DNA of 64,000 nt from Amylibacter sp. SFDW26 (GTDB lineage: Bacteria; Pseudomonadota; Alphaproteobacteria; Rhodobacterales; Rhodobacteraceae), in contig NZ_WEIC01000002.1 of NCBI RefSeq assembly GCF_009184395.1, positions 1-64,000 of the forward strand, read 5' to 3'. This document shows positions 1 to 64,000 of the stretch, piece after piece. Within the stretch, counting starts at the first letter, position 1. The number at the start of each line of letters is the position of its first letter. The translations under genes were made by a program, and so were the position numbers. The notes under the pieces were generated by a model. The model saw only the letters and a program-made list of their open reading frames with translations. It searched no databases and was not told where the DNA came from.

Positions 1-357
1 ACCCAACAAAATGTGCTCACGTGTTTGTGGCATAGGACCATCAGCTGCGTTCACAACCAAAATAGCGCCGTCCATTTGAGCCGCACCAGTGATCATGTTT
101 TTCACATAGTCAGCGTGACCTGGACAATCAACGTGTGCGTAGTGACGACCTTCTGTCTCATACTCAACGTGAGCAGTAGAAATCGTGATACCACGTGCTT
201 TTTCTTCTGGCGCGCCGTCAATCTCGTCGTACGCTTTGAAGCTGTCTGAGAACTGCTTCGTAATCGCAGCTGTCAATGTTGTCTTACCGTGGTCAACGTG
301 GCCAATTGTGCCAATGTTAACGTGCGGCTTATTACGTTCAAACTTTTCTTTTGCCAT
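1..357 (-). CDS. tuf: Elongation factor Tu (N-terminal part, cut by window edge)
   Basis: EF-Tu delivers aminoacyl-tRNA to the ribosomal A site in the cytoplasm. Only the first 119 codons are here. The N-terminus reads [14 protein letters not shown], followed by the P-loop GHVDHGKTT, the switch I stretch RGITI and the DCPGH motif, all in the family order. The ATG at 355-357 (read on the minus strand) is preceded by GGAGG at good spacing. It lies 57 bp downstream of fusA as the last gene of the str operon (rpsL-rpsG-fusA-tuf). The rest of the gene is outside the window, so it cannot be said whether a second tuf copy exists. Confidence 0.97.
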
Positions 358-393
358 AACTAGGGCCTCCTAGGTTTGTATTCGGTCGGCAGT

Positions 394-420
394 GCCTGAC
401 CTGTTGGTTTCAGATCAGGC
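394..420 (-). other. Hairpin in the fusA-tuf spacer
   Basis: The arms GCCTGA...TCAGGC, with an inner CTG...CAG, overlap the fusA stop codon (TGA, 415-417). No T-run follows on the minus strand, so it is not an intrinsic terminator. It may be an intercistronic processing or stabilising stem between fusA and tuf. Confidence 0.4.
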
Positions 421-2532
421 GAATTTTGCCTGGATTTCTTCAGAGATATTGCTCGGTACTGCTTCGTAGTGTGAGAACTGCATAGTAAAGTTCGCACGAC
501 CTGAAGACATAGAGCGCAATGTGTTGATGTAACCGAACATGTTTGCCAAAGGCACACGTGCGTCGATTGCAATCGCGTTACCGCGAGTGTCTTGACCTTG
601 AACCATGCCGCGGCGTGATGTCAGGTCACCGATGATACCACCTGTGTATTCGTCAGGTGTCACAACTTCCACTTTCATGATTGGCTCTAGCATTTTCGCA
701 CCAGCTTTGCGCATACCTTCGCGCATACCCATACGACCAGCGATTTCAAACGCCATAACACTTGAGTCAACGTCGTGGAATTTACCGTCGATCAACTCTA
801 CTTTAAAGTCGATCACTGGGAAACCAGCTAATGGGCCGCTGTCCATTACAGATTCGATACCTTTTTCAACACCAGGGATGTATTCTTTTGGAATAGCACC
901 ACCAACGATCTTAGATTCGAAAGAGTAACCTTCACCCGGCTCAGTTGGGATGATGTTCATCTTAACTTCAGCGTACTGACCAGAACCACCAGATTGCTTT
1001 TTGTGCGTGTAAGAAATCTCAGCTTCGTGAGAAATCGTTTCACGGTAAGCAACTTGAGGTGCACCGATGTTCGCTTCAACTTTAAATTCACGCTTCAAAC
1101 GGTCCACAAGGATATCTAGGTGAAGTTCGCCCATACCCTTCATGATTGTTTGACCAGACTCTAGGTCTGTTTCAACGCGGAATGATGGATCTTCTGCAGC
1201 CAAACGACCAAGACCTTGAGACATTTTCTCTTGGTCAGCTTTTGTTTTAGGCTCAACAGCAATCTCGATCACAGGATCTGGGAAAGTCATTGTTTCTAGA
1301 ACAACTGGTTCGTTCACAGCACAAAGTGTATCACCTGTTGTTGTGTCTTTCAGACCGGCCAACGCGATAATGTCACCCGCAAATGCTTCTGTGATTTCTT
1401 CACGCTCGATTGAGTGCATCATCATCATACGGCCAACACGCTCTTTTTTACCCTTAGTAGAGTTCAATAGAGTGTCGCCCTTGTTCAAAACACCTGAGTA
1501 GATACGTGTGAAAGTCAAAGAACCAACAAATGGGTCGTTCATGATTTTAAACGCAAGACCAGAGAAACCCATTGTGTCGTCTGCACGACGTGCAATGTCA
1601 CGTGTCTCTGTTTCGTCGCCTGGCTTAAAGCCCATGTAGTCAACAACGTCCAATGGAGACGGAAGATAGTCGATCACAGCGTTTAGAAGTGGTTGAACAC
1701 CTTTGTTTTTGAACGCAGAACCGCCCAATACAGGAACGAAAGACATAGACAAACAGCCTTTACGAACCAATGTACGCAAAGTTGCAACGTCTGGCTCATT
1801 ACCTTCTAGGTAAGCTTCCATTGCGTCGTCGTCCATTTCAACAGCGTTCTCAACCAATTTGTTGCGCCACTCATCAGCAGTCGCTTGCAAGCTTTCACGG
1901 ATCGGAGCTTTCACCCAAGATGCACCAAGGTCTTCGCCCTGCCACAACCATTCTTCCATAGTTACAAGATCAACAAGACCTTCAAGCTCTGTTTCCGCAC
2001 CGATTGGGAAAGCAACAGGAACAGCAGTTGCACCTGTACGCTCTTCAATCATGTTTACACAGTTAAAGAAGTCTGCGCCGATTTTGTCCATTTTGTTAAC
2101 AAAGACCATACGAGGCACTTTGTAACGGTCAGCTTGACGCCAAACTGTTTCAGTTTGAGGCTCAACACCTGCGTTCGCATCCAGCACACAAACAGCACCA
2201 TCCAAAACAGCCAATGAACGCTCAACCTCAATAGTGAAGTCAACGTGCCCTGGTGTATCGATGATGTTCAAACGGTGCTTAGGAGTGTCGGCTTTTGTGC
2301 CGTCTTCTGTGCGTTCCCAGAATGTAGTTGTCGCAGCAGACGTAATAGTAATACCACGCTCTTGCTCTTGCTCCATCCAGTCCATAGTCGCGGCGCCATC
2401 ATGCACCTCGCCAATGTTGTGAGATTTACCTGTGTAGTACAGGATACGTTCGGAACAAGTAGTCTTACCAGCATCGATGTGAGCCATGATGCCGAAGTTA
2501 CGGTATAGTTCGAGAGGATATTCGCGTGCCAT
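415..2532 (-). CDS. fusA: Elongation factor G
   Basis: EF-G is the GTPase that drives translocation of tRNA and mRNA after peptide-bond formation. The protein is 705 residues, normal for bacterial EF-G. Visible motifs are the P-loop AHIDAGKTT near residue 18, RGITI in switch I, DTPGHVDF, and NKMDKIGAD for guanine specificity, followed by the domain II-V sequence through [12 protein letters not shown] near the C-terminus. It is the third gene of the str operon, 21 bp after rpsG and 57 bp before tuf. The start gives MAREYPLE, as in other alphaproteobacteria. Long open frames on the opposite strand are shadows of this biased coding sequence. Confidence 0.98.
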
Positions 2533-2553
2533 CTGACTGAGCCTTTTCCTAAA

Positions 2554-3036
<483 letters not shown>

Positions 3037-3408
3037 TTATTTCGGTTTCTTCGCGCCGTATTTCGAACGACGTTGTTTACGGTCTTTTACGCCTTGTGTA
3101 TCAAGTACACCGCGCAAGATGTGATAGCGAACACCAGGAAGGTCTTTTACACGACCACCACGGATCAGAACAACTGAGTGCTCTTGAAGGTTGTGACTTT
3201 CACCTGGAATATATGAGATAACCTCGAAACCGTTCGTTAGACGAACTTTTGCAACTTTACGCATCGCAGAGTTAGGTTTCTTAGGTGTCGTTGTATATAC
3301 ACGTGTACATACGCCACGCTTCTGAGGACATGCCTGCAGGTGCATAGACTTTTGACGTTTTACTTTCGGCTGGCGCGGTTTGCGGATCAGCTGTTGTATT
3401 GTTGGCAT
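3037..3408 (-). CDS. rpsL: 30S ribosomal protein S12
   Basis: S12 sits at the decoding centre of the 30S subunit and affects accuracy. The 123-residue protein has the family length and carries TTPKKPNSA and [14 protein letters not shown], the segments that contain the lysines altered in streptomycin-resistant mutants. Both lysines are wild type here. The ATG is preceded by GGAG with a 6-base spacer. It is the first gene of the str operon, which in this genome has its own promoter and leader, because two opposite-strand genes separate it from rpoC. Confidence 0.98.
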
Positions 3409-3739
3409 TCGGAACTCCCGTATGACCTTGTTTCAAACTCGAATAGGCGCCTGATCTGTCGATCAAACACCGCGACACGGCAGCCCGCACGTGTTGTGGA
3501 TGGACTACCGCGGTAAAAACCAGAGGATCGAGACGCAAAGTCTGGATCATGACCGCCAGATTGTGGCTTGTATGAGAAAAAAAGCGGACTTTTCCCCTCA
3601 GGTAGCGCGCGTATAGATCGAGTCGGGGTAGGTGTCAACAGTTGCCACACTCAAAGAGGGAAACTGTGTCTATGTGAATATCTTCGATATCAGGCTCTTA
3701 ACCTCAAATAAACACATATTAATCTGACTATCGTCTAAA
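3409..3739. other. Leader of the str operon and divergent intergenic region
   Basis: This 330-bp gap lies between rpsL (minus) and the glycosyltransferase gene (plus). It holds one strong sigma-70 type promoter for the minus strand (listed separately) and a leader of roughly 195 bases before rpsL. No small gene was found. The half nearest 3739 is AT-rich and must also hold the promoter of the plus-strand pair, but no clear consensus was seen. Confidence 0.6.
3610..3638 (-). promoter_or_regulatory. Sigma-70 type promoter of the str operon
   Basis: On the minus strand a perfect -35 TTGACA (3633-3638) is followed by a 17-base spacer and a -10 TATACG (3610-3615). Transcription would begin near 3603, about 195 bases before the rpsL start. 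Spacing and -35 match the housekeeping consensus, and it is the only such match in the gap. Confidence 0.75.
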
Positions 3740-3778
3740 TTGTTTGGCACATTTAGAAAAGCCTATATATCTAGCCAT

Positions 3779-4591
3779 ATGAAAAACATTCAAGCATTAG
3801 GCATATTGCGGTTTTCTTATGCTGCAAAAGGCGGGTTTCAGGTAAATCATGACTCTGTTGAGGAGCGATTAGAGTATTTATTCGCCCCTGTCCGCATCGA
3901 AGAACGCTTTATGTTGTTTGAACACGTGACTTTACCCGCAATCAAAGCCCAGACTGACCCAAACTTTACGCTAGTGATTGTCACTAGTCAGGCCATTCCT
4001 GAGGTTTATCTGGAGCGATTGCTTAGCTTGGTGGATGGCATTCCCCAAATCGCTGTTGTTTTAAAAGGGCCACTCAAACACCGTATGGCAATGCGCCGTG
4101 TTGCCCGCCCCTATAAAGATGAAGATGCAGATGTAATCGCGCATTTCCGTTTGGATGATGACGATGCTATCGCGATTGATTTTATCGAACGTACAAAAGC
4201 AGGCTTTGAAAAATGTCAGGTTGCATATGAAACCCACGGCAGATGTGCATTGGACTTCAATCAAGGTTATGAATTGATGATTGGAGATGGGCGTTGCACT
4301 GCCCAAAAGATGGAAATGAGAACCGCAACTGCTGGTTTAGTCGCATATATTCCACAATCAGAACCGCAAACCATTATGAATTATCCGCACCACCGTCTTC
4401 ATGAACATATGCCAGTGGTCACAGATGTAACACCCGATATGTTTGTACGGTCGTTTAACACCTTTAACGACTCACCTTGGTCGCGAGGACGTACAGTGCC
4501 AGACAAACGTATATTGAAAAAGGATATCGCAACGCTGAAAAAGCGGTTTAAGATTTCAATTCCAGATATTTTGAAAATAATCCAAGAATAG
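3779..4591 (+). CDS. Putative rhamnosyl transferase family glycosyltransferase
   Basis: The protein (270 residues) resembles the putative rhamnosyl transferase family (Pfam Rhamno_transf) common in Rhodobacterales. It has RFSYAAKGGFQ near the N-terminus, RIEERFMLFEHVTLP, and an acidic FRLDDDDA cluster near residue 120 that probably binds the nucleotide-sugar metal. It has no signal peptide or membrane segment, so it is probably a cytoplasmic enzyme of polysaccharide assembly. The substrate is unknown. The ATG at 3779 is preferred over a TTG at 3740 because family members begin just before the conserved RFSY block. It is followed after 12 bp by the racemase-like gene, and both interrupt the usual rpoC-rpsL neighbourhood on the opposite strand. 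Confidence 0.75.
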   Translation: MKNIQALGILRFSYAAKGGFQVNHDSVEERLEYLFAPVRIEERFMLFEHVTLPAIKAQTDPNFTLVIVTSQAIPEVYLERLLSLVDGIPQIAVVLKGPLKHRMAMRRVARPYKDEDADVIAHFRLDDDDAIAIDFIERTKAGFEKCQVAYETHGRCALDFNQGYELMIGDGRCTAQKMEMRTATAGLVAYIPQSEPQTIMNYPHHRLHEHMPVVTDVTPDMFVRSFNTFNDSPWSRGRTVPDKRILKKDIATLKKRFKISIPDILKIIQE

Positions 4592-4603
4592 ATAGGAGAG
4601 ATC

Positions 4604-5272
4604 ATGCACATCGGATTGATTGGTGGGATTGGCCCTGCTGCGACTGTTGCCTATTATACTCGGCTGATTGAGGTGTTCAAAAATGAGAATATTCCCCTAG
4701 AAGTGACCATAGTACACGCTAATATTTCAACATTAACTCAGAACTCAGGAAGTGACCGACGCCACGAACAGGCCCAAGTTTTTGCACGCCATATTCAACA
4801 GCTGAAGGGCGCTGGTTGTGATATCGCAACAATTACCGCACTGACTGGCCATTTCTGTTTTGAAGAAACAGAACAATTGTCGGAACTCCCTTTGGTAAAC
4901 GCAATCACATTGATAGATGAATTCTGCCTCAATAGTAAAATTCAGACACTTGGGCTTTTGGGCAGTCCACCTGTTCTTATGACAAAACTATTTGGATTAT
5001 TAAAAACACCAAATACTGTCGTTCCCCTCGATGGTTTAGATGACTTAGGCAAAACATATATGGATGTAGCGATGTCTGGCATATGCTCTGAGGCTAACCG
5101 TCAGAAATTCATCACGGTTGGATATTCTATGATTCAAGATCAAAATGCAGAAGCCGTACTTTTAGCGGGTACCGATCTTGGTCTTGCTTTTAATGGGCAG
5201 AGTTTAGATTACAAAGTTATTGATGCGTTGGAAATACATGTTGCGGGGTTGGCAAAGCTTGCCTCTGGTTAA
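4604..5272 (+). CDS. Asp/Glu racemase family protein lacking both catalytic cysteines
   Basis: The 222-residue protein starts with MHIGLIGGIGP and has the two-lobed pattern of the aspartate/glutamate racemase family, in which two cysteines act as the acid/base pair. At the first site, where relatives have PCNTAH, it reads TALTGH (alanine at about residue 79). At the second site, where relatives have GCTE, it reads AGTDL (glycine at about residue 189). By this reading neither catalytic cysteine is present, so ordinary racemisation is unlikely. It may be a hydrolase-like relative or a pseudoenzyme. The start has AGGAGAG upstream. It is 12 bp after the glycosyltransferase gene and ends at a shared terminator facing rpoC. 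Confidence 0.72.
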   Translation: MHIGLIGGIGPAATVAYYTRLIEVFKNENIPLEVTIVHANISTLTQNSGSDRRHEQAQVFARHIQQLKGAGCDIATITALTGHFCFEETEQLSELPLVNAITLIDEFCLNSKIQTLGLLGSPPVLMTKLFGLLKTPNTVVPLDGLDDLGKTYMDVAMSGICSEANRQKFITVGYSMIQDQNAEAVLLAGTDLGLAFNGQSLDYKVIDALEIHVAGLAKLASG

Positions 5273-5290
5273 CTCAGATAAGATCCACAA

Positions 5291-5322
5291 AAAAAGCCCC
5301 AACCAAATGGAGGGGCTTTTTT
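5291..5322. terminator. Bidirectional terminator between rpoC and the racemase-like gene
   Basis: The stem AAAAAGCCCC / GGGGCTTTTT with an 11-base loop has a T-run on either strand. It can end both the plus-strand pair and the long rpoBC transcript, which converge here. Confidence 0.9.
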
Positions 5323-5340
5323 AATTTAGTATATTTGGAT

Positions 5341-8300
5341 TTAGCTAGGTTGCTCAGTACCGTCGCCGCCAGTACCCAATTCGACAACCAAGTCATCACC
5401 CATAACGTCGCTTGTATCATCAAACACAGAGTTTGGATCAACGGCATCGTCAGATGTAGGCGCTGCAAGTGCTGCTGCTTGTTCAGCTGCTTGACGCTTA
5501 TCTTCCAGAACCACTGCGTCACGATCGGCCGCAATTTTCTTGATTTGATGCGTCGCACCACCCGTACCAGCTGGGATCAAACGGCCAACAATTACGTTTT
5601 CTTTCAGACCGATCAGCTTATCACGCTTACCGCGTGTGGCTGCATCTGTCAGAACACGTGTTGTTTCTTGGAATGAAGCCGCAGAGATGAATGAACGAGT
5701 TTGCAACGACGCTTTCGTGATACCCAATAGGATTGGGCCACCTTTTGCTGGCTCACGACCAGCTGCCATTGCTTTTTCGTTTGCCTCGTCGAACTCGATC
5801 TTATCGACTTGCTCACCTTTAAGAAGCGTTGTGCCACCACTTTCAGAAATTTCCCATTTCTGAAGCATTTGGCGCACAATAACTTCGATGTGCTTATCGT
5901 TGATCTTCACACCTTGCAGACGGTAAACGTCTTGAACTTCGTCAATCATGTAGTCAGCCAAAGCTTCAACACCCATGATGTTCAAGATGTCATGCGGAGC
6001 TGGGTTGCCGTCCATGATGTATTCACCCTTTTGGACAAAGTCACCTTCCTGAACAGGAATGTGCTTACCCTTAGGCACCATGTATTCAACTTTCACTTCT
6101 GCATCATCTACAGACTCGATCGCAATACGACGCTTGTTCTTGTAGTCTTTACCAAAGCGCACATAACCATCGATTTCAGCAATGATCGCGTGATCTTTTG
6201 GACGACGAGCTTCAAACAATTCAGCAACACGTGGTAGACCACCTGTAATGTCTTTTGTTTTCGCGCCTTCGCGTGGGATACGTGCCAGAACGTCACCCGC
6301 TTCAACTTCTTGTCCATCTTCAACAGACAAAATAGCGTCCACAGACATGCCATGTGTTTCTGGATTGCCGTTGTCCAAACGAACAGGTTCACCAGTTTTT
6401 GGATCCATAACGATAATCTCAGGCTTAAGATCGCTACCTTTAGTGGCTGAACGCCAGTCGATAACGATTTTCTGAGAGATACCAGTTGCATCATCCGTTA
6501 CATCACGAACCGAGATACCAGACGTCAAGTCTACGAACTTCGCAACACCAGCTTTTTCAGCCAAGATCGGCAATGTGTACGGGTCCCATTCAAACAGTTT
6601 GTCACCGCGTGAAACTTTAGCGCCATCTTTGACGAGTAGTTTCGTACCGTACATTAGTTTGAATTTCGCACGTTCAACACCGTTTTCATCCATAACAGCC
6701 AATTCAGTCGAACGACCCATGATGATTTGCTCTTTATCACGGTTCGTCAAAATTGCTGGATTGCGGATTTCAACAACACCATCTGTGTTTGTGTCTTGGA
6801 ATGACTGCTGACCACCTTGCGCAATACCACCAATGTGGAAAGTACGCATTGTAAGCTGTGTACCAGGCTCACCAATGGACTGTGCTGCGATAATACCAAC
6901 AGCTTCGCCAGGGTTAACCATTGTACCACGCGCTAGGTCACGACCATAACACATTGCACAAATGCCGTCTTCTGCATCACATGTCAGTGGTGAACGGATT
7001 TGAACAGTCACAACACCAGCGGCTTCGATCATGTCAGCCATACGTTCGTCAACCAACTCACCTGAACGACAAACAAGTTCGTCAGTTGCTGGGTTGATCA
7101 CATCTTCTGCTGTTACACGACCCAATAGGCGCTCTGACAATGAAGAAACAACTTCACCGTCATTAATCGCTGCTTGTGCAGTGATTGAACGCTCTGTGCC
7201 ACAATCGTTCTGACGAACGATACAGTCTTGAGCAACGTCAACCAAACGACGTGTAAGGTAACCAGAGTTAGCCGTTTTAAGCGCCGTATCAGCAAGACCC
7301 TTACGAGCCCCGTGAGTTGAGTTAAAGTACTCAAGCACTGTCAAACCTTCTTTAAAGTTTGAGATAATTGGCGTTTCAATGATCTCACCAGAAGGTTTCG
7401 CCATCAAACCGCGCATACCACCAAGTTGTTTCATCTGCGCAGGGGAACCACGCGCACCAGAATGAGCCATCATGTAAACACTGTTTGGTTCTTCTTCTGC
7501 ACCAGCATCAGATACTTTAACAGATGACATTTCACCCATCATCGCATCCGCAACTGAGTCAGAACACTTAGACCAAGTATCAACAACTTTGTTGTACTTC
7601 TCGCCCTGTGTGATCAAACCATCTAGATACTGTTGTTCGAACTCTTTAACCTGATCACGTGTGTCATTCACAATTGTCCATTTGCTTTCTGGGATGATCA
7701 TGTCGTCTTTACCAAACGAAATACCAGCTTTGAAAGCTTCACGGAAACCAAGTGTCATGATCTGGTCACAGAAGATAACAGACTCTTTTTGACCACAATA
7801 GCGGTAAACAGTGTCAATCACTTCAGCAACTTCAGACTTACGCAACAAACGGTTTGTCAAATCAAACGGTGCTTTTACATTCAGTGGCAACATTGAACCA
7901 AGACGCACACGACCAGGTGTTGTCTCGAAACGCTGCCATACAATGTTACCCTCTTCGTCAACCTGCTCTACACGGCAGATGATTTTAGAGTGTAGGTGCA
8001 CAAGACCATTGTCCAAAGCATGCTCAACCTCTTGCGGGTTCGCAAAAGTCATGCCTTGGCCTTTTAGACCTTCGCGTTCCATTGTGATGTAGTACAGACC
8101 CAAGATCATATCCTGTGATGGAACGATAATTGGCTTACCATTCGCAGGGGATAGAACGTTGTTTGTAGACATCATCAATACACGTGCTTCCAACTGAGCT
8201 TCTAGGCTTAGTGGTACGTGAACAGCCATTTGATCACCGTCGAAGTCAGCGTTAAACGCAGAACATACAAGCGGGTGCAATTGGATTGCTTTACCTTCGA

Positions 8301-9633
8301 TCAGCGTCGGTTCGAACGCTTGGATGCCCAAACGGTGCAATGTAGGCGCACGGTTCAGCATCACTGGGTGTTCGCGGATCACTTCGTCCAAGATGTCCCA
8401 CACTTCTGGGCGCTCTTTTTCAACGATCTTCTTCGCTTGTTTCACAGTCGAAGACATACCTTTGGCTTCTAGACGTGAATAGATAAATGGTTTGAACAGC
8501 TCCAACGCCATCTTTTTCGGCAAACCACATTGATGCAGTTTCAACTCAGGGCCAGTCACAATTACAGAACGACCCGAGAAGTCTACGCGTTTACCCAAAA
8601 GGTTTTGACGGAAACGGCCTTGTTTACCTTTAAGCATGTCTGACAATGATTTCAGCGCACGCTTGTTCGCACCTGTAATCACACGACCACGACGGCCGTT
8701 GTCGAACAATGCGTCAACTGACTCTTGCAACATACGTTTTTCGTTACGTACGATGATGTCAGGTGCGCGCAATTCGATCAAACGCTTCAAACGGTTGTTA
8801 CGGTTGATCACACGACGGTAAAGGTCGTTCAAATCAGACGTTGCAAAACGACCACCATCTAGTGGCACCAATGGGCGCAACTCTGGCGGGATCACTGGAA
8901 GAACAGTCATAACCATCCATTCAGGACGGTTGCCTGAATCGATAAACGCTTCAACAACTTTCAAACGTTTGATGATTTTCTTTGGCTTCAATTCGCCAGT
9001 AGCTTCTGCCAACTCTTCGCGCAGTTGTTCGGCTTCTGCTTCCAGATCGATGTTTGACAACATCTCACGGATGGCTTCCGCACCGATGCCAGCGTTGAAC
9101 GCGTCTTCGCCATAGACGTCTTGTGCGTCCATGTACTCTTCTTCGTTCATCATTTGACCGTAGTTAAGGTCAGTCAAACCTGGCTCGATCACAACGTATT
9201 GTTCAAAGTACAAAATACGCTCTAGTTCACGCAAAGTCATGTCCAGCATCAAACCGATGCGAGATGGCAATGACTTCAAAAACCAGATGTGCGCACATGG
9301 TGCTGCCAGATCAATGTGGCCCATACGTTCGCGACGTACTTTTTGAAGCGTAACTTCAACACCACATTTCTCGCAGACAACGCCGCGGTACTTCATGCGC
9401 TTATATTTTCCGCACAAGCATTCGTAGTCTTTTACTGGGCCAAAGATACGGGCACAGAATAGACCGTCGCGTTCTGGCTTGAACGTACGATAGTTGATAG
9501 TTTCCGGTTTCTTAATCTCACCAAAAGACCAAGATAAAATACGCTCTGGCGATGCCAAAGAGATTTTAATCTCGTCAAAAGACTTCGGTGGCTGGACCGG
9601 GTTAAACGGGTTGTTCGTGATTTCTTGGTTCAT
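5341..9633 (-). CDS. rpoC: DNA-directed RNA polymerase subunit beta'
   Basis: The beta' subunit carries the catalytic magnesium site of RNA polymerase. At 1430 residues it has the length usual in alphaproteobacteria. The N-terminal zinc ribbon [19 protein letters not shown] and the catalytic loop [12 protein letters not shown] (near residue 460) are intact, as are the [16 protein letters not shown] trigger-loop region and a C-terminal acidic tail. It follows rpoB after 46 bp. A short perfect hairpin, AGGCGC-GA-GCGCCT, covers the rpoB stop codon between them. The gene ends 18 bp before the bidirectional terminator. Confidence 0.99.
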
Positions 9634-9679
9634 GTTTTAGATCCTAATCTCGATTTCCTAAGGGAGCAGGCGCGAGCGC

Positions 9680-12600
9680 CTACTCAGTCTCCGCGTCCAG
9701 CAATTCGACGTTTAAGCCGAGAGAGCGGATTTCTTTGACAAGTACGTTGAACGATTCTGGGATACCAGCTTCGAAGTTGTCGTCGCCTTTAACAATGCTT
9801 TCGTACACTTTCGTACGACCTGCAACGTCATCAGACTTCACTGTTAGCATCTCTTGCAACGTGTAAGCTGCGCCATATGCTTCCAATGCCCAAACTTCCA
9901 TCTCACCAAAGCGCTGACCACCGAACTGAGCTTTACCGCCCAATGGTTGCTGTGTGACCAAGCTGTATGGGCCAGTTGAACGCGCGTGAATTTTGTCGTC
10001 CACCAAGTGGTGAAGTTTCAACAAGTATTTCACACCAACCGTTACAGGACGTGCAAACTGCTCACCTGTACGGCCGTCGAATACGATAGACTGACCTGAT
10101 GTTTCAAACCCTGCACGCATAAGTGCATCGTTCACATCAGCCTCTTTCGCACCGTCAAATACTGGCGTTGCAATTGGCACACCGCGTGTGACGTTACCCG
10201 CTGCTTCAAGGAACTGATCTTCGTCCATTGGTTTGATTGCAGCGTCGTAAACTTCGTCACCATAAGCTGTGCGCATGGCTTCTTGAACAGGTGTCATATC
10301 ACCAGAACGGCGGTATTCCTGTAACGCCTCGTCTACCGAGATGCCCAAGCCGCGTGCGGCCCAACCCATGTGAGTTTCAAGAATTTGCCCTACGTTCATA
10401 CGTGATGGAACGCCCAGCGGGTTCAAACAGAAGTCTACTGGAGTACCGTCAGCCAAGAATGGCATGTCTTCTTCTGGCACAACGCGTGAAATCACACCTT
10501 TGTTGCCGTGACGGCCAGCCATCTTATCACCCGGTTGAAGCTTACGCTTCACCGCGATGAAGACTTTAACCATTTTCATCACACCTGGAGGCAAGTCATC
10601 ACCACGGCGTACTTTTTCAACTTTGTCTTCAAAGCGCGCTTCTAGTGTTTTCTTTTGCACTTCGTATTGCGCGTTCAAAGCTTCAACTTCCGCTGCTTCT
10701 TTGTCGTCGCTCAGTGCAAGCTGCCACCATTGACCGTTGCTTAGAGTATCCAGCAACTCGTCAGTGATTGTTGAACCTGATTTCACACCTTTCGGGCCTT
10801 TCACAGCCGTCTTGCCGATGATCATAGATTTCAAACGTGCATAGATGTTGCGATCCAAGATGGCGATTTCGTCATCACGGTCACGTGCTAGACGTTCAAC
10901 TTCTTCACGTTCGATTTGCAAGGCACGTTCGTCTTTTTCAATACCATGGCGATTGAAAACACGAACCTCAACAACTGTACCATAATCACCCGGTGGTAGA
11001 CGCAATGATGTATCACGTACATCAGAAGCTTTCTCACCAAAGATCGCACGCAACAACTTCTCTTCAGGAGTCATTGGGCTTTCGCCTTTTGGCGTGATCT
11101 TACCAACAAGAATGTCAGATGGGCCAACTTCTGCACCAATGTAAACGATACCAGCTTCGTCCAAGTTACGCAGAGCTTCTTCGCCTACGTTTGGAATATC
11201 ACGTGTGATTTCCTCTGGACCTAGTTTCGTATCGCGGGCAGCTACTTCGAACTCTTCGATGTGAACAGATGTAAAGACGTCGTCTTTAACAATACGCTCA
11301 GAGATCAAGATTGAGTCTTCGTAGTTGTAACCATTCCACGGCATAAATGCGACGAGGATGTTTTTACCCAAAGCCAATTCACCGATATCTGTTGATGGGC
11401 CATCTGCTACAACTTCACCAGCTGCAACACGGTCACCAACTTTCACCAACGGGCGTTGGTTGATACATGTGTTTTGGTTAGACCGTTGGAATTTACGCAA
11501 ACGGTAGATGTCCACACCAGGGTCACCAGCTTCCATAGCATCCGTAACACGTACAACGATACGCATCGCGTCCACTTGGTCGATGATACCACCACGGCGT
11601 GCAGCAATTGCAGCACCTGAATCGCGCGCAACAACGCTTTCGATACCAGTACCAACATATGGTGCTTCCGCTTTCAACAGTGGAACAGCCTGACGTTGCA
11701 TGTTTGAACCCATCAATGCGCGGTTGGCGTCATCGTTTTCTAGGAATGGGATCAGCGATGCCGCAACAGACACAAGCTGTTTCGGGCTAACGTCGATATA
11801 GTCGATGTTTTCTGGTGGGTTCAACATGAAGTCACCGCCCTTACGGGTAGATGCCAATTCATTTACGAACTTACCATTTTCATCAAGTGTTGCGTTGGCC
11901 TGCGCTACTGTGTGGCGCATTTCTTCGGTTGCAGACATGTAGTTAACTTCGTCTGTTACCTGACCTTCGATCACTTTGCGGTATGGTGTTTCAATGAAAC
12001 CATATTTGTTCACACGTGCGAATGACGCCAATGAGTTGATCAAACCAATGTTTGGACCCTCTGGAGTTTCAATCGGACACATACGACCATAGTGTGTTGG
12101 GTGAACGTCGCGGACTTCAAAGCCTGCACGTTCACGTGTCAAACCACCTGGCCCAAGCGCTGACAAGCGGCGCTTGTGAGTAACTTCGGACAATGGGTTC
12201 GTTTGGTCCATAAACTGTGACAGCTGTGATGAGCCAAAGAATTCACGCACCGCAGCCGCAGCTGGTTTCGCATTGATCAAATCTTGCGGCATGATCGCAT
12301 CGATTTCTACAGATGACATACGCTCTTTGATTGCGCGGTCCATACGTAGAAGGCCAACACGGTATTGATTTTCCATCAATTCGCCAACAGAACGAACACG
12401 GCGGTTGCCCAAGTGGTCGATATCATCCACGTCGCCTTTGCCATCACGCAATTCAACCAAAGCTTTTACAACAGCTAGGATGTCTTCTTTGCGCAATGTG
12501 CGTTGTGTGTCTTCTGCATCTAGTTCAAGACGCATGTTCATTTTCACACGACCCACAGCTGACAAGTCATAACGCTCAGAATCGAAGAACAATGTGTCAA

Positions 12601-13816
12601 ACAATGCTGATGCAGCATCAACGGTTGGTGGCTCACCTGGGCGCATAACGCGGTAGATGTCCATCAATGCTGTGTCACGACCCAAGTTTTTGTCCGCAGC
12701 TAATGTGTTGCGGATGTATGGACCAACATTTACGTTATCGATGTCCAATGTTGGGATGTCTGTTACGCCATTTTCCAACAATGTGTGAATTGTACCACCA
12801 ACGATGTTTTCTTCTTTGTCGAACTCAAGTGTTAGTTCGTCACCCGCTTCTACCCAGATCTCACCAGTTTCTTCGTTGATGATATCTTTTGCAGAAAAAC
12901 GACCAACCAAGCCTTCGAATGGCACAAGAACGTCTGTTACTTTGCCTTCTTCGATCAGTTTCTTAACTGCGCGCGGAGTTACTTTTTTGCCTGCTTCTGC
13001 AATCACGTCGCCTGTTTTAGCGTCGATGATATCCAAAACTGGTTTTGTACCACGAACACGACCAGGGAAGAATTTAGTCACCCATGACTTTTTCTTCTTG
13101 TTGAACTTGTAGTTCACTGTGTCGTAATACGCGTCACAAATGCCTTCTTGGTCTAGGCCAAGCGCATAAAGAAGCGTTGTTACAGGCAATTTACGACGAC
13201 GGTCGATACGTGCGTATACGATGTCTTTCGCATCAAATTCAAAGTCCAACCAAGAACCGCGGTAAGGGATAATGCGGCTGGCGAACAATAGTTTACCTGA
13301 TGAGTGTGTTTTACCACGGTCATGGTCAAAGAACACGCCAGGTGAACGGTGCATTTGAGATACGATAACACGCTCAGTACCGTTCACAACGAATGTACCA
13401 TTTTGTGTCATCAAAGGCATATCGCCCATGAATACGTCTTGTTCTTTGATGTCTTTAACAGAACGTGCGCCTGTATCTTCGTCCACATCAAACACGATCA
13501 AGCGCAACGTCACCTTCAGTGGAGCGCTGTATGTCATGTCGCGTTGCTGACATTCTTCAACATCGTACTTTGGTTTTTCAAGTTCGTATTTTACGTACTC
13601 AAGAACCGCAGTTTCATTGAAGTCCTTGATTGGGAATACAGATTGGAAAACACCATTGATGCCTTCGCCGTCCATATGTGTGTCTTGATCACCGGAGCGC
13701 AAGAAAAGATCGTAAGAGCTTTTTTGAACTTCGATAAGGTTAGGCATATCCAAAACTTCGCGGATTTTGCCATAATATTTACGAATACGTTTTGTACCGG
13801 AATGCGTCTGAGCCAT
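9680..13816 (-). CDS. rpoB: DNA-directed RNA polymerase subunit beta
   Basis: The beta subunit forms one jaw of RNA polymerase and the rifampicin pocket. The product is 1378 residues from the ATG at 13816 ([17 protein letters not shown]), the start used by related alphaproteobacteria. A GTG four codons upstream (13828) is possible but has its purine-rich ribosome site too close. The rifampicin region reads [20 protein letters not shown], the normal sensitive alphaproteobacterial form, and [12 protein letters not shown] marks the late catalytic region. It is preceded by a 235-bp spacer with strong hairpins after rplL and followed by rpoC after 46 bp. Confidence 0.98.
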
Positions 13817-13942
13817 GCTCGTCTTCACCTTCTTCTAAATTGTTCACCCTGAACCATCGTCGGGTACCGACGTCCAAAGCCAACGAAACACGCTTCAGTC
13901 CTATTCTTGCCAAAGATCCCTAGTGCTCTGGCTCCCGAACTT

Positions 13943-13993
13943 GAACCGTGTCTTTCAAAGGGTCTGATAAAAGGCCCTTGGAAAGACAGGTTC
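13943..13993 (-). other. Long hairpin in the rplL-rpoB spacer (candidate attenuator or RNase III site)
   Basis: The two arms are near-perfect complements: GAACC, then GTCTTTC, then AAGGG on one side, and CCCTT, GAAAGAC, GGTTC on the other, separated by a 12-base loop. It lacks a following T-run on the minus strand, so it is not a full terminator. In E. coli the same spacer holds a partial terminator and an RNase III cut site that adjust RNA polymerase output relative to L7/L12. Equivalence here is inferred from position and shape. Confidence 0.65.
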
Positions 13994-14022
13994 GGCTGGG
14001 CCCACAATTTGCAGACCCAGCC
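13994..14022 (-). other. Second stem in the rplL-rpoB spacer
   Basis: A perfect 7-bp stem GGCTGGG / CCCAGCC abuts the long hairpin, giving two tandem stems downstream of rplL. A smaller GGGGTT/AACCCC stem lies at about 14034-14046. The T-run beside this stem is on the plus strand, where no gene ends, so on the transcribed strand it is better read as part of the attenuator or processing region. Confidence 0.5.
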
Positions 14023-14051
14023 AAATTTTTGTTGGGGTTAAACCCCGAAGA

Positions 14052-14432
14052 TTACTTAAGCTCGACTTCAGCGCCTGCTTCTTCAAGTTTCTTCTTGATC
14101 TCTTCAGCTTCTGCTTTTGGCGCGCCTTCTTTAACCGCTTTGCCACCAGCTTCCACTAGATCTTTTGCTTCTTTCAGACCAAGACCAGTGATCGAACGTA
14201 CTTCTTTGATCACATTGATTTTCTTGTCGCCAGCAGATTTCAAGATAACATCGAATTCATCTTTTTCTTCTGCAGCACCACCAGCGTCACCACCAGCTGC
14301 GCCAGCAACCATTACAGCGCCACCAGCAGCAGGCTCGATGCCGTACTCGTCTTTAAGAATTGTTTTTAGTTCTTGAGCTTCCAAAAGCGTTAGACCAACG
14401 ATTTCTTCTGCAAGTTTTTTAATATCAGCCAT
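14052..14432 (-). CDS. rplL: 50S ribosomal protein L7/L12
   Basis: L7/L12 forms the flexible stalk that recruits translation GTPases. The 126-residue protein has the N-terminal dimerisation segment ([22 protein letters not shown]), an Ala/Gly-rich hinge near residues 35-55, and the C-terminal domain with [17 protein letters not shown]. It follows rplJ after 78 bp. Two tandem hairpins lie between it and rpoB. Confidence 0.98.
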
Positions 14433-14510
14433 TTGATATATCCAGTTCAGTTTTTAAGTTCTGTTTCCAGTGATGTCACTATCCGCGACACCGATATTAC
14501 ATTTGCGTTC

Positions 14511-15023
14511 TTATGCAGCTTTCTCTTCAACCGTTTCCAAGATGGAAGCGATATTCGAAGCAGGCGCGCCAATTGCACCAGCGATGTTGCTTGCAGGTGC
14601 TCCGATACAGCCAACGATAGAAGCAATAAGCTCCTCACGTGACGGCATAGCAGCAACGGCTTTAACACCAGCTAGATCAAGTGCTGTCTCACCCATAGCA
14701 CCGCCAAGAATAACAAGCTTGTCATTCTCTTTAGCGTAATCGTTGGTAACCTTAGCGGCAGCAACAGGGTCTTCTGAATAAGACATTACAGTCATTCCTG
14801 TCAGCATACCTGAAATGCTTTCGCATGGTTTGCCATCAAGAGCGATTTTGGCGAGCTTGTTTTTGGCTACACGTACAGAACCACCCGCCTCACGCATGCG
14901 CGCGCGGAAGTCCTGCATTTCTGCAACTGTAATGCCGGCGTAGTGAGATACTACAACAACACCAGAGTCCGTGAAGATTTGGCCAAGTTCATCGACCAGG
15001 GCTTCTTTTTGGGCTCTATCCAC
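14511..15023 (-). CDS. rplJ: 50S ribosomal protein L10
   Basis: L10 anchors the L7/L12 stalk to 23S rRNA. The 170-residue protein starts at a GTG (15021-15023) with GGAG seven bases upstream, giving [18 protein letters not shown] conserved helix with the RxKNxL-type stretch ([12 protein letters not shown]) lies near residue 55, and the C-terminal helix for L7/L12 dimers follows. It is preceded by a 263-bp untranslated leader, consistent with autogenous control by the L10-L7/L12 complex, as known in other bacteria. Confidence 0.97.
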
Positions 15024-15286
15024 AGTTTTTCTCCAAATTATAGAAGGCTTACGCCCTCCGGCTCAGTTTTCACCAGATCGGCCTAAACCAACCTAGCATC
15101 TTAGGGTCCTATATTACGGGTCCCTCCCAAAGTCGCTCGAGGCATATGCATCGGGCTAATTGTTCGTTCCCCATCTCAGGCAGGAGATTAAGTCGTTTGT
15201 AGCGACACCCACCGTCTCGGACAGTATGAAGAGTGGCGAACCACTCTTCGTATCAACCGCACCCCAAAGGACGCGATCAAATTCTT
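15024..15286 (-). ncRNA. Untranslated leader of rplJL, candidate L10-type regulatory leader
   Basis: These 263 bases between rplA and rplJ hold no gene. Near the rplA end is a perfect 9-bp stem GAAGAGTGG / CCACTCTTC with a TTCG loop on the transcribed strand (15228-15249), not followed by a T-run. Near the rplJ end a small stem around GGCGTAAGCC lies close to the GGAG site. Such leaders bind L10 in other bacteria. No attempt was made to fit a covariance model, so the class assignment rests on position and size. Confidence 0.5.
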
Positions 15287-15985
15287 TTACCCAGCAATCG
15301 CTGCATCAACATTCAAAGTCACACCTGGGCCCATTGTTGAGCTTACAGCGATCTTTTTCATGTATGTGCCTTTTGCACCTTCTGGTTTAGCTTTTTGAAC
15401 AGCTGCAACGAATGCTTTGATGTTCTCGGCCAATTTTGCTTCGTCGAAAGATGCTTTACCAACACCTGCGTGCACAACACCCGCTTTTTCAACTTTGAAC
15501 TGCACTTCGCCGCCTTTAGCTGCTTCAACAGCTGCTTTAACGTCCATAGTCACAGTACCCACACGTGGGTTTGGCATAAGGTTACGTGGGCCAAGTACTT
15601 TACCCAAGCGACCAACAACAGCCATCATGTCTGGCGTAGCAATACAACGATCGAATTCGATTGTGCCGCCTTGTACGATTTCCATAAGGTCCTCTGCACC
15701 AACGATGTCAGCACCAGCTGCTTTAGCTTCTTCAGCTTTTGCATCACGTGCAAATACAGCTACGCGCATTGTTTTACCTGTGCCGTTTGGCAAAGCAACA
15801 ACACCACGAACCATTTGGTCAGCGTGACGTGGGTCAACACCCAAGTTCACAGCGATATCTACGGTTTCATCGAATTTAGCATTTGCGTTTGATTTAATCA
15901 AAGCTACTGCTTCTTCGATTGTAACGTCTGCTTTGCCAGCGAATGCAGCTTTAGCAGCCGTTGTTCTTTTACCTAGTTTAGCCAT
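15287..15985 (-). CDS. rplA: 50S ribosomal protein L1
   Basis: L1 forms the mobile stalk at the ribosomal E site and in E. coli represses the rplKA transcript. The 232-residue protein begins [15 protein letters not shown] and carries the conserved central block with [15 protein letters not shown]. Its start overlaps the rplK stop as TAATG, so the two are translationally coupled. A 263-bp leader then separates it from rplJ. Confidence 0.98.
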
Positions 15986-16410
15986 TACTTCACCTCGATG
16001 CCCATAGAACGCGCAGAACCCATGATGATCAGCATAGCTGCATCGATGTCATTTGCGTTTAGGTCTTTCATTTTCGCTTCAGCGATTTCTTTAACTTGCT
16101 TCGCAGTTACAGAACCGACAACTTCGCGACCTGGAAGGTTTGCACCAGACTTAAGCTTTGCAGCTTTTTTCAGCATGTATGATGCTGGTGGTGTTTTAAC
16201 ATCCATAGTAAATGATTTATCAACATAGTATGTGATAATTGTTGGACAAGGCGCACCTGGCTCCAACTCCTGTGTTTTCGCGTTAAACGCCTTACAGAAT
16301 TCCATGATGTTGATACCGCGTTGACCCAATGCTGGGCCTACGGGTGGTGATGGGTTGGCTTGACCTGCAGGGACCTGCAGTTTCATTGTGCCAGCTACTT
16401 TTTTAGCCAT
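15985..16410 (-). CDS. rplK: 50S ribosomal protein L11
   Basis: L11 binds the GTPase-associated region of 23S rRNA and is needed for RelA sensing of starvation. The 141-residue protein has [21 protein letters not shown] at the start and the [19 protein letters not shown] stretch. The ATG has GGAGGCC upstream. It overlaps rplA by one base (TAATG) and follows nusG after 106 bp. That spacer would hold any L1 regulatory target, but no clear mimic was recognised. Confidence 0.98.
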
Positions 16411-16516
16411 AATGGCCTCCTACTTTGCTCCGATCCTCAGGGCGCGTCCCTTTAGACCAATTTGGTGTGGTGCGGTTTCAGATCACGCGTGACCTTAGCC
16501 TCCCACAAACACCATA

Positions 16517-17050
16517 CTAAGTGATCTTACTCACCTGCATGTATTCCAGTTCTACAGGCGTCTCACGCCCGAAGATCGATACGGTCACTTTGAGACGTGA
16601 ATTCTCTTCGTCCACCTCTTCGACCATTCCAGAAAACCCTTCGAATGGTCCATCTGTTACATTCACTTGCTCGCCGATGTCGAACACGATTGTTGAACGC
16701 GGGCTATCTGCGCCCTCTTCAACTTGGTTCAAGATCGCTGCAACCTCGCGATCGCGCATTGGGATTGGCTTACCTGGTTGACCCAAGAAACCTGTCACAC
16801 GGTTCACATTAGAGATCAGGTGATATCCGCGCTCAGTCATGTCCATGCGGATCAAGATATAGCCTGGCATAAAGCGACGTTCTGCTGTCACTTTTTTGCC
16901 TTTGCGAACCTCAATTACCTCCTCGGTCGGAACCAAAGCTTCCTCGATTTGGTCCTCTAGGCCTTCTTGTTCAACAAGTTCTTTGATCTGTTCAGCAACT
17001 TTTTTCTCGTAATTCGAGAGAACACTTACTGAATACCAACGTTTAGCCAT
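16517..17050 (-). CDS. nusG: Transcription termination/antitermination factor NusG
   Basis: NusG binds RNA polymerase, suppresses pausing and links it to Rho or to the ribosome through S10. The 177-residue protein has the NGN domain (MAKRWYSVSVLSNYEKKVAEQI to about residue 115, including RRFMPGYILIRMDM) and a C-terminal KOW domain with VTDGPFEGFSGMVEEVD. It lies 160 bp after secE, across a spacer with two hairpins, and 106 bp before rplK. Confidence 0.98.
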   Translation of the reverse strand: MAKRWYSVSVLSNYEKKVAEQIKELVEQEGLEDQIEEALVPTEEVIEVRKGKKVTAERRFMPGYILIRMDMTERGYHLISNVNRVTGFLGQPGKPIPMRDREVAAILNQVEEGADSPRSTIVFDIGEQVNVTDGPFEGFSGMVEEVDEENSRLKVTVSIFGRETPVELEYMQVSKIT

Positions 17051-17137
17051 TTAGTCCGACACCTTGTGCACTGGCAGCTTCCTGCCAAAAATTCCATTTA
17101 TTTCAAATACTTAACGTATCCAAACACTGCAACAAAA

Positions 17138-17166
17138 TAGCGCGCATACCGAATCGTTGCGCGCTA
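17138..17166 (-). other. Terminator-like hairpin in the secE-nusG spacer
   Basis: On the minus strand TAGCGCGC and GCGCGCTA pair around a 13-base loop and are followed by TTTTG. A shorter stem, TGGCAG/CTGCCA, lies closer to nusG. The T-run is short, so partial termination or processing between secE and nusG is more likely than full termination. Confidence 0.5.
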
Positions 17167-17210
17167 AGATCTGTTGAGTACTGGGCTGATACCGCCCTAA
17201 CCCTTTAATT

Positions 17211-17402
17211 TCAAGAGGCTAAGTTCACAATTGCATCCAAACCAGAACGTGCTGTGATGTCCACGATTGAAAAGAAAATCGCAAAAATAGTTGCCATGAT
17301 AAATACCATGACAGTTGTGATGCCTGTCTCGCGACGAGAAGGCCACACGACCTTAGCCACTTCTGCGCGAACTTGCTGTACGAATTGCATTGGGTTAGCC
17401 AT
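17211..17402 (-). CDS. secE: Preprotein translocase subunit SecE
   Basis: SecE clamps the SecY channel in the inner membrane. The 63-residue single-span form is normal outside enterobacteria: MANPMQFVQQVRAEVAKVVWPSR, then a hydrophobic helix (about residues 26-48). The VWPSR motif is diagnostic. The ATG at 17402 is chosen over one three codons upstream (17411) because AAGGA is correctly spaced only for the downstream ATG. It is the first gene of the secE-nusG-rplKAJL-rpoBC run. Confidence 0.95.
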   Translation of the reverse strand: MANPMQFVQQVRAEVAKVVWPSRRETGITTVMVFIMATIFAIFFSIVDITARSGLDAIVNLAS

Positions 17403-17514
17403 TGCTATCATCCTTTATGAATCAAATAATCTGATACGCAGGATTGGTGGGGAATTCAAGAGCTCTGGCACCAGAAGTGATGTTAGAGGCTTCGCAGCCC
17501 CCAATTTCACCAAA

Positions 17515-17976
17515 TTACTGCGTAGCATCAGCTAAATACGCCAACAAGTTCTCAACATCAGCTTCTTTTTTCAGACCGCCAAAAGACATATTTGTGCCCT
17601 TAACAAATGCTTTGGGCTTGGTCAGAAATGCTGTTAAATTTTCAGCGTCCCAAGTTATACCAGACTCTTTCATCGCCTTAGAGAACTTAAAGCCCTCAAC
17701 AGCCGCTGCTTGCGCGCCTATGATGCCATGCAATGATGGGCCTGCACCATTTTTACCAGCTTTAACGCTGTGGCATGCTTTACACTTTTTGAAAACTTTT
17801 TTGCCTTTCTTAATATCACCCGCAAAAACAACTGCTTCTAAAGTGGCTTCCTCTGTTGCAGCTTCTTCCGTAACTGCTGGTGCCTCTTCTGTTGTTGCTG
17901 TATCTTGCGCAATGGCTGCGAAGCTGGTTGATGACATCGCAGTTATAACTACTAACATATTAAGTGTTTTTGGCAT
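17515..17976 (-). CDS. Class I cytochrome c (c2/c550-like), periplasmic
   Basis: The 153-residue protein has a signal peptide (about residues 1-24, ending in FAAIAQ), an acidic Ala/Thr/Glu-rich linker to about residue 50, and one c-type haem domain. The haem motif is CKACH (C65, C68, H69) and the distal ligand is the methionine in KGTNMSFGG (Met130). It would carry electrons in the periplasm. The ATG at 17976 has AAGGA upstream and gives a proper signal peptide; a longer frame adds 24 residues without one. It lies downstream of the yceI gene on the same strand and may be cotranscribed. Confidence 0.88.
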   Translation of the reverse strand: MPKTLNMLVVITAMSSTSFAAIAQDTATTEEAPAVTEEAATEEATLEAVVFAGDIKKGKKVFKKCKACHSVKAGKNGAGPSLHGIIGAQAAAVEGFKFSKAMKESGITWDAENLTAFLTKPKAFVKGTNMSFGGLKKEADVENLLAYLADATQ

Positions 17977-18028
17977 TTTGCTTTCCTTAGGTATATAAGT
18001 GTAAATCACACCACAGTATTTGTGGCTT

Positions 18029-18625
18029 TTATTTCGTGTTGAAAACAAGCCGCAATGTCACAGGCGATGTGCGTGTGATACCCGGCAGTTTTGCCAGTTC
18101 CATCAACTTAGTCACACCATCATTAATACCAACATCTTCTGAACCGATGAAAATCATATCATTCGTTGTGACCACAGCTTTGTCGTCAGCAATACGTGCC
18201 ACAAACATTTCTGTTTCAACTTCGATGCTTTGACCCAAGAATGAAAGAACGCCTTCGACATCAACAATAGACATAGCGCCAGCTTCCATGTGGGCAATTT
18301 CTTCCATATCTACTGTTGCTGAAAGATTTGCAGTTGCTGCACCTTTGAACACGTGCTCGATCATACGTTCGTTACGAATGTCGATGTTTGTTTGAACAGA
18401 GGCTAGATCGATGTCGATTGAAACTTCACCTTTTGCAGACACTGTGCCGCTGATTGTTTCAAAGCTGTGTATTTCGCCAACTTTTTCTTTCTTGATCGAA
18501 CCAAACGCAACTTTCGAATTTTCGCTATCCAAAGTCCACGCTTTTGCATGACCACCAGCATATGCAGTTGAACCCATTGATACGATAGCAGCGATCGTTG
18601 CGCCTTTGATAATTGTCTTGAGCAT
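18029..18625 (-). CDS. YceI-family periplasmic lipid-binding protein
   Basis: The 198-residue protein has a signal peptide (MLKTIIKGATIAAIVSMGSTAYA) and then the YceI lipocalin-like beta barrel, recognised from WTLDSENSKVAFGSIKK, the DIDLASVQTNIDIRNERM block and the VTLRLVF end. Family members bind polyisoprenoid or quinone-like lipids in the periplasm. It is the first gene of a minus-strand pair with the cytochrome c and is divergent from an ECF sigma factor 81 bp away. This suggests it may be a target of that sigma factor, as YceI genes are in some alphaproteobacteria. Confidence 0.88.
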   Translation of the reverse strand: MLKTIIKGATIAAIVSMGSTAYAGGHAKAWTLDSENSKVAFGSIKKEKVGEIHSFETISGTVSAKGEVSIDIDLASVQTNIDIRNERMIEHVFKGAATANLSATVDMEEIAHMEAGAMSIVDVEGVLSFLGQSIEVETEMFVARIADDKAVVTTNDMIFIGSEDVGINDGVTKLMELAKLPGITRTSPVTLRLVFNTK

Positions 18626-18706
18626 TTTGCCCTCCCTATAACATTTACTTTAGCTGTTAAAACTAATGCTTGTACTCGTAGACACCTAAAGGTTAGAAAT
18701 TATTCA

Positions 18707-19246
18707 ATGAAACGCGAAAAAACATATCAACAAAATATGGGAACGGCCCTGCAAGAGCATATGCCAGCAATTTGGCGTTTCGCTTTTTCTTTGGCGGGAA
18801 CACCCGATGTTGCGGATGATTTGGCCCAAGCCACATGTCTGCGCGCCATCGAAAAATCCCATCAATTTCAAGAGGGTGGTGCCTTAATTGGCTGGTGTTT
18901 AACCATCTGTCGGTCAATTTGGCTGAATGAACTGCGATCCAAAGCCGTTCGTAATGCCGGCGGCCTGGAAAGTATCGAAGCAAAAGACCTTGCTGATTTA
19001 TCTCCGTCTGTAGAAACGAATATTTTCGCGTCTGAGGTGTTTACAAGGATAATGGAACTGCCAGAAGCGCAACGAAGCACAGTGGAAATGGTCTATGTTC
19101 AGGGATTCAGCTATAAAGAAGCCGCGGAAACCCTGCAGGTGCCAATTGGTACGATCATGAGCCGCCTTGCAACAGCGCGCAAAGCTTTGGCTGATTTAAA
19201 CAACGAAGAGTTCATATCTTCGAAGGTCGTTAAAAATGAGATATAG
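18707..19246 (+). CDS. ECF-family RNA polymerase sigma factor
   Basis: The 179-residue protein contains only sigma regions 2 and 4. Region 2 spans about residues 12-70 (PDVADDLAQATCLRAIEKS and WLNELRSK), and region 4 about residues 113-160 (LPEAQRSTVEMVYVQGFSYKE and the GTIMSRLATARKAL recognition helix). The start is the ATG at 18707. The downstream gene, a membrane-anchored anti-sigma factor, overlaps by 11 bp. The divergent yceI-cytochrome c pair and the sigma gene itself are probable targets, but no clear ECF promoter motif was confirmed in the 81-bp gap. Confidence 0.9.
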   Translation: MKREKTYQQNMGTALQEHMPAIWRFAFSLAGTPDVADDLAQATCLRAIEKSHQFQEGGALIGWCLTICRSIWLNELRSKAVRNAGGLESIEAKDLADLSPSVETNIFASEVFTRIMELPEAQRSTVEMVYVQGFSYKEAAETLQVPIGTIMSRLATARKALADLNNEEFISSKVVKNEI

Positions 19247-20006
19247 TGACGATACATTGATAGAATTCCTAAACGGCACTTTGGCCGAGGATGATGCACG
19301 CGCTATTGAAACAGCATTGGAAACCGATGTTGAATTGGGCGAGCGCATGATGGCTCTTGATACATTTGCAACGCCTGTACGCGAAGTTATGGAAACAATT
19401 CCAAGCCAAGAGCGCATTGAACGTTTACAAGCAGAACTTGAAGCAATAGCGGCACCTGCTGCAGCCCCCAAATCCAGTTGGGGCTTTCAAAAAATGGCTG
19501 CAAGCATTGCGCTTGGTTTGATTGCTGGCTGGTCTGCAAACGCATATCTGACAACTCCAGAACCAACAAAACCAAGCTGGCGTATGGAAGTTGCGAATTA
19601 CCAAGCATTATATGTGCCAGAAACAGTCGCACATCTGCAAATCGATCCTGATGCGCTGAAGAACCAATTCGAACGGGCATCAAGCGCTGTTAATTTGGAT
19701 TTGCCACAAGATGCATTGGATAATGTGGCAGATTTAACATTAGCACGCGCTCAGGTTTTAGGGTTTTCGGGCAAACCTCTGATCCAGATCGCATATAAAG
19801 ACGCAAAAGGAATGCCAATTGCACTTTGTATCATTGCAAAACCAAATGTTGCGCCAAAAGACAGCACAAAGTTTGAAGTGCTTCAAGGGATGGCAAGTGC
19901 AACTTGGGAAACGGCTACACACCAATTCTTGTTGATTGGTAACTCCGAGCAAGAAAACATTAAGAATTGGTCTGATGTTATGCAAAAAGCTTTCACAGAG
20001 GTTTAA
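19236..20006 (+). CDS. Membrane-anchored anti-sigma factor
   Basis: The 256-residue protein has a cytoplasmic N-terminal helical part (MRYSDDTLIEFLNGTLAEDDAR) like anti-sigma domains, one membrane segment (about residues 87-105, MAASIALGLIAGWSANAYL) and a periplasmic C-terminal domain of about 150 residues. The N-terminus lacks the His/Cys zinc set of ChrR-type anti-sigma factors, so it is not a zinc-binding type by inspection. It overlaps the sigma gene by 11 bp. The signal it senses is unknown. A strong terminator follows. Confidence 0.82.
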   Translation: MRYSDDTLIEFLNGTLAEDDARAIETALETDVELGERMMALDTFATPVREVMETIPSQERIERLQAELEAIAAPAAAPKSSWGFQKMAASIALGLIAGWSANAYLTTPEPTKPSWRMEVANYQALYVPETVAHLQIDPDALKNQFERASSAVNLDLPQDALDNVADLTLARAQVLGFSGKPLIQIAYKDAKGMPIALCIIAKPNVAPKDSTKFEVLQGMASATWETATHQFLLIGNSEQENIKNWSDVMQKAFTEV

Positions 20007-20033
20007 AAGCACACTCACTTATATAAATTGTTT

Positions 20034-20069
20034 AAGGTTTGTGTCCCATGGCGGATCACAAACCTTTTT
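20034..20069 (+). terminator. Terminator of the sigma/anti-sigma operon
   Basis: A perfect stem AAGGTTTGTG / CACAAACCTT with a 13-base loop is followed by TTT, 27 bp after the anti-sigma stop codon. Confidence 0.9.
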
Positions 20070-20112
20070 CGTTTTAGAAAGATTTTGATTGTAATTTCAT
20101 TTCTTTTTTGAA

Positions 20113-20130
20113 ATTATACGAACGTATAAT
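20113..20130 (+). promoter_or_regulatory. Perfect palindromic operator before the tetR gene
   Basis: ATTATACG-AA-CGTATAAT is a perfect 8+8 palindrome centred about 31 bp before the regulator start. Its right half includes TATAAT, a perfect -10 hexamer, so repressor binding would block the promoter. The size and symmetry are those of a TetR-family operator, and autoregulation is inferred. Confidence 0.8.
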
Positions 20131-20152
20131 AATGTATGTTCACAGGAAATCA

Positions 20153-20794
20153 ATGGCACCCGAAAGACGCAGCTTTAAAAGGGAAACCGCAGACCAACGC
20201 CAAAAGGCATTGATCCAGTCCACCCTACGCTTAATTGCCTCTGGCGGTCCAGAGGCAGCAACAGTACGTACAATCTCCGAAGATGCGGGCGTGACCCAGG
20301 GCTTAATCCGTCACTACTTTTCATCAAAAGAGGAGCTGTTTCTGGCTGCATATGAACACCATATGACCGAAATGACAAATACGACCAGCGGCGTATTAGC
20401 AGCGGATCATCCCAGCGCAGTCGAACACCTAAAAGCGTTCATCGTTGCCGCACTAACCCCCCCTGTTGTTGATGCCCAAGCCGTCTCAATATGGGCGGGC
20501 TTCATTCACATGGTACAACGTGACCCTGCGATGCGCGCGATACACGAAAAAACCTATTACCATTTCCGGGATGAACTACAGGTCTTGGTCGCTTCAGCAT
20601 GGACAGAGGTTGGGATCGAAAAATCACAGACAGAACACCGCGCAGCCGCGATTGCCTGCAATGCTTTGCTGGATGGTCTTTGGCTAGAAGGTGGCGCATT
20701 GCCTGACTCTTTTGAAACAGGTGAATTGGCTAATGTTGGCTTGTCCTCTTTGGGTGCCATCCTAAATGTTAATTTTTCTAACGTGGGGCAGTGA
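20153..20794 (+). CDS. TetR-family transcriptional regulator (BetI-like)
   Basis: The 213-residue protein has an N-terminal helix-turn-helix (about residues 12-58: ALIQSTLRLIASGGPEAATV, then VTQGLIRHYFSSKEELF) and a C-terminal ligand-binding domain resembling the BetI group. The ATG at 20153 has AGGA five bases upstream; an in-frame upstream start would lie over the operator. Its stop overlaps the region just before the aminotransferase start, so it leads the arginine-type operon and is its likely regulator through the palindrome at 20113-20130. The ligand could be an arginine derivative, which is inference only. Confidence 0.87.
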   Translation: MAPERRSFKRETADQRQKALIQSTLRLIASGGPEAATVRTISEDAGVTQGLIRHYFSSKEELFLAAYEHHMTEMTNTTSGVLAADHPSAVEHLKAFIVAALTPPVVDAQAVSIWAGFIHMVQRDPAMRAIHEKTYYHFRDELQVLVASAWTEVGIEKSQTEHRAAAIACNALLDGLWLEGGALPDSFETGELANVGLSSLGAILNVNFSNVGQ

Positions 20795-20796
20795 TC

Positions 20797-21990
20797 ATGA
20801 AATATGCATCCGTTACAGACCGTTTGGCAGATTTGGGCGGGCAAAAATGGGAAATACACGCCCTTGCCCGCAAACTTGTAAGCGAAGGTCACGATATTGT
20901 TGAGCTGACGATTGGCGAACCAGATGTGTCAACACCATCAGAGTTAATTCAGATCGCATCAAATGCTATGATCAATGGGCGCACTGGCTATTCCAACGGC
21001 AGCGGCGAAGCATCATTACTTGCAGCACTTTCAGAACGATATTCCACGCGCCTTGGTCGTAAAATAAATACGGATCAATTCTTATGTTTACCAGGCACGC
21101 AAACATCACTTTACACTGTACTTATGGGTTTAACCGAAACAGGTGATGAAGTGTTGGTTGGCGACCCTATGTATGCAACATACGAGGGCGTCATTGCTGC
21201 AGGCGGAGCCACTGTTGTACCTGTTCCTTTAAAACCAGAAAATGGCTTTCGCATTACCGCCGCAGATATTGAAAAACGGATCACATCCAAAAGCCGTGCG
21301 ATATTGCTAAACACACCGCACAACCCGACGGGGGCTATCTTATCGAAACAGGATATCTTGGATATCTGCCTGCTTGCCCAAAAACATGACCTTTGGATCG
21401 TATCGGATGAGGTCTATGAAGAGATGGTTTATGATGGGGAAGTTTTCACATCCCCTCTATCCTTCCCAGAGTTCTCTGATCGTGTTGTTGCAGTCTCTTC
21501 GATTTCAAAATCACACGCAGCCCCTGGATTTCGCAGCGGTTGGTGTGTGGGATCAGCTGAATTCAAAGCACGGTTATTACCGCTTGCTGAAACCATGTTG
21601 TTTGGCAATCAACCATTCATTGCGGATATGACGGCAGAAGCCGTATCAAAGCCATCCGCAGCCGCCATAGATATGACTGCACGCTTTTCACGACGTGCAG
21701 ATATGGTGTTTGACGCCTTAAACAACGTTTCAGGTTTGCAGGCGCATCGCCCGCAAGCTGGGATGTTTATGCTGCTGAATGTTGCTTCTACTGGTCTGAC
21801 AGGCAAAGAATTTGCTTTGGATCTGTTGGAAAATGGGGGGGTCGCTGTCATGCCTGGCGATTCATTTGGCACTGCTTTAACCGATTGGGTGCGACTTGGG
21901 TTAACCACTGATGATGAAAGCCTTATGAAAGCATGCCAGCGCATCGTGGATTACGTTTCCAATCGCAATACCAACAAAGGTGCTGCATGA
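20797..21990 (+). CDS. aruH: Class I/II aminotransferase, arginine:pyruvate transaminase-like
   Basis: The 397-residue protein is a fold-type I PLP enzyme. It shows NTPHNPTG near residue 172, SDEVYEE near 203, and the PLP lysine in SISKSHA (Lys238), with GFRSGW just after. On its own it would be only a general aminotransferase. The next gene is a ThDP decarboxylase of the AruI type, and the AruH-AruI pair converts L-arginine to 2-ketoarginine and then 4-guanidinobutyraldehyde in Pseudomonas. The ATG at 20797 has GGGG upstream. The next gene overlaps its stop as ATGA. Substrate assignment is from context and needs assay. Confidence 0.7.
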   Translation: MKYASVTDRLADLGGQKWEIHALARKLVSEGHDIVELTIGEPDVSTPSELIQIASNAMINGRTGYSNGSGEASLLAALSERYSTRLGRKINTDQFLCLPGTQTSLYTVLMGLTETGDEVLVGDPMYATYEGVIAAGGATVVPVPLKPENGFRITAADIEKRITSKSRAILLNTPHNPTGAILSKQDILDICLLAQKHDLWIVSDEVYEEMVYDGEVFTSPLSFPEFSDRVVAVSSISKSHAAPGFRSGWCVGSAEFKARLLPLAETMLFGNQPFIADMTAEAVSKPSAAAIDMTARFSRRADMVFDALNNVSGLQAHRPQAGMFMLLNVASTGLTGKEFALDLLENGGVAVMPGDSFGTALTDWVRLGLTTDDESLMKACQRIVDYVSNRNTNKGAA

Positions 21991-23564
21991 AAAGCATCGG
22001 TGAAACACTGATTGATCAGCTTCAGGAACATGATGCAGAGGTTGTATTTGGCATTCCGGGGGTTCATACGGTCGAACTGTACCGCGGCCTATCTTCTTCA
22101 AACATTCGCCACATCACCCCACGCCATGAACAAGGTGCAGGCTTTATGGCAGATGGCTATGCCCGTGTTTCGGGAAAAACGGGCATCGCTTTTGTCATCA
22201 CTGGTCCCGGCCTGACAAACATCCTGACACCTATGGGGCAAGCACGTGCAGATAGTGTGCCTATGCTTGTCGTATCCAGTGTGAATGCCACCTATAATTT
22301 GGGTCTCGGCTTGGGGCATCTACATGAGCTGCCCGATCAGTTGAAAATGGCGCAAACAGTTGCGCTATCCTCTGAACAAGTCACCAAGGCCGCTGAATTA
22401 GTGCCCGCTGTGGACAACGCTTATCGCATCTTAAATACAGAACGCGGCGGCCCTGTTCATATTGAAATCCCGCTAGATGTGATGGCACATCCATTCGATC
22501 ATAATCCCAAAGAACACACGGCATCATCAAAGCCGTACACACCCATTGATCAAATAAAAGCCGCTGTTGATCTGTTAGAAACAGCCAAATCACCCGTTAT
22601 TATTGCTGGTGGCGGGGCAAAGCACTCAGGCGATTTAATTACACAGCTTGCAGACAGTCTGGACGCCCCTGTCGTGCAGACCACAAATGCACGTGGCATC
22701 ATGCATAAACATCCTTTGGGTATTCCTGCCAGTCCAAGTCTTGCTGCAGTACGTTCATTACTAAAACAGGCCGATGTTGTGTTGGGCATTGGAACAGAAG
22801 TTGGGCCAACAGATTTTGATATGTATCAGAACGGGGAATTCCCTAAGCTATCCCGTTTTATCCGTATCGATATCAGTTCTGAACAATTAGCGCGCCATGA
22901 TACCACGATTGGAATTTGTGGACGCGTAGAGGATATATTGCCAGAGTTGCTTTCTATGCTTCCATCAGAACTTAAATCTGATGGCTTAAACCGCGCATCA
23001 ACGACTAGGGATGCAGCCTATGCAGAGCTTACAGGTGATATGCGTGAACAAATAGGTTGTCTTGAAACCATACGTGACGCCTATCCAAATGCAATTGTTG
23101 TGGGGGATTCCACACAACCCATCTATGCAGGCAATCTATACTATGATCACGACCGTGCAGGTGGATGGTTTAATGCGGCAACAGGCTTTGGTGCGCTTGG
23201 ATACGGTATTCCTGCTGCAATCGGTGCCGCAATCGCTGATCCAAAAACGCAGGTCATATGTCTTACGGGTGATGGCGGCGCTCAGTTTACATTACCAGAG
23301 TTGATGACTGCCAAAGATGAAAAGCTGCCAATCCTCTTTATCGTTTGGAACAACAACGGCTACCGCGAAATAGAAACATCTATGATTGATGCTGGTGTAG
23401 ATGTTGTTGGCTGCGATCCAAACGCACCCGATTTCAAACACGTCGCGGCCTCTTGCGGGATATCGTATCAATCCTGCACCTTGGACGATGGCACTTTGGA
23501 AACCACATTAAAATCAGCAGATATGACAAATGGCCCTGCCATGATTGAAATTAAAATCGCCTAG
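21987..23564 (+). CDS. aruI: Thiamine-diphosphate decarboxylase, 5-guanidino-2-oxopentanoate decarboxylase-like
   Basis: The 525-residue protein has the three-domain layout of acetolactate-synthase-like ThDP enzymes. The catalytic glutamate lies in RHEQGAGFMADGYARVSG near residue 50, and the ThDP-binding GDGG...NN motif is near residues 430-460 (LTGDGGAQFTLPEL then FIVWNNNGYREI). The start overlaps the aminotransferase stop (ATGA), so the two are translationally coupled. With that neighbour the best match is 2-ketoarginine decarboxylase (AruI). Other 2-oxoacid decarboxylase or synthase activities cannot be excluded. Confidence 0.7.
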   Translation: MKSIGETLIDQLQEHDAEVVFGIPGVHTVELYRGLSSSNIRHITPRHEQGAGFMADGYARVSGKTGIAFVITGPGLTNILTPMGQARADSVPMLVVSSVNATYNLGLGLGHLHELPDQLKMAQTVALSSEQVTKAAELVPAVDNAYRILNTERGGPVHIEIPLDVMAHPFDHNPKEHTASSKPYTPIDQIKAAVDLLETAKSPVIIAGGGAKHSGDLITQLADSLDAPVVQTTNARGIMHKHPLGIPASPSLAAVRSLLKQADVVLGIGTEVGPTDFDMYQNGEFPKLSRFIRIDISSEQLARHDTTIGICGRVEDILPELLSMLPSELKSDGLNRASTTRDAAYAELTGDMREQIGCLETIRDAYPNAIVVGDSTQPIYAGNLYYDHDRAGGWFNAATGFGALGYGIPAAIGAAIADPKTQVICLTGDGGAQFTLPELMTAKDEKLPILFIVWNNNGYREIETSMIDAGVDVVGCDPNAPDFKHVAASCGISYQSCTLDDGTLETTLKSADMTNGPAMIEIKIA

Positions 23565-23587
23565 GCGGACACCATGGAGATATGACA

Positions 23588-24370
23588 ATGGCAGAAACAT
23601 CATATGAATTCACACGCGCAATCACACGCGCGCCTTGTAAAAGTATCATTGATGGCTTGCGCGCTGTTGATATCGGTACGCCTGATTTGGATCAAATGCG
23701 TGCAGATCATGAATTATATGTGGCGACGTTAAAAGAAACAGGCGCAACTGTTCTTGAATTGCCTGCGGTTGATGATTTTCCAGATTCCGTTTTCGTAGAA
23801 GACACCGCATTATGCCTACCCCAAGGTGCCGTTTTAATGCGCCCCGGCGCCCCATCGCGTATGGGAGAGGTCGCTCATATGGCACCGCATTTGCGCGAAC
23901 TTTATGACGATGTTCGTGAAATCAAAGGCCCAGGTCATATCGAAGGCGGAGACATCTTAACCACATCAAGAGAAATCTTAGTGGGATTATCAGAACGCAC
24001 AGATATGGAAGGCGTCGAGGAATTACGCGCGCTTGTGAAAGATTGGGGACACACAGTGCGTGTCGTTCACACACCCGAAGGCGTGTTACATTTCAAAACA
24101 GATTGCTCACTGTTGGATGCAGATACAATTCTATCCACCAAACGCCTTGCCGTTTCTGGGTGCTTTAAAGATTACCGTGTTTTGCATACAGCTGACGGCG
24201 AAGAAGCTTGCGCCAATGCAATTCGTTTCAATCAATTCGTCCTGATGCCAGCAGGCTTTCCAAATACACGCGATATGTTGCAGGAAAACGGATACCAAGT
24301 CCGCGAAATCGGCAATACAGAATGCGCCAAGTTGGATGGTGGCATGTCCTGCCTGTCGCTTAGGTTCTAA
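23588..24370 (+). CDS. Dimethylargininase (DDAH) family amidinohydrolase
   Basis: The 260-residue protein matches dimethylarginine dimethylaminohydrolases, which release methylamines from methylated arginine to give citrulline. The catalytic set is present in order: Glu119 in HIEGGDIL, His168 in GVLHFKTDC and Cys255 in GGMSCLSL near the C-terminus, close to the E114/H162/C249 positions of the Pseudomonas enzyme. The ATG at 23588 has GGAGA upstream at good spacing, and another ATG two codons earlier is too close. It is the last gene of the TetR operon, and its stop overlaps the convergent oxyR stop. A related amidinohydrolase role on arginine or a guanidino product is possible. Confidence 0.8.
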   Translation: MAETSYEFTRAITRAPCKSIIDGLRAVDIGTPDLDQMRADHELYVATLKETGATVLELPAVDDFPDSVFVEDTALCLPQGAVLMRPGAPSRMGEVAHMAPHLRELYDDVREIKGPGHIEGGDILTTSREILVGLSERTDMEGVEELRALVKDWGHTVRVVHTPEGVLHFKTDCSLLDADTILSTKRLAVSGCFKDYRVLHTADGEEACANAIRFNQFVLMPAGFPNTRDMLQENGYQVREIGNTECAKLDGGMSCLSLRF

Positions 24371-25263
24371 TGCAAGCCCTCAGCCGATTTCTTTACAAGT
24401 TCAGAAATTAGTAGAAACTGTTCTGTCAATGGACTCGCTTTGCGCCAGATCATACCGATTGTACGAGAAGGTTGTTTTCCCTTAAATCGTGCCGCAGAAA
24501 CTGGCGCAGAGCGTGTTTCAACGGCAACGGCCATTTCGGGTATAAGTGTAACACCAATACCTGTTCCGACCATTTGAACAAGTGTTGATAAAGAGCTTCC
24601 ATCAAGACCCTCCCGTGGCAATCCAGAGCGAATATTGCAAAATGACAATGCTTGGTCTCTAAAGCAATGCCCCTCTTCTAAAAGCAGCAATCGCATTTCA
24701 CGCAAAGATGCGCTGTCAGGGACTGGTTTTTCGGCATCTGCATTACTGCGCACGAGAACGAAGTCTTCCTTAAATAGTTCAACTTCAGTTAAAACTGGCT
24801 CAGATATAGGTAGAGCTACGATTGCTGCATCCAGCTTACCATCTTCCAACTCTTGGATAAGTTTTTCTGTTAGAGTTTCTCGCACTTGTATTTCTAGGGT
24901 TGGGTAAGTCTGCGTCAGATTTCCAATAATTGCTGGTAATAGATAAGGCGCAATTGTGGGGATTACACCAATACGCAGCTGCCGCATCATGCCATCTGTT
25001 GAAGCTCTGGCCAGATCACCCAGCTCGTCAACAGATTGCAGAATATCGCGAACACGAACGGCGAACTGTTCACCGAAATTTGTTAATCTAATTTTTCGAG
25101 GGGCACGTTCAAATAGATCCGTTCCCAATGTTTCTTCCAGTTCTTTAATCTGCATAGACAAAGCTGGTTGCGAAATAGCGCAGGCATCAGCGGCATGCCC
25201 AAAATGCCCATGTCGTGCCAAAGCTTCAAAATATCGAAAGTGTTTGAGCGTTAAGTTTTTCAT
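24367..25263 (-). CDS. oxyR: Hydrogen peroxide sensor OxyR (LysR family)
   Basis: The 298-residue LysR-type regulator has an N-terminal helix-turn-helix (FEALARHGHFGHAADACAIS) and the two redox cysteines of OxyR in GHCFRDQALSFC (Cys200 and Cys209), the same spacing as the C199/C208 pair of E. coli. It activates peroxide defence when these form a disulfide. It is divergent from katG, its expected target, with 144 bp between. Its stop codon overlaps that of the dimethylargininase gene on the other strand. Confidence 0.93.
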   Translation of the reverse strand: MKNLTLKHFRYFEALARHGHFGHAADACAISQPALSMQIKELEETLGTDLFERAPRKIRLTNFGEQFAVRVRDILQSVDELGDLARASTDGMMRQLRIGVIPTIAPYLLPAIIGNLTQTYPTLEIQVRETLTEKLIQELEDGKLDAAIVALPISEPVLTEVELFKEDFVLVRSNADAEKPVPDSASLREMRLLLLEEGHCFRDQALSFCNIRSGLPREGLDGSSLSTLVQMVGTGIGVTLIPEMAVAVETRSAPVSAARFKGKQPSRTIGMIWRKASPLTEQFLLISELVKKSAEGLH

Positions 25264-27603
<2,340 letters not shown>

Positions 27604-27645
27604 TCCACATTAACGATAAGTGAGCTTAGAACTTCTTATTTAAAA

Positions 27646-27681
27646 AATGACGGCGTTTCAAAATATTGAAGCGCCGTCATT
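27646..27681. terminator. Terminator between katG and the Zrg-type operon
   Basis: A 16-bp stem with one G-T pair (AATGACGGCGTTTCAA against TTGAAGCGCCGTCATT) has a 4-base loop. On the minus strand it is followed by TTTTTTA, so it best ends the zinc operon. katG converges on it from the plus side. Confidence 0.9.
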
Positions 27682-27732
27682 CTGAGTGTCGATCCTAAGG
27701 GCAAGCGCGTAATTTAAAATGCATGCGAATAA

Positions 27733-28245
27733 CTATCTTTTGTAAGGAACAATCTGATCTGCAGCTAGAGAATAAGAAACTTTTGCAAGCTGAGTAGACG
27801 TTGATGCAGTTCCAAATTGTCCAATCACATTTACAGCTTCATATAGCCCTGTATTTTCATATGGCTTTTCTGTCGTAACAAAAACCAATTGATTGGCTGG
27901 AGGTGGCGGCACATGTACACAGGCGCCCACAAAAGGCACGAGAATAAATGCACTCACACCTGTTCCTGAATAATCGATAGGAACGATATAACCTGGTATG
28001 CGAACAATCTGACCATTCCATTCGGTACGTGTCCCAAATGACTTGGGTTGTTGGCTCATAGGGTTCTTAAGTTCGTGATCTATTAGGCTTTGTAGCAATG
28101 GTGGGGTAGAAACTTGTCCATCAGGTAAAAGATCCGACCAATCCAGATCAATGAAATCTTTGGCCCAAGCGACCTGTGGCGATGCAGTTAATGCACTTAT
28201 GCCCGCCAGAACAGCTCTGCGATTTAAACCAAGATTACCACACAT
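27733..28245 (-). CDS. DUF3299 periplasmic protein, second copy
   Basis: The 170-residue protein has a signal-like N-terminus (GLNRRAVLAGISALTASPQVAWA) and the DUF3299 core with GYIVPIDY, AFILVPFVGACVHVPPPPANQ and LYEAVNVIGQF. The same core is in the gene just upstream, so the two are tandem paralogues. DUF3299 proteins accompany Zrg-type zinc transporters in Vibrio, and a periplasmic role in metal delivery is inferred. The start overlaps the upstream gene by 11 bp; the ATG at 28245 was chosen because it gives the signal sequence. It is last in the operon, 51 bp before the terminator. Confidence 0.75.
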   Translation of the reverse strand: MCGNLGLNRRAVLAGISALTASPQVAWAKDFIDLDWSDLLPDGQVSTPPLLQSLIDHELKNPMSQQPKSFGTRTEWNGQIVRIPGYIVPIDYSGTGVSAFILVPFVGACVHVPPPPANQLVFVTTEKPYENTGLYEAVNVIGQFGTASTSTQLAKVSYSLAADQIVPYKR

Positions 28246-28738
28246 AGATATCCATCTTGTCCGCTGTAAGTGTATAGCCAGTTTGCGCAATCTCAGTGGC
28301 TTGCAACTCATGCTCCAATCGTCCAGTCACCCAAACGGCCTCCCATAAGTCGTCATTGGGCCATGGTATCTTACTCGTGACAAAAACCAGTTGATTTGGC
28401 GGTGGTGGCGGTGTGTGAATACATGCGCCAACATACGGCACTAAAATAAAACTAGTGACACCTTTTGTAGACATATCAATAGGAATAATAAAACCAGGCA
28501 TCTTGATATATTTACCATTCAAATCATCATTCAGCTTTGTAGCATTGGCATCAAAGATAGGGCGCCATGTATCGTTTTCCACGTCCCGTTCACCTTCACC
28601 AATAATCTCAGAATATGGTACACCTGGGGGGATAAGATCATCCCAAGTGATTTCGCTTGGTGTTACCGCAAAAGCGGTTCGTGGAAACGTTGCGAAAGCT
28701 GTCGCAGCAGTTACAAGGCTACGGCGCGATATATTCAT
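28235..28738 (-). CDS. DUF3299 periplasmic protein, first copy
   Basis: The 167-residue protein has a signal peptide with an arginine pair (MNISRRSLVTAATAFATF), compatible with Tat or Sec export. The core includes GFIIPIDMSTKGVTSFILV, GACIHTPPPPPNQ and LWEAVWVTGRL, closely matching the next gene. It follows the ABC permease after 17 bp and overlaps the second copy. Keeping two copies in one operon suggests a heteromeric or division-of-labour role. The biochemical activity is not known. Confidence 0.75.
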   Translation of the reverse strand: MNISRRSLVTAATAFATFPRTAFAVTPSEITWDDLIPPGVPYSEIIGEGERDVENDTWRPIFDANATKLNDDLNGKYIKMPGFIIPIDMSTKGVTSFILVPYVGACIHTPPPPPNQLVFVTSKIPWPNDDLWEAVWVTGRLEHELQATEIAQTGYTLTADKMDIYVW

Positions 28739-28755
28739 CTTCTCATACCTTTCAC

Positions 28756-30006
28756 TTAAATTTTGACCATCATACCATCGACCAAAGATAAACGATAGGC
28801 TCTTAATGCAGGTACTAAGCTCACAATTGCGCTAGCAGCTATTACGGCGAGCAACACACATACTTCGCGTGCGGTAGGTGCGTCGATCGGAAGCCAAAGC
28901 CCAAACGCACTATCGACAAGAGGCTGTGCTATTGCTAGCCCCACATAAAGGAATACAAGACCAAGCACCGCTCCGATTGCAGCCATTAAACTAGCCTCTA
29001 ACACCAGCAACCCAAGAATCACGCGCGGGCGCGCACCCATAGCTCGAAAGATGGCCATCTCACGACGGCGCTCATTCAAGCTAGAAAAGATTGTTGCCAT
29101 CATTCCTATGAGGGCTGTGATAACAACCATTCCAGAAACACCGATCAATGCCGTTTCTGCGATGCCGACGATTTGCCAAAGCTCTTGTAAGGCAACGCCT
29201 GGTAAAACCGCCAGAAGCGGCTCTTGTTTGTATTCATTAATCGCTCGTTGCAAACCGAATACTTGCAAACGACCTTTGACACCGACCAATGCTGCAGTTA
29301 CTGCTTGAGGCTGCAATTCCATCTGGCGGATAACGTCAGCAGGTGTAGACTTCCCTGGAATCTTGGCACCGCTTTTCCAATCGACATGAATAGCTTCAAT
29401 AGCCTCTAGGCTAACCATCACAGTACGATCAACTGGTGTGCCAGTTTTTTCCAATATACCAGAAATACGGAAAGGTTGGTCTTCATGTTCTGTAAACGAA
29501 GCTAAACCATGCGCAACTACAATCGGGTCACCAACTCGATAACCAAGTGTTGCAGCAACATCCGCCCCAATCACAGTATCGAAAAGGTCAGACATGACCG
29601 CACCATCTTTTAGCTTTATTGATTGGCCAGAACGATATTTATAACGATCAAAAAATGCAGTTGTCGTTCCCATTACACGAAATTGTCGATGACTATCGCC
29701 TAACGAAATTGGAACGATCCAATCCACTTCAGATCGTGCTGCAATATCTTGATAGCTTTCCCAGCTTAGGTTGCTCGTTGCATTACCAATTCTGAATACC
29801 GAATAAAGTAAAAGTTGCACAGAACCGGATCGTGCGCCAACAATCAAATCAGTGCCTGAGATTGTGTCGGCAAAACTAGCTTTTGCTCCAGTACGGACCT
29901 TCTCCACCCCCAGAAACAAAGCAACAGATAAAGCAATTGCTAAAATCGTCATTCCAACGGTCAATGCTCGTGCCATCAATGAGCCAAAGGCAAGACGAAA
30001 GATCAT
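28756..30006 (-). CDS. ABC transporter permease, MacB/FtsX type
   Basis: The 416-residue protein has one N-terminal membrane helix (about residues 10-30), a periplasmic domain of about 230 residues, and three C-terminal helices (starting near 285, 330 and 375), as in MacB/LolC-type permeases. The FtsX-like block INERRREMAIFRAMGARPRVI is clear. Such permeases usually move substrates between periplasm and membrane. Here the zur and ZrgA neighbours suggest a role in zinc acquisition, as for the Vibrio Zrg system. The start overlaps the ATPase stop (ATGA). Confidence 0.82.
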   Translation of the reverse strand: MIFRLAFGSLMARALTVGMTILAIALSVALFLGVEKVRTGAKASFADTISGTDLIVGARSGSVQLLLYSVFRIGNATSNLSWESYQDIAARSEVDWIVPISLGDSHRQFRVMGTTTAFFDRYKYRSGQSIKLKDGAVMSDLFDTVIGADVAATLGYRVGDPIVVAHGLASFTEHEDQPFRISGILEKTGTPVDRTVMVSLEAIEAIHVDWKSGAKIPGKSTPADVIRQMELQPQAVTAALVGVKGRLQVFGLQRAINEYKQEPLLAVLPGVALQELWQIVGIAETALIGVSGMVVITALIGMMATIFSSLNERRREMAIFRAMGARPRVILGLLVLEASLMAAIGAVLGLVFLYVGLAIAQPLVDSAFGLWLPIDAPTAREVCVLLAVIAASAIVSLVPALRAYRLSLVDGMMVKI

Positions 30007-30704
30007 GCTGATTGTCTTTCTACCTGAGATATATCCGACATCTGTACAACACGGTCAAATTGATCCGCTAACCGTGCATCATGACTTACCATTAAAAGCG
30101 TTGTGCTATGTGCCTTTGACTGCGCAAAAAGCAATTTTAGAAAAGTTGTTTGTGTCGCCGCATCAAGAGCAGACGTTGGCTCATCCGCAATAATTAAAGG
30201 GGGTTGCCCGATCAGTGCACGCGCAGTCGCAACTCGTTGTTGTTGCCCTACACTCAGCGTTCCCGCTCGAGCATCAATGACATCGCGAGGCAAGCCTAAG
30301 TCTTGGCATAGCTGCTTTGCCTCTTCCTTGGGCGTATTCACACGGCTACGACGTTCAGGCGCAAAATCTAAAGGCAGAAGAATATTATCTAAAACACTTG
30401 CATAAGGGAGAAGATTGAATTGTTGGAAAATCAAACCAATCTGTTCAGCACGAAATCTGTCTCGCTCACCAGCCGATAATGATGCAATATCAGTTCCTGA
30501 CACTGACACCATACCAAATTGCGCAGAAACCGTTCCACAAATCAAAGACAAAAGCGTTGATTTCCCTGAACCACTTTCACCTAGTAATAGAACCGTCTCG
30601 CCAGACGTCAGGTCGAATTCAGGAACCGTCAAGCCAAAAGAGAATCGCCCAGGCCAGCTGTAGCGAACATCTTTTAGCTTCAAAATAGATGCTTCTTCAA
30701 ACAA
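30003..30704 (-). CDS. ABC transporter ATP-binding protein, LolD/MacB type
   Basis: The 233-residue ATPase has Walker A GESGSGKST (near residue 41), the signature LSVGQQQRVATARAL, Walker B LIIADEPTSALD and a downstream switch histidine (MVSHDARLAD). The start is a TTG at 30702-30704 with AAGG nine bases upstream. No ATG lies near, so the rare start is likely real. It follows the zrgA-type gene after 11 bp and overlaps the permease start. The pair forms the motor of the transporter. Confidence 0.85.
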   Translation of the reverse strand: MFEEASILKLKDVRYSWPGRFSFGLTVPEFDLTSGETVLLLGESGSGKSTLLSLICGTVSAQFGMVSVSGTDIASLSAGERDRFRAEQIGLIFQQFNLLPYASVLDNILLPLDFAPERRSRVNTPKEEAKQLCQDLGLPRDVIDARAGTLSVGQQQRVATARALIGQPPLIIADEPTSALDAATQTTFLKLLFAQSKAHSTTLLMVSHDARLADQFDRVVQMSDISQVERQSA

Positions 30705-30715
30705 TACGGATTGCC

Positions 30716-31309
30716 TTAAAACATGCCACGCAAATCAAGCATTGGGTTATCACGCTCCACCTCAAATGCATTAGCACCTGTGTTAGATACAACCTGTACT
30801 TCAAGCTCTAACGCGTTTGGGAAAACGTCGAAATATGCAAATTTAATCTCAGAAACTGCAGCAGGTTCAGCGCATGTCAAAAGATATTCGGCATGGAATT
30901 CCGTGTGCCCACTTTCATCTTCATGTTTCTCATGATCAGCGTGATCTGCATGTTCGTCCTTATGCTCTTTGTCATGATTTGAATGGTCTTCTTCATGTGC
31001 ATCCTCGCTTTCCAATGCAGCGCTTGCTTGTACGACACTACATTTAGCCACAGCAGGTAAAACAAACAGGTCAAGTGGTACCGCTAATTTTGCAACTGCA
31101 GCATCAACTGCAGCACGGTCTTCTGAACTTTCAGCAGCATATTCAAAACCTACGATATCCGCACCTGGTGCATGTAACTCTATTGCAATCTGTTTATCAT
31201 CAAACGCAATATCCAACTGACCGACGCCATGTTCGTGTGCATCAACTTGGCGCGTTTCTTCAGCCACGGCTGGTGATACTGCAAGAGCTAAAAATAGGAG
31301 TGTTTTCAT
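30716..31309 (-). CDS. zrgA: His-rich DUF2796 periplasmic zinc protein (ZrgA-like)
   Basis: The 197-residue protein has a signal peptide (MKTLLFLALAVSPAVAEE), the DUF2796 opening HEHGVGQLDIAF, and a central loop (about residues 105-140) crowded with His, Asp and Glu (such as EDHSNHDKEHKDEH). ZrgA of Vibrio cholerae has the same plan and binds zinc for a Zur-controlled uptake system. A periplasmic zinc-binding component is therefore inferred. It lies 31 bp after zur and 11 bp before the ATPase. The His count alone could bind other divalent metals. Confidence 0.8.
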   Translation of the reverse strand: MKTLLFLALAVSPAVAEETRQVDAHEHGVGQLDIAFDDKQIAIELHAPGADIVGFEYAAESSEDRAAVDAAVAKLAVPLDLFVLPAVAKCSVVQASAALESEDAHEEDHSNHDKEHKDEHADHADHEKHEDESGHTEFHAEYLLTCAEPAAVSEIKFAYFDVFPNALELEVQVVSNTGANAFEVERDNPMLDLRGMF

Positions 31310-31340
31310 TTCTAAAATCCTTTAGTTTTCATGATAAATT

Positions 31341-31727
31341 TCAAGTACTGCATCGCCGACACTGGCCATGAATTTCAACGATATGACGCGCAGCATTAAA
31401 TTTGCTTTTAGCCGAAATTTCTGACAATTCTGAAAGTAACTGTGTCCCATTATGCTCCTCGACAGTTCCACAGCCTTCACAAATAGCAAGTACAGGAACA
31501 GAAGAATCATGATTACAACGGCAAGGCACAAAAGCTTTAATGGATTCTAGTTTATGAGCCCGCCCCTGATCTGTCAGCGCAGCCAAAGCCCGGTAAACTG
31601 TAGGTGCCGCAAGATCAGGTTCATCTAGCTTCATATGATCCAAAATAGCATACGCTGTCATGGGCTTATCATGCTTTTGCAAGACACCTAAAACATCTAA
31701 TTGCCGTGTTGCTGCTTGCTTACGCAC
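31341..31727 (-). CDS. zur: Fur-family zinc regulator Zur
   Basis: The 128-residue protein has a winged helix (about residues 10-65, with DLAAPTVYRALAALTDQGR) and the two structural-zinc cysteine pairs CEGC and CRRC near residues 81 and 123. The GTG start (31725-31727) is the only in-frame choice that gives full length; an ATG upstream is out of frame. It heads the Zrg-type operon, which places it with Zur rather than Fur. The palindrome at 31755-31778 lies just upstream, so it probably represses its own operon when zinc is plentiful. Confidence 0.85.
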   Translation of the reverse strand: MRKQAATRQLDVLGVLQKHDKPMTAYAILDHMKLDEPDLAAPTVYRALAALTDQGRAHKLESIKAFVPCRCNHDSSVPVLAICEGCGTVEEHNGTQLLSELSEISAKSKFNAARHIVEIHGQCRRCST

Positions 31728-31754
31728 TTTATGTTATCCATTTTAGCTTGAATG

Positions 31755-31778
31755 TTTGTTATTTTATAAAGTAACAAA
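31755..31778 (-). promoter_or_regulatory. Near-perfect Zur-box palindrome before zur
   Basis: The 24-bp element has perfect 7-base arms TTTGTTA and TAACAAA around TTTTATAAAG, itself 8 of 10 symmetric. The TGTTA-N10-TAACA layout fits proteobacterial Zur boxes. It ends 28 bp before the zur start and is the only such site seen in the window. Confidence 0.8.
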
Positions 31779-31869
31779 TGACAACATAAGAATAGAAACA
31801 AAGAGCTTGCGGCATATTTCAGCGCATATATTTCATATGATATAATTGTACTCCTCATAACTTTTTTGA

Positions 31870-32028
31870 TCAATTTTCAGACTGTATATCTTCATCTTCG
31901 ATTAAGATACGCGATGCATTGCCATCTGGGTCATCAAATTGCTTGGATTTAAGCGCCCAAAAGAACGCTAGCAATCCTATACCGCCTAACAACATTGATA
32001 TTGGGATAAGATATAATAAAACTGACAT
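31870..32028 (-). CDS. ccoS: cbb3-type cytochrome oxidase assembly protein CcoS
   Basis: The 52-residue single-span protein (MSVLLYLIPISMLLGGIGLLAF then an acidic tail) matches CcoS, needed for haem and copper insertion into cbb3 oxidase. The KSKQFDDPDGNASRILIEDED segment after the helix is typical. The ATG overlaps the ccoI stop as TAATG, and a longer frame is not needed. It ends the ccoGHIS operon. Confidence 0.92.
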   Translation of the reverse strand: MSVLLYLIPISMLLGGIGLLAFFWALKSKQFDDPDGNASRILIEDEDIQSEN

Positions 32029-34178
32029 TAAGACCTTTCCTTTAAGCGCAACGCATTCAATGATACACAAATTGATGAGGCTGACATTGCAACAGCTGCG
32101 AGTAATGGTGTCGCCAATCCAGTCAACGCAATCGGTATAGCAATCGCATTATATCCCGCAGCAATACCAAAATTTTCCAGCATACGCCGTTTGGCTGATT
32201 TTGATAGAGATACACAATCATCAATCAATGTTAAGTCATCTTTTATCAAAACAAAATCAGAGGCAGCACGCGCGGCATCAATTGCAGTTGCAGGGGACAT
32301 TGATACATACGCTGATGCTAAAGCAGCAGTATCGTTTAATCCATCCCCGACCATTAAAACATGATCACCAAGGCTTTTAACTACAGCCATTTTCTGATCT
32401 GGCAAAGTGCCCCCAATTGCTTGATCAACTCCAAGCTTAAGCGCCAACTGATCTGTTGCGAATTGCGTATCGCCAGATAACATAACCACTTTCAAACCTC
32501 TTGCCTGCAATCGTTTGATCGTAGCTACTGCCGTATCCTTTAGTGTATCTTCAAACAAGAATGGAACAGGTTGCTCTCCATCAATACACAACCAGCTTTG
32601 AACATGATCGGTTTTTGGAGAAACACCAATCCAATCGGCGCGTCCTAGTTTAACTATTCTGCCATCCACTTTGGCTTCAAGACCTTGTCCAGGATGTTCA
32701 ATAATATCCGTTATAGCCGTTAATTTGTTGCTACCGTAATGGCGCAATATAGCGCGCGATTGCGGATGGTCAGAACTTGCGGCTAAACTGGCAGCTATTT
32801 GAAGTGCGCGGCCTGTTGGTGCGGATAGAACTGTCATTTCCCCTTTGGTCAACGTCCCCGTTTTATCAAATACCACTGTATCCACATCAACCAAACGCTC
32901 CAGTGCAGATCCGTCTTTAATCAACACACCAGAGCGAAATAAACGCCCGCTAGCAGCAGTCATAACAGCAGGGACTGCCAGACCAAGTGCACAGGGACAT
33001 GTTATAATCAAAACAGCCGTAGCAATACCTACAGCCAATCTTGTATCCCCTGTCCACAATTGCCAAAAAACGAATGCTGCCAAGGCTAGCAGATGAACCA
33101 CAGGTGCATAAATTTGTGCTGCACGGTCTGCAAGCGTTGTATATTTTGTTTTAAGCGTTTCCGCGGAGGCGACCAATGCCGTAATCTCTGCCAGCTTGGT
33201 CCCGTTCCCTATCTGCGTAACGTCCACTTGGAAAGGTGCCGCCATATTAATGGTACCACTGTAAACAGGATCACCAATTTTCACAACATGAGGCATCGTT
33301 TCGCCTGTAATCAGGGACATGTCCAATTCACTGCGGCCCTCAGCAACGACACCATCTACGGGTATGCGTGCACCACGGCGAATTAAAACCCGGTCTCCTA
33401 TGTTCAATTTTTCGACATCAACCGTTTCAACGATACCGTCTTGCATGCGTTGTGCCGTTGGCATTTCCAAAGCGGATAATTCAACAGCTGCTGAACGTGC
33501 CTTTGCCCGTGTTTGATGATCAAGGAAACGTCCCGCTAATAGAAAGAATGTTAACGATAGGGCCGCATCAAAATAAGCGTGTCTTCCACTGTGAATGGTT
33601 TCATACAGCGACAAAGCTACAGCCATTAAAATCGCTAAGGATATAGGCACATCCATATTCAACCTCTTAGCGGATAAAGCAGCCCATGCATTTTTGAAAA
33701 ATGGCTGTGATGCATAGGCAACTGTCGGTAAGGCAATCGCTGCAGAAACCCAATGTAAAAAATCACGTGTAGCTCCATCGGCCCCCGCCCATACAGAAAC
33801 GGATAGCAACATCACATTCATAGCAGCAAAACCAGAAACACCTAGTCGGATCAACAACCCAAAGGCCACATCATCCTTATTTTTGTTCAACATTTTACGA
33901 TCAAGGGGCTGCGCGTCAAACCCAAGGTTTACCAAACGATCAAGGATCGCATCATCTATTCTCGGTTGCCCATTGTGGTGTACAGTTGCGCGTTTCATAG
34001 ATAGGTTTACCCGAACCGCAGTGACGCCCTCTAGCTTACCAATTCCACGTTCGATCGCGCTAATGCAAGCAGCACAGTGCACGGTGGGAATTGAAAATTC
34101 GGATTGATGAATGCTCTCGACGATATGGTTGATCTGTTCGCTAGACATAGCTGAGCAAGCTGGACATGCTGCAGTCAT
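32028..34178 (-). CDS. ccoI: Copper-translocating P1B-type ATPase for cbb3 assembly
   Basis: CcoI exports copper for the CuB centre of cbb3 oxidase. The 716-residue protein has an N-terminal cysteine cluster CPACSAM (residues 5-11), a metal-binding domain with HCAACIS near residue 35, eight membrane helices, the transport motif CPCALGLAVP, the phosphorylated aspartate in DKTGTLTKGE and the hinge GDGLNDTAAL. It overlaps ccoH at the start and ccoS at the end, each as TAATG. It is the third gene of ccoGHIS. Confidence 0.95.
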   Translation of the reverse strand: MTAACPACSAMSSEQINHIVESIHQSEFSIPTVHCAACISAIERGIGKLEGVTAVRVNLSMKRATVHHNGQPRIDDAILDRLVNLGFDAQPLDRKMLNKNKDDVAFGLLIRLGVSGFAAMNVMLLSVSVWAGADGATRDFLHWVSAAIALPTVAYASQPFFKNAWAALSAKRLNMDVPISLAILMAVALSLYETIHSGRHAYFDAALSLTFFLLAGRFLDHQTRAKARSAAVELSALEMPTAQRMQDGIVETVDVEKLNIGDRVLIRRGARIPVDGVVAEGRSELDMSLITGETMPHVVKIGDPVYSGTINMAAPFQVDVTQIGNGTKLAEITALVASAETLKTKYTTLADRAAQIYAPVVHLLALAAFVFWQLWTGDTRLAVGIATAVLIITCPCALGLAVPAVMTAASGRLFRSGVLIKDGSALERLVDVDTVVFDKTGTLTKGEMTVLSAPTGRALQIAASLAASSDHPQSRAILRHYGSNKLTAITDIIEHPGQGLEAKVDGRIVKLGRADWIGVSPKTDHVQSWLCIDGEQPVPFLFEDTLKDTAVATIKRLQARGLKVVMLSGDTQFATDQLALKLGVDQAIGGTLPDQKMAVVKSLGDHVLMVGDGLNDTAALASAYVSMSPATAIDAARAASDFVLIKDDLTLIDDCVSLSKSAKRRMLENFGIAAGYNAIAIPIALTGLATPLLAAVAMSASSICVSLNALRLKERS

Positions 34179-34657
34179 TACTTCACCTCGCTTTTAATCA
34201 AGAGCGGTAAAGTGCGGCGAAAATCAGTGCCATCTAAAGCCATCGTGTGAATTTGCACCTGCCAATTTCCAGCAGGTAAATCGATATCTACGCTATAAAC
34301 CTTACCATTAAAATCTAATGTTAAGCTGCGGTCCCATTGATGTCCTGTTGCTTTACCAATGCGCACCTTAATCTCTGGAACAACAACTGTAGCACCACCT
34401 ATTTCAGTCAGCGATAAAACCACTCTACCATCTTTATAAGACACCAAGCTGGTCCAGTTTAACTGTTCTTGCGCGATGCGTCTGGCTTCAAAGCTCTGCG
34501 CTTCAATATATGGCTGACGTGTTTCTAACCCTGGGAACGTGCCAAAGGCAGAATATACCAATGCAGTATTCGCCCCAATAATCGTTATAAAAGCCCCCAC
34601 AAACATAAGTGCAACTTTCCGACCTGTCAGAGGTTTTTTTGAAGCCTGTGTATTCAT
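34178..34657 (-). CDS. ccoH: cbb3 oxidase assembly protein CcoH/FixH
   Basis: The 159-residue protein has one N-terminal membrane helix (about residues 13-35) and a periplasmic domain with TSLVSYKDGRVVLSLTE, the pattern of the FixH/CcoH family. CcoH is thought to help assemble or stabilise the cbb3 complex. Its start overlaps the ccoG stop as ATGA, and its stop overlaps the ccoI start as TAATG. Confidence 0.92.
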   Translation of the reverse strand: MNTQASKKPLTGRKVALMFVGAFITIIGANTALVYSAFGTFPGLETRQPYIEAQSFEARRIAQEQLNWTSLVSYKDGRVVLSLTEIGGATVVVPEIKVRIGKATGHQWDRSLTLDFNGKVYSVDIDLPAGNWQVQIHTMALDGTDFRRTLPLLIKSEVK

Positions 34658-36069
34658 CTTACATCTCCTGAAAATCCGCTATCTACATGTGTACGCTCAC
34701 CTGTTTGTCTATCCTCGACCCAGAACCGCACAGATGATGACTTTGCTTTACTTGCTGCATGTTCTGGCTTTGCAAAGATATAGACACGTTGGTGCAACGT
34801 ATCATCTGCGGGAACCACGACACTCAATGTATCTGTACCCTGCAAATCAACACGCAAAGGGTCATCCGTTTTGATTGAGATATGAAACCTGCGATCTTGG
34901 CCCGTTTGATTACTGATCTTCAAATCATAGGCATTACGTACAGTACCGTCAGACATGGTTACAAACCTAGGGTTACGATCAGGTTTCACCGAGGTTGAAA
35001 AATCAGATCTGATGAATAGAGCAACAACCATAGCAACCCCGATCCCTGCCCATAATCCAAAATAGATGAAGTTCCGTAAGCGCAACACATGACTCCATAT
35101 AGATTTCGGAGGTTTGCCTGCACGCTCCAATGGCTCATCACTAAGCGAGCAGTAATCGATCAAGCCGCGCGGACGACCAATGCGATCCATGACGGTATCA
35201 CAAGCATCAATGCACAACGCACAAGTTATACATTCCACTTGTTGGCCATCTCGAATGTCGATGCCTTGCGGGCAAACATTTACGCATGCCATACAATCAA
35301 TACAATCACCCTCTGCCTTATCTAATTTACCACGCGGCTCACCTCGCCAATCACGATAAGCAACGGTTAGTGAATCCTCATCCATCATTGCCGCTTGGAT
35401 ACGTGGCCATGGGCACATGTATGTACAAACTTGTTCTCGTAAAAACCCGCCAAAAATAAACGTTGTGACTGTCATCACTGCAATCGTCCCATAGGCCACG
35501 AAAGCTGCTTGGCCCGTTAACAGATCACGTAATAATGTTGGGGCATCGGCAAAGTAGAATACCCAAGCGCCTCCTGTTGCCATTGCTATAAACAACCAGA
35601 CAATCCACTTTGTTACCCTTAATCGAAGCTTACGAAAGCTCCATTTGGCGCGCAACAAACGAATGCGCTCATTACGATCACCCTCGATCCAACGTTCCAC
35701 CAAAATAAACAAATCTGTCCAAACAGTTTGGGGACAAGCGTAGCCACACCAAACGCGACCCAGTATAGACGTGAAAAGAAACAAACCAAGGCCAGCCATG
35801 ATCAACAAACCAGCGACAAAGTATAACTCATGTGGCCAAATTTCGATCCAAAAGAAATAAAATCGCGCATTTGCTAAATCAACCAACACAGCTTGATCCG
35901 GTAAGTTTACACCCCGATCCCAACGTATCCATGGTGTTAGGTAATAAATGCTGAGCGTAAAGCCCATTAACCACCATTTAAAACGGCGAAACCAGCCACT
36001 TACACGTTGTGGAAATACTGGTTCACGCCCCTCAAATAGACGTGGTGGTTGTTCTGATTGGGATGTCAT
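34654..36069 (-). CDS. ccoG: cbb3 oxidase assembly ferredoxin CcoG (Cu reductase type)
   Basis: CcoG is a membrane iron-sulfur protein linked to copper reduction for the oxidase. The 471-residue protein has membrane spans near residues 35, 85, 160, 195 and 340, and two [4Fe-4S] motifs at about residues 262-290 (CIDCMACVNVCPQGIDIRDG then CITCALCIDACD). It heads the ccoGHIS operon, about 59 bp from an FNR box at 36128-36141. The ccoNOQP terminator lies between the two operons. Confidence 0.95.
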   Translation of the reverse strand: MTSQSEQPPRLFEGREPVFPQRVSGWFRRFKWWLMGFTLSIYYLTPWIRWDRGVNLPDQAVLVDLANARFYFFWIEIWPHELYFVAGLLIMAGLGLFLFTSILGRVWCGYACPQTVWTDLFILVERWIEGDRNERIRLLRAKWSFRKLRLRVTKWIVWLFIAMATGGAWVFYFADAPTLLRDLLTGQAAFVAYGTIAVMTVTTFIFGGFLREQVCTYMCPWPRIQAAMMDEDSLTVAYRDWRGEPRGKLDKAEGDCIDCMACVNVCPQGIDIRDGQQVECITCALCIDACDTVMDRIGRPRGLIDYCSLSDEPLERAGKPPKSIWSHVLRLRNFIYFGLWAGIGVAMVVALFIRSDFSTSVKPDRNPRFVTMSDGTVRNAYDLKISNQTGQDRRFHISIKTDDPLRVDLQGTDTLSVVVPADDTLHQRVYIFAKPEHAASKAKSSSVRFWVEDRQTGERTHVDSGFSGDVR

Positions 36070-36127
36070 TCCGTCATCCTTTTGTCCTGTTCAAAGGCAA
36101 GATAGGTCTAAAACCCAAAGATGATCC

Positions 36128-36141
36128 TTGATGCAGATCAA
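36128..36141 (-). promoter_or_regulatory. FNR/FnrL box upstream of ccoG
   Basis: TTGATGCAGATCAA fits the TTGAT-N4-ATCAA consensus perfectly. It lies 59 bp before the ccoG start, a usual activating distance for FNR-type regulators. Confidence 0.9.
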
Positions 36142-36151
36142 ATTTGAAAAG

Positions 36152-36193
36152 AAAAAGCACCAACCCCGATCTGAACAGGACTAGGGTTGGTGC
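36152..36193 (-). terminator. Terminator after ccoNOQP
   Basis: On the minus strand the stem GCACCAACCC / GGGTTGGTGC is followed by TTTTTC. A second small stem (AGGTCTC/GAGACCT, 36194-36218) overlaps the ccoP stop. Together they separate the structural operon from ccoGHIS. Confidence 0.85.
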
Positions 36194-36216
36194 AGGTCTC
36201 CTTGCTATATCGAGAC

Positions 36217-37080
36217 CTATTCTCCGCCACCAAGCTGATGAACGTAGAATGTCACTTGTTTAATTTGTGCTTCAGTCAAACGACCCTGCCATGCAGGCAT
36301 TACACCAAAACGGCTGTTTTTTATCGTATGTGAAATTGCTTCCCGATCTCCACCGTAAAGCCAAAGTGCATCTGCAAGATTAGGGGCACCTTGTTCACGA
36401 TCACCTTGTGCAGTTTCGCCATGACAAGAACTACAATTATCAGCAAATAGGGATTGACCCTTTACAACGGCAGAACTGTCGTGATCTTGACTAGAAACTG
36501 ACAGCACGTATTCCGTCAATTGTGCTATTTCAGCTTCTTCTAGTATTTCGCCAAATTTTGGCATTTCAGAATACCGCGTATCATCATCTGCATCGTGGCG
36601 AATACCGTGGCGAATTGTGATTTCAATTGCATCTAAATCACCTCCCCACAGCCAATCATCATCCTGCAAGTTTGGATACCCTTTAAAACCTTGCGCTCCT
36701 GCTCCGTGGCATTGTGCGCAATACGTTTTGAATACAGAATTACCTCCTGCTGTCGCAAACCTTGATAAGTCTGCATCTGCAGCAACTTGCTCTAATGGTG
36801 TCGATAACAACCGTGCTTCAATCTCAGCATTTTGAGCATTTACAGCATCAATATGCTCTCTGACTTCCATACGTGTGGAATACTTCAACACACCAGGTGT
36901 CGCCGAATTCACAAGTGGAATAGCGGGGTAAGCAATCACATATCCGATCGAAAAGATAATCGTTAAATAAAACGTCCATAACCACCAACGTGGCATAGGT
37001 TTATCATACTCGCGAATACCATCCCACTCATGGCCTGTTGTAGGATAATCTTCATCCTGAAGTTTCTTTTTCTTACTCAT
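36217..37080 (-). CDS. ccoP: cbb3-type cytochrome c oxidase subunit III (di-haem CcoP)
   Basis: CcoP carries electrons to the oxidase through two c-type haems. The 287-residue protein has two membrane-near N-terminal segments and two haem motifs, CAQCHGAG (near residue 131) and CSSCHGET (near residue 220), each followed by a distal methionine. The start overlaps the ccoQ stop (ATGA). It is the last gene of ccoNOQP, ending at the terminator. Confidence 0.96.
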   Translation of the reverse strand: MSKKKKLQDEDYPTTGHEWDGIREYDKPMPRWWLWTFYLTIIFSIGYVIAYPAIPLVNSATPGVLKYSTRMEVREHIDAVNAQNAEIEARLLSTPLEQVAADADLSRFATAGGNSVFKTYCAQCHGAGAQGFKGYPNLQDDDWLWGGDLDAIEITIRHGIRHDADDDTRYSEMPKFGEILEEAEIAQLTEYVLSVSSQDHDSSAVVKGQSLFADNCSSCHGETAQGDREQGAPNLADALWLYGGDREAISHTIKNSRFGVMPAWQGRLTEAQIKQVTFYVHQLGGGE

Positions 37081-37280
37081 TTTATATCCTCCGCTATCTG
37101 CGCGGAACCTGTGAAATCATCACGGCATGGTTTTTCATTAAAAGGTATGTTGGCAGCATCTTTGTGCAATGCTTTTGCACCTGGACGAAACAGCATCAAC
37201 ACCGCACCGATAAAGAACAAAAACATGCCCAATAGTCCCCAACTGTCAGCGAATTCACGGAATATCGAATAGGTATCCAT
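37077..37280 (-). CDS. ccoQ: cbb3-type oxidase subunit CcoQ
   Basis: The 67-residue single-span protein (helix about residues 12-32, GLLGMFLFFIGAVLMLFRPG) fits CcoQ, which stabilises the complex. The ATG at 37280 is chosen over a GTG one codon earlier because GGAGG is better placed for it. It overlaps ccoP (ATGA) and follows ccoO after 9 bp. Confidence 0.88.
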   Translation of the reverse strand: MDTYSIFREFADSWGLLGMFLFFIGAVLMLFRPGAKALHKDAANIPFNEKPCRDDFTGSAQIAEDIK

Positions 37281-37289
37281 CACGCCCTC

Positions 37290-38015
37290 CTATCGATTTG
37301 CTTCTGGTTGGAAGGTGGAAAAATCAACCAACGTACCAAGCATTTGCAGGTAAGCAACAAGTGCATCCATTTCGGTCAATTCTGGTTGCCCATCAAAATT
37401 ACGCACTTGCGCTTTTGGATAGCGTTCAACCATCTCTTCCCAATCACCATCAGGATCAACTTGTACTTTGAAATCAGATGCCGCCTGTTCAATCATCTCT
37501 GATGTATAGGGAACACCAACACGAGCATTTGCAGTAAGCACCGCCGCACTGTCATCGGCATCTAGTTTATTGTTCAGCAAAAAACCGTATTTAGGCATGA
37601 TGCTTTCAGGCACAACAGATCGTGGATCAGCCAGATGCGCTACATGCCATTCATCTGAATAACGTGCACCAACACGCGCTAAATCAGGACCTGTACGTTT
37701 TGACCCCCACTGGAACGGGTGATCATATATACTTTCAACAGCTAATGAATAATGACCATATCGTTCGACCTCGTCACGTAATGGACGGATCATTTGGCTG
37801 TGGCAAGTATAACAACCCTCACGAATATAGATATTCCGCCCAGCTAATTCCAACGGTGTATATGGCCGCATACCTTCGACTTTTTCAATCGTATTTTCTA
37901 GGTAGAAAAGGGGAGCAATCTCGACAATACCACCAACAGATACCACACCTAGACTTAAAACGAGCAACACGGTTGCATGTGTTTCAACTTTTTTATGATG
38001 TTTTAGAAATGACAT
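37290..38015 (-). CDS. ccoO: cbb3-type cytochrome c oxidase subunit II (CcoO)
   Basis: CcoO is the mono-haem c subunit. The 241-residue protein has one N-terminal anchor (about residues 13-38) and the haem motif [15 protein letters not shown] near residue 70, the family hallmark, with GRNIYIREG just before. It lies 9 bp after ccoN and 9 bp before ccoQ, in the canonical order. Confidence 0.97.
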
Positions 38016-38024
38016 AATACGCCC

Positions 38025-39617
38025 CTACTCTGCTGGAACTGCATCAGCAGTGTTATATTTGCGTTCACCTGCTCCTGTGGCTGTCAACCACAGGTTTACA
38101 CACATGATAACTGCGCCAGCCAGATACAATATCCCACCCAGTCCACGGACTACGTACATTGGGAATTTTGCAGAGACTGTGTCAGCGAATGAATTTACAA
38201 GGAAACCTTGGGCATCAACTTCGCGCCACATCAGACCTTCCATAATACCAGTCACCCACATAGATGCAGCGTAGAAAATGATGCCAATTGTGGCCAACCA
38301 GAAGTGCCAATTCACCATACTAATAGAATACAGTTTAGCGCGGCCCCATAAGCGCGGCGTTAGGTAATAAAGAGCCGCAAATGTGATCATACCGTTCCAA
38401 CCCAGCGCACCAGAATGTACATGGCCGATCGTCCAATCCGTATAGTGAGACAGAGAGTTCACAACCTTGATAGACATCACAGGCCCTTCGAATGTGGACA
38501 TGCCGTAGAATGCAAGACTGATCACCATCATCTTTAATACAGGATCAGTCCGCAATTTATCCCATGCCCCATTTAAGGTCATCAAACCGTTGATCATACC
38601 GCCCCAACTAGGCATCCAAAGCATGATAGAAAACACCATACCCAATGTTTGCGCCCAATCGGGCAGCGCAGTATAATGCAAATGATGCGGGCCAGCCCAG
38701 ATGTATAAAAAGATCAACGACCAAAAATGAATAATAGACAGCTTGTAACTGAATACAGGCTTATTCGCCTGTTTTGGCACGAAGTAATACATCATGCCCA
38801 AGAAGCCCGCAGTTAGAAAGAAACCAACTGCGTTGTGTCCGTACCACCACTGGGTCAACGCATCTTGAACACCAGAGAAAAGTTGCACTGATTTAGAACC
38901 AAAGATCGAAACAGGCATACTCAAATTGTTTACAATATGTAGCATCGCAACAGTAACGATGAAGGCTAAGAAAAACCAGTTTGCAACATATATATGGGGT
39001 TCTTTTCGTCTTATAATTGTGCCCATGAATACCAGTAAATATGCCACCCAAACGATGGTAAGCCATATATCCACATACCATTCAGGTTCTGCATATTCTT
39101 TGGATTGTGTTGCACCTAACAGGTAACCAGTAGCAGCTAAAACGATGAATAATTGATAACCCCAGAAAACAAACCAACACAGATTACCACCCCAAAGGCG
39201 TACAGCTGATGTGCGTTGCACGATATAAAAAGATGTAGCAATCAATGCATTCCCACAGAACGCAAAAATCACTGCGGACGTATGCAATGGCCGCAATCTG
39301 CCGAACGTTGTGTATGATAAATCTAAGTTCAGCGCAGGAAACGCCAATTGAAAAGCAATATAAACACCAACAAGAAACCCAACGATGCCCCAAAATGCAG
39401 TTGCAATTACCCCCGCACGCACGACGTCATCTTGATACCCCGCAGCAAGTGTGGGTATCGGCTCGCCAACCTGCCGCAATGTTCTGATGAACACATAAGC
39501 TGCACAAAGCATTATGATAAATGCATGAACTGAATAAGGCCAGTCATGCCCCAGATTTGTGGCCATAGCTGCAAACACAGTTATGAATGCCAAAATGGTT
39601 AACTTTAAAATATCCAT
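38025..39617 (-). CDS. ccoN: cbb3-type cytochrome c oxidase subunit I (CcoN)
   Basis: CcoN is the catalytic subunit with the haem b / haem b3-CuB site that reduces oxygen at low tension. The 530-residue protein has about 12-14 membrane helices and conserved histidine segments such as [31 protein letters not shown] and [15 protein letters not shown]. The start has AAGGGG upstream. An FNR box at 39675-39688 lies 58 bp before the start, so oxygen-limited induction by FnrL is expected. It is divergent from a universal stress protein gene that can share the same box. Confidence 0.97.
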
Positions 39618-39674
39618 TTCTACCCCTTAGGTCCTGCTCTTCACCATTTATGCAAAGGGCTAAGGAGAGTTTCT

Positions 39675-39688
39675 TTGATCCAGATCAA
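39675..39688. promoter_or_regulatory. FNR/FnrL box shared by ccoN and the usp gene
   Basis: TTGATCCAGATCAA is a perfect TTGAT-N4-ATCAA palindrome almost midway between the divergent ccoN and universal stress genes, about 60 bp from each start. Confidence 0.92.
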
Positions 39689-39743
39689 AGTTTATGATCA
39701 TTTTCCGATCTAGTTTTCATTGAAACTTATTAGGAGTCGTCAA

Positions 39744-40583
39744 ATGGCATATCGATCAATCTTAAGTATTTGGGATGGTAAGAAGAGCAGCCTTTCCTCT
39801 TTGAGAAAAGCAATAGAACTAACAAGTGCATCAAATGGGCACCTACATGTTATATGCCCTGCGTACATCAGAGTCCCTAGCCATGATGGGTTTCCGTATA
39901 GCGAGCTGCCCACATCACTTAGCATGAGCGAACGGGAAGATGCTTTGGAAAAGGTTGATGCTTTAGGAGCTGGAGCAAAAAAAATCCTTGAAAAAGAGGA
40001 CGTCTCTTACACTGTTGAAACCGCAATAATGAACCGCGATCAACTGGCCTCGTTTATGTCTAATGCAGTTAAGTATTGTGATCTTACCGTCCTTCCTCAA
40101 CCTTTTGGTCGTGACCGATGCACAGCGGATGAAAAAATCACTGAAGGAACTTTATTCTCGTCAGATTGCCCTATTTTGATTGTTCCCGAAAAAGTACCCG
40201 ATAACAATCTACGCGTTCTCATTGCTTGGGATGGAGGACAGGAATCGTTACGTGCCGTACGTTCCGCTATGCCTTTTTTACGAGAGGCTGAAACAGTCGA
40301 TGCCTTAACCATTTCAAGTAAAAAACCAGATACTAAAGCAAAAGATATAGCTTCTGATCTCGCGATTTTTCTTTCTCGTCACAGGGTTAAATCCAACATT
40401 AATGTTATCCCCAAGAAACAACCTAAAATATCGGAAAACATTCAGACATATGCGAAGGATTTAGATGCTAACTTAATAGTAATGGGTGGATACAGCCACT
40501 CGCCATTGCGCGAATTCTTCTTCGGCGGGCCAACACGTGATATGCTAAACAATTGTGATGTGCCTATCTTAATGGCCCACTAA
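39744..40583 (+). CDS. Tandem-domain universal stress protein
   Basis: The 279-residue protein holds two UspA-like domains, each with the Rossmann-type fold: the first from MAYRSILSIWDG, the second from LRVLIAWDGGQESLRAV near residue 155. The last part, GGYSHSPLREFFFGGPTRDM, fits the ATP-binding loop of the family. The ATG at 39744 has AGGAG upstream; a TTG eight codons earlier is less likely. It shares an FNR box with ccoN, so it is probably induced at low oxygen. It ends 4 bp from the convergent fnrL stop. Confidence 0.88.
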   Translation: MAYRSILSIWDGKKSSLSSLRKAIELTSASNGHLHVICPAYIRVPSHDGFPYSELPTSLSMSEREDALEKVDALGAGAKKILEKEDVSYTVETAIMNRDQLASFMSNAVKYCDLTVLPQPFGRDRCTADEKITEGTLFSSDCPILIVPEKVPDNNLRVLIAWDGGQESLRAVRSAMPFLREAETVDALTISSKKPDTKAKDIASDLAIFLSRHRVKSNINVIPKKQPKISENIQTYAKDLDANLIVMGGYSHSPLREFFFGGPTRDMLNNCDVPILMAH

Positions 40584-40587
40584 GCAT

Positions 40588-41343
40588 CTACTCGAAATAA
40601 CCACCATCGGCATCATCACCTGTTTCATTCAAAAGGCGGGTGATGTCTTTTACAAAAACATGCCGTTTGCGTTCTAACTCAATAACACCGTCTTTTTTCA
40701 GAGCATTTATTTGGCGACTAACTGTTTCTAATGTCAGCCCCAAATAATCAGCCATTGCTTCGCGAGTTAAGCTAAGCTCAAACTTTAACTCCTCCACATT
40801 TTCTATGGGCTTCAAAGTGTTTTGACGTTTTGCAATAATCATCAATAGACTAGCAATTTTTTCACGAGCGGTTTTACGGCCTAATAGCAGCATCCATTCA
40901 CGCGCAGCATCCAATTCATCAAGAGCCATTTCCAACATACGTTCCCGTAAGTGAGGCATATCATTAAGGAGTTTCTCAAACGGTTTGCGTGCAAATTTGC
41001 ACAAAGTCACGTCAGTTGTCGCTTCAACATTGAACGCAGCATATTCACGGCCAGGCCGCCCGACAAAATCGCTTGGCAATAACAACCCAACCATTTGTCT
41101 CCTGCCATCTTCCATTGTCTGAGAAAGTGTTGCTACACCCGTGACAACAGACCCTACAAATTCCATATGATCTCCAACAAAAGTAATCGGTGATCCAGCC
41201 TCATATGTTTTATATGATTTGATTGTTTCCAGCAGCAATAATTCAGTTTTATCACAATAAGCACAAACCGCACGATGCTGTATCGGACAATCCGAACATT
41301 TTTCAAGAGACTTAGCTGGGCTTATATTTGGCACTGGCTGCAT
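40588..41343 (-). CDS. fnrL: Oxygen-responsive regulator FnrL (Crp/Fnr family)
   Basis: FnrL senses oxygen with a [4Fe-4S] cluster and activates microaerobic genes. The 251-residue protein has the cluster cysteines Cys16, Cys19 and Cys27 (KCSDCPIQHRAVCAYC) and a distal one in TTDVTLCKF, a cyclic-nucleotide-like sensor domain, and a C-terminal helix-turn-helix with EAMADYLGLTLETVSRQI. The ATG at 41343 places the cysteines as in other FnrL proteins; a longer frame would cross the FNR box. That box (41365-41378) is 22 bp upstream, so it may control itself. Confidence 0.94.
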   Translation of the reverse strand: MQPVPNISPAKSLEKCSDCPIQHRAVCAYCDKTELLLLETIKSYKTYEAGSPITFVGDHMEFVGSVVTGVATLSQTMEDGRRQMVGLLLPSDFVGRPGREYAAFNVEATTDVTLCKFARKPFEKLLNDMPHLRERMLEMALDELDAAREWMLLLGRKTAREKIASLLMIIAKRQNTLKPIENVEELKFELSLTREAMADYLGLTLETVSRQINALKKDGVIELERKRHVFVKDITRLLNETGDDADGGYFE

Positions 41344-41364
41344 GGCCCTATATGACGCAATAAT

Positions 41365-41378
41365 TTGATCCAGATCAA
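41365..41378. promoter_or_regulatory. FNR/FnrL box between fnrL and hemN
   Basis: TTGATCCAGATCAA, identical to the ccoN box, lies 22 bp before fnrL and 33 bp before hemN. Closeness to both starts fits repression of one and activation of the other, or autoregulation. Confidence 0.92.
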
Positions 41379-41410
41379 GGCAGAACATACGGACTGCGCT
41401 ATCATGCAGC

Positions 41411-42766
41411 ATGACACACGATACAGAACTTTCAAAATTGGGCGTATATGACGCACGTGCGCCGCGATACACGAGTTATCCAACAGCCGTACATTTCGGA
41501 AATCAAATTGGCCCTGACTTTACAAAGAACCAATTACAAAACCTTCCTATTAAACAAGCAGTTTCCTTGTACATTCACATTCCTTTTTGTGAACGACTTT
41601 GCTGGTTTTGTGCCTGTCGCACCCAAGGTACCAAAAGCGCCTCTCCGATCACAGCATATCTGGACACCTTAGTAAAAGAGATCACAATGATAAGCGATGA
41701 GCTTCCAAAGGGCGTTAAAGTAGCAAAAATACATTGGGGTGGCGGAACACCTACAATATTATCACCTGATCAAATCCACAGGCTGGCAACAACACTACAG
41801 GATGCAATCCCGCAAACCAAGGATGTTGAGTTTTCTGTAGAGATTGATCCCACTTTAATCGACCCCGAAAAAATTAAAGCATTAGTTGAAACGGGTATGT
41901 CACGCGCCAGCATCGGTGTTCAAGATTTCGCCATAGAAGTTCAAAAAGCGATTGGGCGACAACAAAGCTATGAAACAACCAAGCAATGTGTCCAGCTACT
42001 TAGAGATGCAAATATCAATTCATTGAACATGGACATTTTATACGGCCTTCCTCATCAAACCAAAGAAAGTGTTCTAAAAACAATTGATATGGTTTCATCC
42101 TTGTCGCCAGATCGCATAGCACTTTATGGGTATGCACATGTCCCTTGGATGGCAACTCGGCAAAAACTTATAAATGAAAATGATCTGCCTGATGGAAAGA
42201 CGCGCCGACACCTATTTAACCTAATGGCTGCAAAGCTTGAAAAGAGTAATTATACGCCCATAGGAATTGATCACTTTGCAAAAGCAAATGATCCAATGGC
42301 TATAGCAAAAAATAACGGCAAATTGCGGCGTAATTTTCAAGGATACACTACAGATGAACAAGATTTCCTTATAGGCATAGGCGCTAGTGCAATTTCTAAA
42401 TACCCAAACGGATACGTTCAAAACATTGCTAAATCATCTAATTATTCACGAGCAGTCCACGATGGTAAATTCCCTTCGTATCGTGGTGTAGAAATGACAA
42501 AACAAGACCATCTAATTGCGCGTGTTATTGAAATGATCTTATGTGACTTTGAAGTGGATTATTCAAAATTAACTGATGAATACGAAATTGATTTGAAGCC
42601 TGTTATGGAGCCAATGTTTGAGCTTCAGAAGCGTTTCAGTAATGTCGTACAGATTACACAGGACGGTTTTAAAATAATACGCTACAAGCGTGAATTAGCA
42701 CGTATCATCGCTCAGTTGTTCGATAAATACGATCAAACCAAAGCACGTTATAGCTCGGTGAGTTAA
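41411..42766 (+). CDS. hemN: Oxygen-independent coproporphyrinogen III oxidase
   Basis: HemN is a radical SAM enzyme that decarboxylates coproporphyrinogen III to protoporphyrinogen IX without oxygen, keeping haem supply going for cbb3 oxidase. The 451-residue protein has the SAM cluster motif CxxxCxxC (Cys60, Cys64, Cys67) in IPFCERLCWFCACR, the fourth cysteine typical of HemN (Cys69), and WGGGTPTIL. It is divergent from fnrL with an FNR box between. No clear terminator follows; a short ATGGCC/GGCCAT stem lies at 42790-42810 in the 131-bp convergent gap. Confidence 0.95.
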   Translation: MTHDTELSKLGVYDARAPRYTSYPTAVHFGNQIGPDFTKNQLQNLPIKQAVSLYIHIPFCERLCWFCACRTQGTKSASPITAYLDTLVKEITMISDELPKGVKVAKIHWGGGTPTILSPDQIHRLATTLQDAIPQTKDVEFSVEIDPTLIDPEKIKALVETGMSRASIGVQDFAIEVQKAIGRQQSYETTKQCVQLLRDANINSLNMDILYGLPHQTKESVLKTIDMVSSLSPDRIALYGYAHVPWMATRQKLINENDLPDGKTRRHLFNLMAAKLEKSNYTPIGIDHFAKANDPMAIAKNNGKLRRNFQGYTTDEQDFLIGIGASAISKYPNGYVQNIAKSSNYSRAVHDGKFPSYRGVEMTKQDHLIARVIEMILCDFEVDYSKLTDEYEIDLKPVMEPMFELQKRFSNVVQITQDGFKIIRYKRELARIIAQLFDKYDQTKARYSSVS

Positions 42767-42897
42767 ATTCGTTATTTCAATATTGATTGATGGCCGAAAA
42801 TCTTGGCCATGATACACTTTGGGTATTAAGGCATCCGTTTTTGCCTCTGGGTGTAAAATCAACTTAGCAATACACAATCCACTGCACTTATTATCAT

Positions 42898-45800
42898 TCA
42901 CGTACGCTTAACAAATAAACCTTTAATTACCACATAGAACACTGGCGTAAAAAACAGACCAAGAATAGTCACACCCAGCATTCCAGAAAACACTGCTGTA
43001 CCAAGAGCTTGACGCATCTCTGCTCCGGGGCCAGTTGAGATCATCAACGGAACCACCCCTAAAATAAAAGCAAAAGCAGTCATTAGAATAGGACGCAACC
43101 GCAACCGGCTAGCCTCTATTGCCGCATCAACAGCGCTCAAGCCTCTTTCTTCTTGTGCTTGCTTTGCAAACTCTACAATCAAAATAGCATTCTTTGCCGC
43201 CAAACCAACAAGTACGATCAAGCCAACCTGTGTGAGAATATTGTTGTCCATTCCACGCGTCATGACACCCAAAAGTGCTGCAAGCATCGATAACGGTACA
43301 ATCAAAATAATTGCGAATGGTAAGGTCCAACTTTCATACAAAGCCGCCAAGAATAGAAACGCAAATAAGATTGAGAATGCAAAAATATAAATAGCGGTAT
43401 TCCCTTGGTTGCGTTCTTGATAAGCAAGTTCTGTCCATTCATAATCTACACCATGGGGTAAAATTGACTCTGCCAGTTTTTCCATCGCGACTAAAGCCTG
43501 ACCTGTTGAGATACCAGGTGCAGCAGAGCCTTGAATCGGGACTGAAACCCGTTGATTGTATCTTTGCACCAAAGAAGGTCCCGATGTATCGCGAATTTCC
43601 ATAATAGTCCCAAGAGGCACCAAAGCTCCCGTCACAGAACGCACTTTCAGAGCTGCAATATCCTCTTTTTCAAGGCGGAATTTTTGATCCGCCTGTGCCC
43701 GCACCTGAAATTGGCGACCAAATGAATTGAAATCATTCACAAAGGAGGAGCCCAGATTAATAGCAAGTGTTTCAAAAATAGCACCTATAGGCACATTCAA
43801 TATCTGAGCTTTTACGCGATCAATTTCTAAGTAAACTTGTGGACTACCTGCGGAGAATGTAGTGAAGACACCAGTCACATCTTTGGATTGGGCAGCAGCT
43901 CCCATAATTGCATAAGCGGACCCTAAAACCCGAGACATATCTGAGCCTTCGTTCTCTTTAAGTTGCAATTTAAAACCACCACCATTACCGACACCACGAA
44001 CTGATGGCGGTGCAATTGCAATAATAAAAGCTTCCCTCAAACCCTGCATACGGCCGAATAGGTTCCCAACAATCTTCTGGGCACTAAGCCCGCTTTTCAA
44101 TCTATCATCAAAGCTATCAAATGGCGTGAAAATCACGCCTTGATTAGATGCATTGGTAAATGTAGCGCCTGAAAATCCTGCAAAAGCAACGGCATTGGCC
44201 ACCCCCGGCGTTTCAAGTGCAATCTGCGATGCCTCTCGCATCACTTCATCAGTACGCTCCAAAGACGCACCATCTGGTAATTGAACAACGACAATCGCAT
44301 ACCCTTGGTCTGTCTGTGGAATAAACCCTGTTGGAACTTTTTGTCCAATCCATACTGTACCAACCAACAGAGCAACAAAAACAATTAAGCTCGCACTGAT
44401 CATCTTCCACGATCCGATCAAAAAGGCGACGATCTTTACATAGACCTGCGTAACCACATCAAAACCCTTATTAAACGCAGTTGTGAAAATAGACAGGAAC
44501 TGTCCCAAAGGGTTTTGACTGGGCTCTTTGCCTTTGGCTTTCAGCAAAATTGCAGACAATGCTGGAGACAAACTAAGAGAATTGATAGTCGACAGAATGG
44601 TAGCAACAGAAATTGTTACCGCAAATTGCGTATAGAATTGACCGGTAATTCCAGGAACAAACGCAGATGGGATAAACACAGCAATCAAGACCAATGACGT
44701 CCCAATAATGGCATTAGAAACTTCATCCATTGTGCGGGCAGATGCATCACGTGCAGACTTACCCTCTTCTATGTTCCTCTCAACATTCTCCACCACAACA
44801 ATGGCATCATCGACCACGATACCAATTGCAAGAATAAGACCAAACAGTGTTAAGAGATTCAAGGAATACCCCAAAGCAAGCATGACGGCAAAGGTACCAA
44901 CCAACGAAACGGGGATGGCAAGCAGCGGGATAATGGCCATACGCCAACTTTGTAGAAACACCAAAACAACTACAATCACTAGCAATACAGCCTCAAAGAT
45001 CGTTTTATAAACGGCATTGATTGATGCAGAAATAAATTCCGTCGGATTGTAAACAATTTGATGCTCCAACCCTGGCGGAAAATCTTCACTCAGCTCATCC
45101 ATTTTATTGATGATCTCTTCAGCTGTTGCTAAAGCATTCGATCCAGGTCGCTGAAATACACCTAAAGCAACAGCAGGCTTGTTATTTAGATAGGAATTAG
45201 TCACGTAAGAACGCGCGCCGATTTCTACGCGTGCAACATCCCTAAGCCTTACAACACGACCATCTTCCGTTGCGCGAACAATCACACTTCCAAATTCCTT
45301 AGGTGTCTCCAAGCGCCCCGCTGTTGTGACCGTAACCTGAAATGCACTATCGCTATCATTTGGTGGGGCACCAAGGGCACCACCTGAAACTTGTACATTC
45401 TGCTCTCGTAAGGCCCCAACGACATCACTCGCGACAAGACCTAATGATGACATCTTATCTGGATCTAACCAAACACGTGCAGCAAATTCACGTTCGCCGA
45501 AAATAAGTATATTACCAACCCCATCAGATCGGATCAGTAAATCTCGAACTCTTGCACGCGCATAATTCGATACATAGAGCTGGTCGTACGTTTCATCAGG
45601 TGACAACATATGGATCACCATCATCAAATCTGGAGATGATTTAGTTGTCGTCACACCAAGATCACGGACCTCTTGTGGCAATCGTGGCAATGATGTTGTT
45701 ACTCGGTTCTGAACGAGAACCTGCGCTGAATCCAAATTGGTGCCAATTTCAAATGTAACAGTCAAACTCATTGAACCATCTGCGGTAGCATATGATGACA

Positions 45801-46032
45801 TATACAACATTCCCTCAACACCGTTGATGGATTGCTCAAGCGGTGTTGCGACTGTTGCAGCAACAGTTTCAGCATCAGCTCCAGGATAGTTTGCTTGTAC
45901 CACAATAGAAGGTGGGGCAATTGGCGGGTATTGTTCTACAGGCAGCTGGGTATACCCAACCGCACCTAGAATTGTCATGATAACAGATAAAACAATCGCA
46001 AAAACGGGGCGATCAACAAAGAATCTTCCCAT
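42898..46032 (-). CDS. RND efflux pump, inner membrane transporter (AcrB/HAE1 type)
   Basis: The 1044-residue protein has the twelve-helix RND plan with two large periplasmic loops. It starts MGRFFVDRPVFAIVLSV. The proton-relay aspartates are in GIVVDDAIVVVENVER (near residue 405) and the lysine in GLAAKNAILIVEFAK (near residue 935). The ATG at 46032 is preferred to a TTG five codons earlier, which would overlap the adaptor gene. It is cotranscribed with the adaptor just upstream. No outer-membrane channel gene is linked, so it probably uses one elsewhere. Substrates are unknown. Confidence 0.93.
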   Translation of the reverse strand: MGRFFVDRPVFAIVLSVIMTILGAVGYTQLPVEQYPPIAPPSIVVQANYPGADAETVAATVATPLEQSINGVEGMLYMSSYATADGSMSLTVTFEIGTNLDSAQVLVQNRVTTSLPRLPQEVRDLGVTTTKSSPDLMMVIHMLSPDETYDQLYVSNYARARVRDLLIRSDGVGNILIFGEREFAARVWLDPDKMSSLGLVASDVVGALREQNVQVSGGALGAPPNDSDSAFQVTVTTAGRLETPKEFGSVIVRATEDGRVVRLRDVARVEIGARSYVTNSYLNNKPAVALGVFQRPGSNALATAEEIINKMDELSEDFPPGLEHQIVYNPTEFISASINAVYKTIFEAVLLVIVVVLVFLQSWRMAIIPLLAIPVSLVGTFAVMLALGYSLNLLTLFGLILAIGIVVDDAIVVVENVERNIEEGKSARDASARTMDEVSNAIIGTSLVLIAVFIPSAFVPGITGQFYTQFAVTISVATILSTINSLSLSPALSAILLKAKGKEPSQNPLGQFLSIFTTAFNKGFDVVTQVYVKIVAFLIGSWKMISASLIVFVALLVGTVWIGQKVPTGFIPQTDQGYAIVVVQLPDGASLERTDEVMREASQIALETPGVANAVAFAGFSGATFTNASNQGVIFTPFDSFDDRLKSGLSAQKIVGNLFGRMQGLREAFIIAIAPPSVRGVGNGGGFKLQLKENEGSDMSRVLGSAYAIMGAAAQSKDVTGVFTTFSAGSPQVYLEIDRVKAQILNVPIGAIFETLAINLGSSFVNDFNSFGRQFQVRAQADQKFRLEKEDIAALKVRSVTGALVPLGTIMEIRDTSGPSLVQRYNQRVSVPIQGSAAPGISTGQALVAMEKLAESILPHGVDYEWTELAYQERNQGNTAIYIFAFSILFAFLFLAALYESWTLPFAIILIVPLSMLAALLGVMTRGMDNNILTQVGLIVLVGLAAKNAILIVEFAKQAQEERGLSAVDAAIEASRLRLRPILMTAFAFILGVVPLMISTGPGAEMRQALGTAVFSGMLGVTILGLFFTPVFYVVIKGLFVKRT

Positions 46033-46036
46033 CCTC

Positions 46037-47158
46037 TTATTCCGCAACCAATGGTAATTCGATTAGTTCAGGCGTTACCGTCGCACCAGGGCGCGCGCGT
46101 AATAAACCTTCGATAACGATTTGCTCGCTGCCGTCCAAACCAGAGCGGATGATCCGATAGCCATCATGCATGGGACCTGGGCGAACAACCTTCCCTTTGG
46201 CTTTACCCTCTTCATCGATCACCATAACAACGCGTCGGTTTTGATCTGTAGCCAATGCCGCGTCTGGGATAAGGATACCTTTGTAAGGCAAAGACCCAGG
46301 AACGATAACTGTACCAAATAAACCTGGTGTTAATATCCCATCAGGATTATCTAAAATAGCACGTACACGCATTGTACCAGTTTGCTCATCTATGCGATTT
46401 TCAGAAAAATCCAAAAAACCTTTTTGCGGCGCAATCTTATTGTCAGACAGCTTAATAGTAACTTCAAGTCCACCAGCTCCTTCTTGGATAACACTGCCGC
46501 GCGCACGCGCATCTCTTGCATAAGCAAGGAAATAACGCTCATCGATATCGAAAAAGAAATGAATCGGATCGCCAGAGACAATAGATGTCAGCACGGTTTC
46601 ATTCTGGTTAATTAAGTTGCCCGCAGATACTAGATTTTGATCAATACGGCCTGAAATTGGTGCGCGAATTTCAGTAAATTCCAAATCAATCTTTGCCAAT
46701 TCTTCTGCAGATTTAGCTTGCTCCAAAGTACCTTGCGCAGCCAAAAAAGCTTCTTGGCGCTCATCCACAGTACTTCGTGAAATATTACCGTTTTTCACTA
46801 AAGCTTCAGCACGCTCCAACTGTTCTTTGGCAAATTTATGTGCTGCTGTTGCAATATTAATTTGCGACTGCGCCTGGCGCAAAGCCGTTTCGAATGTGCG
46901 TTGATCAATTGTATATAAAAGATCACCTTTATTTACCAATGCACCATCTTTGAAATGTACGGCACTTAAATATCCAGACACGCGTGCACGTAGCATCACC
47001 TCAGACTTAGAAGCAAAACGCCCTACGAACTCATCCTGTTCGATAATGTTCTTAACCACAGGTTTTGCAACTGTAACAGGCGGCGGCGGCTGCTGTGCAT
47101 TTGCAGGAGACATAAAGTTCCCTAATAAAAACAAAGCCGCAAAAGTACTAAATCTCAT
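46037..47158 (-). CDS. RND efflux pump periplasmic adaptor (membrane fusion protein)
   Basis: The 373-residue protein has a signal peptide (MRFSTFAALFLLGNFMSPANA) without a lipobox cysteine, a lipoyl/hairpin region (about residues 45-165) and beta-barrel domains, as in AcrA-type adaptors. Motifs include ARVSGYLSAVHFKDGALVNKG and ISGRIDQNLVSAGNLI. The ATG at 47158 has AAGGA upstream. Four bases separate it from the pump gene. No regulator is adjacent, so control is unclear. Confidence 0.92.
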   Translation of the reverse strand: MRFSTFAALFLLGNFMSPANAQQPPPPVTVAKPVVKNIIEQDEFVGRFASKSEVMLRARVSGYLSAVHFKDGALVNKGDLLYTIDQRTFETALRQAQSQINIATAAHKFAKEQLERAEALVKNGNISRSTVDERQEAFLAAQGTLEQAKSAEELAKIDLEFTEIRAPISGRIDQNLVSAGNLINQNETVLTSIVSGDPIHFFFDIDERYFLAYARDARARGSVIQEGAGGLEVTIKLSDNKIAPQKGFLDFSENRIDEQTGTMRVRAILDNPDGILTPGLFGTVIVPGSLPYKGILIPDAALATDQNRRVVMVIDEEGKAKGKVVRPGPMHDGYRIIRSGLDGSEQIVIEGLLRARPGATVTPELIELPLVAE

Positions 47159-47301
47159 AGTCGATATTCCTTGGGAGAATCTATAAATCACATAGAGCAT
47201 TATTAAAAAAATGGTGACACATTTTTAATAACCATAATATATATATTATAGAGTACAATGCGCATAAGTGCACATGTTATGGCAAAATAATTGGCGCCCT
47301 T
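47159..47301 (-). promoter_or_regulatory. Upstream region of the RND operon with an AT palindrome
   Basis: A 16-bp palindrome, ATAATATATATATTAT (47234-47249), lies about 76 bp before the adaptor start, near a possible TTGTAC -35 element on the minus strand. It may be an operator or just a promoter AT tract. No other gene is in this stretch. Confidence 0.45.
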
Positions 47302-47329
47302 AAAAAAATAGGTGGCATAATGTGCCACC
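47302..47329 (-). terminator. Terminator of the betaine transporter operon
   Basis: On the minus strand the stem GGTGGCA / TGCCACC with a 5-base loop is followed by a run of seven Ts, about 118 bp after the permease stop codon. Confidence 0.85.
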
Positions 47330-47446
47330 CACTCAATTTATAAGCAATTGTTTAGTATAATTAAAATAGTTTACACATTATTTATATTTTCGCAGAAATT
47401 GGGCGCAAAGCATTTAACATATCACGCCCAATTCCAACCATACTCT

Positions 47447-48952
47447 CTATGTTTGTTTACCAGCGACAATTCGGTCAAGAATTAGAGCACAAAACAGAAT
47501 TGCTAAACCTGCTAAGATTCCTTGCCCTGCTGCTGCATACTGCAAAGCTTCGAGTACATCTTCACCAAGCCCTTTTGCACCAATAAGCGAGGCAACAACG
47601 ACCATTGCTAATGACAGCAAAATTGTTTGGTTAACTCCAGCCATGATCGTTTTAGCGGCCAATGGTAAGTCTACACGCCACAATAGATATCGTGGTGTTG
47701 CACCGAAAGCCAAAGCAGCTTCACGAACAGTGTCAGGAACTTGCTGAAGGCCTAAAACCGTAAAGCGAATGACAGGTGGGCTACCAAAAATCATCGTTGC
47801 CACAACACCGGCTGGTTTACCTGAACCAATAAAAGCAACAACAGGGATAAGATAAACGAAAGATGGCATCGATTGCATGAAATCAAGAATTGGGCGCACA
47901 ATCGCAAACATCCTTGGACGGCGTGCACAGTAAATACCAAGAGGGATACCAAGCGTGATGGAAATCATCGCCGCAGCACCCAACAAAGCAACTGTTGTCA
48001 TCGCTTTTTCCCAGAAATCCAAAAGGCCAAGATAAGCCAGCGCAGCACCAGTAAAGATCGCAACTCGGGCACCCGCTGACAGATACGCCAACATAACAAT
48101 AATCAACGTTACGACAGGCCAAGGAGTTTGAACCAACACAACTTCAATCCAGTCAAGCAGTGTACGCATACCAGTTGTAATCGCATCAAAAAAGCCACGC
48201 CCATGAATCTTTGTCCAATCAAAGCCAGCTTGCACTCCGTCACCAACATTCAAGCGCCAATTTCGATCAGTTGGAAATGCAGACAGTATTGGAAAGGCAT
48301 CGGGTTGCGCAAATTTTGCAGCTGAAATAACGACGACAAAAAGAGTCAAAAGTAATGATACGACCATTCGTCTCATTGAAAACCCATTCAAGACATTACG
48401 GTTAGACCGCCACCGTGTAAATTGATTTTCCAATGACCAATTGGCCAATACCGCTGCTCCGAACTTAATGGCAAGCAGTAGAACAATACCCGTTAAGATA
48501 TATATTGATCCTGTCGCATCCGCAGATGTTGCAGCCTCGCTTGCCTTCGCCAATGCACTCTCTAAGGATGCAGCCGCTCTTTTAAGGGCCTCTAATGATG
48601 AGGACCCTGATTGTTCAGCTGCTGCAATCTGCTGGTATCGCAAATCTAATGTTGATGCGATACTTTCAGCACGTTGTCGAAATTCGCGCCCCAAGTCGCC
48701 AAACAAACCGCGCCCTATTTGGATATATGCAAAGGTTTCCAATAGCAAAAATGTCAAAAACCATGACCATAAACCACGAGCACCGAACCAAACTGGACCG
48801 AGCAAACCCGCGACCCAGTTTATTGTAAACCTATAGCCAGGTGCTTCCATCATATAACCGAAAACTTTCCGATAGTAGCTTTGCCCTTGCCCTACAAATT
48901 CATCGATTAGGGTATTCATTTGCTCTTGAGTTTTTTCTTGTATTTGTCCCAT
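47447..48952 (-). CDS. proW: Glycine betaine-type ABC transporter permease
   Basis: The 501-residue protein is longer than typical ProW. An extra N-terminal half (residues 1-200) holds membrane segments and a helical Ala/Ser/Glu-rich stretch (about 115-145). The standard permease core follows from about residue 260, with GIPLGIYCARRP and the EAA-type loop AALAFGATPRYLLWRVDLPLA. It moves betaine-like compounds through the inner membrane with the ATPase and binding protein upstream. The start follows GGGGGA and is 15 bp after the ATPase. Confidence 0.85.
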   Translation of the reverse strand: MGQIQEKTQEQMNTLIDEFVGQGQSYYRKVFGYMMEAPGYRFTINWVAGLLGPVWFGARGLWSWFLTFLLLETFAYIQIGRGLFGDLGREFRQRAESIASTLDLRYQQIAAAEQSGSSSLEALKRAAASLESALAKASEAATSADATGSIYILTGIVLLLAIKFGAAVLANWSLENQFTRWRSNRNVLNGFSMRRMVVSLLLTLFVVVISAAKFAQPDAFPILSAFPTDRNWRLNVGDGVQAGFDWTKIHGRGFFDAITTGMRTLLDWIEVVLVQTPWPVVTLIIVMLAYLSAGARVAIFTGAALAYLGLLDFWEKAMTTVALLGAAAMISITLGIPLGIYCARRPRMFAIVRPILDFMQSMPSFVYLIPVVAFIGSGKPAGVVATMIFGSPPVIRFTVLGLQQVPDTVREAALAFGATPRYLLWRVDLPLAAKTIMAGVNQTILLSLAMVVVASLIGAKGLGEDVLEALQYAAAGQGILAGLAILFCALILDRIVAGKQT

Positions 48953-48967
48953 CTTATCCCCCGATCA

Positions 48968-50014
48968 CTATTGGCTGTTCTGGATTGCACGGATCAAACC
49001 CGCACGATTAATAACGCCAACGGTTTTATTCCCATCAGAAACAGCAACAATACCGTGACCATCCACGCACAAGTCCATCAAGTCATTTAAATCCATCGAT
49101 GTATGCGCCTCTTTGGCATCCTTAGGAATATCACCATGTTTCTTTTCAAATTCATCAACAGATTTCATCACATTATGCGCCGCAACCATGCTCAACTTGG
49201 ATATACCAGCAACAAAGTCGGACACGTAATCATCAACAGGGTTCAGAATAATCTCTTCTGGCGTACCTGTTTGAACAATTCGACCATCTTTCATAATGGC
49301 AATACGATCACCGATACGGATCGCTTCATCCAGATCATGCGTGATAAACATTGTTGTTTTTTTCAGTTTTTGTGACAGGTCCATGAATTGATCTTGTAAT
49401 TGCTTACGGATCAAAGGGTCGAGTGCCGAGAATGGCTCATCCATCAATAGAATTTCAGGGTCAGATGCAATCGCACGAGCCAAACCTACGCGCTGCTGCA
49501 TACCACCAGATAATTCATGGGCGTATTTATCTTCCCAACCTGTCAATTCGACAAGCTCTAGCACACGGTCAGCTTCTTCCCAACGGCGCGCTTTACCTGT
49601 GCCACGAATTTCTAGCGGCATAGCAACATTATCTCGCACCGTTCTGTGCGGCATCAAACCAAAACTTTGAAAAACCATGGCGACACGACGGTTGCGCAAA
49701 TCACGTAATGCAACATCATCCAGTCCCATGACATCGTCATTACCAATCAAAATTTTACCTGCAGTTGGTTCCAACAAACGGTTTACATGGCGAACAAGTG
49801 TAGATTTACCCGAGCCAGAAAGCCCCATAACACAAAATAATTCACCTTCCTGAATTTCAAAGCTGGCATCTGCAACACCGACAACACATCCATATCTTTC
49901 GAGAACTTCTGCTTTACTCAGCCCTTCGGCATGAATAGCCGCTAAAGCTTCTTCTGCTCTATCTCCAAATATCTTCCACACCCCACGTGCATCGATCGCA
50001 ATATTATCCGACAC
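48968..50014 (-). CDS. proV: Glycine betaine-type ABC transporter ATPase with CBS region
   Basis: The 348-residue protein has Walker A GLSGSGKST near residue 70, signature LSGGMQQRVGLARA, Walker B EILLMDEPFSALD, and a C-terminal segment with CBS-like sequence (LMDLCVDGHGIVAVSDGNKTVGVI) as in ProV. It starts at a GTG (50012-50014) with AAAGGA upstream. It lies 66 bp after the binding protein and 15 bp before the permease. The CBS region may regulate activity by ionic strength, as in OpuA, by family knowledge. Confidence 0.9.
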   Translation of the reverse strand: MSDNIAIDARGVWKIFGDRAEEALAAIHAEGLSKAEVLERYGCVVGVADASFEIQEGELFCVMGLSGSGKSTLVRHVNRLLEPTAGKILIGNDDVMGLDDVALRDLRNRRVAMVFQSFGLMPHRTVRDNVAMPLEIRGTGKARRWEEADRVLELVELTGWEDKYAHELSGGMQQRVGLARAIASDPEILLMDEPFSALDPLIRKQLQDQFMDLSQKLKKTTMFITHDLDEAIRIGDRIAIMKDGRIVQTGTPEEIILNPVDDYVSDFVAGISKLSMVAAHNVMKSVDEFEKKHGDIPKDAKEAHTSMDLNDLMDLCVDGHGIVAVSDGNKTVGVINRAGLIRAIQNSQ

Positions 50015-50080
50015 TTTTTCATCCTTTCATTTAAAAGCCTTGGCGGTGAAAAACCGCCAAGGAAGTCAGGGAGAGATGCC

Positions 50081-51046
50081 TTAGTTTACACCAAGCCAAG
50101 TATCGACAGTGTCACCATTTGCTGCAATCCACTCAGCAACAACACCATCAATTTCATTGCCTTGCACAACAACTTTATATGTGAGCTCAGACAAAGCGTC
50201 AGAATTCATATCGATGTTAGCAAGGAAAGCTGCGGCGGCTTCATTCCGTGAATTCAAAGAATTTGAATACGCAACTTTCACTGTCTTAACTTTATCACCT
50301 GTCGTGATTTTTGATTTATTAAACCAGTCCGCATCTTGGTCTGGTGTTACCATTTTAAAGCCATCCTCTGTGTGCTCTGGCTCTTCCAAGATCGTGACAG
50401 GATATAATGCATGAACGTAGTGTGGTTTATAGCAATAGAAGACCACGCCTTTTTCATCTGCGATAGCGTCTTTTAAGCCAGCATAAAACACTGTTTCATC
50501 CTCTGTTGTTGGCTCAAGGAAGGTATCAATACCATAATCGCGCGCTTTAACTTTGTGGATGTTTGTTGATGCCCAACCAGATGCGCCGATCCAGATTTCA
50601 CCTTTGCCATCGCCATCTTTATCATACAAATCTTGTGCTTCCGGTGTCCCTAAATCGAATACAGACTTAATATTGTGCTTTTCAACCATATAGTTTGGTG
50701 TGCAAAATCCTGTACGACCTTCATATGAACCAGAAGACAAGGAAACTGATTTTTTCTGGTCGACATATTCATCTGTGAAAGATGATTGATTTGGCAGCCA
50801 AACATCTGGGTGCACATCGATATCACCACGGCCACCGTCCATAGCAGCAAAAATAACAGCATTTGCGCCTGGTGCGTAGCCCACTTCGCCACCTAAACGA
50901 TCTGTAATAACTTGGCCGATAAGGTTCGCCATAATTTTAGCACCTGGCCAGCTTGGCTCACCAATCATAACTTTTTCTTGTGCCATAGCGCTTGAGGCAG
51001 TTAATGCCACAGTCGCAGCAATGGCGAATGACTTAAGATGTTTCAT
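50081..51046 (-). CDS. proX: Glycine betaine-type periplasmic substrate-binding protein
   Basis: The 321-residue protein has a signal peptide (MKHLKSFAIAATVALTASSAMA) and the OpuAC-type fold, with KVMIGEPSWPGAKIMANLI at the start of the mature part and several tryptophans and tyrosines (such as VHPDVWLPNQ and YKPHYVHALYPV) that could form the aromatic box for quaternary amines. The ligand is likely glycine betaine or a relative such as DMSP or dimethylglycine, not proven. The ATG has AGGAG upstream. It follows the GcvT-fusion gene after 41 bp. Confidence 0.87.
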   Translation of the reverse strand: MKHLKSFAIAATVALTASSAMAQEKVMIGEPSWPGAKIMANLIGQVITDRLGGEVGYAPGANAVIFAAMDGGRGDIDVHPDVWLPNQSSFTDEYVDQKKSVSLSSGSYEGRTGFCTPNYMVEKHNIKSVFDLGTPEAQDLYDKDGDGKGEIWIGASGWASTNIHKVKARDYGIDTFLEPTTEDETVFYAGLKDAIADEKGVVFYCYKPHYVHALYPVTILEEPEHTEDGFKMVTPDQDADWFNKSKITTGDKVKTVKVAYSNSLNSRNEAAAAFLANIDMNSDALSELTYKVVVQGNEIDGVVAEWIAANGDTVDTWLGVN

Positions 51047-51087
51047 TATTATCTCCTAGTTGGTTATTTTTTATAATTTACACGTGG

Positions 51088-53412
51088 TTACGCACGTGCA
51101 CGTTTACGTTGCGGATCCACAAATGGGATATCCGTTACCGTTGCTTTGAGGCGCTTCATATGACCGCCCATCTGTCCAATTTCTAATATCGTTCCATTTT
51201 CAGCTTGCTCAATCGCAACACGCCCGATTGCAATTGCTGTTTCTAATGTTGGGGACCGCGTGGCCGAGGTCACTACACCCACAGGGCGCTCATTTAAATA
51301 AATATGTGCGCCATGATGCGGGATATCATCACAGTCTAAAATCAAGCCTTTCAAAACGCGTCTTGGATTTTCAGAATTACGTTCAAGCGCAGCTTTACCG
51401 ATAAAATCAGCTTTACGCAGATCAACGGCAAAGCCTAAACCTGCTTCAAAAGCATCAACATCTGCTGCAAATTCTGCGCCACCTGCGGCCAAACCTGCTT
51501 CAATACGAATGGTCTCTAAGGCCGCAGTACCCATTGGGGCAATCCCAAACTCTTCGCCAGCTTCCATAAGCGCATTCCATAATTCTGGGGCATGTGATTT
51601 ATCGCAGAACAACTCATAGCCAAGCTCACCAGTATATCCTGAACGAGACAACATAAATGGTATCCCATCTCTATTGTTCAGACGCGCCATAGTCACGCCA
51701 AACCATTTCAAATCATCAAGAGCAGGAACGTGAGGCTGTGTAAAAACAAGTTTTCGCAATACATCACGTGATCGCGGGCCTTGTAATGCAAGATTAGGCA
51801 AAGCGCTGCGCATTGCATTAATTCGCACTTGTAGGCCATCAGTTTCTGCAAGCTCAGTTAGCACGCGTGCGCTTTCTTCCGTACCACAGCACCAACGGAA
51901 CAATTGTGGTCCCAACCTAAATAATGTGCCATCATCAATAACCGTACCCTGTGCGTCACAAATCAACAAATAAGAGCCGCGCCAAACTGCCAATTTTGCT
52001 ACATCGCGCGTCATTGCCTTTTGCAATAATTTTTCAGCATCAGGCCCTACGATATCATATTTTCGCAAGCCACTCATATCTTGTAATGTCACAGCATTGC
52101 GACATTTCCAATATTCCCCCAAAGTCCCCAAAGATGGGTATGAAATAGGCGCCCAAAGGTCGCGTGCTGGCGCAAACTGCTGAGTAAGCTTTTCTGTACA
52201 ACTTTGAAATGCGGACTCTTCACTTATAGACAAAACTGCATTTTCCTTTTCTCTATATCCTATTGACCGTCTTATCGGCTCATCTGATTTATAAATTCTG
52301 ACGTGAATATCTGTTGGGTTCCAACCATTGATCGGATCAATATCGTCTGGGCAAGCGGTGCTGACACAAACTAAATCATCCATTGCTTTTAACGCAATAT
52401 AGTCCCCTGCTCGCGACCACGACTCTTCGGACTGGATATGATTATCCCCATGATCGATCCATGAATTGAAAAAGAAATTGATCGCAGGCCATGCATTTCT
52501 GCGTTGCACTCCATAGCTTTCAACGGCACTTGAAATATTATCCGAACAATTTACATGCCCTGGAAATCCACGCTCTTCATAACCGCGAGCGGTGCATGCC
52601 AATGCAAATGTATCGTGACGCCCTACTGTATCTTGAACAACATTTAAAAGTGGGCGCATTTCCGAATCGTAAAATTTATCGAACATACCAGGTGTTGGGT
52701 ATGCGCCGCCAACCATAGTACGCGTGACGGTACTATCAATCCGCTGCTCCAACCCTTTCATCAAACCATCTGCACGGAAAGCCATGAAATCTGAACATTG
52801 CTGACCTTGCACATCAATGACTTGGACAACCTCACCTTTTTTTAATTCATAAGATTGGGCTGTTGCACGTGAGATCGTAAATTCATCTCTAACCTCAGCT
52901 AATGGAGGAGGTAATAATAATGAGTTTGGGCTCGCCCTTTGCATACTGACAGAAATGGCCCCAACAGCACCACCAGCAATAAAGTTATCGACATTTTGGG
53001 TAAGTGCAACCCACACTTGGCATTTAGATTTTGCTTTAAGAATTAGAAGGTCTTCATCCGTTAAAACATGTTTACATGGAATGTCTTGATTTAAATCACC
53101 ACCGTTAGCGACATACCAACCTGTAAATTGCCTCGCATCAAATGATGCTAAATTTAAGCAGGCGTTGGATATCAAATTGATCGCAGATAATGCGTCACGG
53201 CCATTATCATCAAAAGCAACGATTGAAATTTGGTCGATGGACGAAAGCCCCGTTAGAGACAACAAATCACCCTCATTAAGATCAAACATTTTCGCTTGGC
53301 GCGGGTCTAATTCCCACGATAGCGAAGTATGTGGTGCATCCATTCCAGGAAACACACGCCCAACGGGGTCATGCATCCCATTCTTGAAACTGAATAAATT
53401 TTGGATTTCCAA
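51088..53412 (-). CDS. DUF1989-GcvT fusion, putative folate-dependent demethylase
   Basis: The 774-residue protein appears to have three parts: an N-terminal domain (about 1-185) that may be a diverged DUF1989-like domain, a clear DUF1989 / urea-carboxylase-associated domain (about 190-395, with VIDVQGQQCSDFMAF and CSDNISSAVESYGV), and a GcvT-like aminomethyltransferase (about 410-765, with SGYTGELGYELF and FIGKAAL). GcvT-family enzymes pass a methyl or methylene group to tetrahydrofolate; DmdA demethylates DMSP. It lies upstream of the betaine transporter, so a methylated amine is the likely substrate. The start is a TTG (53410-53412) with GGAG seven bases upstream. It is divergent from lacI and under the paired operators. 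Confidence 0.75.
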   Translation of the reverse strand: MEIQNLFSFKNGMHDPVGRVFPGMDAPHTSLSWELDPRQAKMFDLNEGDLLSLTGLSSIDQISIVAFDDNGRDALSAINLISNACLNLASFDARQFTGWYVANGGDLNQDIPCKHVLTDEDLLILKAKSKCQVWVALTQNVDNFIAGGAVGAISVSMQRASPNSLLLPPPLAEVRDEFTISRATAQSYELKKGEVVQVIDVQGQQCSDFMAFRADGLMKGLEQRIDSTVTRTMVGGAYPTPGMFDKFYDSEMRPLLNVVQDTVGRHDTFALACTARGYEERGFPGHVNCSDNISSAVESYGVQRRNAWPAINFFFNSWIDHGDNHIQSEESWSRAGDYIALKAMDDLVCVSTACPDDIDPINGWNPTDIHVRIYKSDEPIRRSIGYREKENAVLSISEESAFQSCTEKLTQQFAPARDLWAPISYPSLGTLGEYWKCRNAVTLQDMSGLRKYDIVGPDAEKLLQKAMTRDVAKLAVWRGSYLLICDAQGTVIDDGTLFRLGPQLFRWCCGTEESARVLTELAETDGLQVRINAMRSALPNLALQGPRSRDVLRKLVFTQPHVPALDDLKWFGVTMARLNNRDGIPFMLSRSGYTGELGYELFCDKSHAPELWNALMEAGEEFGIAPMGTAALETIRIEAGLAAGGAEFAADVDAFEAGLGFAVDLRKADFIGKAALERNSENPRRVLKGLILDCDDIPHHGAHIYLNERPVGVVTSATRSPTLETAIAIGRVAIEQAENGTILEIGQMGGHMKRLKATVTDIPFVDPQRKRARA

Positions 53413-53436
53413 TTTTTAACTCCGCAAGTCGAATCA

Positions 53437-53484
53437 ATGTAACCGTTTACATGCGTAATAAATGTAAACGGTTACATGAGTCAA
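53437..53484. promoter_or_regulatory. Two mirror-image LacI-type operators over the GcvT-transporter promoter
   Basis: Operator 1 ATGTAACCGTTTACAT (53437-53452) and operator 2 ATGTAAACGGTTACAT (53462-53477) are exact reverse complements of each other, with centres 25 bp apart. Each has the central CG of LacI-family sites. On the minus strand TTGACT (53479-53484) is followed by operator 2 in the spacer and a weak -10 around 53455-53462, with operator 1 near the start site. Confidence 0.88.
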
Positions 53485-53525
53485 TCACCCATTTAACTTT
53501 CGAAAGATTTGTTTATTATAGTAGA

Positions 53526-54530
53526 ATGAGCAGTATAAGAAATTTACCCAAAAAGAAGGCAACGCTAAAAGACGTTGCGCGTACAGCAAACGTTTCTATT
53601 GCAACAGTTTCACGCGTTTTAAATAATTCACCAAGCGTTACAAAAAAAACAAAAGATCATGTAAATGATGTGATCCAAAAATTAAGCTTTTCACCAAGTC
53701 CGATGGCACGCGCCTTGAACTCAGGGCGCACCCGTACAGTTGGCGCCTTAGTGCCAACATTAGATCACGCCATTTTTTCTAAATTTCTGGAAGCATTAGA
53801 AAAACGGTTGTCAGATCACAAACATTCCTTAGTTATCTCTACAACCAATGGCAGCCCCAAAACAGAATTCGAACAAGCCACAGCATTGCTAAACATGGGC
53901 GCTGAAGCATTGATCGTATCTGGCAAGCAACGTAGCCTAGAATTTGATGCATTAGTTAAACGTTTTAACGTGCCAGTTATCATAACATCATATTATGATC
54001 CTAATGCAGATTACCCCTCTATCGGTTATGATAATGCGGCCATATCAAAGCTTGCCTTAAACCATTTTATTGAAAAGCAGTATAATACTGTCGCTGTCAT
54101 ACACGGACCAACAACCGATAATGACCGTACACGTGACCGTTTAGAAGGTATCAAGTCAGATAACCGCTTTAGCGATGTAAACTACATGGAAGTCGCATTA
54201 AGTATAGATGGTGGCTGCCAAGCAACTCGAAGAATAATTTCATCGGGCCAAAGGCCAGACGTAATCTTCTGTCTATCAGATGTGTTAGCTTTGGGCGTAT
54301 TATTTGAATTACAGCGCAACAATATCAGCATTCCAAATGATGTTGCAGTAATGGGTTTTGACAACTTAGAATGGGCTGAGCACACTGTCCCTCCACTGAC
54401 ATCGATTGAACTTTCTGTAAAAGACATGGGAAAACATGCTGCTGACGAAGTCTGTAGTTTCTTAAACACAGGAAAGCCAATTGATAGCGTTAAGTTATCA
54501 GGGCATCTTTTAAAAAGAGAAACCACTTAA
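53526..54530 (+). CDS. LacI-family transcriptional regulator
   Basis: The 334-residue protein has the LacI helix-turn-helix at residues 12-35 (ATLKDVARTANVSIATVSRVLNN) and a periplasmic-binding-like effector domain ending PPLTSIELSVKDMGK. The ATG at 53526 gives the HTH at the usual distance from the start; a longer frame would include the operators. It is divergent from the GcvT-transporter operon and presumably represses it, and perhaps itself, through the twin operators. The inducer is unknown but is likely the transported osmolyte or a catabolite. A terminator follows at 54626. Confidence 0.9.
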   Translation: MSSIRNLPKKKATLKDVARTANVSIATVSRVLNNSPSVTKKTKDHVNDVIQKLSFSPSPMARALNSGRTRTVGALVPTLDHAIFSKFLEALEKRLSDHKHSLVISTTNGSPKTEFEQATALLNMGAEALIVSGKQRSLEFDALVKRFNVPVIITSYYDPNADYPSIGYDNAAISKLALNHFIEKQYNTVAVIHGPTTDNDRTRDRLEGIKSDNRFSDVNYMEVALSIDGGCQATRRIISSGQRPDVIFCLSDVLALGVLFELQRNNISIPNDVAVMGFDNLEWAEHTVPPLTSIELSVKDMGKHAADEVCSFLNTGKPIDSVKLSGHLLKRETT

Positions 54531-54817
54531 GTGCGAACAAGCCTATGCTCGCATCAATGTAAAGACCAGCACCAAGCCTTGTTCACGACTACTCACTCAC
54601 GGGTCTGTAGTTTTCATCCTAAGGTAAAGGGTGGTTTCTAGGTATTCCAATGCCACCTTTTTATTACCCAACAGCGAAACACGTGAATACGAGGAAACGG
54701 TCTTTTCCATTTTAAGCGCGCCTTTATGCGGGCTACTCGCACGTTACAAAGGACATTTGGCGAAAGACATTCAATAATTTACTTGAGCCCTGAATCACAG
54801 CTTGTTAGAATCGATTT
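54531..54817. other. Intergenic region after lacI, no gene recognised
   Basis: The 287 bp hold the lacI terminator (54626-54662) and then about 150 bp of unassigned sequence before the WGR gene. No intact reading frame, repeat or tRNA was recognised. Confidence 0.5.
54626..54662 (+). terminator. Terminator after the lacI-family gene
   Basis: AAAGGGTGG pairs with CCACCTTTT (one G-T pair) around an 18-base loop, and the 3' arm runs into TTTTT. Confidence 0.8.
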
Positions 54818-55048
54818 ATGACATGCTGCCTTATGTTAAACGACGACCCTAAAAAAACCTCTGCTCGGTTTTACCGAATAGAGATTTGCGCAAATCTTTT
54901 CGAAGAATTCTCAGTTCTTCGGGAATGGGGCCGTGTTGGTGGTAATGGGCGACAAATCATTGATCTTTTCCCGGATCTATTAAGTGCATCACATGCAGCT
55001 GACAGCATTCGTAAAACGAATCTTCGTCGCGGGTATCAAAAAGTTTAA
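54818..55048 (+). CDS. Small WGR-domain protein
   Basis: The 76-residue protein is little more than a WGR domain: ARFYRIEI, then LREWGRVGGNGR with the name-giving Trp-Gly-Arg, and a terminal RKTNLRRGYQK. WGR domains bind nucleic acid or protein in PARPs and MolR-type proteins. Stand-alone versions of this size are common in Rhodobacterales and have no known function. The start MTCCLMLND fits the family. It stands alone between the lacI terminator and the porin promoter. Confidence 0.8.
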   Translation: MTCCLMLNDDPKKTSARFYRIEICANLFEEFSVLREWGRVGGNGRQIIDLFPDLLSASHAADSIRKTNLRRGYQKV

Positions 55049-55312
55049 TTTCAAAAGCATCTGATCTGTTTTCCCCAAGCCTATTACACATATGTAGATT
55101 GGGTCACTTCACGCTGATGTCATAAATGATATTCACACAAACACAGACCTGTGAAACTTAATGTAATTGACCACACGCCTATGAGAATTATCGTGAGAAT
55201 TTATTTACATTTACGTTATAAAACAATAACTTACAAAAAATTTACTACCATCAAATGAATAAATCACCCAAGAAAGCGTTAACGCAACTTCACTTTATGG
55301 GAGATATTCACA

Positions 55313-56443
55313 ATGAAGAATTCGTTATTGTGCACAACAGCAGTAGCCATCGTAGGTTTTACTGGTGCAGCAAATGCTGCAGACAATGCATTAGAAGTTA
55401 AAGTCGGTGGTTTTTATAACGCCATCCTAAGTTTTACCTCGGTCGATGGCCCTGCTGGCACTGATTTTGATGGCGCGGATGTTTTTACAAATGCTGAAAT
55501 TATTTTCAAACCATCACTTACATTAGACAACGGTATCAAAATTGGTGCCGAAATTCAGCTAGAAGCTGACTCTGGTGCAAATGGCGATCAAATCGATGAA
55601 TCATTCATCACAATCACAGGTAACTTTGGTCAACTTGTTATCGGCTCTGAAAACTCTGCTGGATACAAACTTACAAAAAGTGCTCCAGATGTATCACTCA
55701 TTTTCGCTAACTCTAGCTCACTAACAGCCTTTATTCCATTTTCTGGAGCAGCCGGCGGTGTAAACACTGGTGATGATTTTTTCCGCGGCACACTAGGGAC
55801 AACATTCCTAGAAAATGCTCGCAACAATGACGCCAACCGTATTACATACTTCACTCCGAAATTCGCAGGCTTCAAAGCAGGTATTTCATACGCGCGTGAC
55901 GGTGGCGAAGGTAGTGGCCCAGTTGATAATAACGCAGTTGCAACTGGCCCAACAGACTTTGTAGATATTGGTGCATCTTATGATCATTCATTCGGTGGTT
56001 TAGATCTCGGATTATCAGCACGCTACGGCATTGCAAGCGGCACAGCTGGTACACCTAATGATCCAGAAATCTGGGGGGGTGGTATTAACCTAGGTTGGAA
56101 TGGATTCACTATTGGTGGTTCATATGCAGAACAAGATGGTACACCAACAGACGATGGTCGTTCATATGACGTAGGTATTGGTTACTCGAATGGCCCTTGG
56201 GGTTACTCTTTAACTTATTTCAACGGTGAGAACATCGATGATGAAAACGCTATTACAAACTCTCGCGAAGAGCTTGATATACTTATTGCGGCAGCAACAT
56301 ATACTGTTAACAAAAACTTTAAAGTGTCCGCATTCCTTGCTGATGTAGACTTTACTGAGCAGTTGAATGATGCAGGCGTAGCAAATGGTTCCGATGATGT
56401 AAGCGGTACTGTTCTTGGTTTAGGCGCTAAATTCAGTTTCTAA
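55313..56443 (+). CDS. Outer membrane porin
   Basis: The 376-residue protein has a signal peptide (MKNSLLCTTAVAIVGFTGAANA), alternating beta-strand sequence, many aromatic girdle residues and a terminal phenylalanine (LGLGAKFSF), as in Gram-negative 16-stranded porins of Rhodobacterales. It forms a channel for small hydrophilic solutes in the outer membrane. A 264-bp AT-rich region precedes it and a strong terminator follows. No partner gene suggests a specific substrate. Confidence 0.9.
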   Translation: MKNSLLCTTAVAIVGFTGAANAADNALEVKVGGFYNAILSFTSVDGPAGTDFDGADVFTNAEIIFKPSLTLDNGIKIGAEIQLEADSGANGDQIDESFITITGNFGQLVIGSENSAGYKLTKSAPDVSLIFANSSSLTAFIPFSGAAGGVNTGDDFFRGTLGTTFLENARNNDANRITYFTPKFAGFKAGISYARDGGEGSGPVDNNAVATGPTDFVDIGASYDHSFGGLDLGLSARYGIASGTAGTPNDPEIWGGGINLGWNGFTIGGSYAEQDGTPTDDGRSYDVGIGYSNGPWGYSLTYFNGENIDDENAITNSREELDILIAAATYTVNKNFKVSAFLADVDFTEQLNDAGVANGSDDVSGTVLGLGAKFSF

Positions 56444-56473
56444 ACAACCCGCCAGGATATCCCAATCCAAGAA

Positions 56474-56503
56474 AACTGACCTATTCATTTAGGTCAGTTT
56501 TTT
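56474..56503. terminator. Bidirectional terminator between porin and LysR gene
   Basis: The stem AACTGACCT / AGGTCAGTT with an 8-base loop has T-runs on both strands. It ends the porin (plus) and the LysR-type gene (minus). Confidence 0.92.
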
Positions 56504-56506
56504 ATT

Positions 56507-57388
56507 TTACACACAATCCTCACCCCAAAAATCTGCAGCACGTCTCTTAAAATACGGGATCAACAAATCTTTAAAAGCTCGTACTTTTGGCGCTTTGCGC
56601 AAATCCGCATGCGTTAGAACCCAAATATCCCAATATGGTTGCGGCTGTAGGATCGGAAGCTGAACAACACCATCTGATTGCCCCAAAAACATTGGCATTC
56701 GGGCGACCCCTAGGCCCGATTGAACTGCGCCTAATATCGCGGACATATCATCAAATCGGTAAACAATTTCTGCATTCGGATAATTTCGCAGCGATGCTTT
56801 TGGCGCACCTTTTGTATTTAACAACCCAACCCATGGAATAGGCTGTGTTGGGGTTTCTCTTAACATCTTAGCGAGACCAACAGATGCAAATGATGCTGAC
56901 CTTTGTCTTGCCAATCGTTGCCCAACCAATGTCTCATCAGGTGTATTACTAATACGAATTGCAATATCAGCCTCTGGTTTATTCAAGTCCAAAGCATGAT
57001 TTGTAGCCCTGATATTCAGTTCAACATTTGGGTACCGTTCTTTAAAAGCTGCAAATACATCCGTAAGAAAAGGTCCAACCAACAAAGGTGGAACAGTAAT
57101 TGTCAACACACCACTTAAGACATCTTCCCGTGCTAGAAGTGATCGTTGTAATTCACTATTGTGTTCGTCCATACGCCTTGCTGTTTGGCCAACCTGTAGT
57201 CCTGCTTCTGTTGGCTTATATCCTGATTTAGCCTTTAAAAATAATTGTTGGCCTAAGGTTCTTTCAATACGCGTAATACGGCGCGCTACAGTCGTATAAT
57301 TCACGCCAAGCATTTCACCAGCTTTCGCTAATGATCCACCTTCTATCAAGCAAAGGACAGTTTTTATATCTTCCCAATCAGCGCCCAT
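56507..57388 (-). CDS. LysR-family transcriptional regulator
   Basis: The 293-residue protein has the LysR helix-turn-helix (about residues 5-45: DIKTVLCLIEGGSLAKAGEML and NYTTVARRITRIERTLG) and a substrate-binding domain. The ATG at 57388 is chosen because the HTH then starts within five residues, as in the family; upstream in-frame ATGs at 57439 and 57406 lack clear ribosome sites. It is divergent from the DUF1330 gene about 90 bp away, its likely target. Confidence 0.87.
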   Translation of the reverse strand: MGADWEDIKTVLCLIEGGSLAKAGEMLGVNYTTVARRITRIERTLGQQLFLKAKSGYKPTEAGLQVGQTARRMDEHNSELQRSLLAREDVLSGVLTITVPPLLVGPFLTDVFAAFKERYPNVELNIRATNHALDLNKPEADIAIRISNTPDETLVGQRLARQRSASFASVGLAKMLRETPTQPIPWVGLLNTKGAPKASLRNYPNAEIVYRFDDMSAILGAVQSGLGVARMPMFLGQSDGVVQLPILQPQPYWDIWVLTHADLRKAPKVRAFKDLLIPYFKRRAADFWGEDCV

Positions 57389-57478
57389 ACATGCATTTTT
57401 GCACATACTTAAATATTTTTCACGTGTTTTTGCATGCATTAAACACGGCTATGTCATTTACATCACAAGGAGATAGAT

Positions 57479-57760
57479 ATGGTTTATGTTTACCTAGACT
57501 TAAAAATTACCAACCCAGAAACTTTCGCAAAATATAAAGAAGTCGCTGCGCCAGCTTTGCAAGCGCATGGATGCTCTGTTCTTACTGTTGGTAAAGCCAA
57601 TGAAATTATAGATGGCTCAAGGCAAGCACCCGATATTGCTGTAATTTTAACTTTCCCAGATAAACTTGCCATCACAGCTTGGATGGAAGACCCATCACTT
57701 CAAGAAACTCATCGTTTACGTCGAAATTCAGGCGATTTATCCATGATGATAATAGGTTAG
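57479..57760 (+). CDS. DUF1330 family protein
   Basis: The 93-residue protein matches DUF1330, a dimeric ferredoxin-like fold: MVYVYLDLKITNPETFAKY at the start, then a middle LTVGKANEIIDGSRQAP stretch. Function is unknown in the family. AAGGAGAT sits just upstream of the ATG. It is divergent from the LysR gene and is followed by an unrelated outer-membrane-like tail in another frame. Confidence 0.82.
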   Translation: MVYVYLDLKITNPETFAKYKEVAAPALQAHGCSVLTVGKANEIIDGSRQAPDIAVILTFPDKLAITAWMEDPSLQETHRLRRNSGDLSMMIIG

Positions 57761-57870
57761 AAGAAGGGGCTTATCCGGATCTGGATGAAGCCGTAAATGA
57801 CGCTGACGTCGTTGGGGGTGACCACATTAGTGACTTCATCATTGGGACTGGGATCAGAATAACATTTTAA
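57761..57870 (+). pseudogene. Orphan outer-membrane-protein-like C-terminal tail
   Basis: In the frame shifted by -1 from DUF1330, a stop-free stretch just after that gene reads GAYPDLDEAVNDADVVGGDH and then ISDFIIGTGIRITF before TAA (57868-57870). Alternating hydrophobics and a terminal Phe look like the last strand of an outer membrane beta-barrel protein. There is no start codon of its own with a ribosome site. It may be the remnant of a deleted gene. This is only a sequence-feel call. Confidence 0.4.
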
Positions 57871-57878
57871 TTCTGATC
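57852..57878 (+). terminator. Possible terminator after DUF1330
   Basis: A perfect 9-bp stem GATCAGAAT / ATTCTGATC spans the stop of the orphan tail. Only a weak T-rich stretch follows, so termination strength is uncertain. Confidence 0.45.
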
Positions 57879-57900
57879 ACTTACTTTTATGAAATGTATA

Positions 57901-57929
57901 ATTTGGCTGCATAAAATCTGCAGCCAAAT
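57901..57929 (-). terminator. Hairpin after the formate dehydrogenase gene
   Basis: A perfect 10-bp stem ATTTGGCTGC / GCAGCCAAAT lies 11 bp after the formate dehydrogenase stop codon on the minus strand. The following sequence is T-rich but not a clean run. Confidence 0.6.
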
Positions 57930-57939
57930 ATTCCAATAC

Positions 57940-60717
57940 CTATTCCGCTGCGATCGCGTCTGATACTTTCTCTACCTTCACAGCCGAGAATTTAAACTCT
58001 GGGATTTTACCAAACGGATCAAGCGCAGAGTTTGTCAGAACATTCGCAGCTGCTTCCACATATGCAAACGGTAAAAATACCATATCTTCTGCAATTGCAC
58101 GGTCCGCACGCGCCATCACGGTTATAGAGCCTCGTTTTGTCGTCAATCGGATCATGCCACCCGGCTCAACACCCAATGCGCGTAAGGTTTTCGGGTGCAA
58201 TGAACAGTTCGCTTCTGGTTCAACCGCATCCAATACCGTTGAACGACGTGTCATCGATCCTGTGTGCCAATGCTCCAACTGGCGACCCGTAGTCAGGATC
58301 ATTGGATATTCAGCATCTGGCACATCATCAGGTGCAATAATGCTAGCAGGTGTAAACTTCGCACGACCTTCTGGACGTGGGAAACCGTCGCCAAACACAA
58401 TCGCCTGACCAGGGTCTTCTGGGGATAATGACGGATATGTCACCGCTTCATTTTCCAATCTATCCCATGTGATGTTATCCAATGACGCCATGTTCATCTT
58501 CATCTCAGCAAAGATTTGCGATGGATGTGTGTAATCCCAATCCAAGCCCAAACGTCGTGCCAATTCCGTTGTAATCGCCCAATCTTCACGCGCCTCACCC
58601 GGAGGTGTCACAGCTTGGCGGCCCATTTGAACCTGACGGTTTGTGTTTGTCACTGTGCCATTTTTCTCTGCGAATGCAGAAGCAGGCAAAATAACATCAG
58701 CATAGTTTGCTGTTTCCGTCACAAAGATATCTTGCACAACTAAATGCTCTAGTTTTGCAAGTGCATCACGCGCGTGTTCTACATCAGGGTCAGACATCGC
58801 AGGATTTTCACCAAGGATGTACATGCCTTTGATTTTATCATCATGAACAGCGTCCATGATTTCCACAACAGTCAGACCTTTTTCAGCGCCGAAATCAACA
58901 TCACTGTTCCAAACTTCATTAAAGGCAGACCGCACACCATCGTCCGTAACTGTTTGGTAATCGGGTAAAAACATCGGGATCAAGCCCGCATCAGATGCAC
59001 CTTGTACATTGTTTTGACCTCGCAATGGGTGCAAACCAGCACCTGGACGGCCGATTTGACCTGTCATCAAAGCTAACGAGATCAAGCAACGTGAATTATC
59101 TGTGCCGTGGATGTGTTGGGAAACACCCATCCCCCAGAAAATCATGCCCGCATTTGCATTGGCAAAGAGACGTGCAACTTCTTTCAGTTCTTCGGCTTCG
59201 ATACCACAAAGTGGTGCCATTTTTTCGGGGCTGAAATCTTTTAAGTGTTTCTTCTGAGCTTCCCAATTTTCTGTGTAAGCTTCGATATATTGCTTATCAT
59301 ATAGTTCTTCTTCCACAATCGTATGCATGATCGCATTCAACATTGAAACGTCCGTACCTGGGCGGAACTTAAGACGGTGTGTCGCATGCTTACCCAAACC
59401 AACACCGCGTGGATCCATAACAATCAGCTTACCACCACGTTTGGTGAATTGCTTAAAGTATGTCGCCGCAACTGGATGGTTTTCAATTGGATTACACCCA
59501 ATCGCAATCGCCACATCTGCGTTTTCAATTTCGTTAAATGTTGCAGTAACAGCACCAGAACCCACATTTTCCAACAACGCAGCAACGGATGATGCGTGAC
59601 ACAAACGGGTACAGTGATCTACGTTGTTATGCCCAAAACCTTGACGGATCAATTTTTGGAACAAATATGCTTCTTCGTTTGTACATTTCGCAGACCCGAA
59701 ACCAGCAACAGATTTGCCGCCCTCAGTATCGCGCAGCTTTGCCAAACCACCAGCTGCAGCTTCCATTGCTTCTTCCCATGATGCTTCACGGAAGTGCGTC
59801 AATGGGTTACCTGGATCAACATTCAGACCTTTTGGCACGCCTTCTTTACGGATCAGCGGCTTCGTTACACGGTGTGAGTGGTCGATATAGTCAAAACCAA
59901 AACGACCTTTCACGCACAAACGGTTTTCGTTCGCAGGACCATCAATGCCATCGACCCATGCCACTTTATCGTCTTTGATTTTCAGGCTGATCTGACAGCC
60001 AACACCGCAGAACGGACAAACAGATTTCACTTCGCGGTCGAAATCTTTGCTATCGCCCACTTGGTTTTCATCAACAGCTTTCGCTGGCATCAACGCTCCT
60101 GTTGGACACGCTTGCACACATTCACCACAGGCCACACAGCTGGATGTTCCCATTGGGTCATCCATATCAAATACAATCTTTGCATCAGCACCCCGACCAG
60201 CCATACCGATCACATCGTTTACCTGTACTTCACGACAGGCGCGCACACACAAGTTACACTGAATACAAGCATCCAAATTCACAGACATCGCAACGTGACT
60301 GTCATCCAACAGTGGCACACGCGGTTGCTCAATTTGCGGAAAGCGACTTTCTGACACGCCTTGCATCTCCGCCATATCCCATAGATGTGAAGACTTATCA
60401 TGCGCTTCTTCTTGGGCTGGCTGGTCTGCAACCAATAATTCCATAACCATCTTACGCGCTGTTTCTGCGCGATTAGATTCGCTTTTTACAACCATGCCTT
60501 CGGATGGTGTGCGGATACAGGACGCGGCCAATGTGCGTTCGCCATCGATTTCCACCATACAAGCGCGACAGTTCCCATCAGAGCGATACCCCTTTTTACC
60601 AGAATGGCACAGGTGCGGAATGGTCGTCCCTTCACGCTTCGCAACTTCCCAGATTGTTTCGTCTTTCTGAGCGGAAACTTCTTTTCCGTCTAATGTAAAT
60701 TTGATGATATCAGACAC
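57940..60717 (-). CDS. NAD-type formate dehydrogenase alpha subunit (Mo/W-bis-MGD)
   Basis: The 925-residue protein oxidises formate to CO2 at a molybdenum or tungsten pterin site. In order it has a [2Fe-2S] ferredoxin domain (about 1-80, HLCHSGKKG and NCRACMVEID), two [4Fe-4S] motifs (CIQCNLCVRACREVQ and CVACGECVQACPTGA, residues 150-215), a catalytic-domain [4Fe-4S] site (CPFCGVGC), and the active-site Cys in DHCTRLCHAS, so it is the Cys not the Sec type. The GTG at 60717 has AGGAG eight bases upstream. No beta/gamma (NADH-linked) or fdhD genes lie beside it, so its electron partner is encoded elsewhere. Confidence 0.88.
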   Translation of the reverse strand: MSDIIKFTLDGKEVSAQKDETIWEVAKREGTTIPHLCHSGKKGYRSDGNCRACMVEIDGERTLAASCIRTPSEGMVVKSESNRAETARKMVMELLVADQPAQEEAHDKSSHLWDMAEMQGVSESRFPQIEQPRVPLLDDSHVAMSVNLDACIQCNLCVRACREVQVNDVIGMAGRGADAKIVFDMDDPMGTSSCVACGECVQACPTGALMPAKAVDENQVGDSKDFDREVKSVCPFCGVGCQISLKIKDDKVAWVDGIDGPANENRLCVKGRFGFDYIDHSHRVTKPLIRKEGVPKGLNVDPGNPLTHFREASWEEAMEAAAGGLAKLRDTEGGKSVAGFGSAKCTNEEAYLFQKLIRQGFGHNNVDHCTRLCHASSVAALLENVGSGAVTATFNEIENADVAIAIGCNPIENHPVAATYFKQFTKRGGKLIVMDPRGVGLGKHATHRLKFRPGTDVSMLNAIMHTIVEEELYDKQYIEAYTENWEAQKKHLKDFSPEKMAPLCGIEAEELKEVARLFANANAGMIFWGMGVSQHIHGTDNSRCLISLALMTGQIGRPGAGLHPLRGQNNVQGASDAGLIPMFLPDYQTVTDDGVRSAFNEVWNSDVDFGAEKGLTVVEIMDAVHDDKIKGMYILGENPAMSDPDVEHARDALAKLEHLVVQDIFVTETANYADVILPASAFAEKNGTVTNTNRQVQMGRQAVTPPGEAREDWAITTELARRLGLDWDYTHPSQIFAEMKMNMASLDNITWDRLENEAVTYPSLSPEDPGQAIVFGDGFPRPEGRAKFTPASIIAPDDVPDAEYPMILTTGRQLEHWHTGSMTRRSTVLDAVEPEANCSLHPKTLRALGVEPGGMIRLTTKRGSITVMARADRAIAEDMVFLPFAYVEAAANVLTNSALDPFGKIPEFKFSAVKVEKVSDAIAAE

Positions 60718-60872
60718 GTGGCATGCTCCTATTGGCAAAGGCTAACGATATTTATGCAATTTATATGCGAAAACGCAATTCGGATTCCCGACGTAGCATA
60801 GCTCAAATGCGCCTTTAGGCCTAAAAACAGGGTTAAAAGCACATAATCGGAAACAAACGTTCTAAATCGGCA

Positions 60873-62153
60873 TTACTCGTCTTTTGTTACATGCCGCTTA
60901 ATTCGGCGGATCATACCCCAGACGATCAAAACTGTTGGAATGATCAATGCAGCCGTCAATTGCCACTTTTCAAAGTGGAATATTTTGGCAACGGGTATCA
61001 GCAGGTAAGTCGCTAAATTAACAGCATAATAACTGATCGCAACCACAGACAAACCTTCAACAGTTTCTTGTAAACGCAATTGTAACGACGCCCGTTCATC
61101 CATTTGATGCAGCAACGCCCGGTTCTGTTCGTTAGTACGCACAGTCACCCGTGTTGCCAACAAATCTGATGCACGCGCTGCACGCGCTGAAATATCCCGC
61201 AAACGGGCTTGCGCCGACTCACATGTCCGCATCGCAGGATCAAACCTGCGCATCATAAATTCAGTAAAAGTTTGACGACCTTGCAACCGTTCTTCGCGCA
61301 AAACCTGAATGCGCTGTGTAACAATCGCATTGTAAGCCTCTACCGCACTAAAACGATAAGAGCTTTGAGATTGCAAATATTCGATTTTTGCAGCTACGGA
61401 CAATAACGCATCCAAACGATCTTGCGACGTCCCCTCACCTTCTGCAATGGCATGTACAGCACCTGTTAAACTTTTATTTAAAACCCCGACTTGCGCAAAT
61501 ATATCCCGTGCGACAGGTAAAGTTAGCATTGCTAATGACTTATATGTTTCAATTTCAAACAAACGTTGAACAATTCGCCCTAAACGATTCTCACCAACTT
61601 GCCCTATGGCCATAACAACAAGCTTGATATGCCCACTTTCATCCATAGTGAAATCACTAGCAACAACAGCTTCGCGGTTCAGAACATAATTTACTGCTAA
61701 ACTTTCTGCAGAAAAGTGCTTGAAAAACTCTTTGGTAACATAACCTTCCGCTTCCTTTTGTCCAAAAGGACCCAAAATATCCAAAAAGCAGGATGTCAAA
61801 ATTTGCCCATCAAATTTGTCCATCCACTCTTTAGGGAAATGATCATGTGGATTGCTCTGAAAAAGTTCTGATGTTTCGCGTTTGATAAACAATGTATATG
61901 ACACAAACTCTGTGTGCCTTTCCCATTTCAATTCATATTCACCCAAACGGCTATAAAAGTGGCTCCCCTCAGGCTTTAAATCGCCATATCCCATCAACTT
62001 AAGCAGCTTACACAATATAGCTCTATCTTCATCAGGCGTGCCTTCAGACACAATAGCCCAATATGCAACAGATGCAGGTGCATTCACTTTTGGAAAAGGT
62101 CGCGCGTGTAGTTCGCGCGATAACATTTCACGTTGCGGATGATCTTGAAGCAT
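60873..62153 (-). CDS. DUF3422 membrane-anchored protein
   Basis: The 426-residue protein matches DUF3422, common in alphaproteobacteria: HPQREMLSRELHARPFP near the N-terminus, a long helical middle, and two C-terminal membrane helices (about residues 362-410, LSVVAISYYAVNLATYLLIP and ALIIPTVLIVWGMI). Function is unknown. The ATG at 62153 has TAAGG six bases upstream and is preferred to a GTG five codons earlier. It lies 155 bp upstream of the formate dehydrogenase gene on the same strand and may not be functionally linked. Confidence 0.83.
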   Translation of the reverse strand: MLQDHPQREMLSRELHARPFPKVNAPASVAYWAIVSEGTPDEDRAILCKLLKLMGYGDLKPEGSHFYSRLGEYELKWERHTEFVSYTLFIKRETSELFQSNPHDHFPKEWMDKFDGQILTSCFLDILGPFGQKEAEGYVTKEFFKHFSAESLAVNYVLNREAVVASDFTMDESGHIKLVVMAIGQVGENRLGRIVQRLFEIETYKSLAMLTLPVARDIFAQVGVLNKSLTGAVHAIAEGEGTSQDRLDALLSVAAKIEYLQSQSSYRFSAVEAYNAIVTQRIQVLREERLQGRQTFTEFMMRRFDPAMRTCESAQARLRDISARAARASDLLATRVTVRTNEQNRALLHQMDERASLQLRLQETVEGLSVVAISYYAVNLATYLLIPVAKIFHFEKWQLTAALIIPTVLIVWGMIRRIKRHVTKDE

Positions 62154-62255
62154 TACGGGCCTTACCACTTAATTACGTTCTGCGGGCCAACTTGCCCAAA
62201 AAACGTATATATAAGCAAGGGACACGGTGACGCGACCCTTTAATTATGTCCAGAA

Positions 62256-62786
62256 TCATTCAGGTGGCATCGGAATAGGTGGCCATTCTTGCGTTACTTC
62301 TGCCTGTATGGGACGTTCCAGATACGTGGACAAAACAACATAACTGCGTGTGCTACGCACGCCTGGCAACATATAAAGCTGCGCCAAAAACGCCTCCATC
62401 GCTTGCGCGTTTGCGCAACGCACTTTCATCATCACACAGGTATCTCCCGCAACAGAGTGGATTTCTTCTACCTCAGGGAATTTTTGCAAACGCATCATAC
62501 GTTCACTTTTCCCCCAGCCCTCCGCATCAACTTGGACAAAGGCCAAAAATGGCTTCCCAATGGCTTCTCCATCAAGACAAGTGGTCGTTCCTTTTAACAC
62601 GCCAGAAGCACGCAAACGTTTTACGCGTTCATGTACGGCAGGTGCGGACAATCCTGCAACCTGTCCGATTTCAGCATAAGTCAAACGCGCATCCGTCGTC
62701 AGCGCCCTTAATATTTTTCGGTCAAAAGCATCTAAAGGGCGGGCAGGCTTACCATTTGGCTGAACATCCTCTTTATCTTTATTCAT
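62256..62786 (-). CDS. Lrp/AsnC-family transcriptional regulator
   Basis: The 176-residue protein has the AsnC-type helix-turn-helix (about residues 20-65: FDRKILRALTTDARLTYAEI then LSAPAVHERVKRLRASGVL) and a ligand-binding RAM domain. The ATG at 62786 has AAGGA upstream. An N-terminal extension of about 15 polar residues precedes the HTH. It is divergent from the RidA and LysE genes, so an amino-acid-responsive switch for that export pair is likely. Confidence 0.9.
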   Translation of the reverse strand: MNKDKEDVQPNGKPARPLDAFDRKILRALTTDARLTYAEIGQVAGLSAPAVHERVKRLRASGVLKGTTTCLDGEAIGKPFLAFVQVDAEGWGKSERMMRLQKFPEVEEIHSVAGDTCVMMKVRCANAQAMEAFLAQLYMLPGVRSTRSYVVLSTYLERPIQAEVTQEWPPIPMPPE

Positions 62787-62854
62787 TCTGCATTTTCCTT
62801 CTTTTAATCCAATAATAATCCGCATTTTATGAATTTAGCAAAAGGATATTCACT

Positions 62855-63241
62855 ATGAAGATGGAAACGGTTAACCCGAAAAAAGGCGTGTACCCAGCAA
62901 CGAAAGATTATGTTCATGCAATGAAAGTCACGGGTGCAGCAAGCATGTTGTTTATCAGTGGAACAATGGGATTGGACGAAACAGGCCTTGCGCCTAAGAC
63001 CATAGATGAACAGCTGTCCCTTGTATGGTCAAACATCAGATGCATCTTAGCAAATGCAGAAATGAACACCGATAATATCGTAAGAACAACCAGCTATTTG
63101 CGTGATACCAAATATGCCAAGAAAAATGAAAATGCGCGCGTAGCGGCTCTTGAGGGTCGTCGCATTCCAACCACGACAATCGTCGCCGAAACTTTGACCC
63201 CAAAGTGGTTGATCGAAATCGAAGTCATCGCTGCAGTGTAA
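62855..63241 (+). CDS. RidA-family protein lacking the archetypal arginine
   Basis: The 128-residue protein is of the YjgF/YER057c/UK114 family, small trimers. RidA deaminates reactive enamines and uses a conserved Arg (R105 in the Salmonella-type sequence). Aligning the C-terminal IEIE block, this protein has Thr in place of that Arg (VAETLTPKWLIEIE), so the classic activity is doubtful and it belongs to a variant Rid subgroup. AAAGGA lies upstream of the ATG. It is 10 bp before the LysE gene, in the same operon. Confidence 0.82.
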   Translation: MKMETVNPKKGVYPATKDYVHAMKVTGAASMLFISGTMGLDETGLAPKTIDEQLSLVWSNIRCILANAEMNTDNIVRTTSYLRDTKYAKKNENARVAALEGRRIPTTTIVAETLTPKWLIEIEVIAAV

Positions 63242-63251
63242 GGATATCATC

Positions 63252-63878
63252 ATGAATTTTGACACATACCTATTATTCACAGTTACGACCGCCATTATCA
63301 TCTTTTCACCAGGGCCAACCGCCATATTGGTTGCATCACAAGGCGCATCAAATGGTTTGGCACGCACGTTATTCAGTATTTTCGGTATAACGTTGGCGAC
63401 CATCACTTATTTCATATTTTCCGCAACGGGCATTGCATCTGTAATTGTTGCCTCTCATCTCATGTTTTCAATCATCAAATGGATTGGCGTTGCTTATTTA
63501 TTATATCTCGGCCTTACCGCGATATTCAGTAAATCTGGCGGCATAAGTGTAAATCGCAGCACAGTTCAGAAAAGCCGCAAAGTGCTTTTTTCACAAGGCT
63601 TTTTAGTGGAATTTTCCAACCCAAAAGCATTGTTGTATTTCGCGGCCATACTTCCGCAATTTCTGGATGTGACTAAAGCAATCTTTCCACAGGTATTAGC
63701 GATGGGTACCACAACCTTTATTCTGCAAATCATCATATATGGCGCATATTCTTATATGGGTGACCGATTGGTACGTGGCGGCGTTAAACACTGGATTATC
63801 AAAACCATCAACAAAACAGCAGGCGGTGCGCTTATCTTTGCTGGTGTAAAAATGGCCAGTGTTACAGCAAGTAACTGA
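63252..63878 (+). CDS. LysE/RhtB-family amino acid exporter
   Basis: The 208-residue protein has six hydrophobic segments and the family block SPGPTAILVASQGASNGL near residue 19, plus the FSNPKALLYFAAILPQF motif near 120. Family members export amino acids or derivatives across the inner membrane. It follows the RidA homologue by 10 bp, and a divergent Lrp-type gene stands upstream, suggesting amino-acid-controlled export. The gene ends just before a convergent gene. Confidence 0.88.
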   Translation: MNFDTYLLFTVTTAIIIFSPGPTAILVASQGASNGLARTLFSIFGITLATITYFIFSATGIASVIVASHLMFSIIKWIGVAYLLYLGLTAIFSKSGGISVNRSTVQKSRKVLFSQGFLVEFSNPKALLYFAAILPQFLDVTKAIFPQVLAMGTTTFILQIIIYGAYSYMGDRLVRGGVKHWIIKTINKTAGGALIFAGVKMASVTASN

Positions 63879-63883
63879 ATAAA

Positions 63884-64000
63884 TTACGCGCCCGTTTTCG
63901 GGTTCAATTTGACCACATCAGCAGAGGCATCCGAAATTTCTTCAAAATCAAAGGCATCAAGCCGCTTTGCCCGCGTGCCTGCTTTGGTCGCAGATATCTT
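63884..64000 (-). CDS. Unidentified protein, C-terminal part (cut by window edge)
   Basis: A stop-free frame enters from the right edge and ends with TAA (63884-63886). The visible 38 residues read KISATKAGTRAKRLDAFDFE, then EISDASADVVKLNPKTGA. The end is acidic and looks like a real coding end. The fragment is too short to name. It converges on the LysE gene with a 5-bp gap. Confidence 0.5.
   Translation of the reverse strand, partial: KISATKAGTRAKRLDAFDFEEISDASADVVKLNPKTGA

Follow-up and report, generated by a model that had tools for sequence, protein, structure and literature searches.

Organization of the locus

Four open reading frames on the forward strand of the window (the whole 64,000-nucleotide stretch that was analyzed) were read as encoding, in this order, a TetR-family regulator, an aminotransferase (AT), a ThDP decarboxylase and a DDAH-type hydrolase, together spanning positions 20132-24370. 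The features of the locus are as follows.

20113..20130, no strand assigned: presumed TetR operator, ATTATACG-AA-CGTATAAT, read directly; related sites lie upstream of relatives' operons
20132..20794, + strand: TetR-family regulator, 220 aa (Pfam TetR_N and TetR_C_6)
20797..21990, + strand: class I/II PLP aminotransferase (AT), 397 aa (Aminotran_1_2; AruH/AspC-like by context)
21987..23564, + strand: ThDP-dependent enzyme, 525 aa, AruI/IlvB1-like (NF005712)
23582..24370, + strand: DDAH-type hydrolase, 262 aa, probable dimethylargininase (match to chain 3rhy; residues)

The TetR stop (20794) is separated from the ATG of the AT gene (20797) by 2 nt, the transaminase gene adjoins the decarboxylase gene through an ATGA overlap (21987-21990; a gap of -4 nt), and 17 nt lie between the end of the ThDP gene (23564) and the start of the DDAH gene (23582). 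This spacing is consistent with the single tight operon predicted by an earlier sequence-only reading, and the domain searches agree with the four families that it named. A LysR-family gene converges on the DDAH gene with a 4-bp overlap of the stop ends, and the predicted operon therefore ends at DDAH. Neither the LysR protein (E 1e-60) nor a YceI-like protein of the window (E 1e-20) had a match in one genome of the same genus. The TetR gene likely starts at the ATG at 20132; position 20108, from which the earlier reading counted its span, belongs to a TTG extension that would place the palindrome inside the TetR gene, and is the less likely start.

Assignment of the encoded proteins

The ThDP protein contains three TPP-enzyme domains and passes the model for 5-guanidino-2-oxopentanoate (2-ketoarginine) decarboxylase (NF005712) with 703 bits against a cut-off of 500. 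The acetolactate synthase model TIGR00118 gave 269.3 bits (cut-off 538.35), and that identity was rejected; a closer match to acetolactate synthase was the outcome that the sequence-only reading had set against its AruI-like decarboxylase, which thus stands. By curated model, the enzyme is an AruI/IlvB1-like 2-ketoarginine decarboxylase.

The AT is less sharply placed by models. It matches Aminotran_1_2 with 209.4 bits, and none of the best 25 of its 78 matched NCBIfam models reaches its cut-off; the top models among those 25 are an archaeal AspAT (253.4 bits) and GntC (252.9 bits). The GntC guanitoxin cyclodehydratase was rejected as an identity, the cut-off of NF041364 being 415. Context points to an arginine transaminase of the AruH/AspC kind. 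The regulator carries TetR_N and TetR_C_6, a BetI-type C-terminal domain, both above the Pfam cut-off; its score against the BetI choline repressor model TIGR03384 (87.1 bits, cut-off 201.3) led to rejection of that identity.

The hydrolase belongs to the ADI/DDAH superfamily, and its best solved relative is the DDAH chain 3rhy (E=2.5e-50). The solved bacterial DDAH chains 3rhy, 1h70 and 3bpb, which we take to be P. aeruginosa DDAH, share their catalytic and ligand residues with the window hydrolase, which keeps E114, H162 and C249 as well as L18, D60, F63, E65, D66, R85 and R132; the window gene differs from them in sitting in an AT-ThDP operon. These residues are also kept in 17/17 operon homologues and in 20/20 unlinked ones, except for one E114D. 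In arginine deiminase, an Asp occupies the second position past the catalytic His; that identity was rejected, as Lys occupies this position in all 37 DDAH homologues and in the HFKT of the window. A distant DDAH-like family, here DDAH2, has Met there in 30/30 sequences. The dimethylargininase model NF045658 (NCBIfam) gave 216.6 bits, short of its cut-off of 450, and the protein is therefore called DDAH-type rather than a certified equivalog. From sequence, it is a probable dimethylargininase.

A conserved candidate operator

The element at 20113-20130 (ATTATACGAACGTATAAT) had been described as a perfect 18-bp palindrome. It is more exactly two 8-bp arms, ATTATACG and CGTATAAT, flanking a non-palindromic AA, so that 16 of the 18 positions are symmetric, and it ends 1 nt before the TetR ATG. 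The core TATACGNNCGTATA is found in the window at one place with no mismatch and at one more (13205) with a single mismatch, against a chance expectation of 0.11 for up to one mismatch. For the full-arm pattern, 20113 is the sole place in the strain's genome with fewer than two mismatches; a search of the same genome for further targets at up to three mismatches gave 14 matches versus 20 for a reversed-pattern control.

Related sites recur in the upstream regions of relatives, far above shuffled sequence. Among 80 relative loci, picked by ThDP similarity, a matching site lay upstream in 47 of the 49 with TetR (it was absent from L036 and L071) versus 1 of the 31 without TetR. It was also absent from two (L172 and L176) of 15 additional TetR loci. 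DDAH2 loci that include TetR all have a site scoring at least 16.5 (19/19, their sites having been kept out of matrix building), whereas none of the ten DDAH2 loci without TetR and AT has one. The element at 20113-20130 therefore looks like a conserved operator of TetR. Such a site would offer a direct handle on the regulator, its ligand and its regulon.

Association of the genes in relatives

In 50 of the 80 loci, an AT gene is found no more than 1.5 kb from the ThDP gene and in the same orientation. An ABC transporter of the lysine/arginine/ornithine type (called at SBP identity of at least 45% or ATPase identity of at least 50%) likewise occurs near ThDP in 50/80, in most cases transcribed away from the operon with the shared intergenic site between the two; the set is thus wider than the four genes to which the sequence-only reading had confined it. 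The SBP of one such locus (L008) is nearest to the lysine/arginine/ornithine family, with 210.6 bits under a cut-off of 256.35. DDAH was detected in 9 of the 80 loci and DDAH2 in 30, and 37 of the 39 loci with either hydrolase also have the transporter.

Across 295 family genomes, DDAH was found in 61, ThDP in 54 and both in 35 (Fisher p = 9e-16, kinship ignored). The gene-neighbourhood survey that had been proposed thus shows a recurring association, in which the two genes are adjacent in 9 genomes and non-adjacent in 26 of the 35 with both; DDAH lies apart from ThDP in 52 of the 61 genomes with a DDAH match.

This sparse adjacency would be expected if the DDAH gene had been placed by chance behind an AT-ThDP operon for arginine or ornithine, and the unlinked DDAH loci point the same way, 16 of 20 having no adjoining transporter and 18 of 20 no site. 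Against chance placement, the linkage to AT-ThDP recurs in records of several genera, and two divergent hydrolase families have joined this set, DDAH at one end of the operon and DDAH2 at the other. In addition, genome G282 carries the site (score 26.0) in trans at a transporter-DDAH locus, with TetR-AT-ThDP, also with a site, on another contig. We consider a chance passenger very unlikely. G282 is the only one with a site among the 14 unlinked loci that have ThDP elsewhere in the genome (2/20 unlinked loci have one overall). Within 3.5 kb of the 20 unlinked DDAH genes, no catabolic gene was recognised as a fixed partner except the transporter in four; these neighbours were judged by eye, and several of the listed clusters were wrong-frame open reading frames.

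Comparison with described systems

The AruH-AruI pathway of Pseudomonas aeruginosa likewise combines a transaminase with a 2-ketoarginine decarboxylase. In that species it is governed by the AruRS two-component system, perhaps a feature of the species and not of the pathway. The window has TetR in place of AruRS, and a DDAH gene in addition; no sensor kinase or response regulator was seen by eye among 22 open reading frames of at least 120 aa between 15000 and 30000. AruH-AruI was described by Yang and Lu 2007 (via PMC7268258), and aruH and aruI are merely named in figure or table text of the accessible part of PMC11052242.

A closer counterpart is the AspC-IlvB1 pair of Sinorhizobium meliloti (SMc02262-SMc02263), also an adjacent aminotransferase and AruI-like decarboxylase. 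According to the accessible text of PMC7268258, AspC, assayed in 2020, is a transaminase acting on arginine, ornithine, agmatine and putrescine. IlvB1, encoded downstream, is a keto-acid decarboxylase that prefers the keto acid of ornithine, being sevenfold more active on 5-amino-2-oxopentanoate. The main text of that 2020 paper does not contain the word TetR, and the tags SMc02258-SMc02261 are absent from it. A table in the available part of PMC4941405 gives SMc02259, whose tag is three numbers ahead of aspC, as a lysine-arginine-ornithine-binding protein; PMC2848018 was a further literature hit.

In five Sinorhizobium/Ensifer loci (L047-L049, L054 and L055), the site is accompanied by the transporter, TetR, AT and ThDP, and no DDAH or DDAH2 gene was detected. 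Their ATs are 54-55% identical to that of the window, which differs in lacking the transporter and having DDAH. We infer from gene order that these loci are orthologous to SMc02262-63. The cluster suggests a dedicated transporter and repressor for the AspC-IlvB1 route of Sinorhizobium. The sequence-only reading had not known this exact four-gene set as a described system. The AT-ThDP half is not new, AspC-IlvB1 being its likely known counterpart (PMC7268258, accessible part); for the attachment of DDAH and for the operator, no description was found in the literature searched, an incomplete library.

Proposed pathway

We favor reading the operon as a new form of the arginine transaminase route. 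We think it probable, with some reservation, that its genes form a regulon under TetR repression that breaks down arginine-type amino acids (arginine and methylarginine) and has two entry points. At the first, DDAH would hydrolyse free ADMA and monomethylarginine to citrulline and (di)methylamine. At the second, the AT would transaminate arginine, and probably ornithine, and the ThDP enzyme would decarboxylate the keto acid to 4-guanidinobutanal or 4-aminobutanal. An aldehyde dehydrogenase would then oxidise the aldehyde and, for the guanidino compound, ureohydrolase cleavage would yield GABA; the operon contains neither an aldehyde dehydrogenase nor a ureohydrolase gene. TetR would bind the operator upstream of its own start until released by a substrate or intermediate, and in relatives the ABC transporter would import the amino acids. 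The gene families, the active-site residues of DDAH, the layout of the operon, the conserved site that goes with TetR and the recurring linkage are observed; we infer the substrates, the action and ligand of the repressor, the aldehyde and ureohydrolase steps and the parallel running of the two entries.

The two halves might instead act in sequence, with citrulline from DDAH passing through AT and ThDP to 4-ureidobutanal. Such a route would account for the presence of the hydrolase with AT-ThDP in a single operon behind a common site, and the residues kept in DDAH, presumably binders of an alpha-amino acid, imply that it should act before transamination. However, TetR-AT-ThDP with the site but neither hydrolase detected occurs in 18 of the 80 loci, and four loci have transporter and DDAH without AT-ThDP. 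The AspC assay mix also included citrulline, yet the substrates named in the accessible text are only arginine, agmatine, ornithine and putrescine (PMC7268258). The sequential route is accordingly judged distinctly improbable.

Degradation of methylated proteins releases methylarginines, and mammals have two methylarginine routes, DDAH and AGXT2. The whole operon could be dedicated to methylarginines, with AT and ThDP taking methylated arginines including SDMA, which DDAH is not known to accept, and DDAH taking ADMA and monomethylarginine. The placement of both halves behind one site in one operon would fit this, as would the promiscuity of AspC (PMC7268258, accessible part). The 10 of 80 transporter-TetR-AT-ThDP loci without a detected hydrolase suggest that the main substrate is unmethylated arginine or else ornithine, and a dedicated operon appears unlikely. 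We would give similarly little weight to a methylarginine-sensing regulon in which DDAH is joined by transamination and a decarboxylase for dimethyl-2-ketoarginine under one TetR with a methylarginine ligand. If it were true, two separate DDAH-type recruitments would identify methylarginine as a nutrient regularly used by marine and soil Alphaproteobacteria. To our knowledge, nitrogen recovery from methylarginines by environmental bacteria has been little studied. Methylarginines from protein turnover, suggested by the sequence-only reading, may be a substrate; for the AT-ThDP half, the use of arginine or ornithine could be a sufficient explanation by itself, because the likely Sinorhizobium counterparts are promiscuous and their decarboxylase prefers the ornithine keto acid (PMC7268258, accessible part).

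The transporter SBP had no match in the strain's own genome at E 1e-8, and the same query retrieved orthologues from G255 and G282 at 75-76% identity; in the absence of that transporter, the strain must use other uptake. Four other SBP_bac_3 matches were seen in its genome. Genes for arginase and ornithine cyclodeaminase lie side by side there, so the operon need not be the strain's only arginine route.

Composition of the operon

The operon lies on the forward strand behind a palindrome read from the sequence:

20113-20130, palindrome ATTATACG-AA-CGTATAAT, putative operator
20132-20794, +, TetR regulator (TetR)
20797-21990, +, class I aminotransferase (AT)
21987-23564, +, ThDP enzyme (ThDP)
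23582-24370, +, DDAH-type hydrolase (DDAH)

The palindrome ends 1 base before the TetR ATG, and the intergenic gaps are 2, -4 and 17 nt. To the left are genes for an ECF-type sigma factor and, probably, an anti-sigma factor, both recognised by eye. A convergent LysR gene, for which OxyR is the closest model (score below its cut-off), overlaps the DDAH stop by 4 bp; directly 3' of the operon, this OxyR-like gene is divergent from katG (katG by eye; 24367-27603).

The ThDP enzyme passes NCBIfam NF005712 (5-guanidino-2-oxopentanoate decarboxylase) with 703 bits against a cut-off of 500. Acetolactate synthase was rejected, TIGR00118 giving only 269 bits against a cut-off of 538. None of the best 25 NCBIfam models for AT reaches its cut-off (archaeal AspAT, 253.4; GntC, 252.9), TetR is BetI-like with a score far below the BetI cut-off, and DDAH scores 216.6 bits against the NCBIfam dimethylargininase model, below the cut-off of 450. 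The solved structures nearest to DDAH are DDAH chains 3rhy, 1h70 and 3bpb from P. aeruginosa; aligned to 3rhy, the window protein retains L18, D60, F63, E65, D66, R85, E114, R132, H162, D244 and C249. The roles of these residues in DDAH argue for an alpha-amino acid as the DDAH substrate, so that DDAH would act before transamination.

Gene neighbourhoods of ThDP relatives

Scanning genomes with the ThDP protein yielded at least 594 pattern matches, at least 592 of them relatives, and the best 80 loci were retained, a sample biased toward close ThDP relatives. By title they belong to Rhodobacterales, Rhizobiales, some other Alphaproteobacteria and some Gammaproteobacteria. Partner genes were sought in tblastn searches that used proteins of the window and of relatives; AT was counted if encoded no more than 1.5 kb away on the same strand, and the transporter if its substrate-binding protein (SBP) reached 45% or its ATPase 50% identity. 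Among these best 80 of at least 592 relatives, TetR was nearby in 49, AT in 50, the transporter in 50, DDAH in 9 and DDAH2, a distant DDAH-like family (25-29% identity to the window DDAH), in 30, and 11 had none of these partners; the partner counts are lower bounds because loci cut at contig ends were scored as lacking the absent genes.

Layouts among the best 80 loci
Transporter + TetR-AT-ThDP-DDAH: 7
TetR-AT-ThDP-DDAH without transporter: 2 (L003 and L005, both starting just before TetR)
Transporter + DDAH2-TetR-AT-ThDP: 12
Transporter + DDAH2-TetR-ThDP: 7
Transporter + DDAH2-ThDP: 10 (named records mostly Mesorhizobium)
Transporter + TetR-AT-ThDP: 10
TetR-AT-ThDP without transporter: 8
AT-ThDP alone: 8
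Remaining layouts: single cases, e.g. L071 (TetR inverted, site absent) and L080 (AT and transporter downstream)

In these 80 loci DDAH is the last gene of the operon and DDAH2 the first, and these opposite ends suggest that the two were recruited separately. DDAH2 retains the catalytic residues and R85/R132 in 30/30 members, with E65 replaced by H and T165 by S. With its FTHD and HLMS motifs it is a distant second family of the DDAH/ADI superfamily, and it opens the same operon (L023:3277-4164 and 29 further loci, mostly from Rhizobiales records); the L023 member passes none of the curated NCBIfam models. That Phyllobacterium operon is followed (L023:7619-11624) by genes for an aldehyde dehydrogenase, for yet another (third) protein of the DDAH/ADI superfamily and for an M20-type amidohydrolase on the opposite strand.

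A candidate operator shared by the cluster

The operator core TATACGNNCGTATA, derived from the window only, was matched against 68 regions, of which 64 precede TetR and four precede DDAH at loci that have the transporter and lack ThDP. With at most 3 mismatches of 12 it was found in 44/68, where shuffling in two-base blocks predicts 3.2 and stretches drawn at random from those loci predict 1.7. Of the 24 regions lacking it, 18 belong to DDAH2 loci, where TetR comes second in the operon and the site is located farther upstream; the remaining six belong to L036, L071, L144, L155, L172 and L176. Within the window the core recurs once more, with one mismatch, at 13205-13218.

A matrix was built from 42 sites (27 distinct, the window's among them), with consensus ATTATnC(A/G)nn(T/C)GnATAAT. 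Its background came from 310-base stretches drawn at random from the loci, with real sites left in (95% score below 1.9, 99% below 17.1). DDAH2 loci with TetR, outside the training set, had a site scoring at least 16.5 upstream of DDAH2 in 19/19 cases; DDAH2 loci without TetR and AT had one in 0/10 (best score 2.4). Among the best 80 of at least 592 relatives, a site of at least 15 was present in 47/49 loci with TetR against 1/31 without, a count that takes in training sites and mutually related loci. Ten loci (L014, L019, L020, L022, L026, L028, L029, L030, L034 and L040; named records mostly Mesorhizobium) keep transporter, DDAH2 and ThDP and have neither TetR nor site. At L044:3400-4800 the site is present with no TetR match between DDAH2 and AT; a defective, divergent or replaced TetR may account for this.

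An exact pattern search of 295 family genomes matched 20, against 5 for the reversed control, and 15 of the 20 belong to the 54 ThDP-positive genomes. Cluster genes were present in 13 of the 19 match loci examined (L190-L208) and absent in 6. In genome G235 a fully symmetric 18-bp palindrome recurs at seven sites, ATTATTCGTACGAATAAT being one example, and may belong to a different regulon or be a repeat; the one locus examined there (L205, containing one of the seven) has none of the tested cluster genes.

DDAH in the family

Of the 295 genomes, DDAH (E 1e-40) occurs in 61, ThDP (E 1e-100) in 54 and both in 35, adjacent in 9 (Fisher p = 9e-16, kinship ignored). The only other genome of the genus has neither at these thresholds. 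Twenty unlinked DDAH loci were sampled from the 52 DDAH genomes without adjacency, and only G282 and G270 had the site there; ThDP is also present in the genomes of 14 of these 20, among which only G282 has the site. G282 carries one site at its transporter-DDAH pair (L151) and another at TetR-AT-ThDP, which is located elsewhere (L169). G270 (L158) unites TetR homologue, transporter, DDAH and site, with no ThDP match passing E 1e-100. In the DDAH protein tree, 17 operon members including the window's form one group together with three unlinked proteins (support 0.89), and a single operon member, L167, is placed elsewhere.

Relation to characterized enzymes and proposed route

PMC7268258 describes S. 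meliloti AspC (SMc02262; 40% homology to AruH), which with pyruvate transaminates arginine, agmatine, ornithine and putrescine, and the AruI-like IlvB1 (SMc02263), encoded downstream of aspC and sevenfold more active with 5-amino-oxopentanoate. SMc02259 is tabulated as a lysine-arginine-ornithine-binding protein (PMC4941405) and listed as a binding protein for amino acids that is elevated in hfq mutants (PMC2848018). The Sinorhizobium and Ensifer loci found here share the AspC-IlvB1 layout, with TetR and the site present. The AT-ThDP half has therefore probably been characterized already in a relative, with orthology inferred from gene order. We conclude that the operon of the window is a variant carrying DDAH in addition. 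No description of DDAH together with these genes was found in the literature searched, partly accessible and with subscription journals thinly covered, which is weak evidence of absence.

Parallel entry of substrates is most likely: DDAH would take ADMA and monomethylarginine, AT-ThDP would take arginine and ornithine, and TetR would respond to one of these. The two halves may instead be used sequentially through citrulline; citrulline was part of the AspC assay mix and is not named among the substrates in the available part of PMC7268258. Methylarginines may also be transaminated directly; the word dimethylarginine is absent from that paper. The last step of the arginine branch could be served by an agmatinase-family ureohydrolase in the strain's own genome, at a separate place from an arginase gene (285 bits, above cut-off) that adjoins an ornithine cyclodeaminase gene. 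A search of this genome for the transporter SBP at E 1e-8 found no match; the same query recovers 75-76% identical orthologues in genomes G255 and G282. An Lrp/AsnC-like regulator (by eye) faces the arginase-ornithine cyclodeaminase pair (L186:5670-8520).
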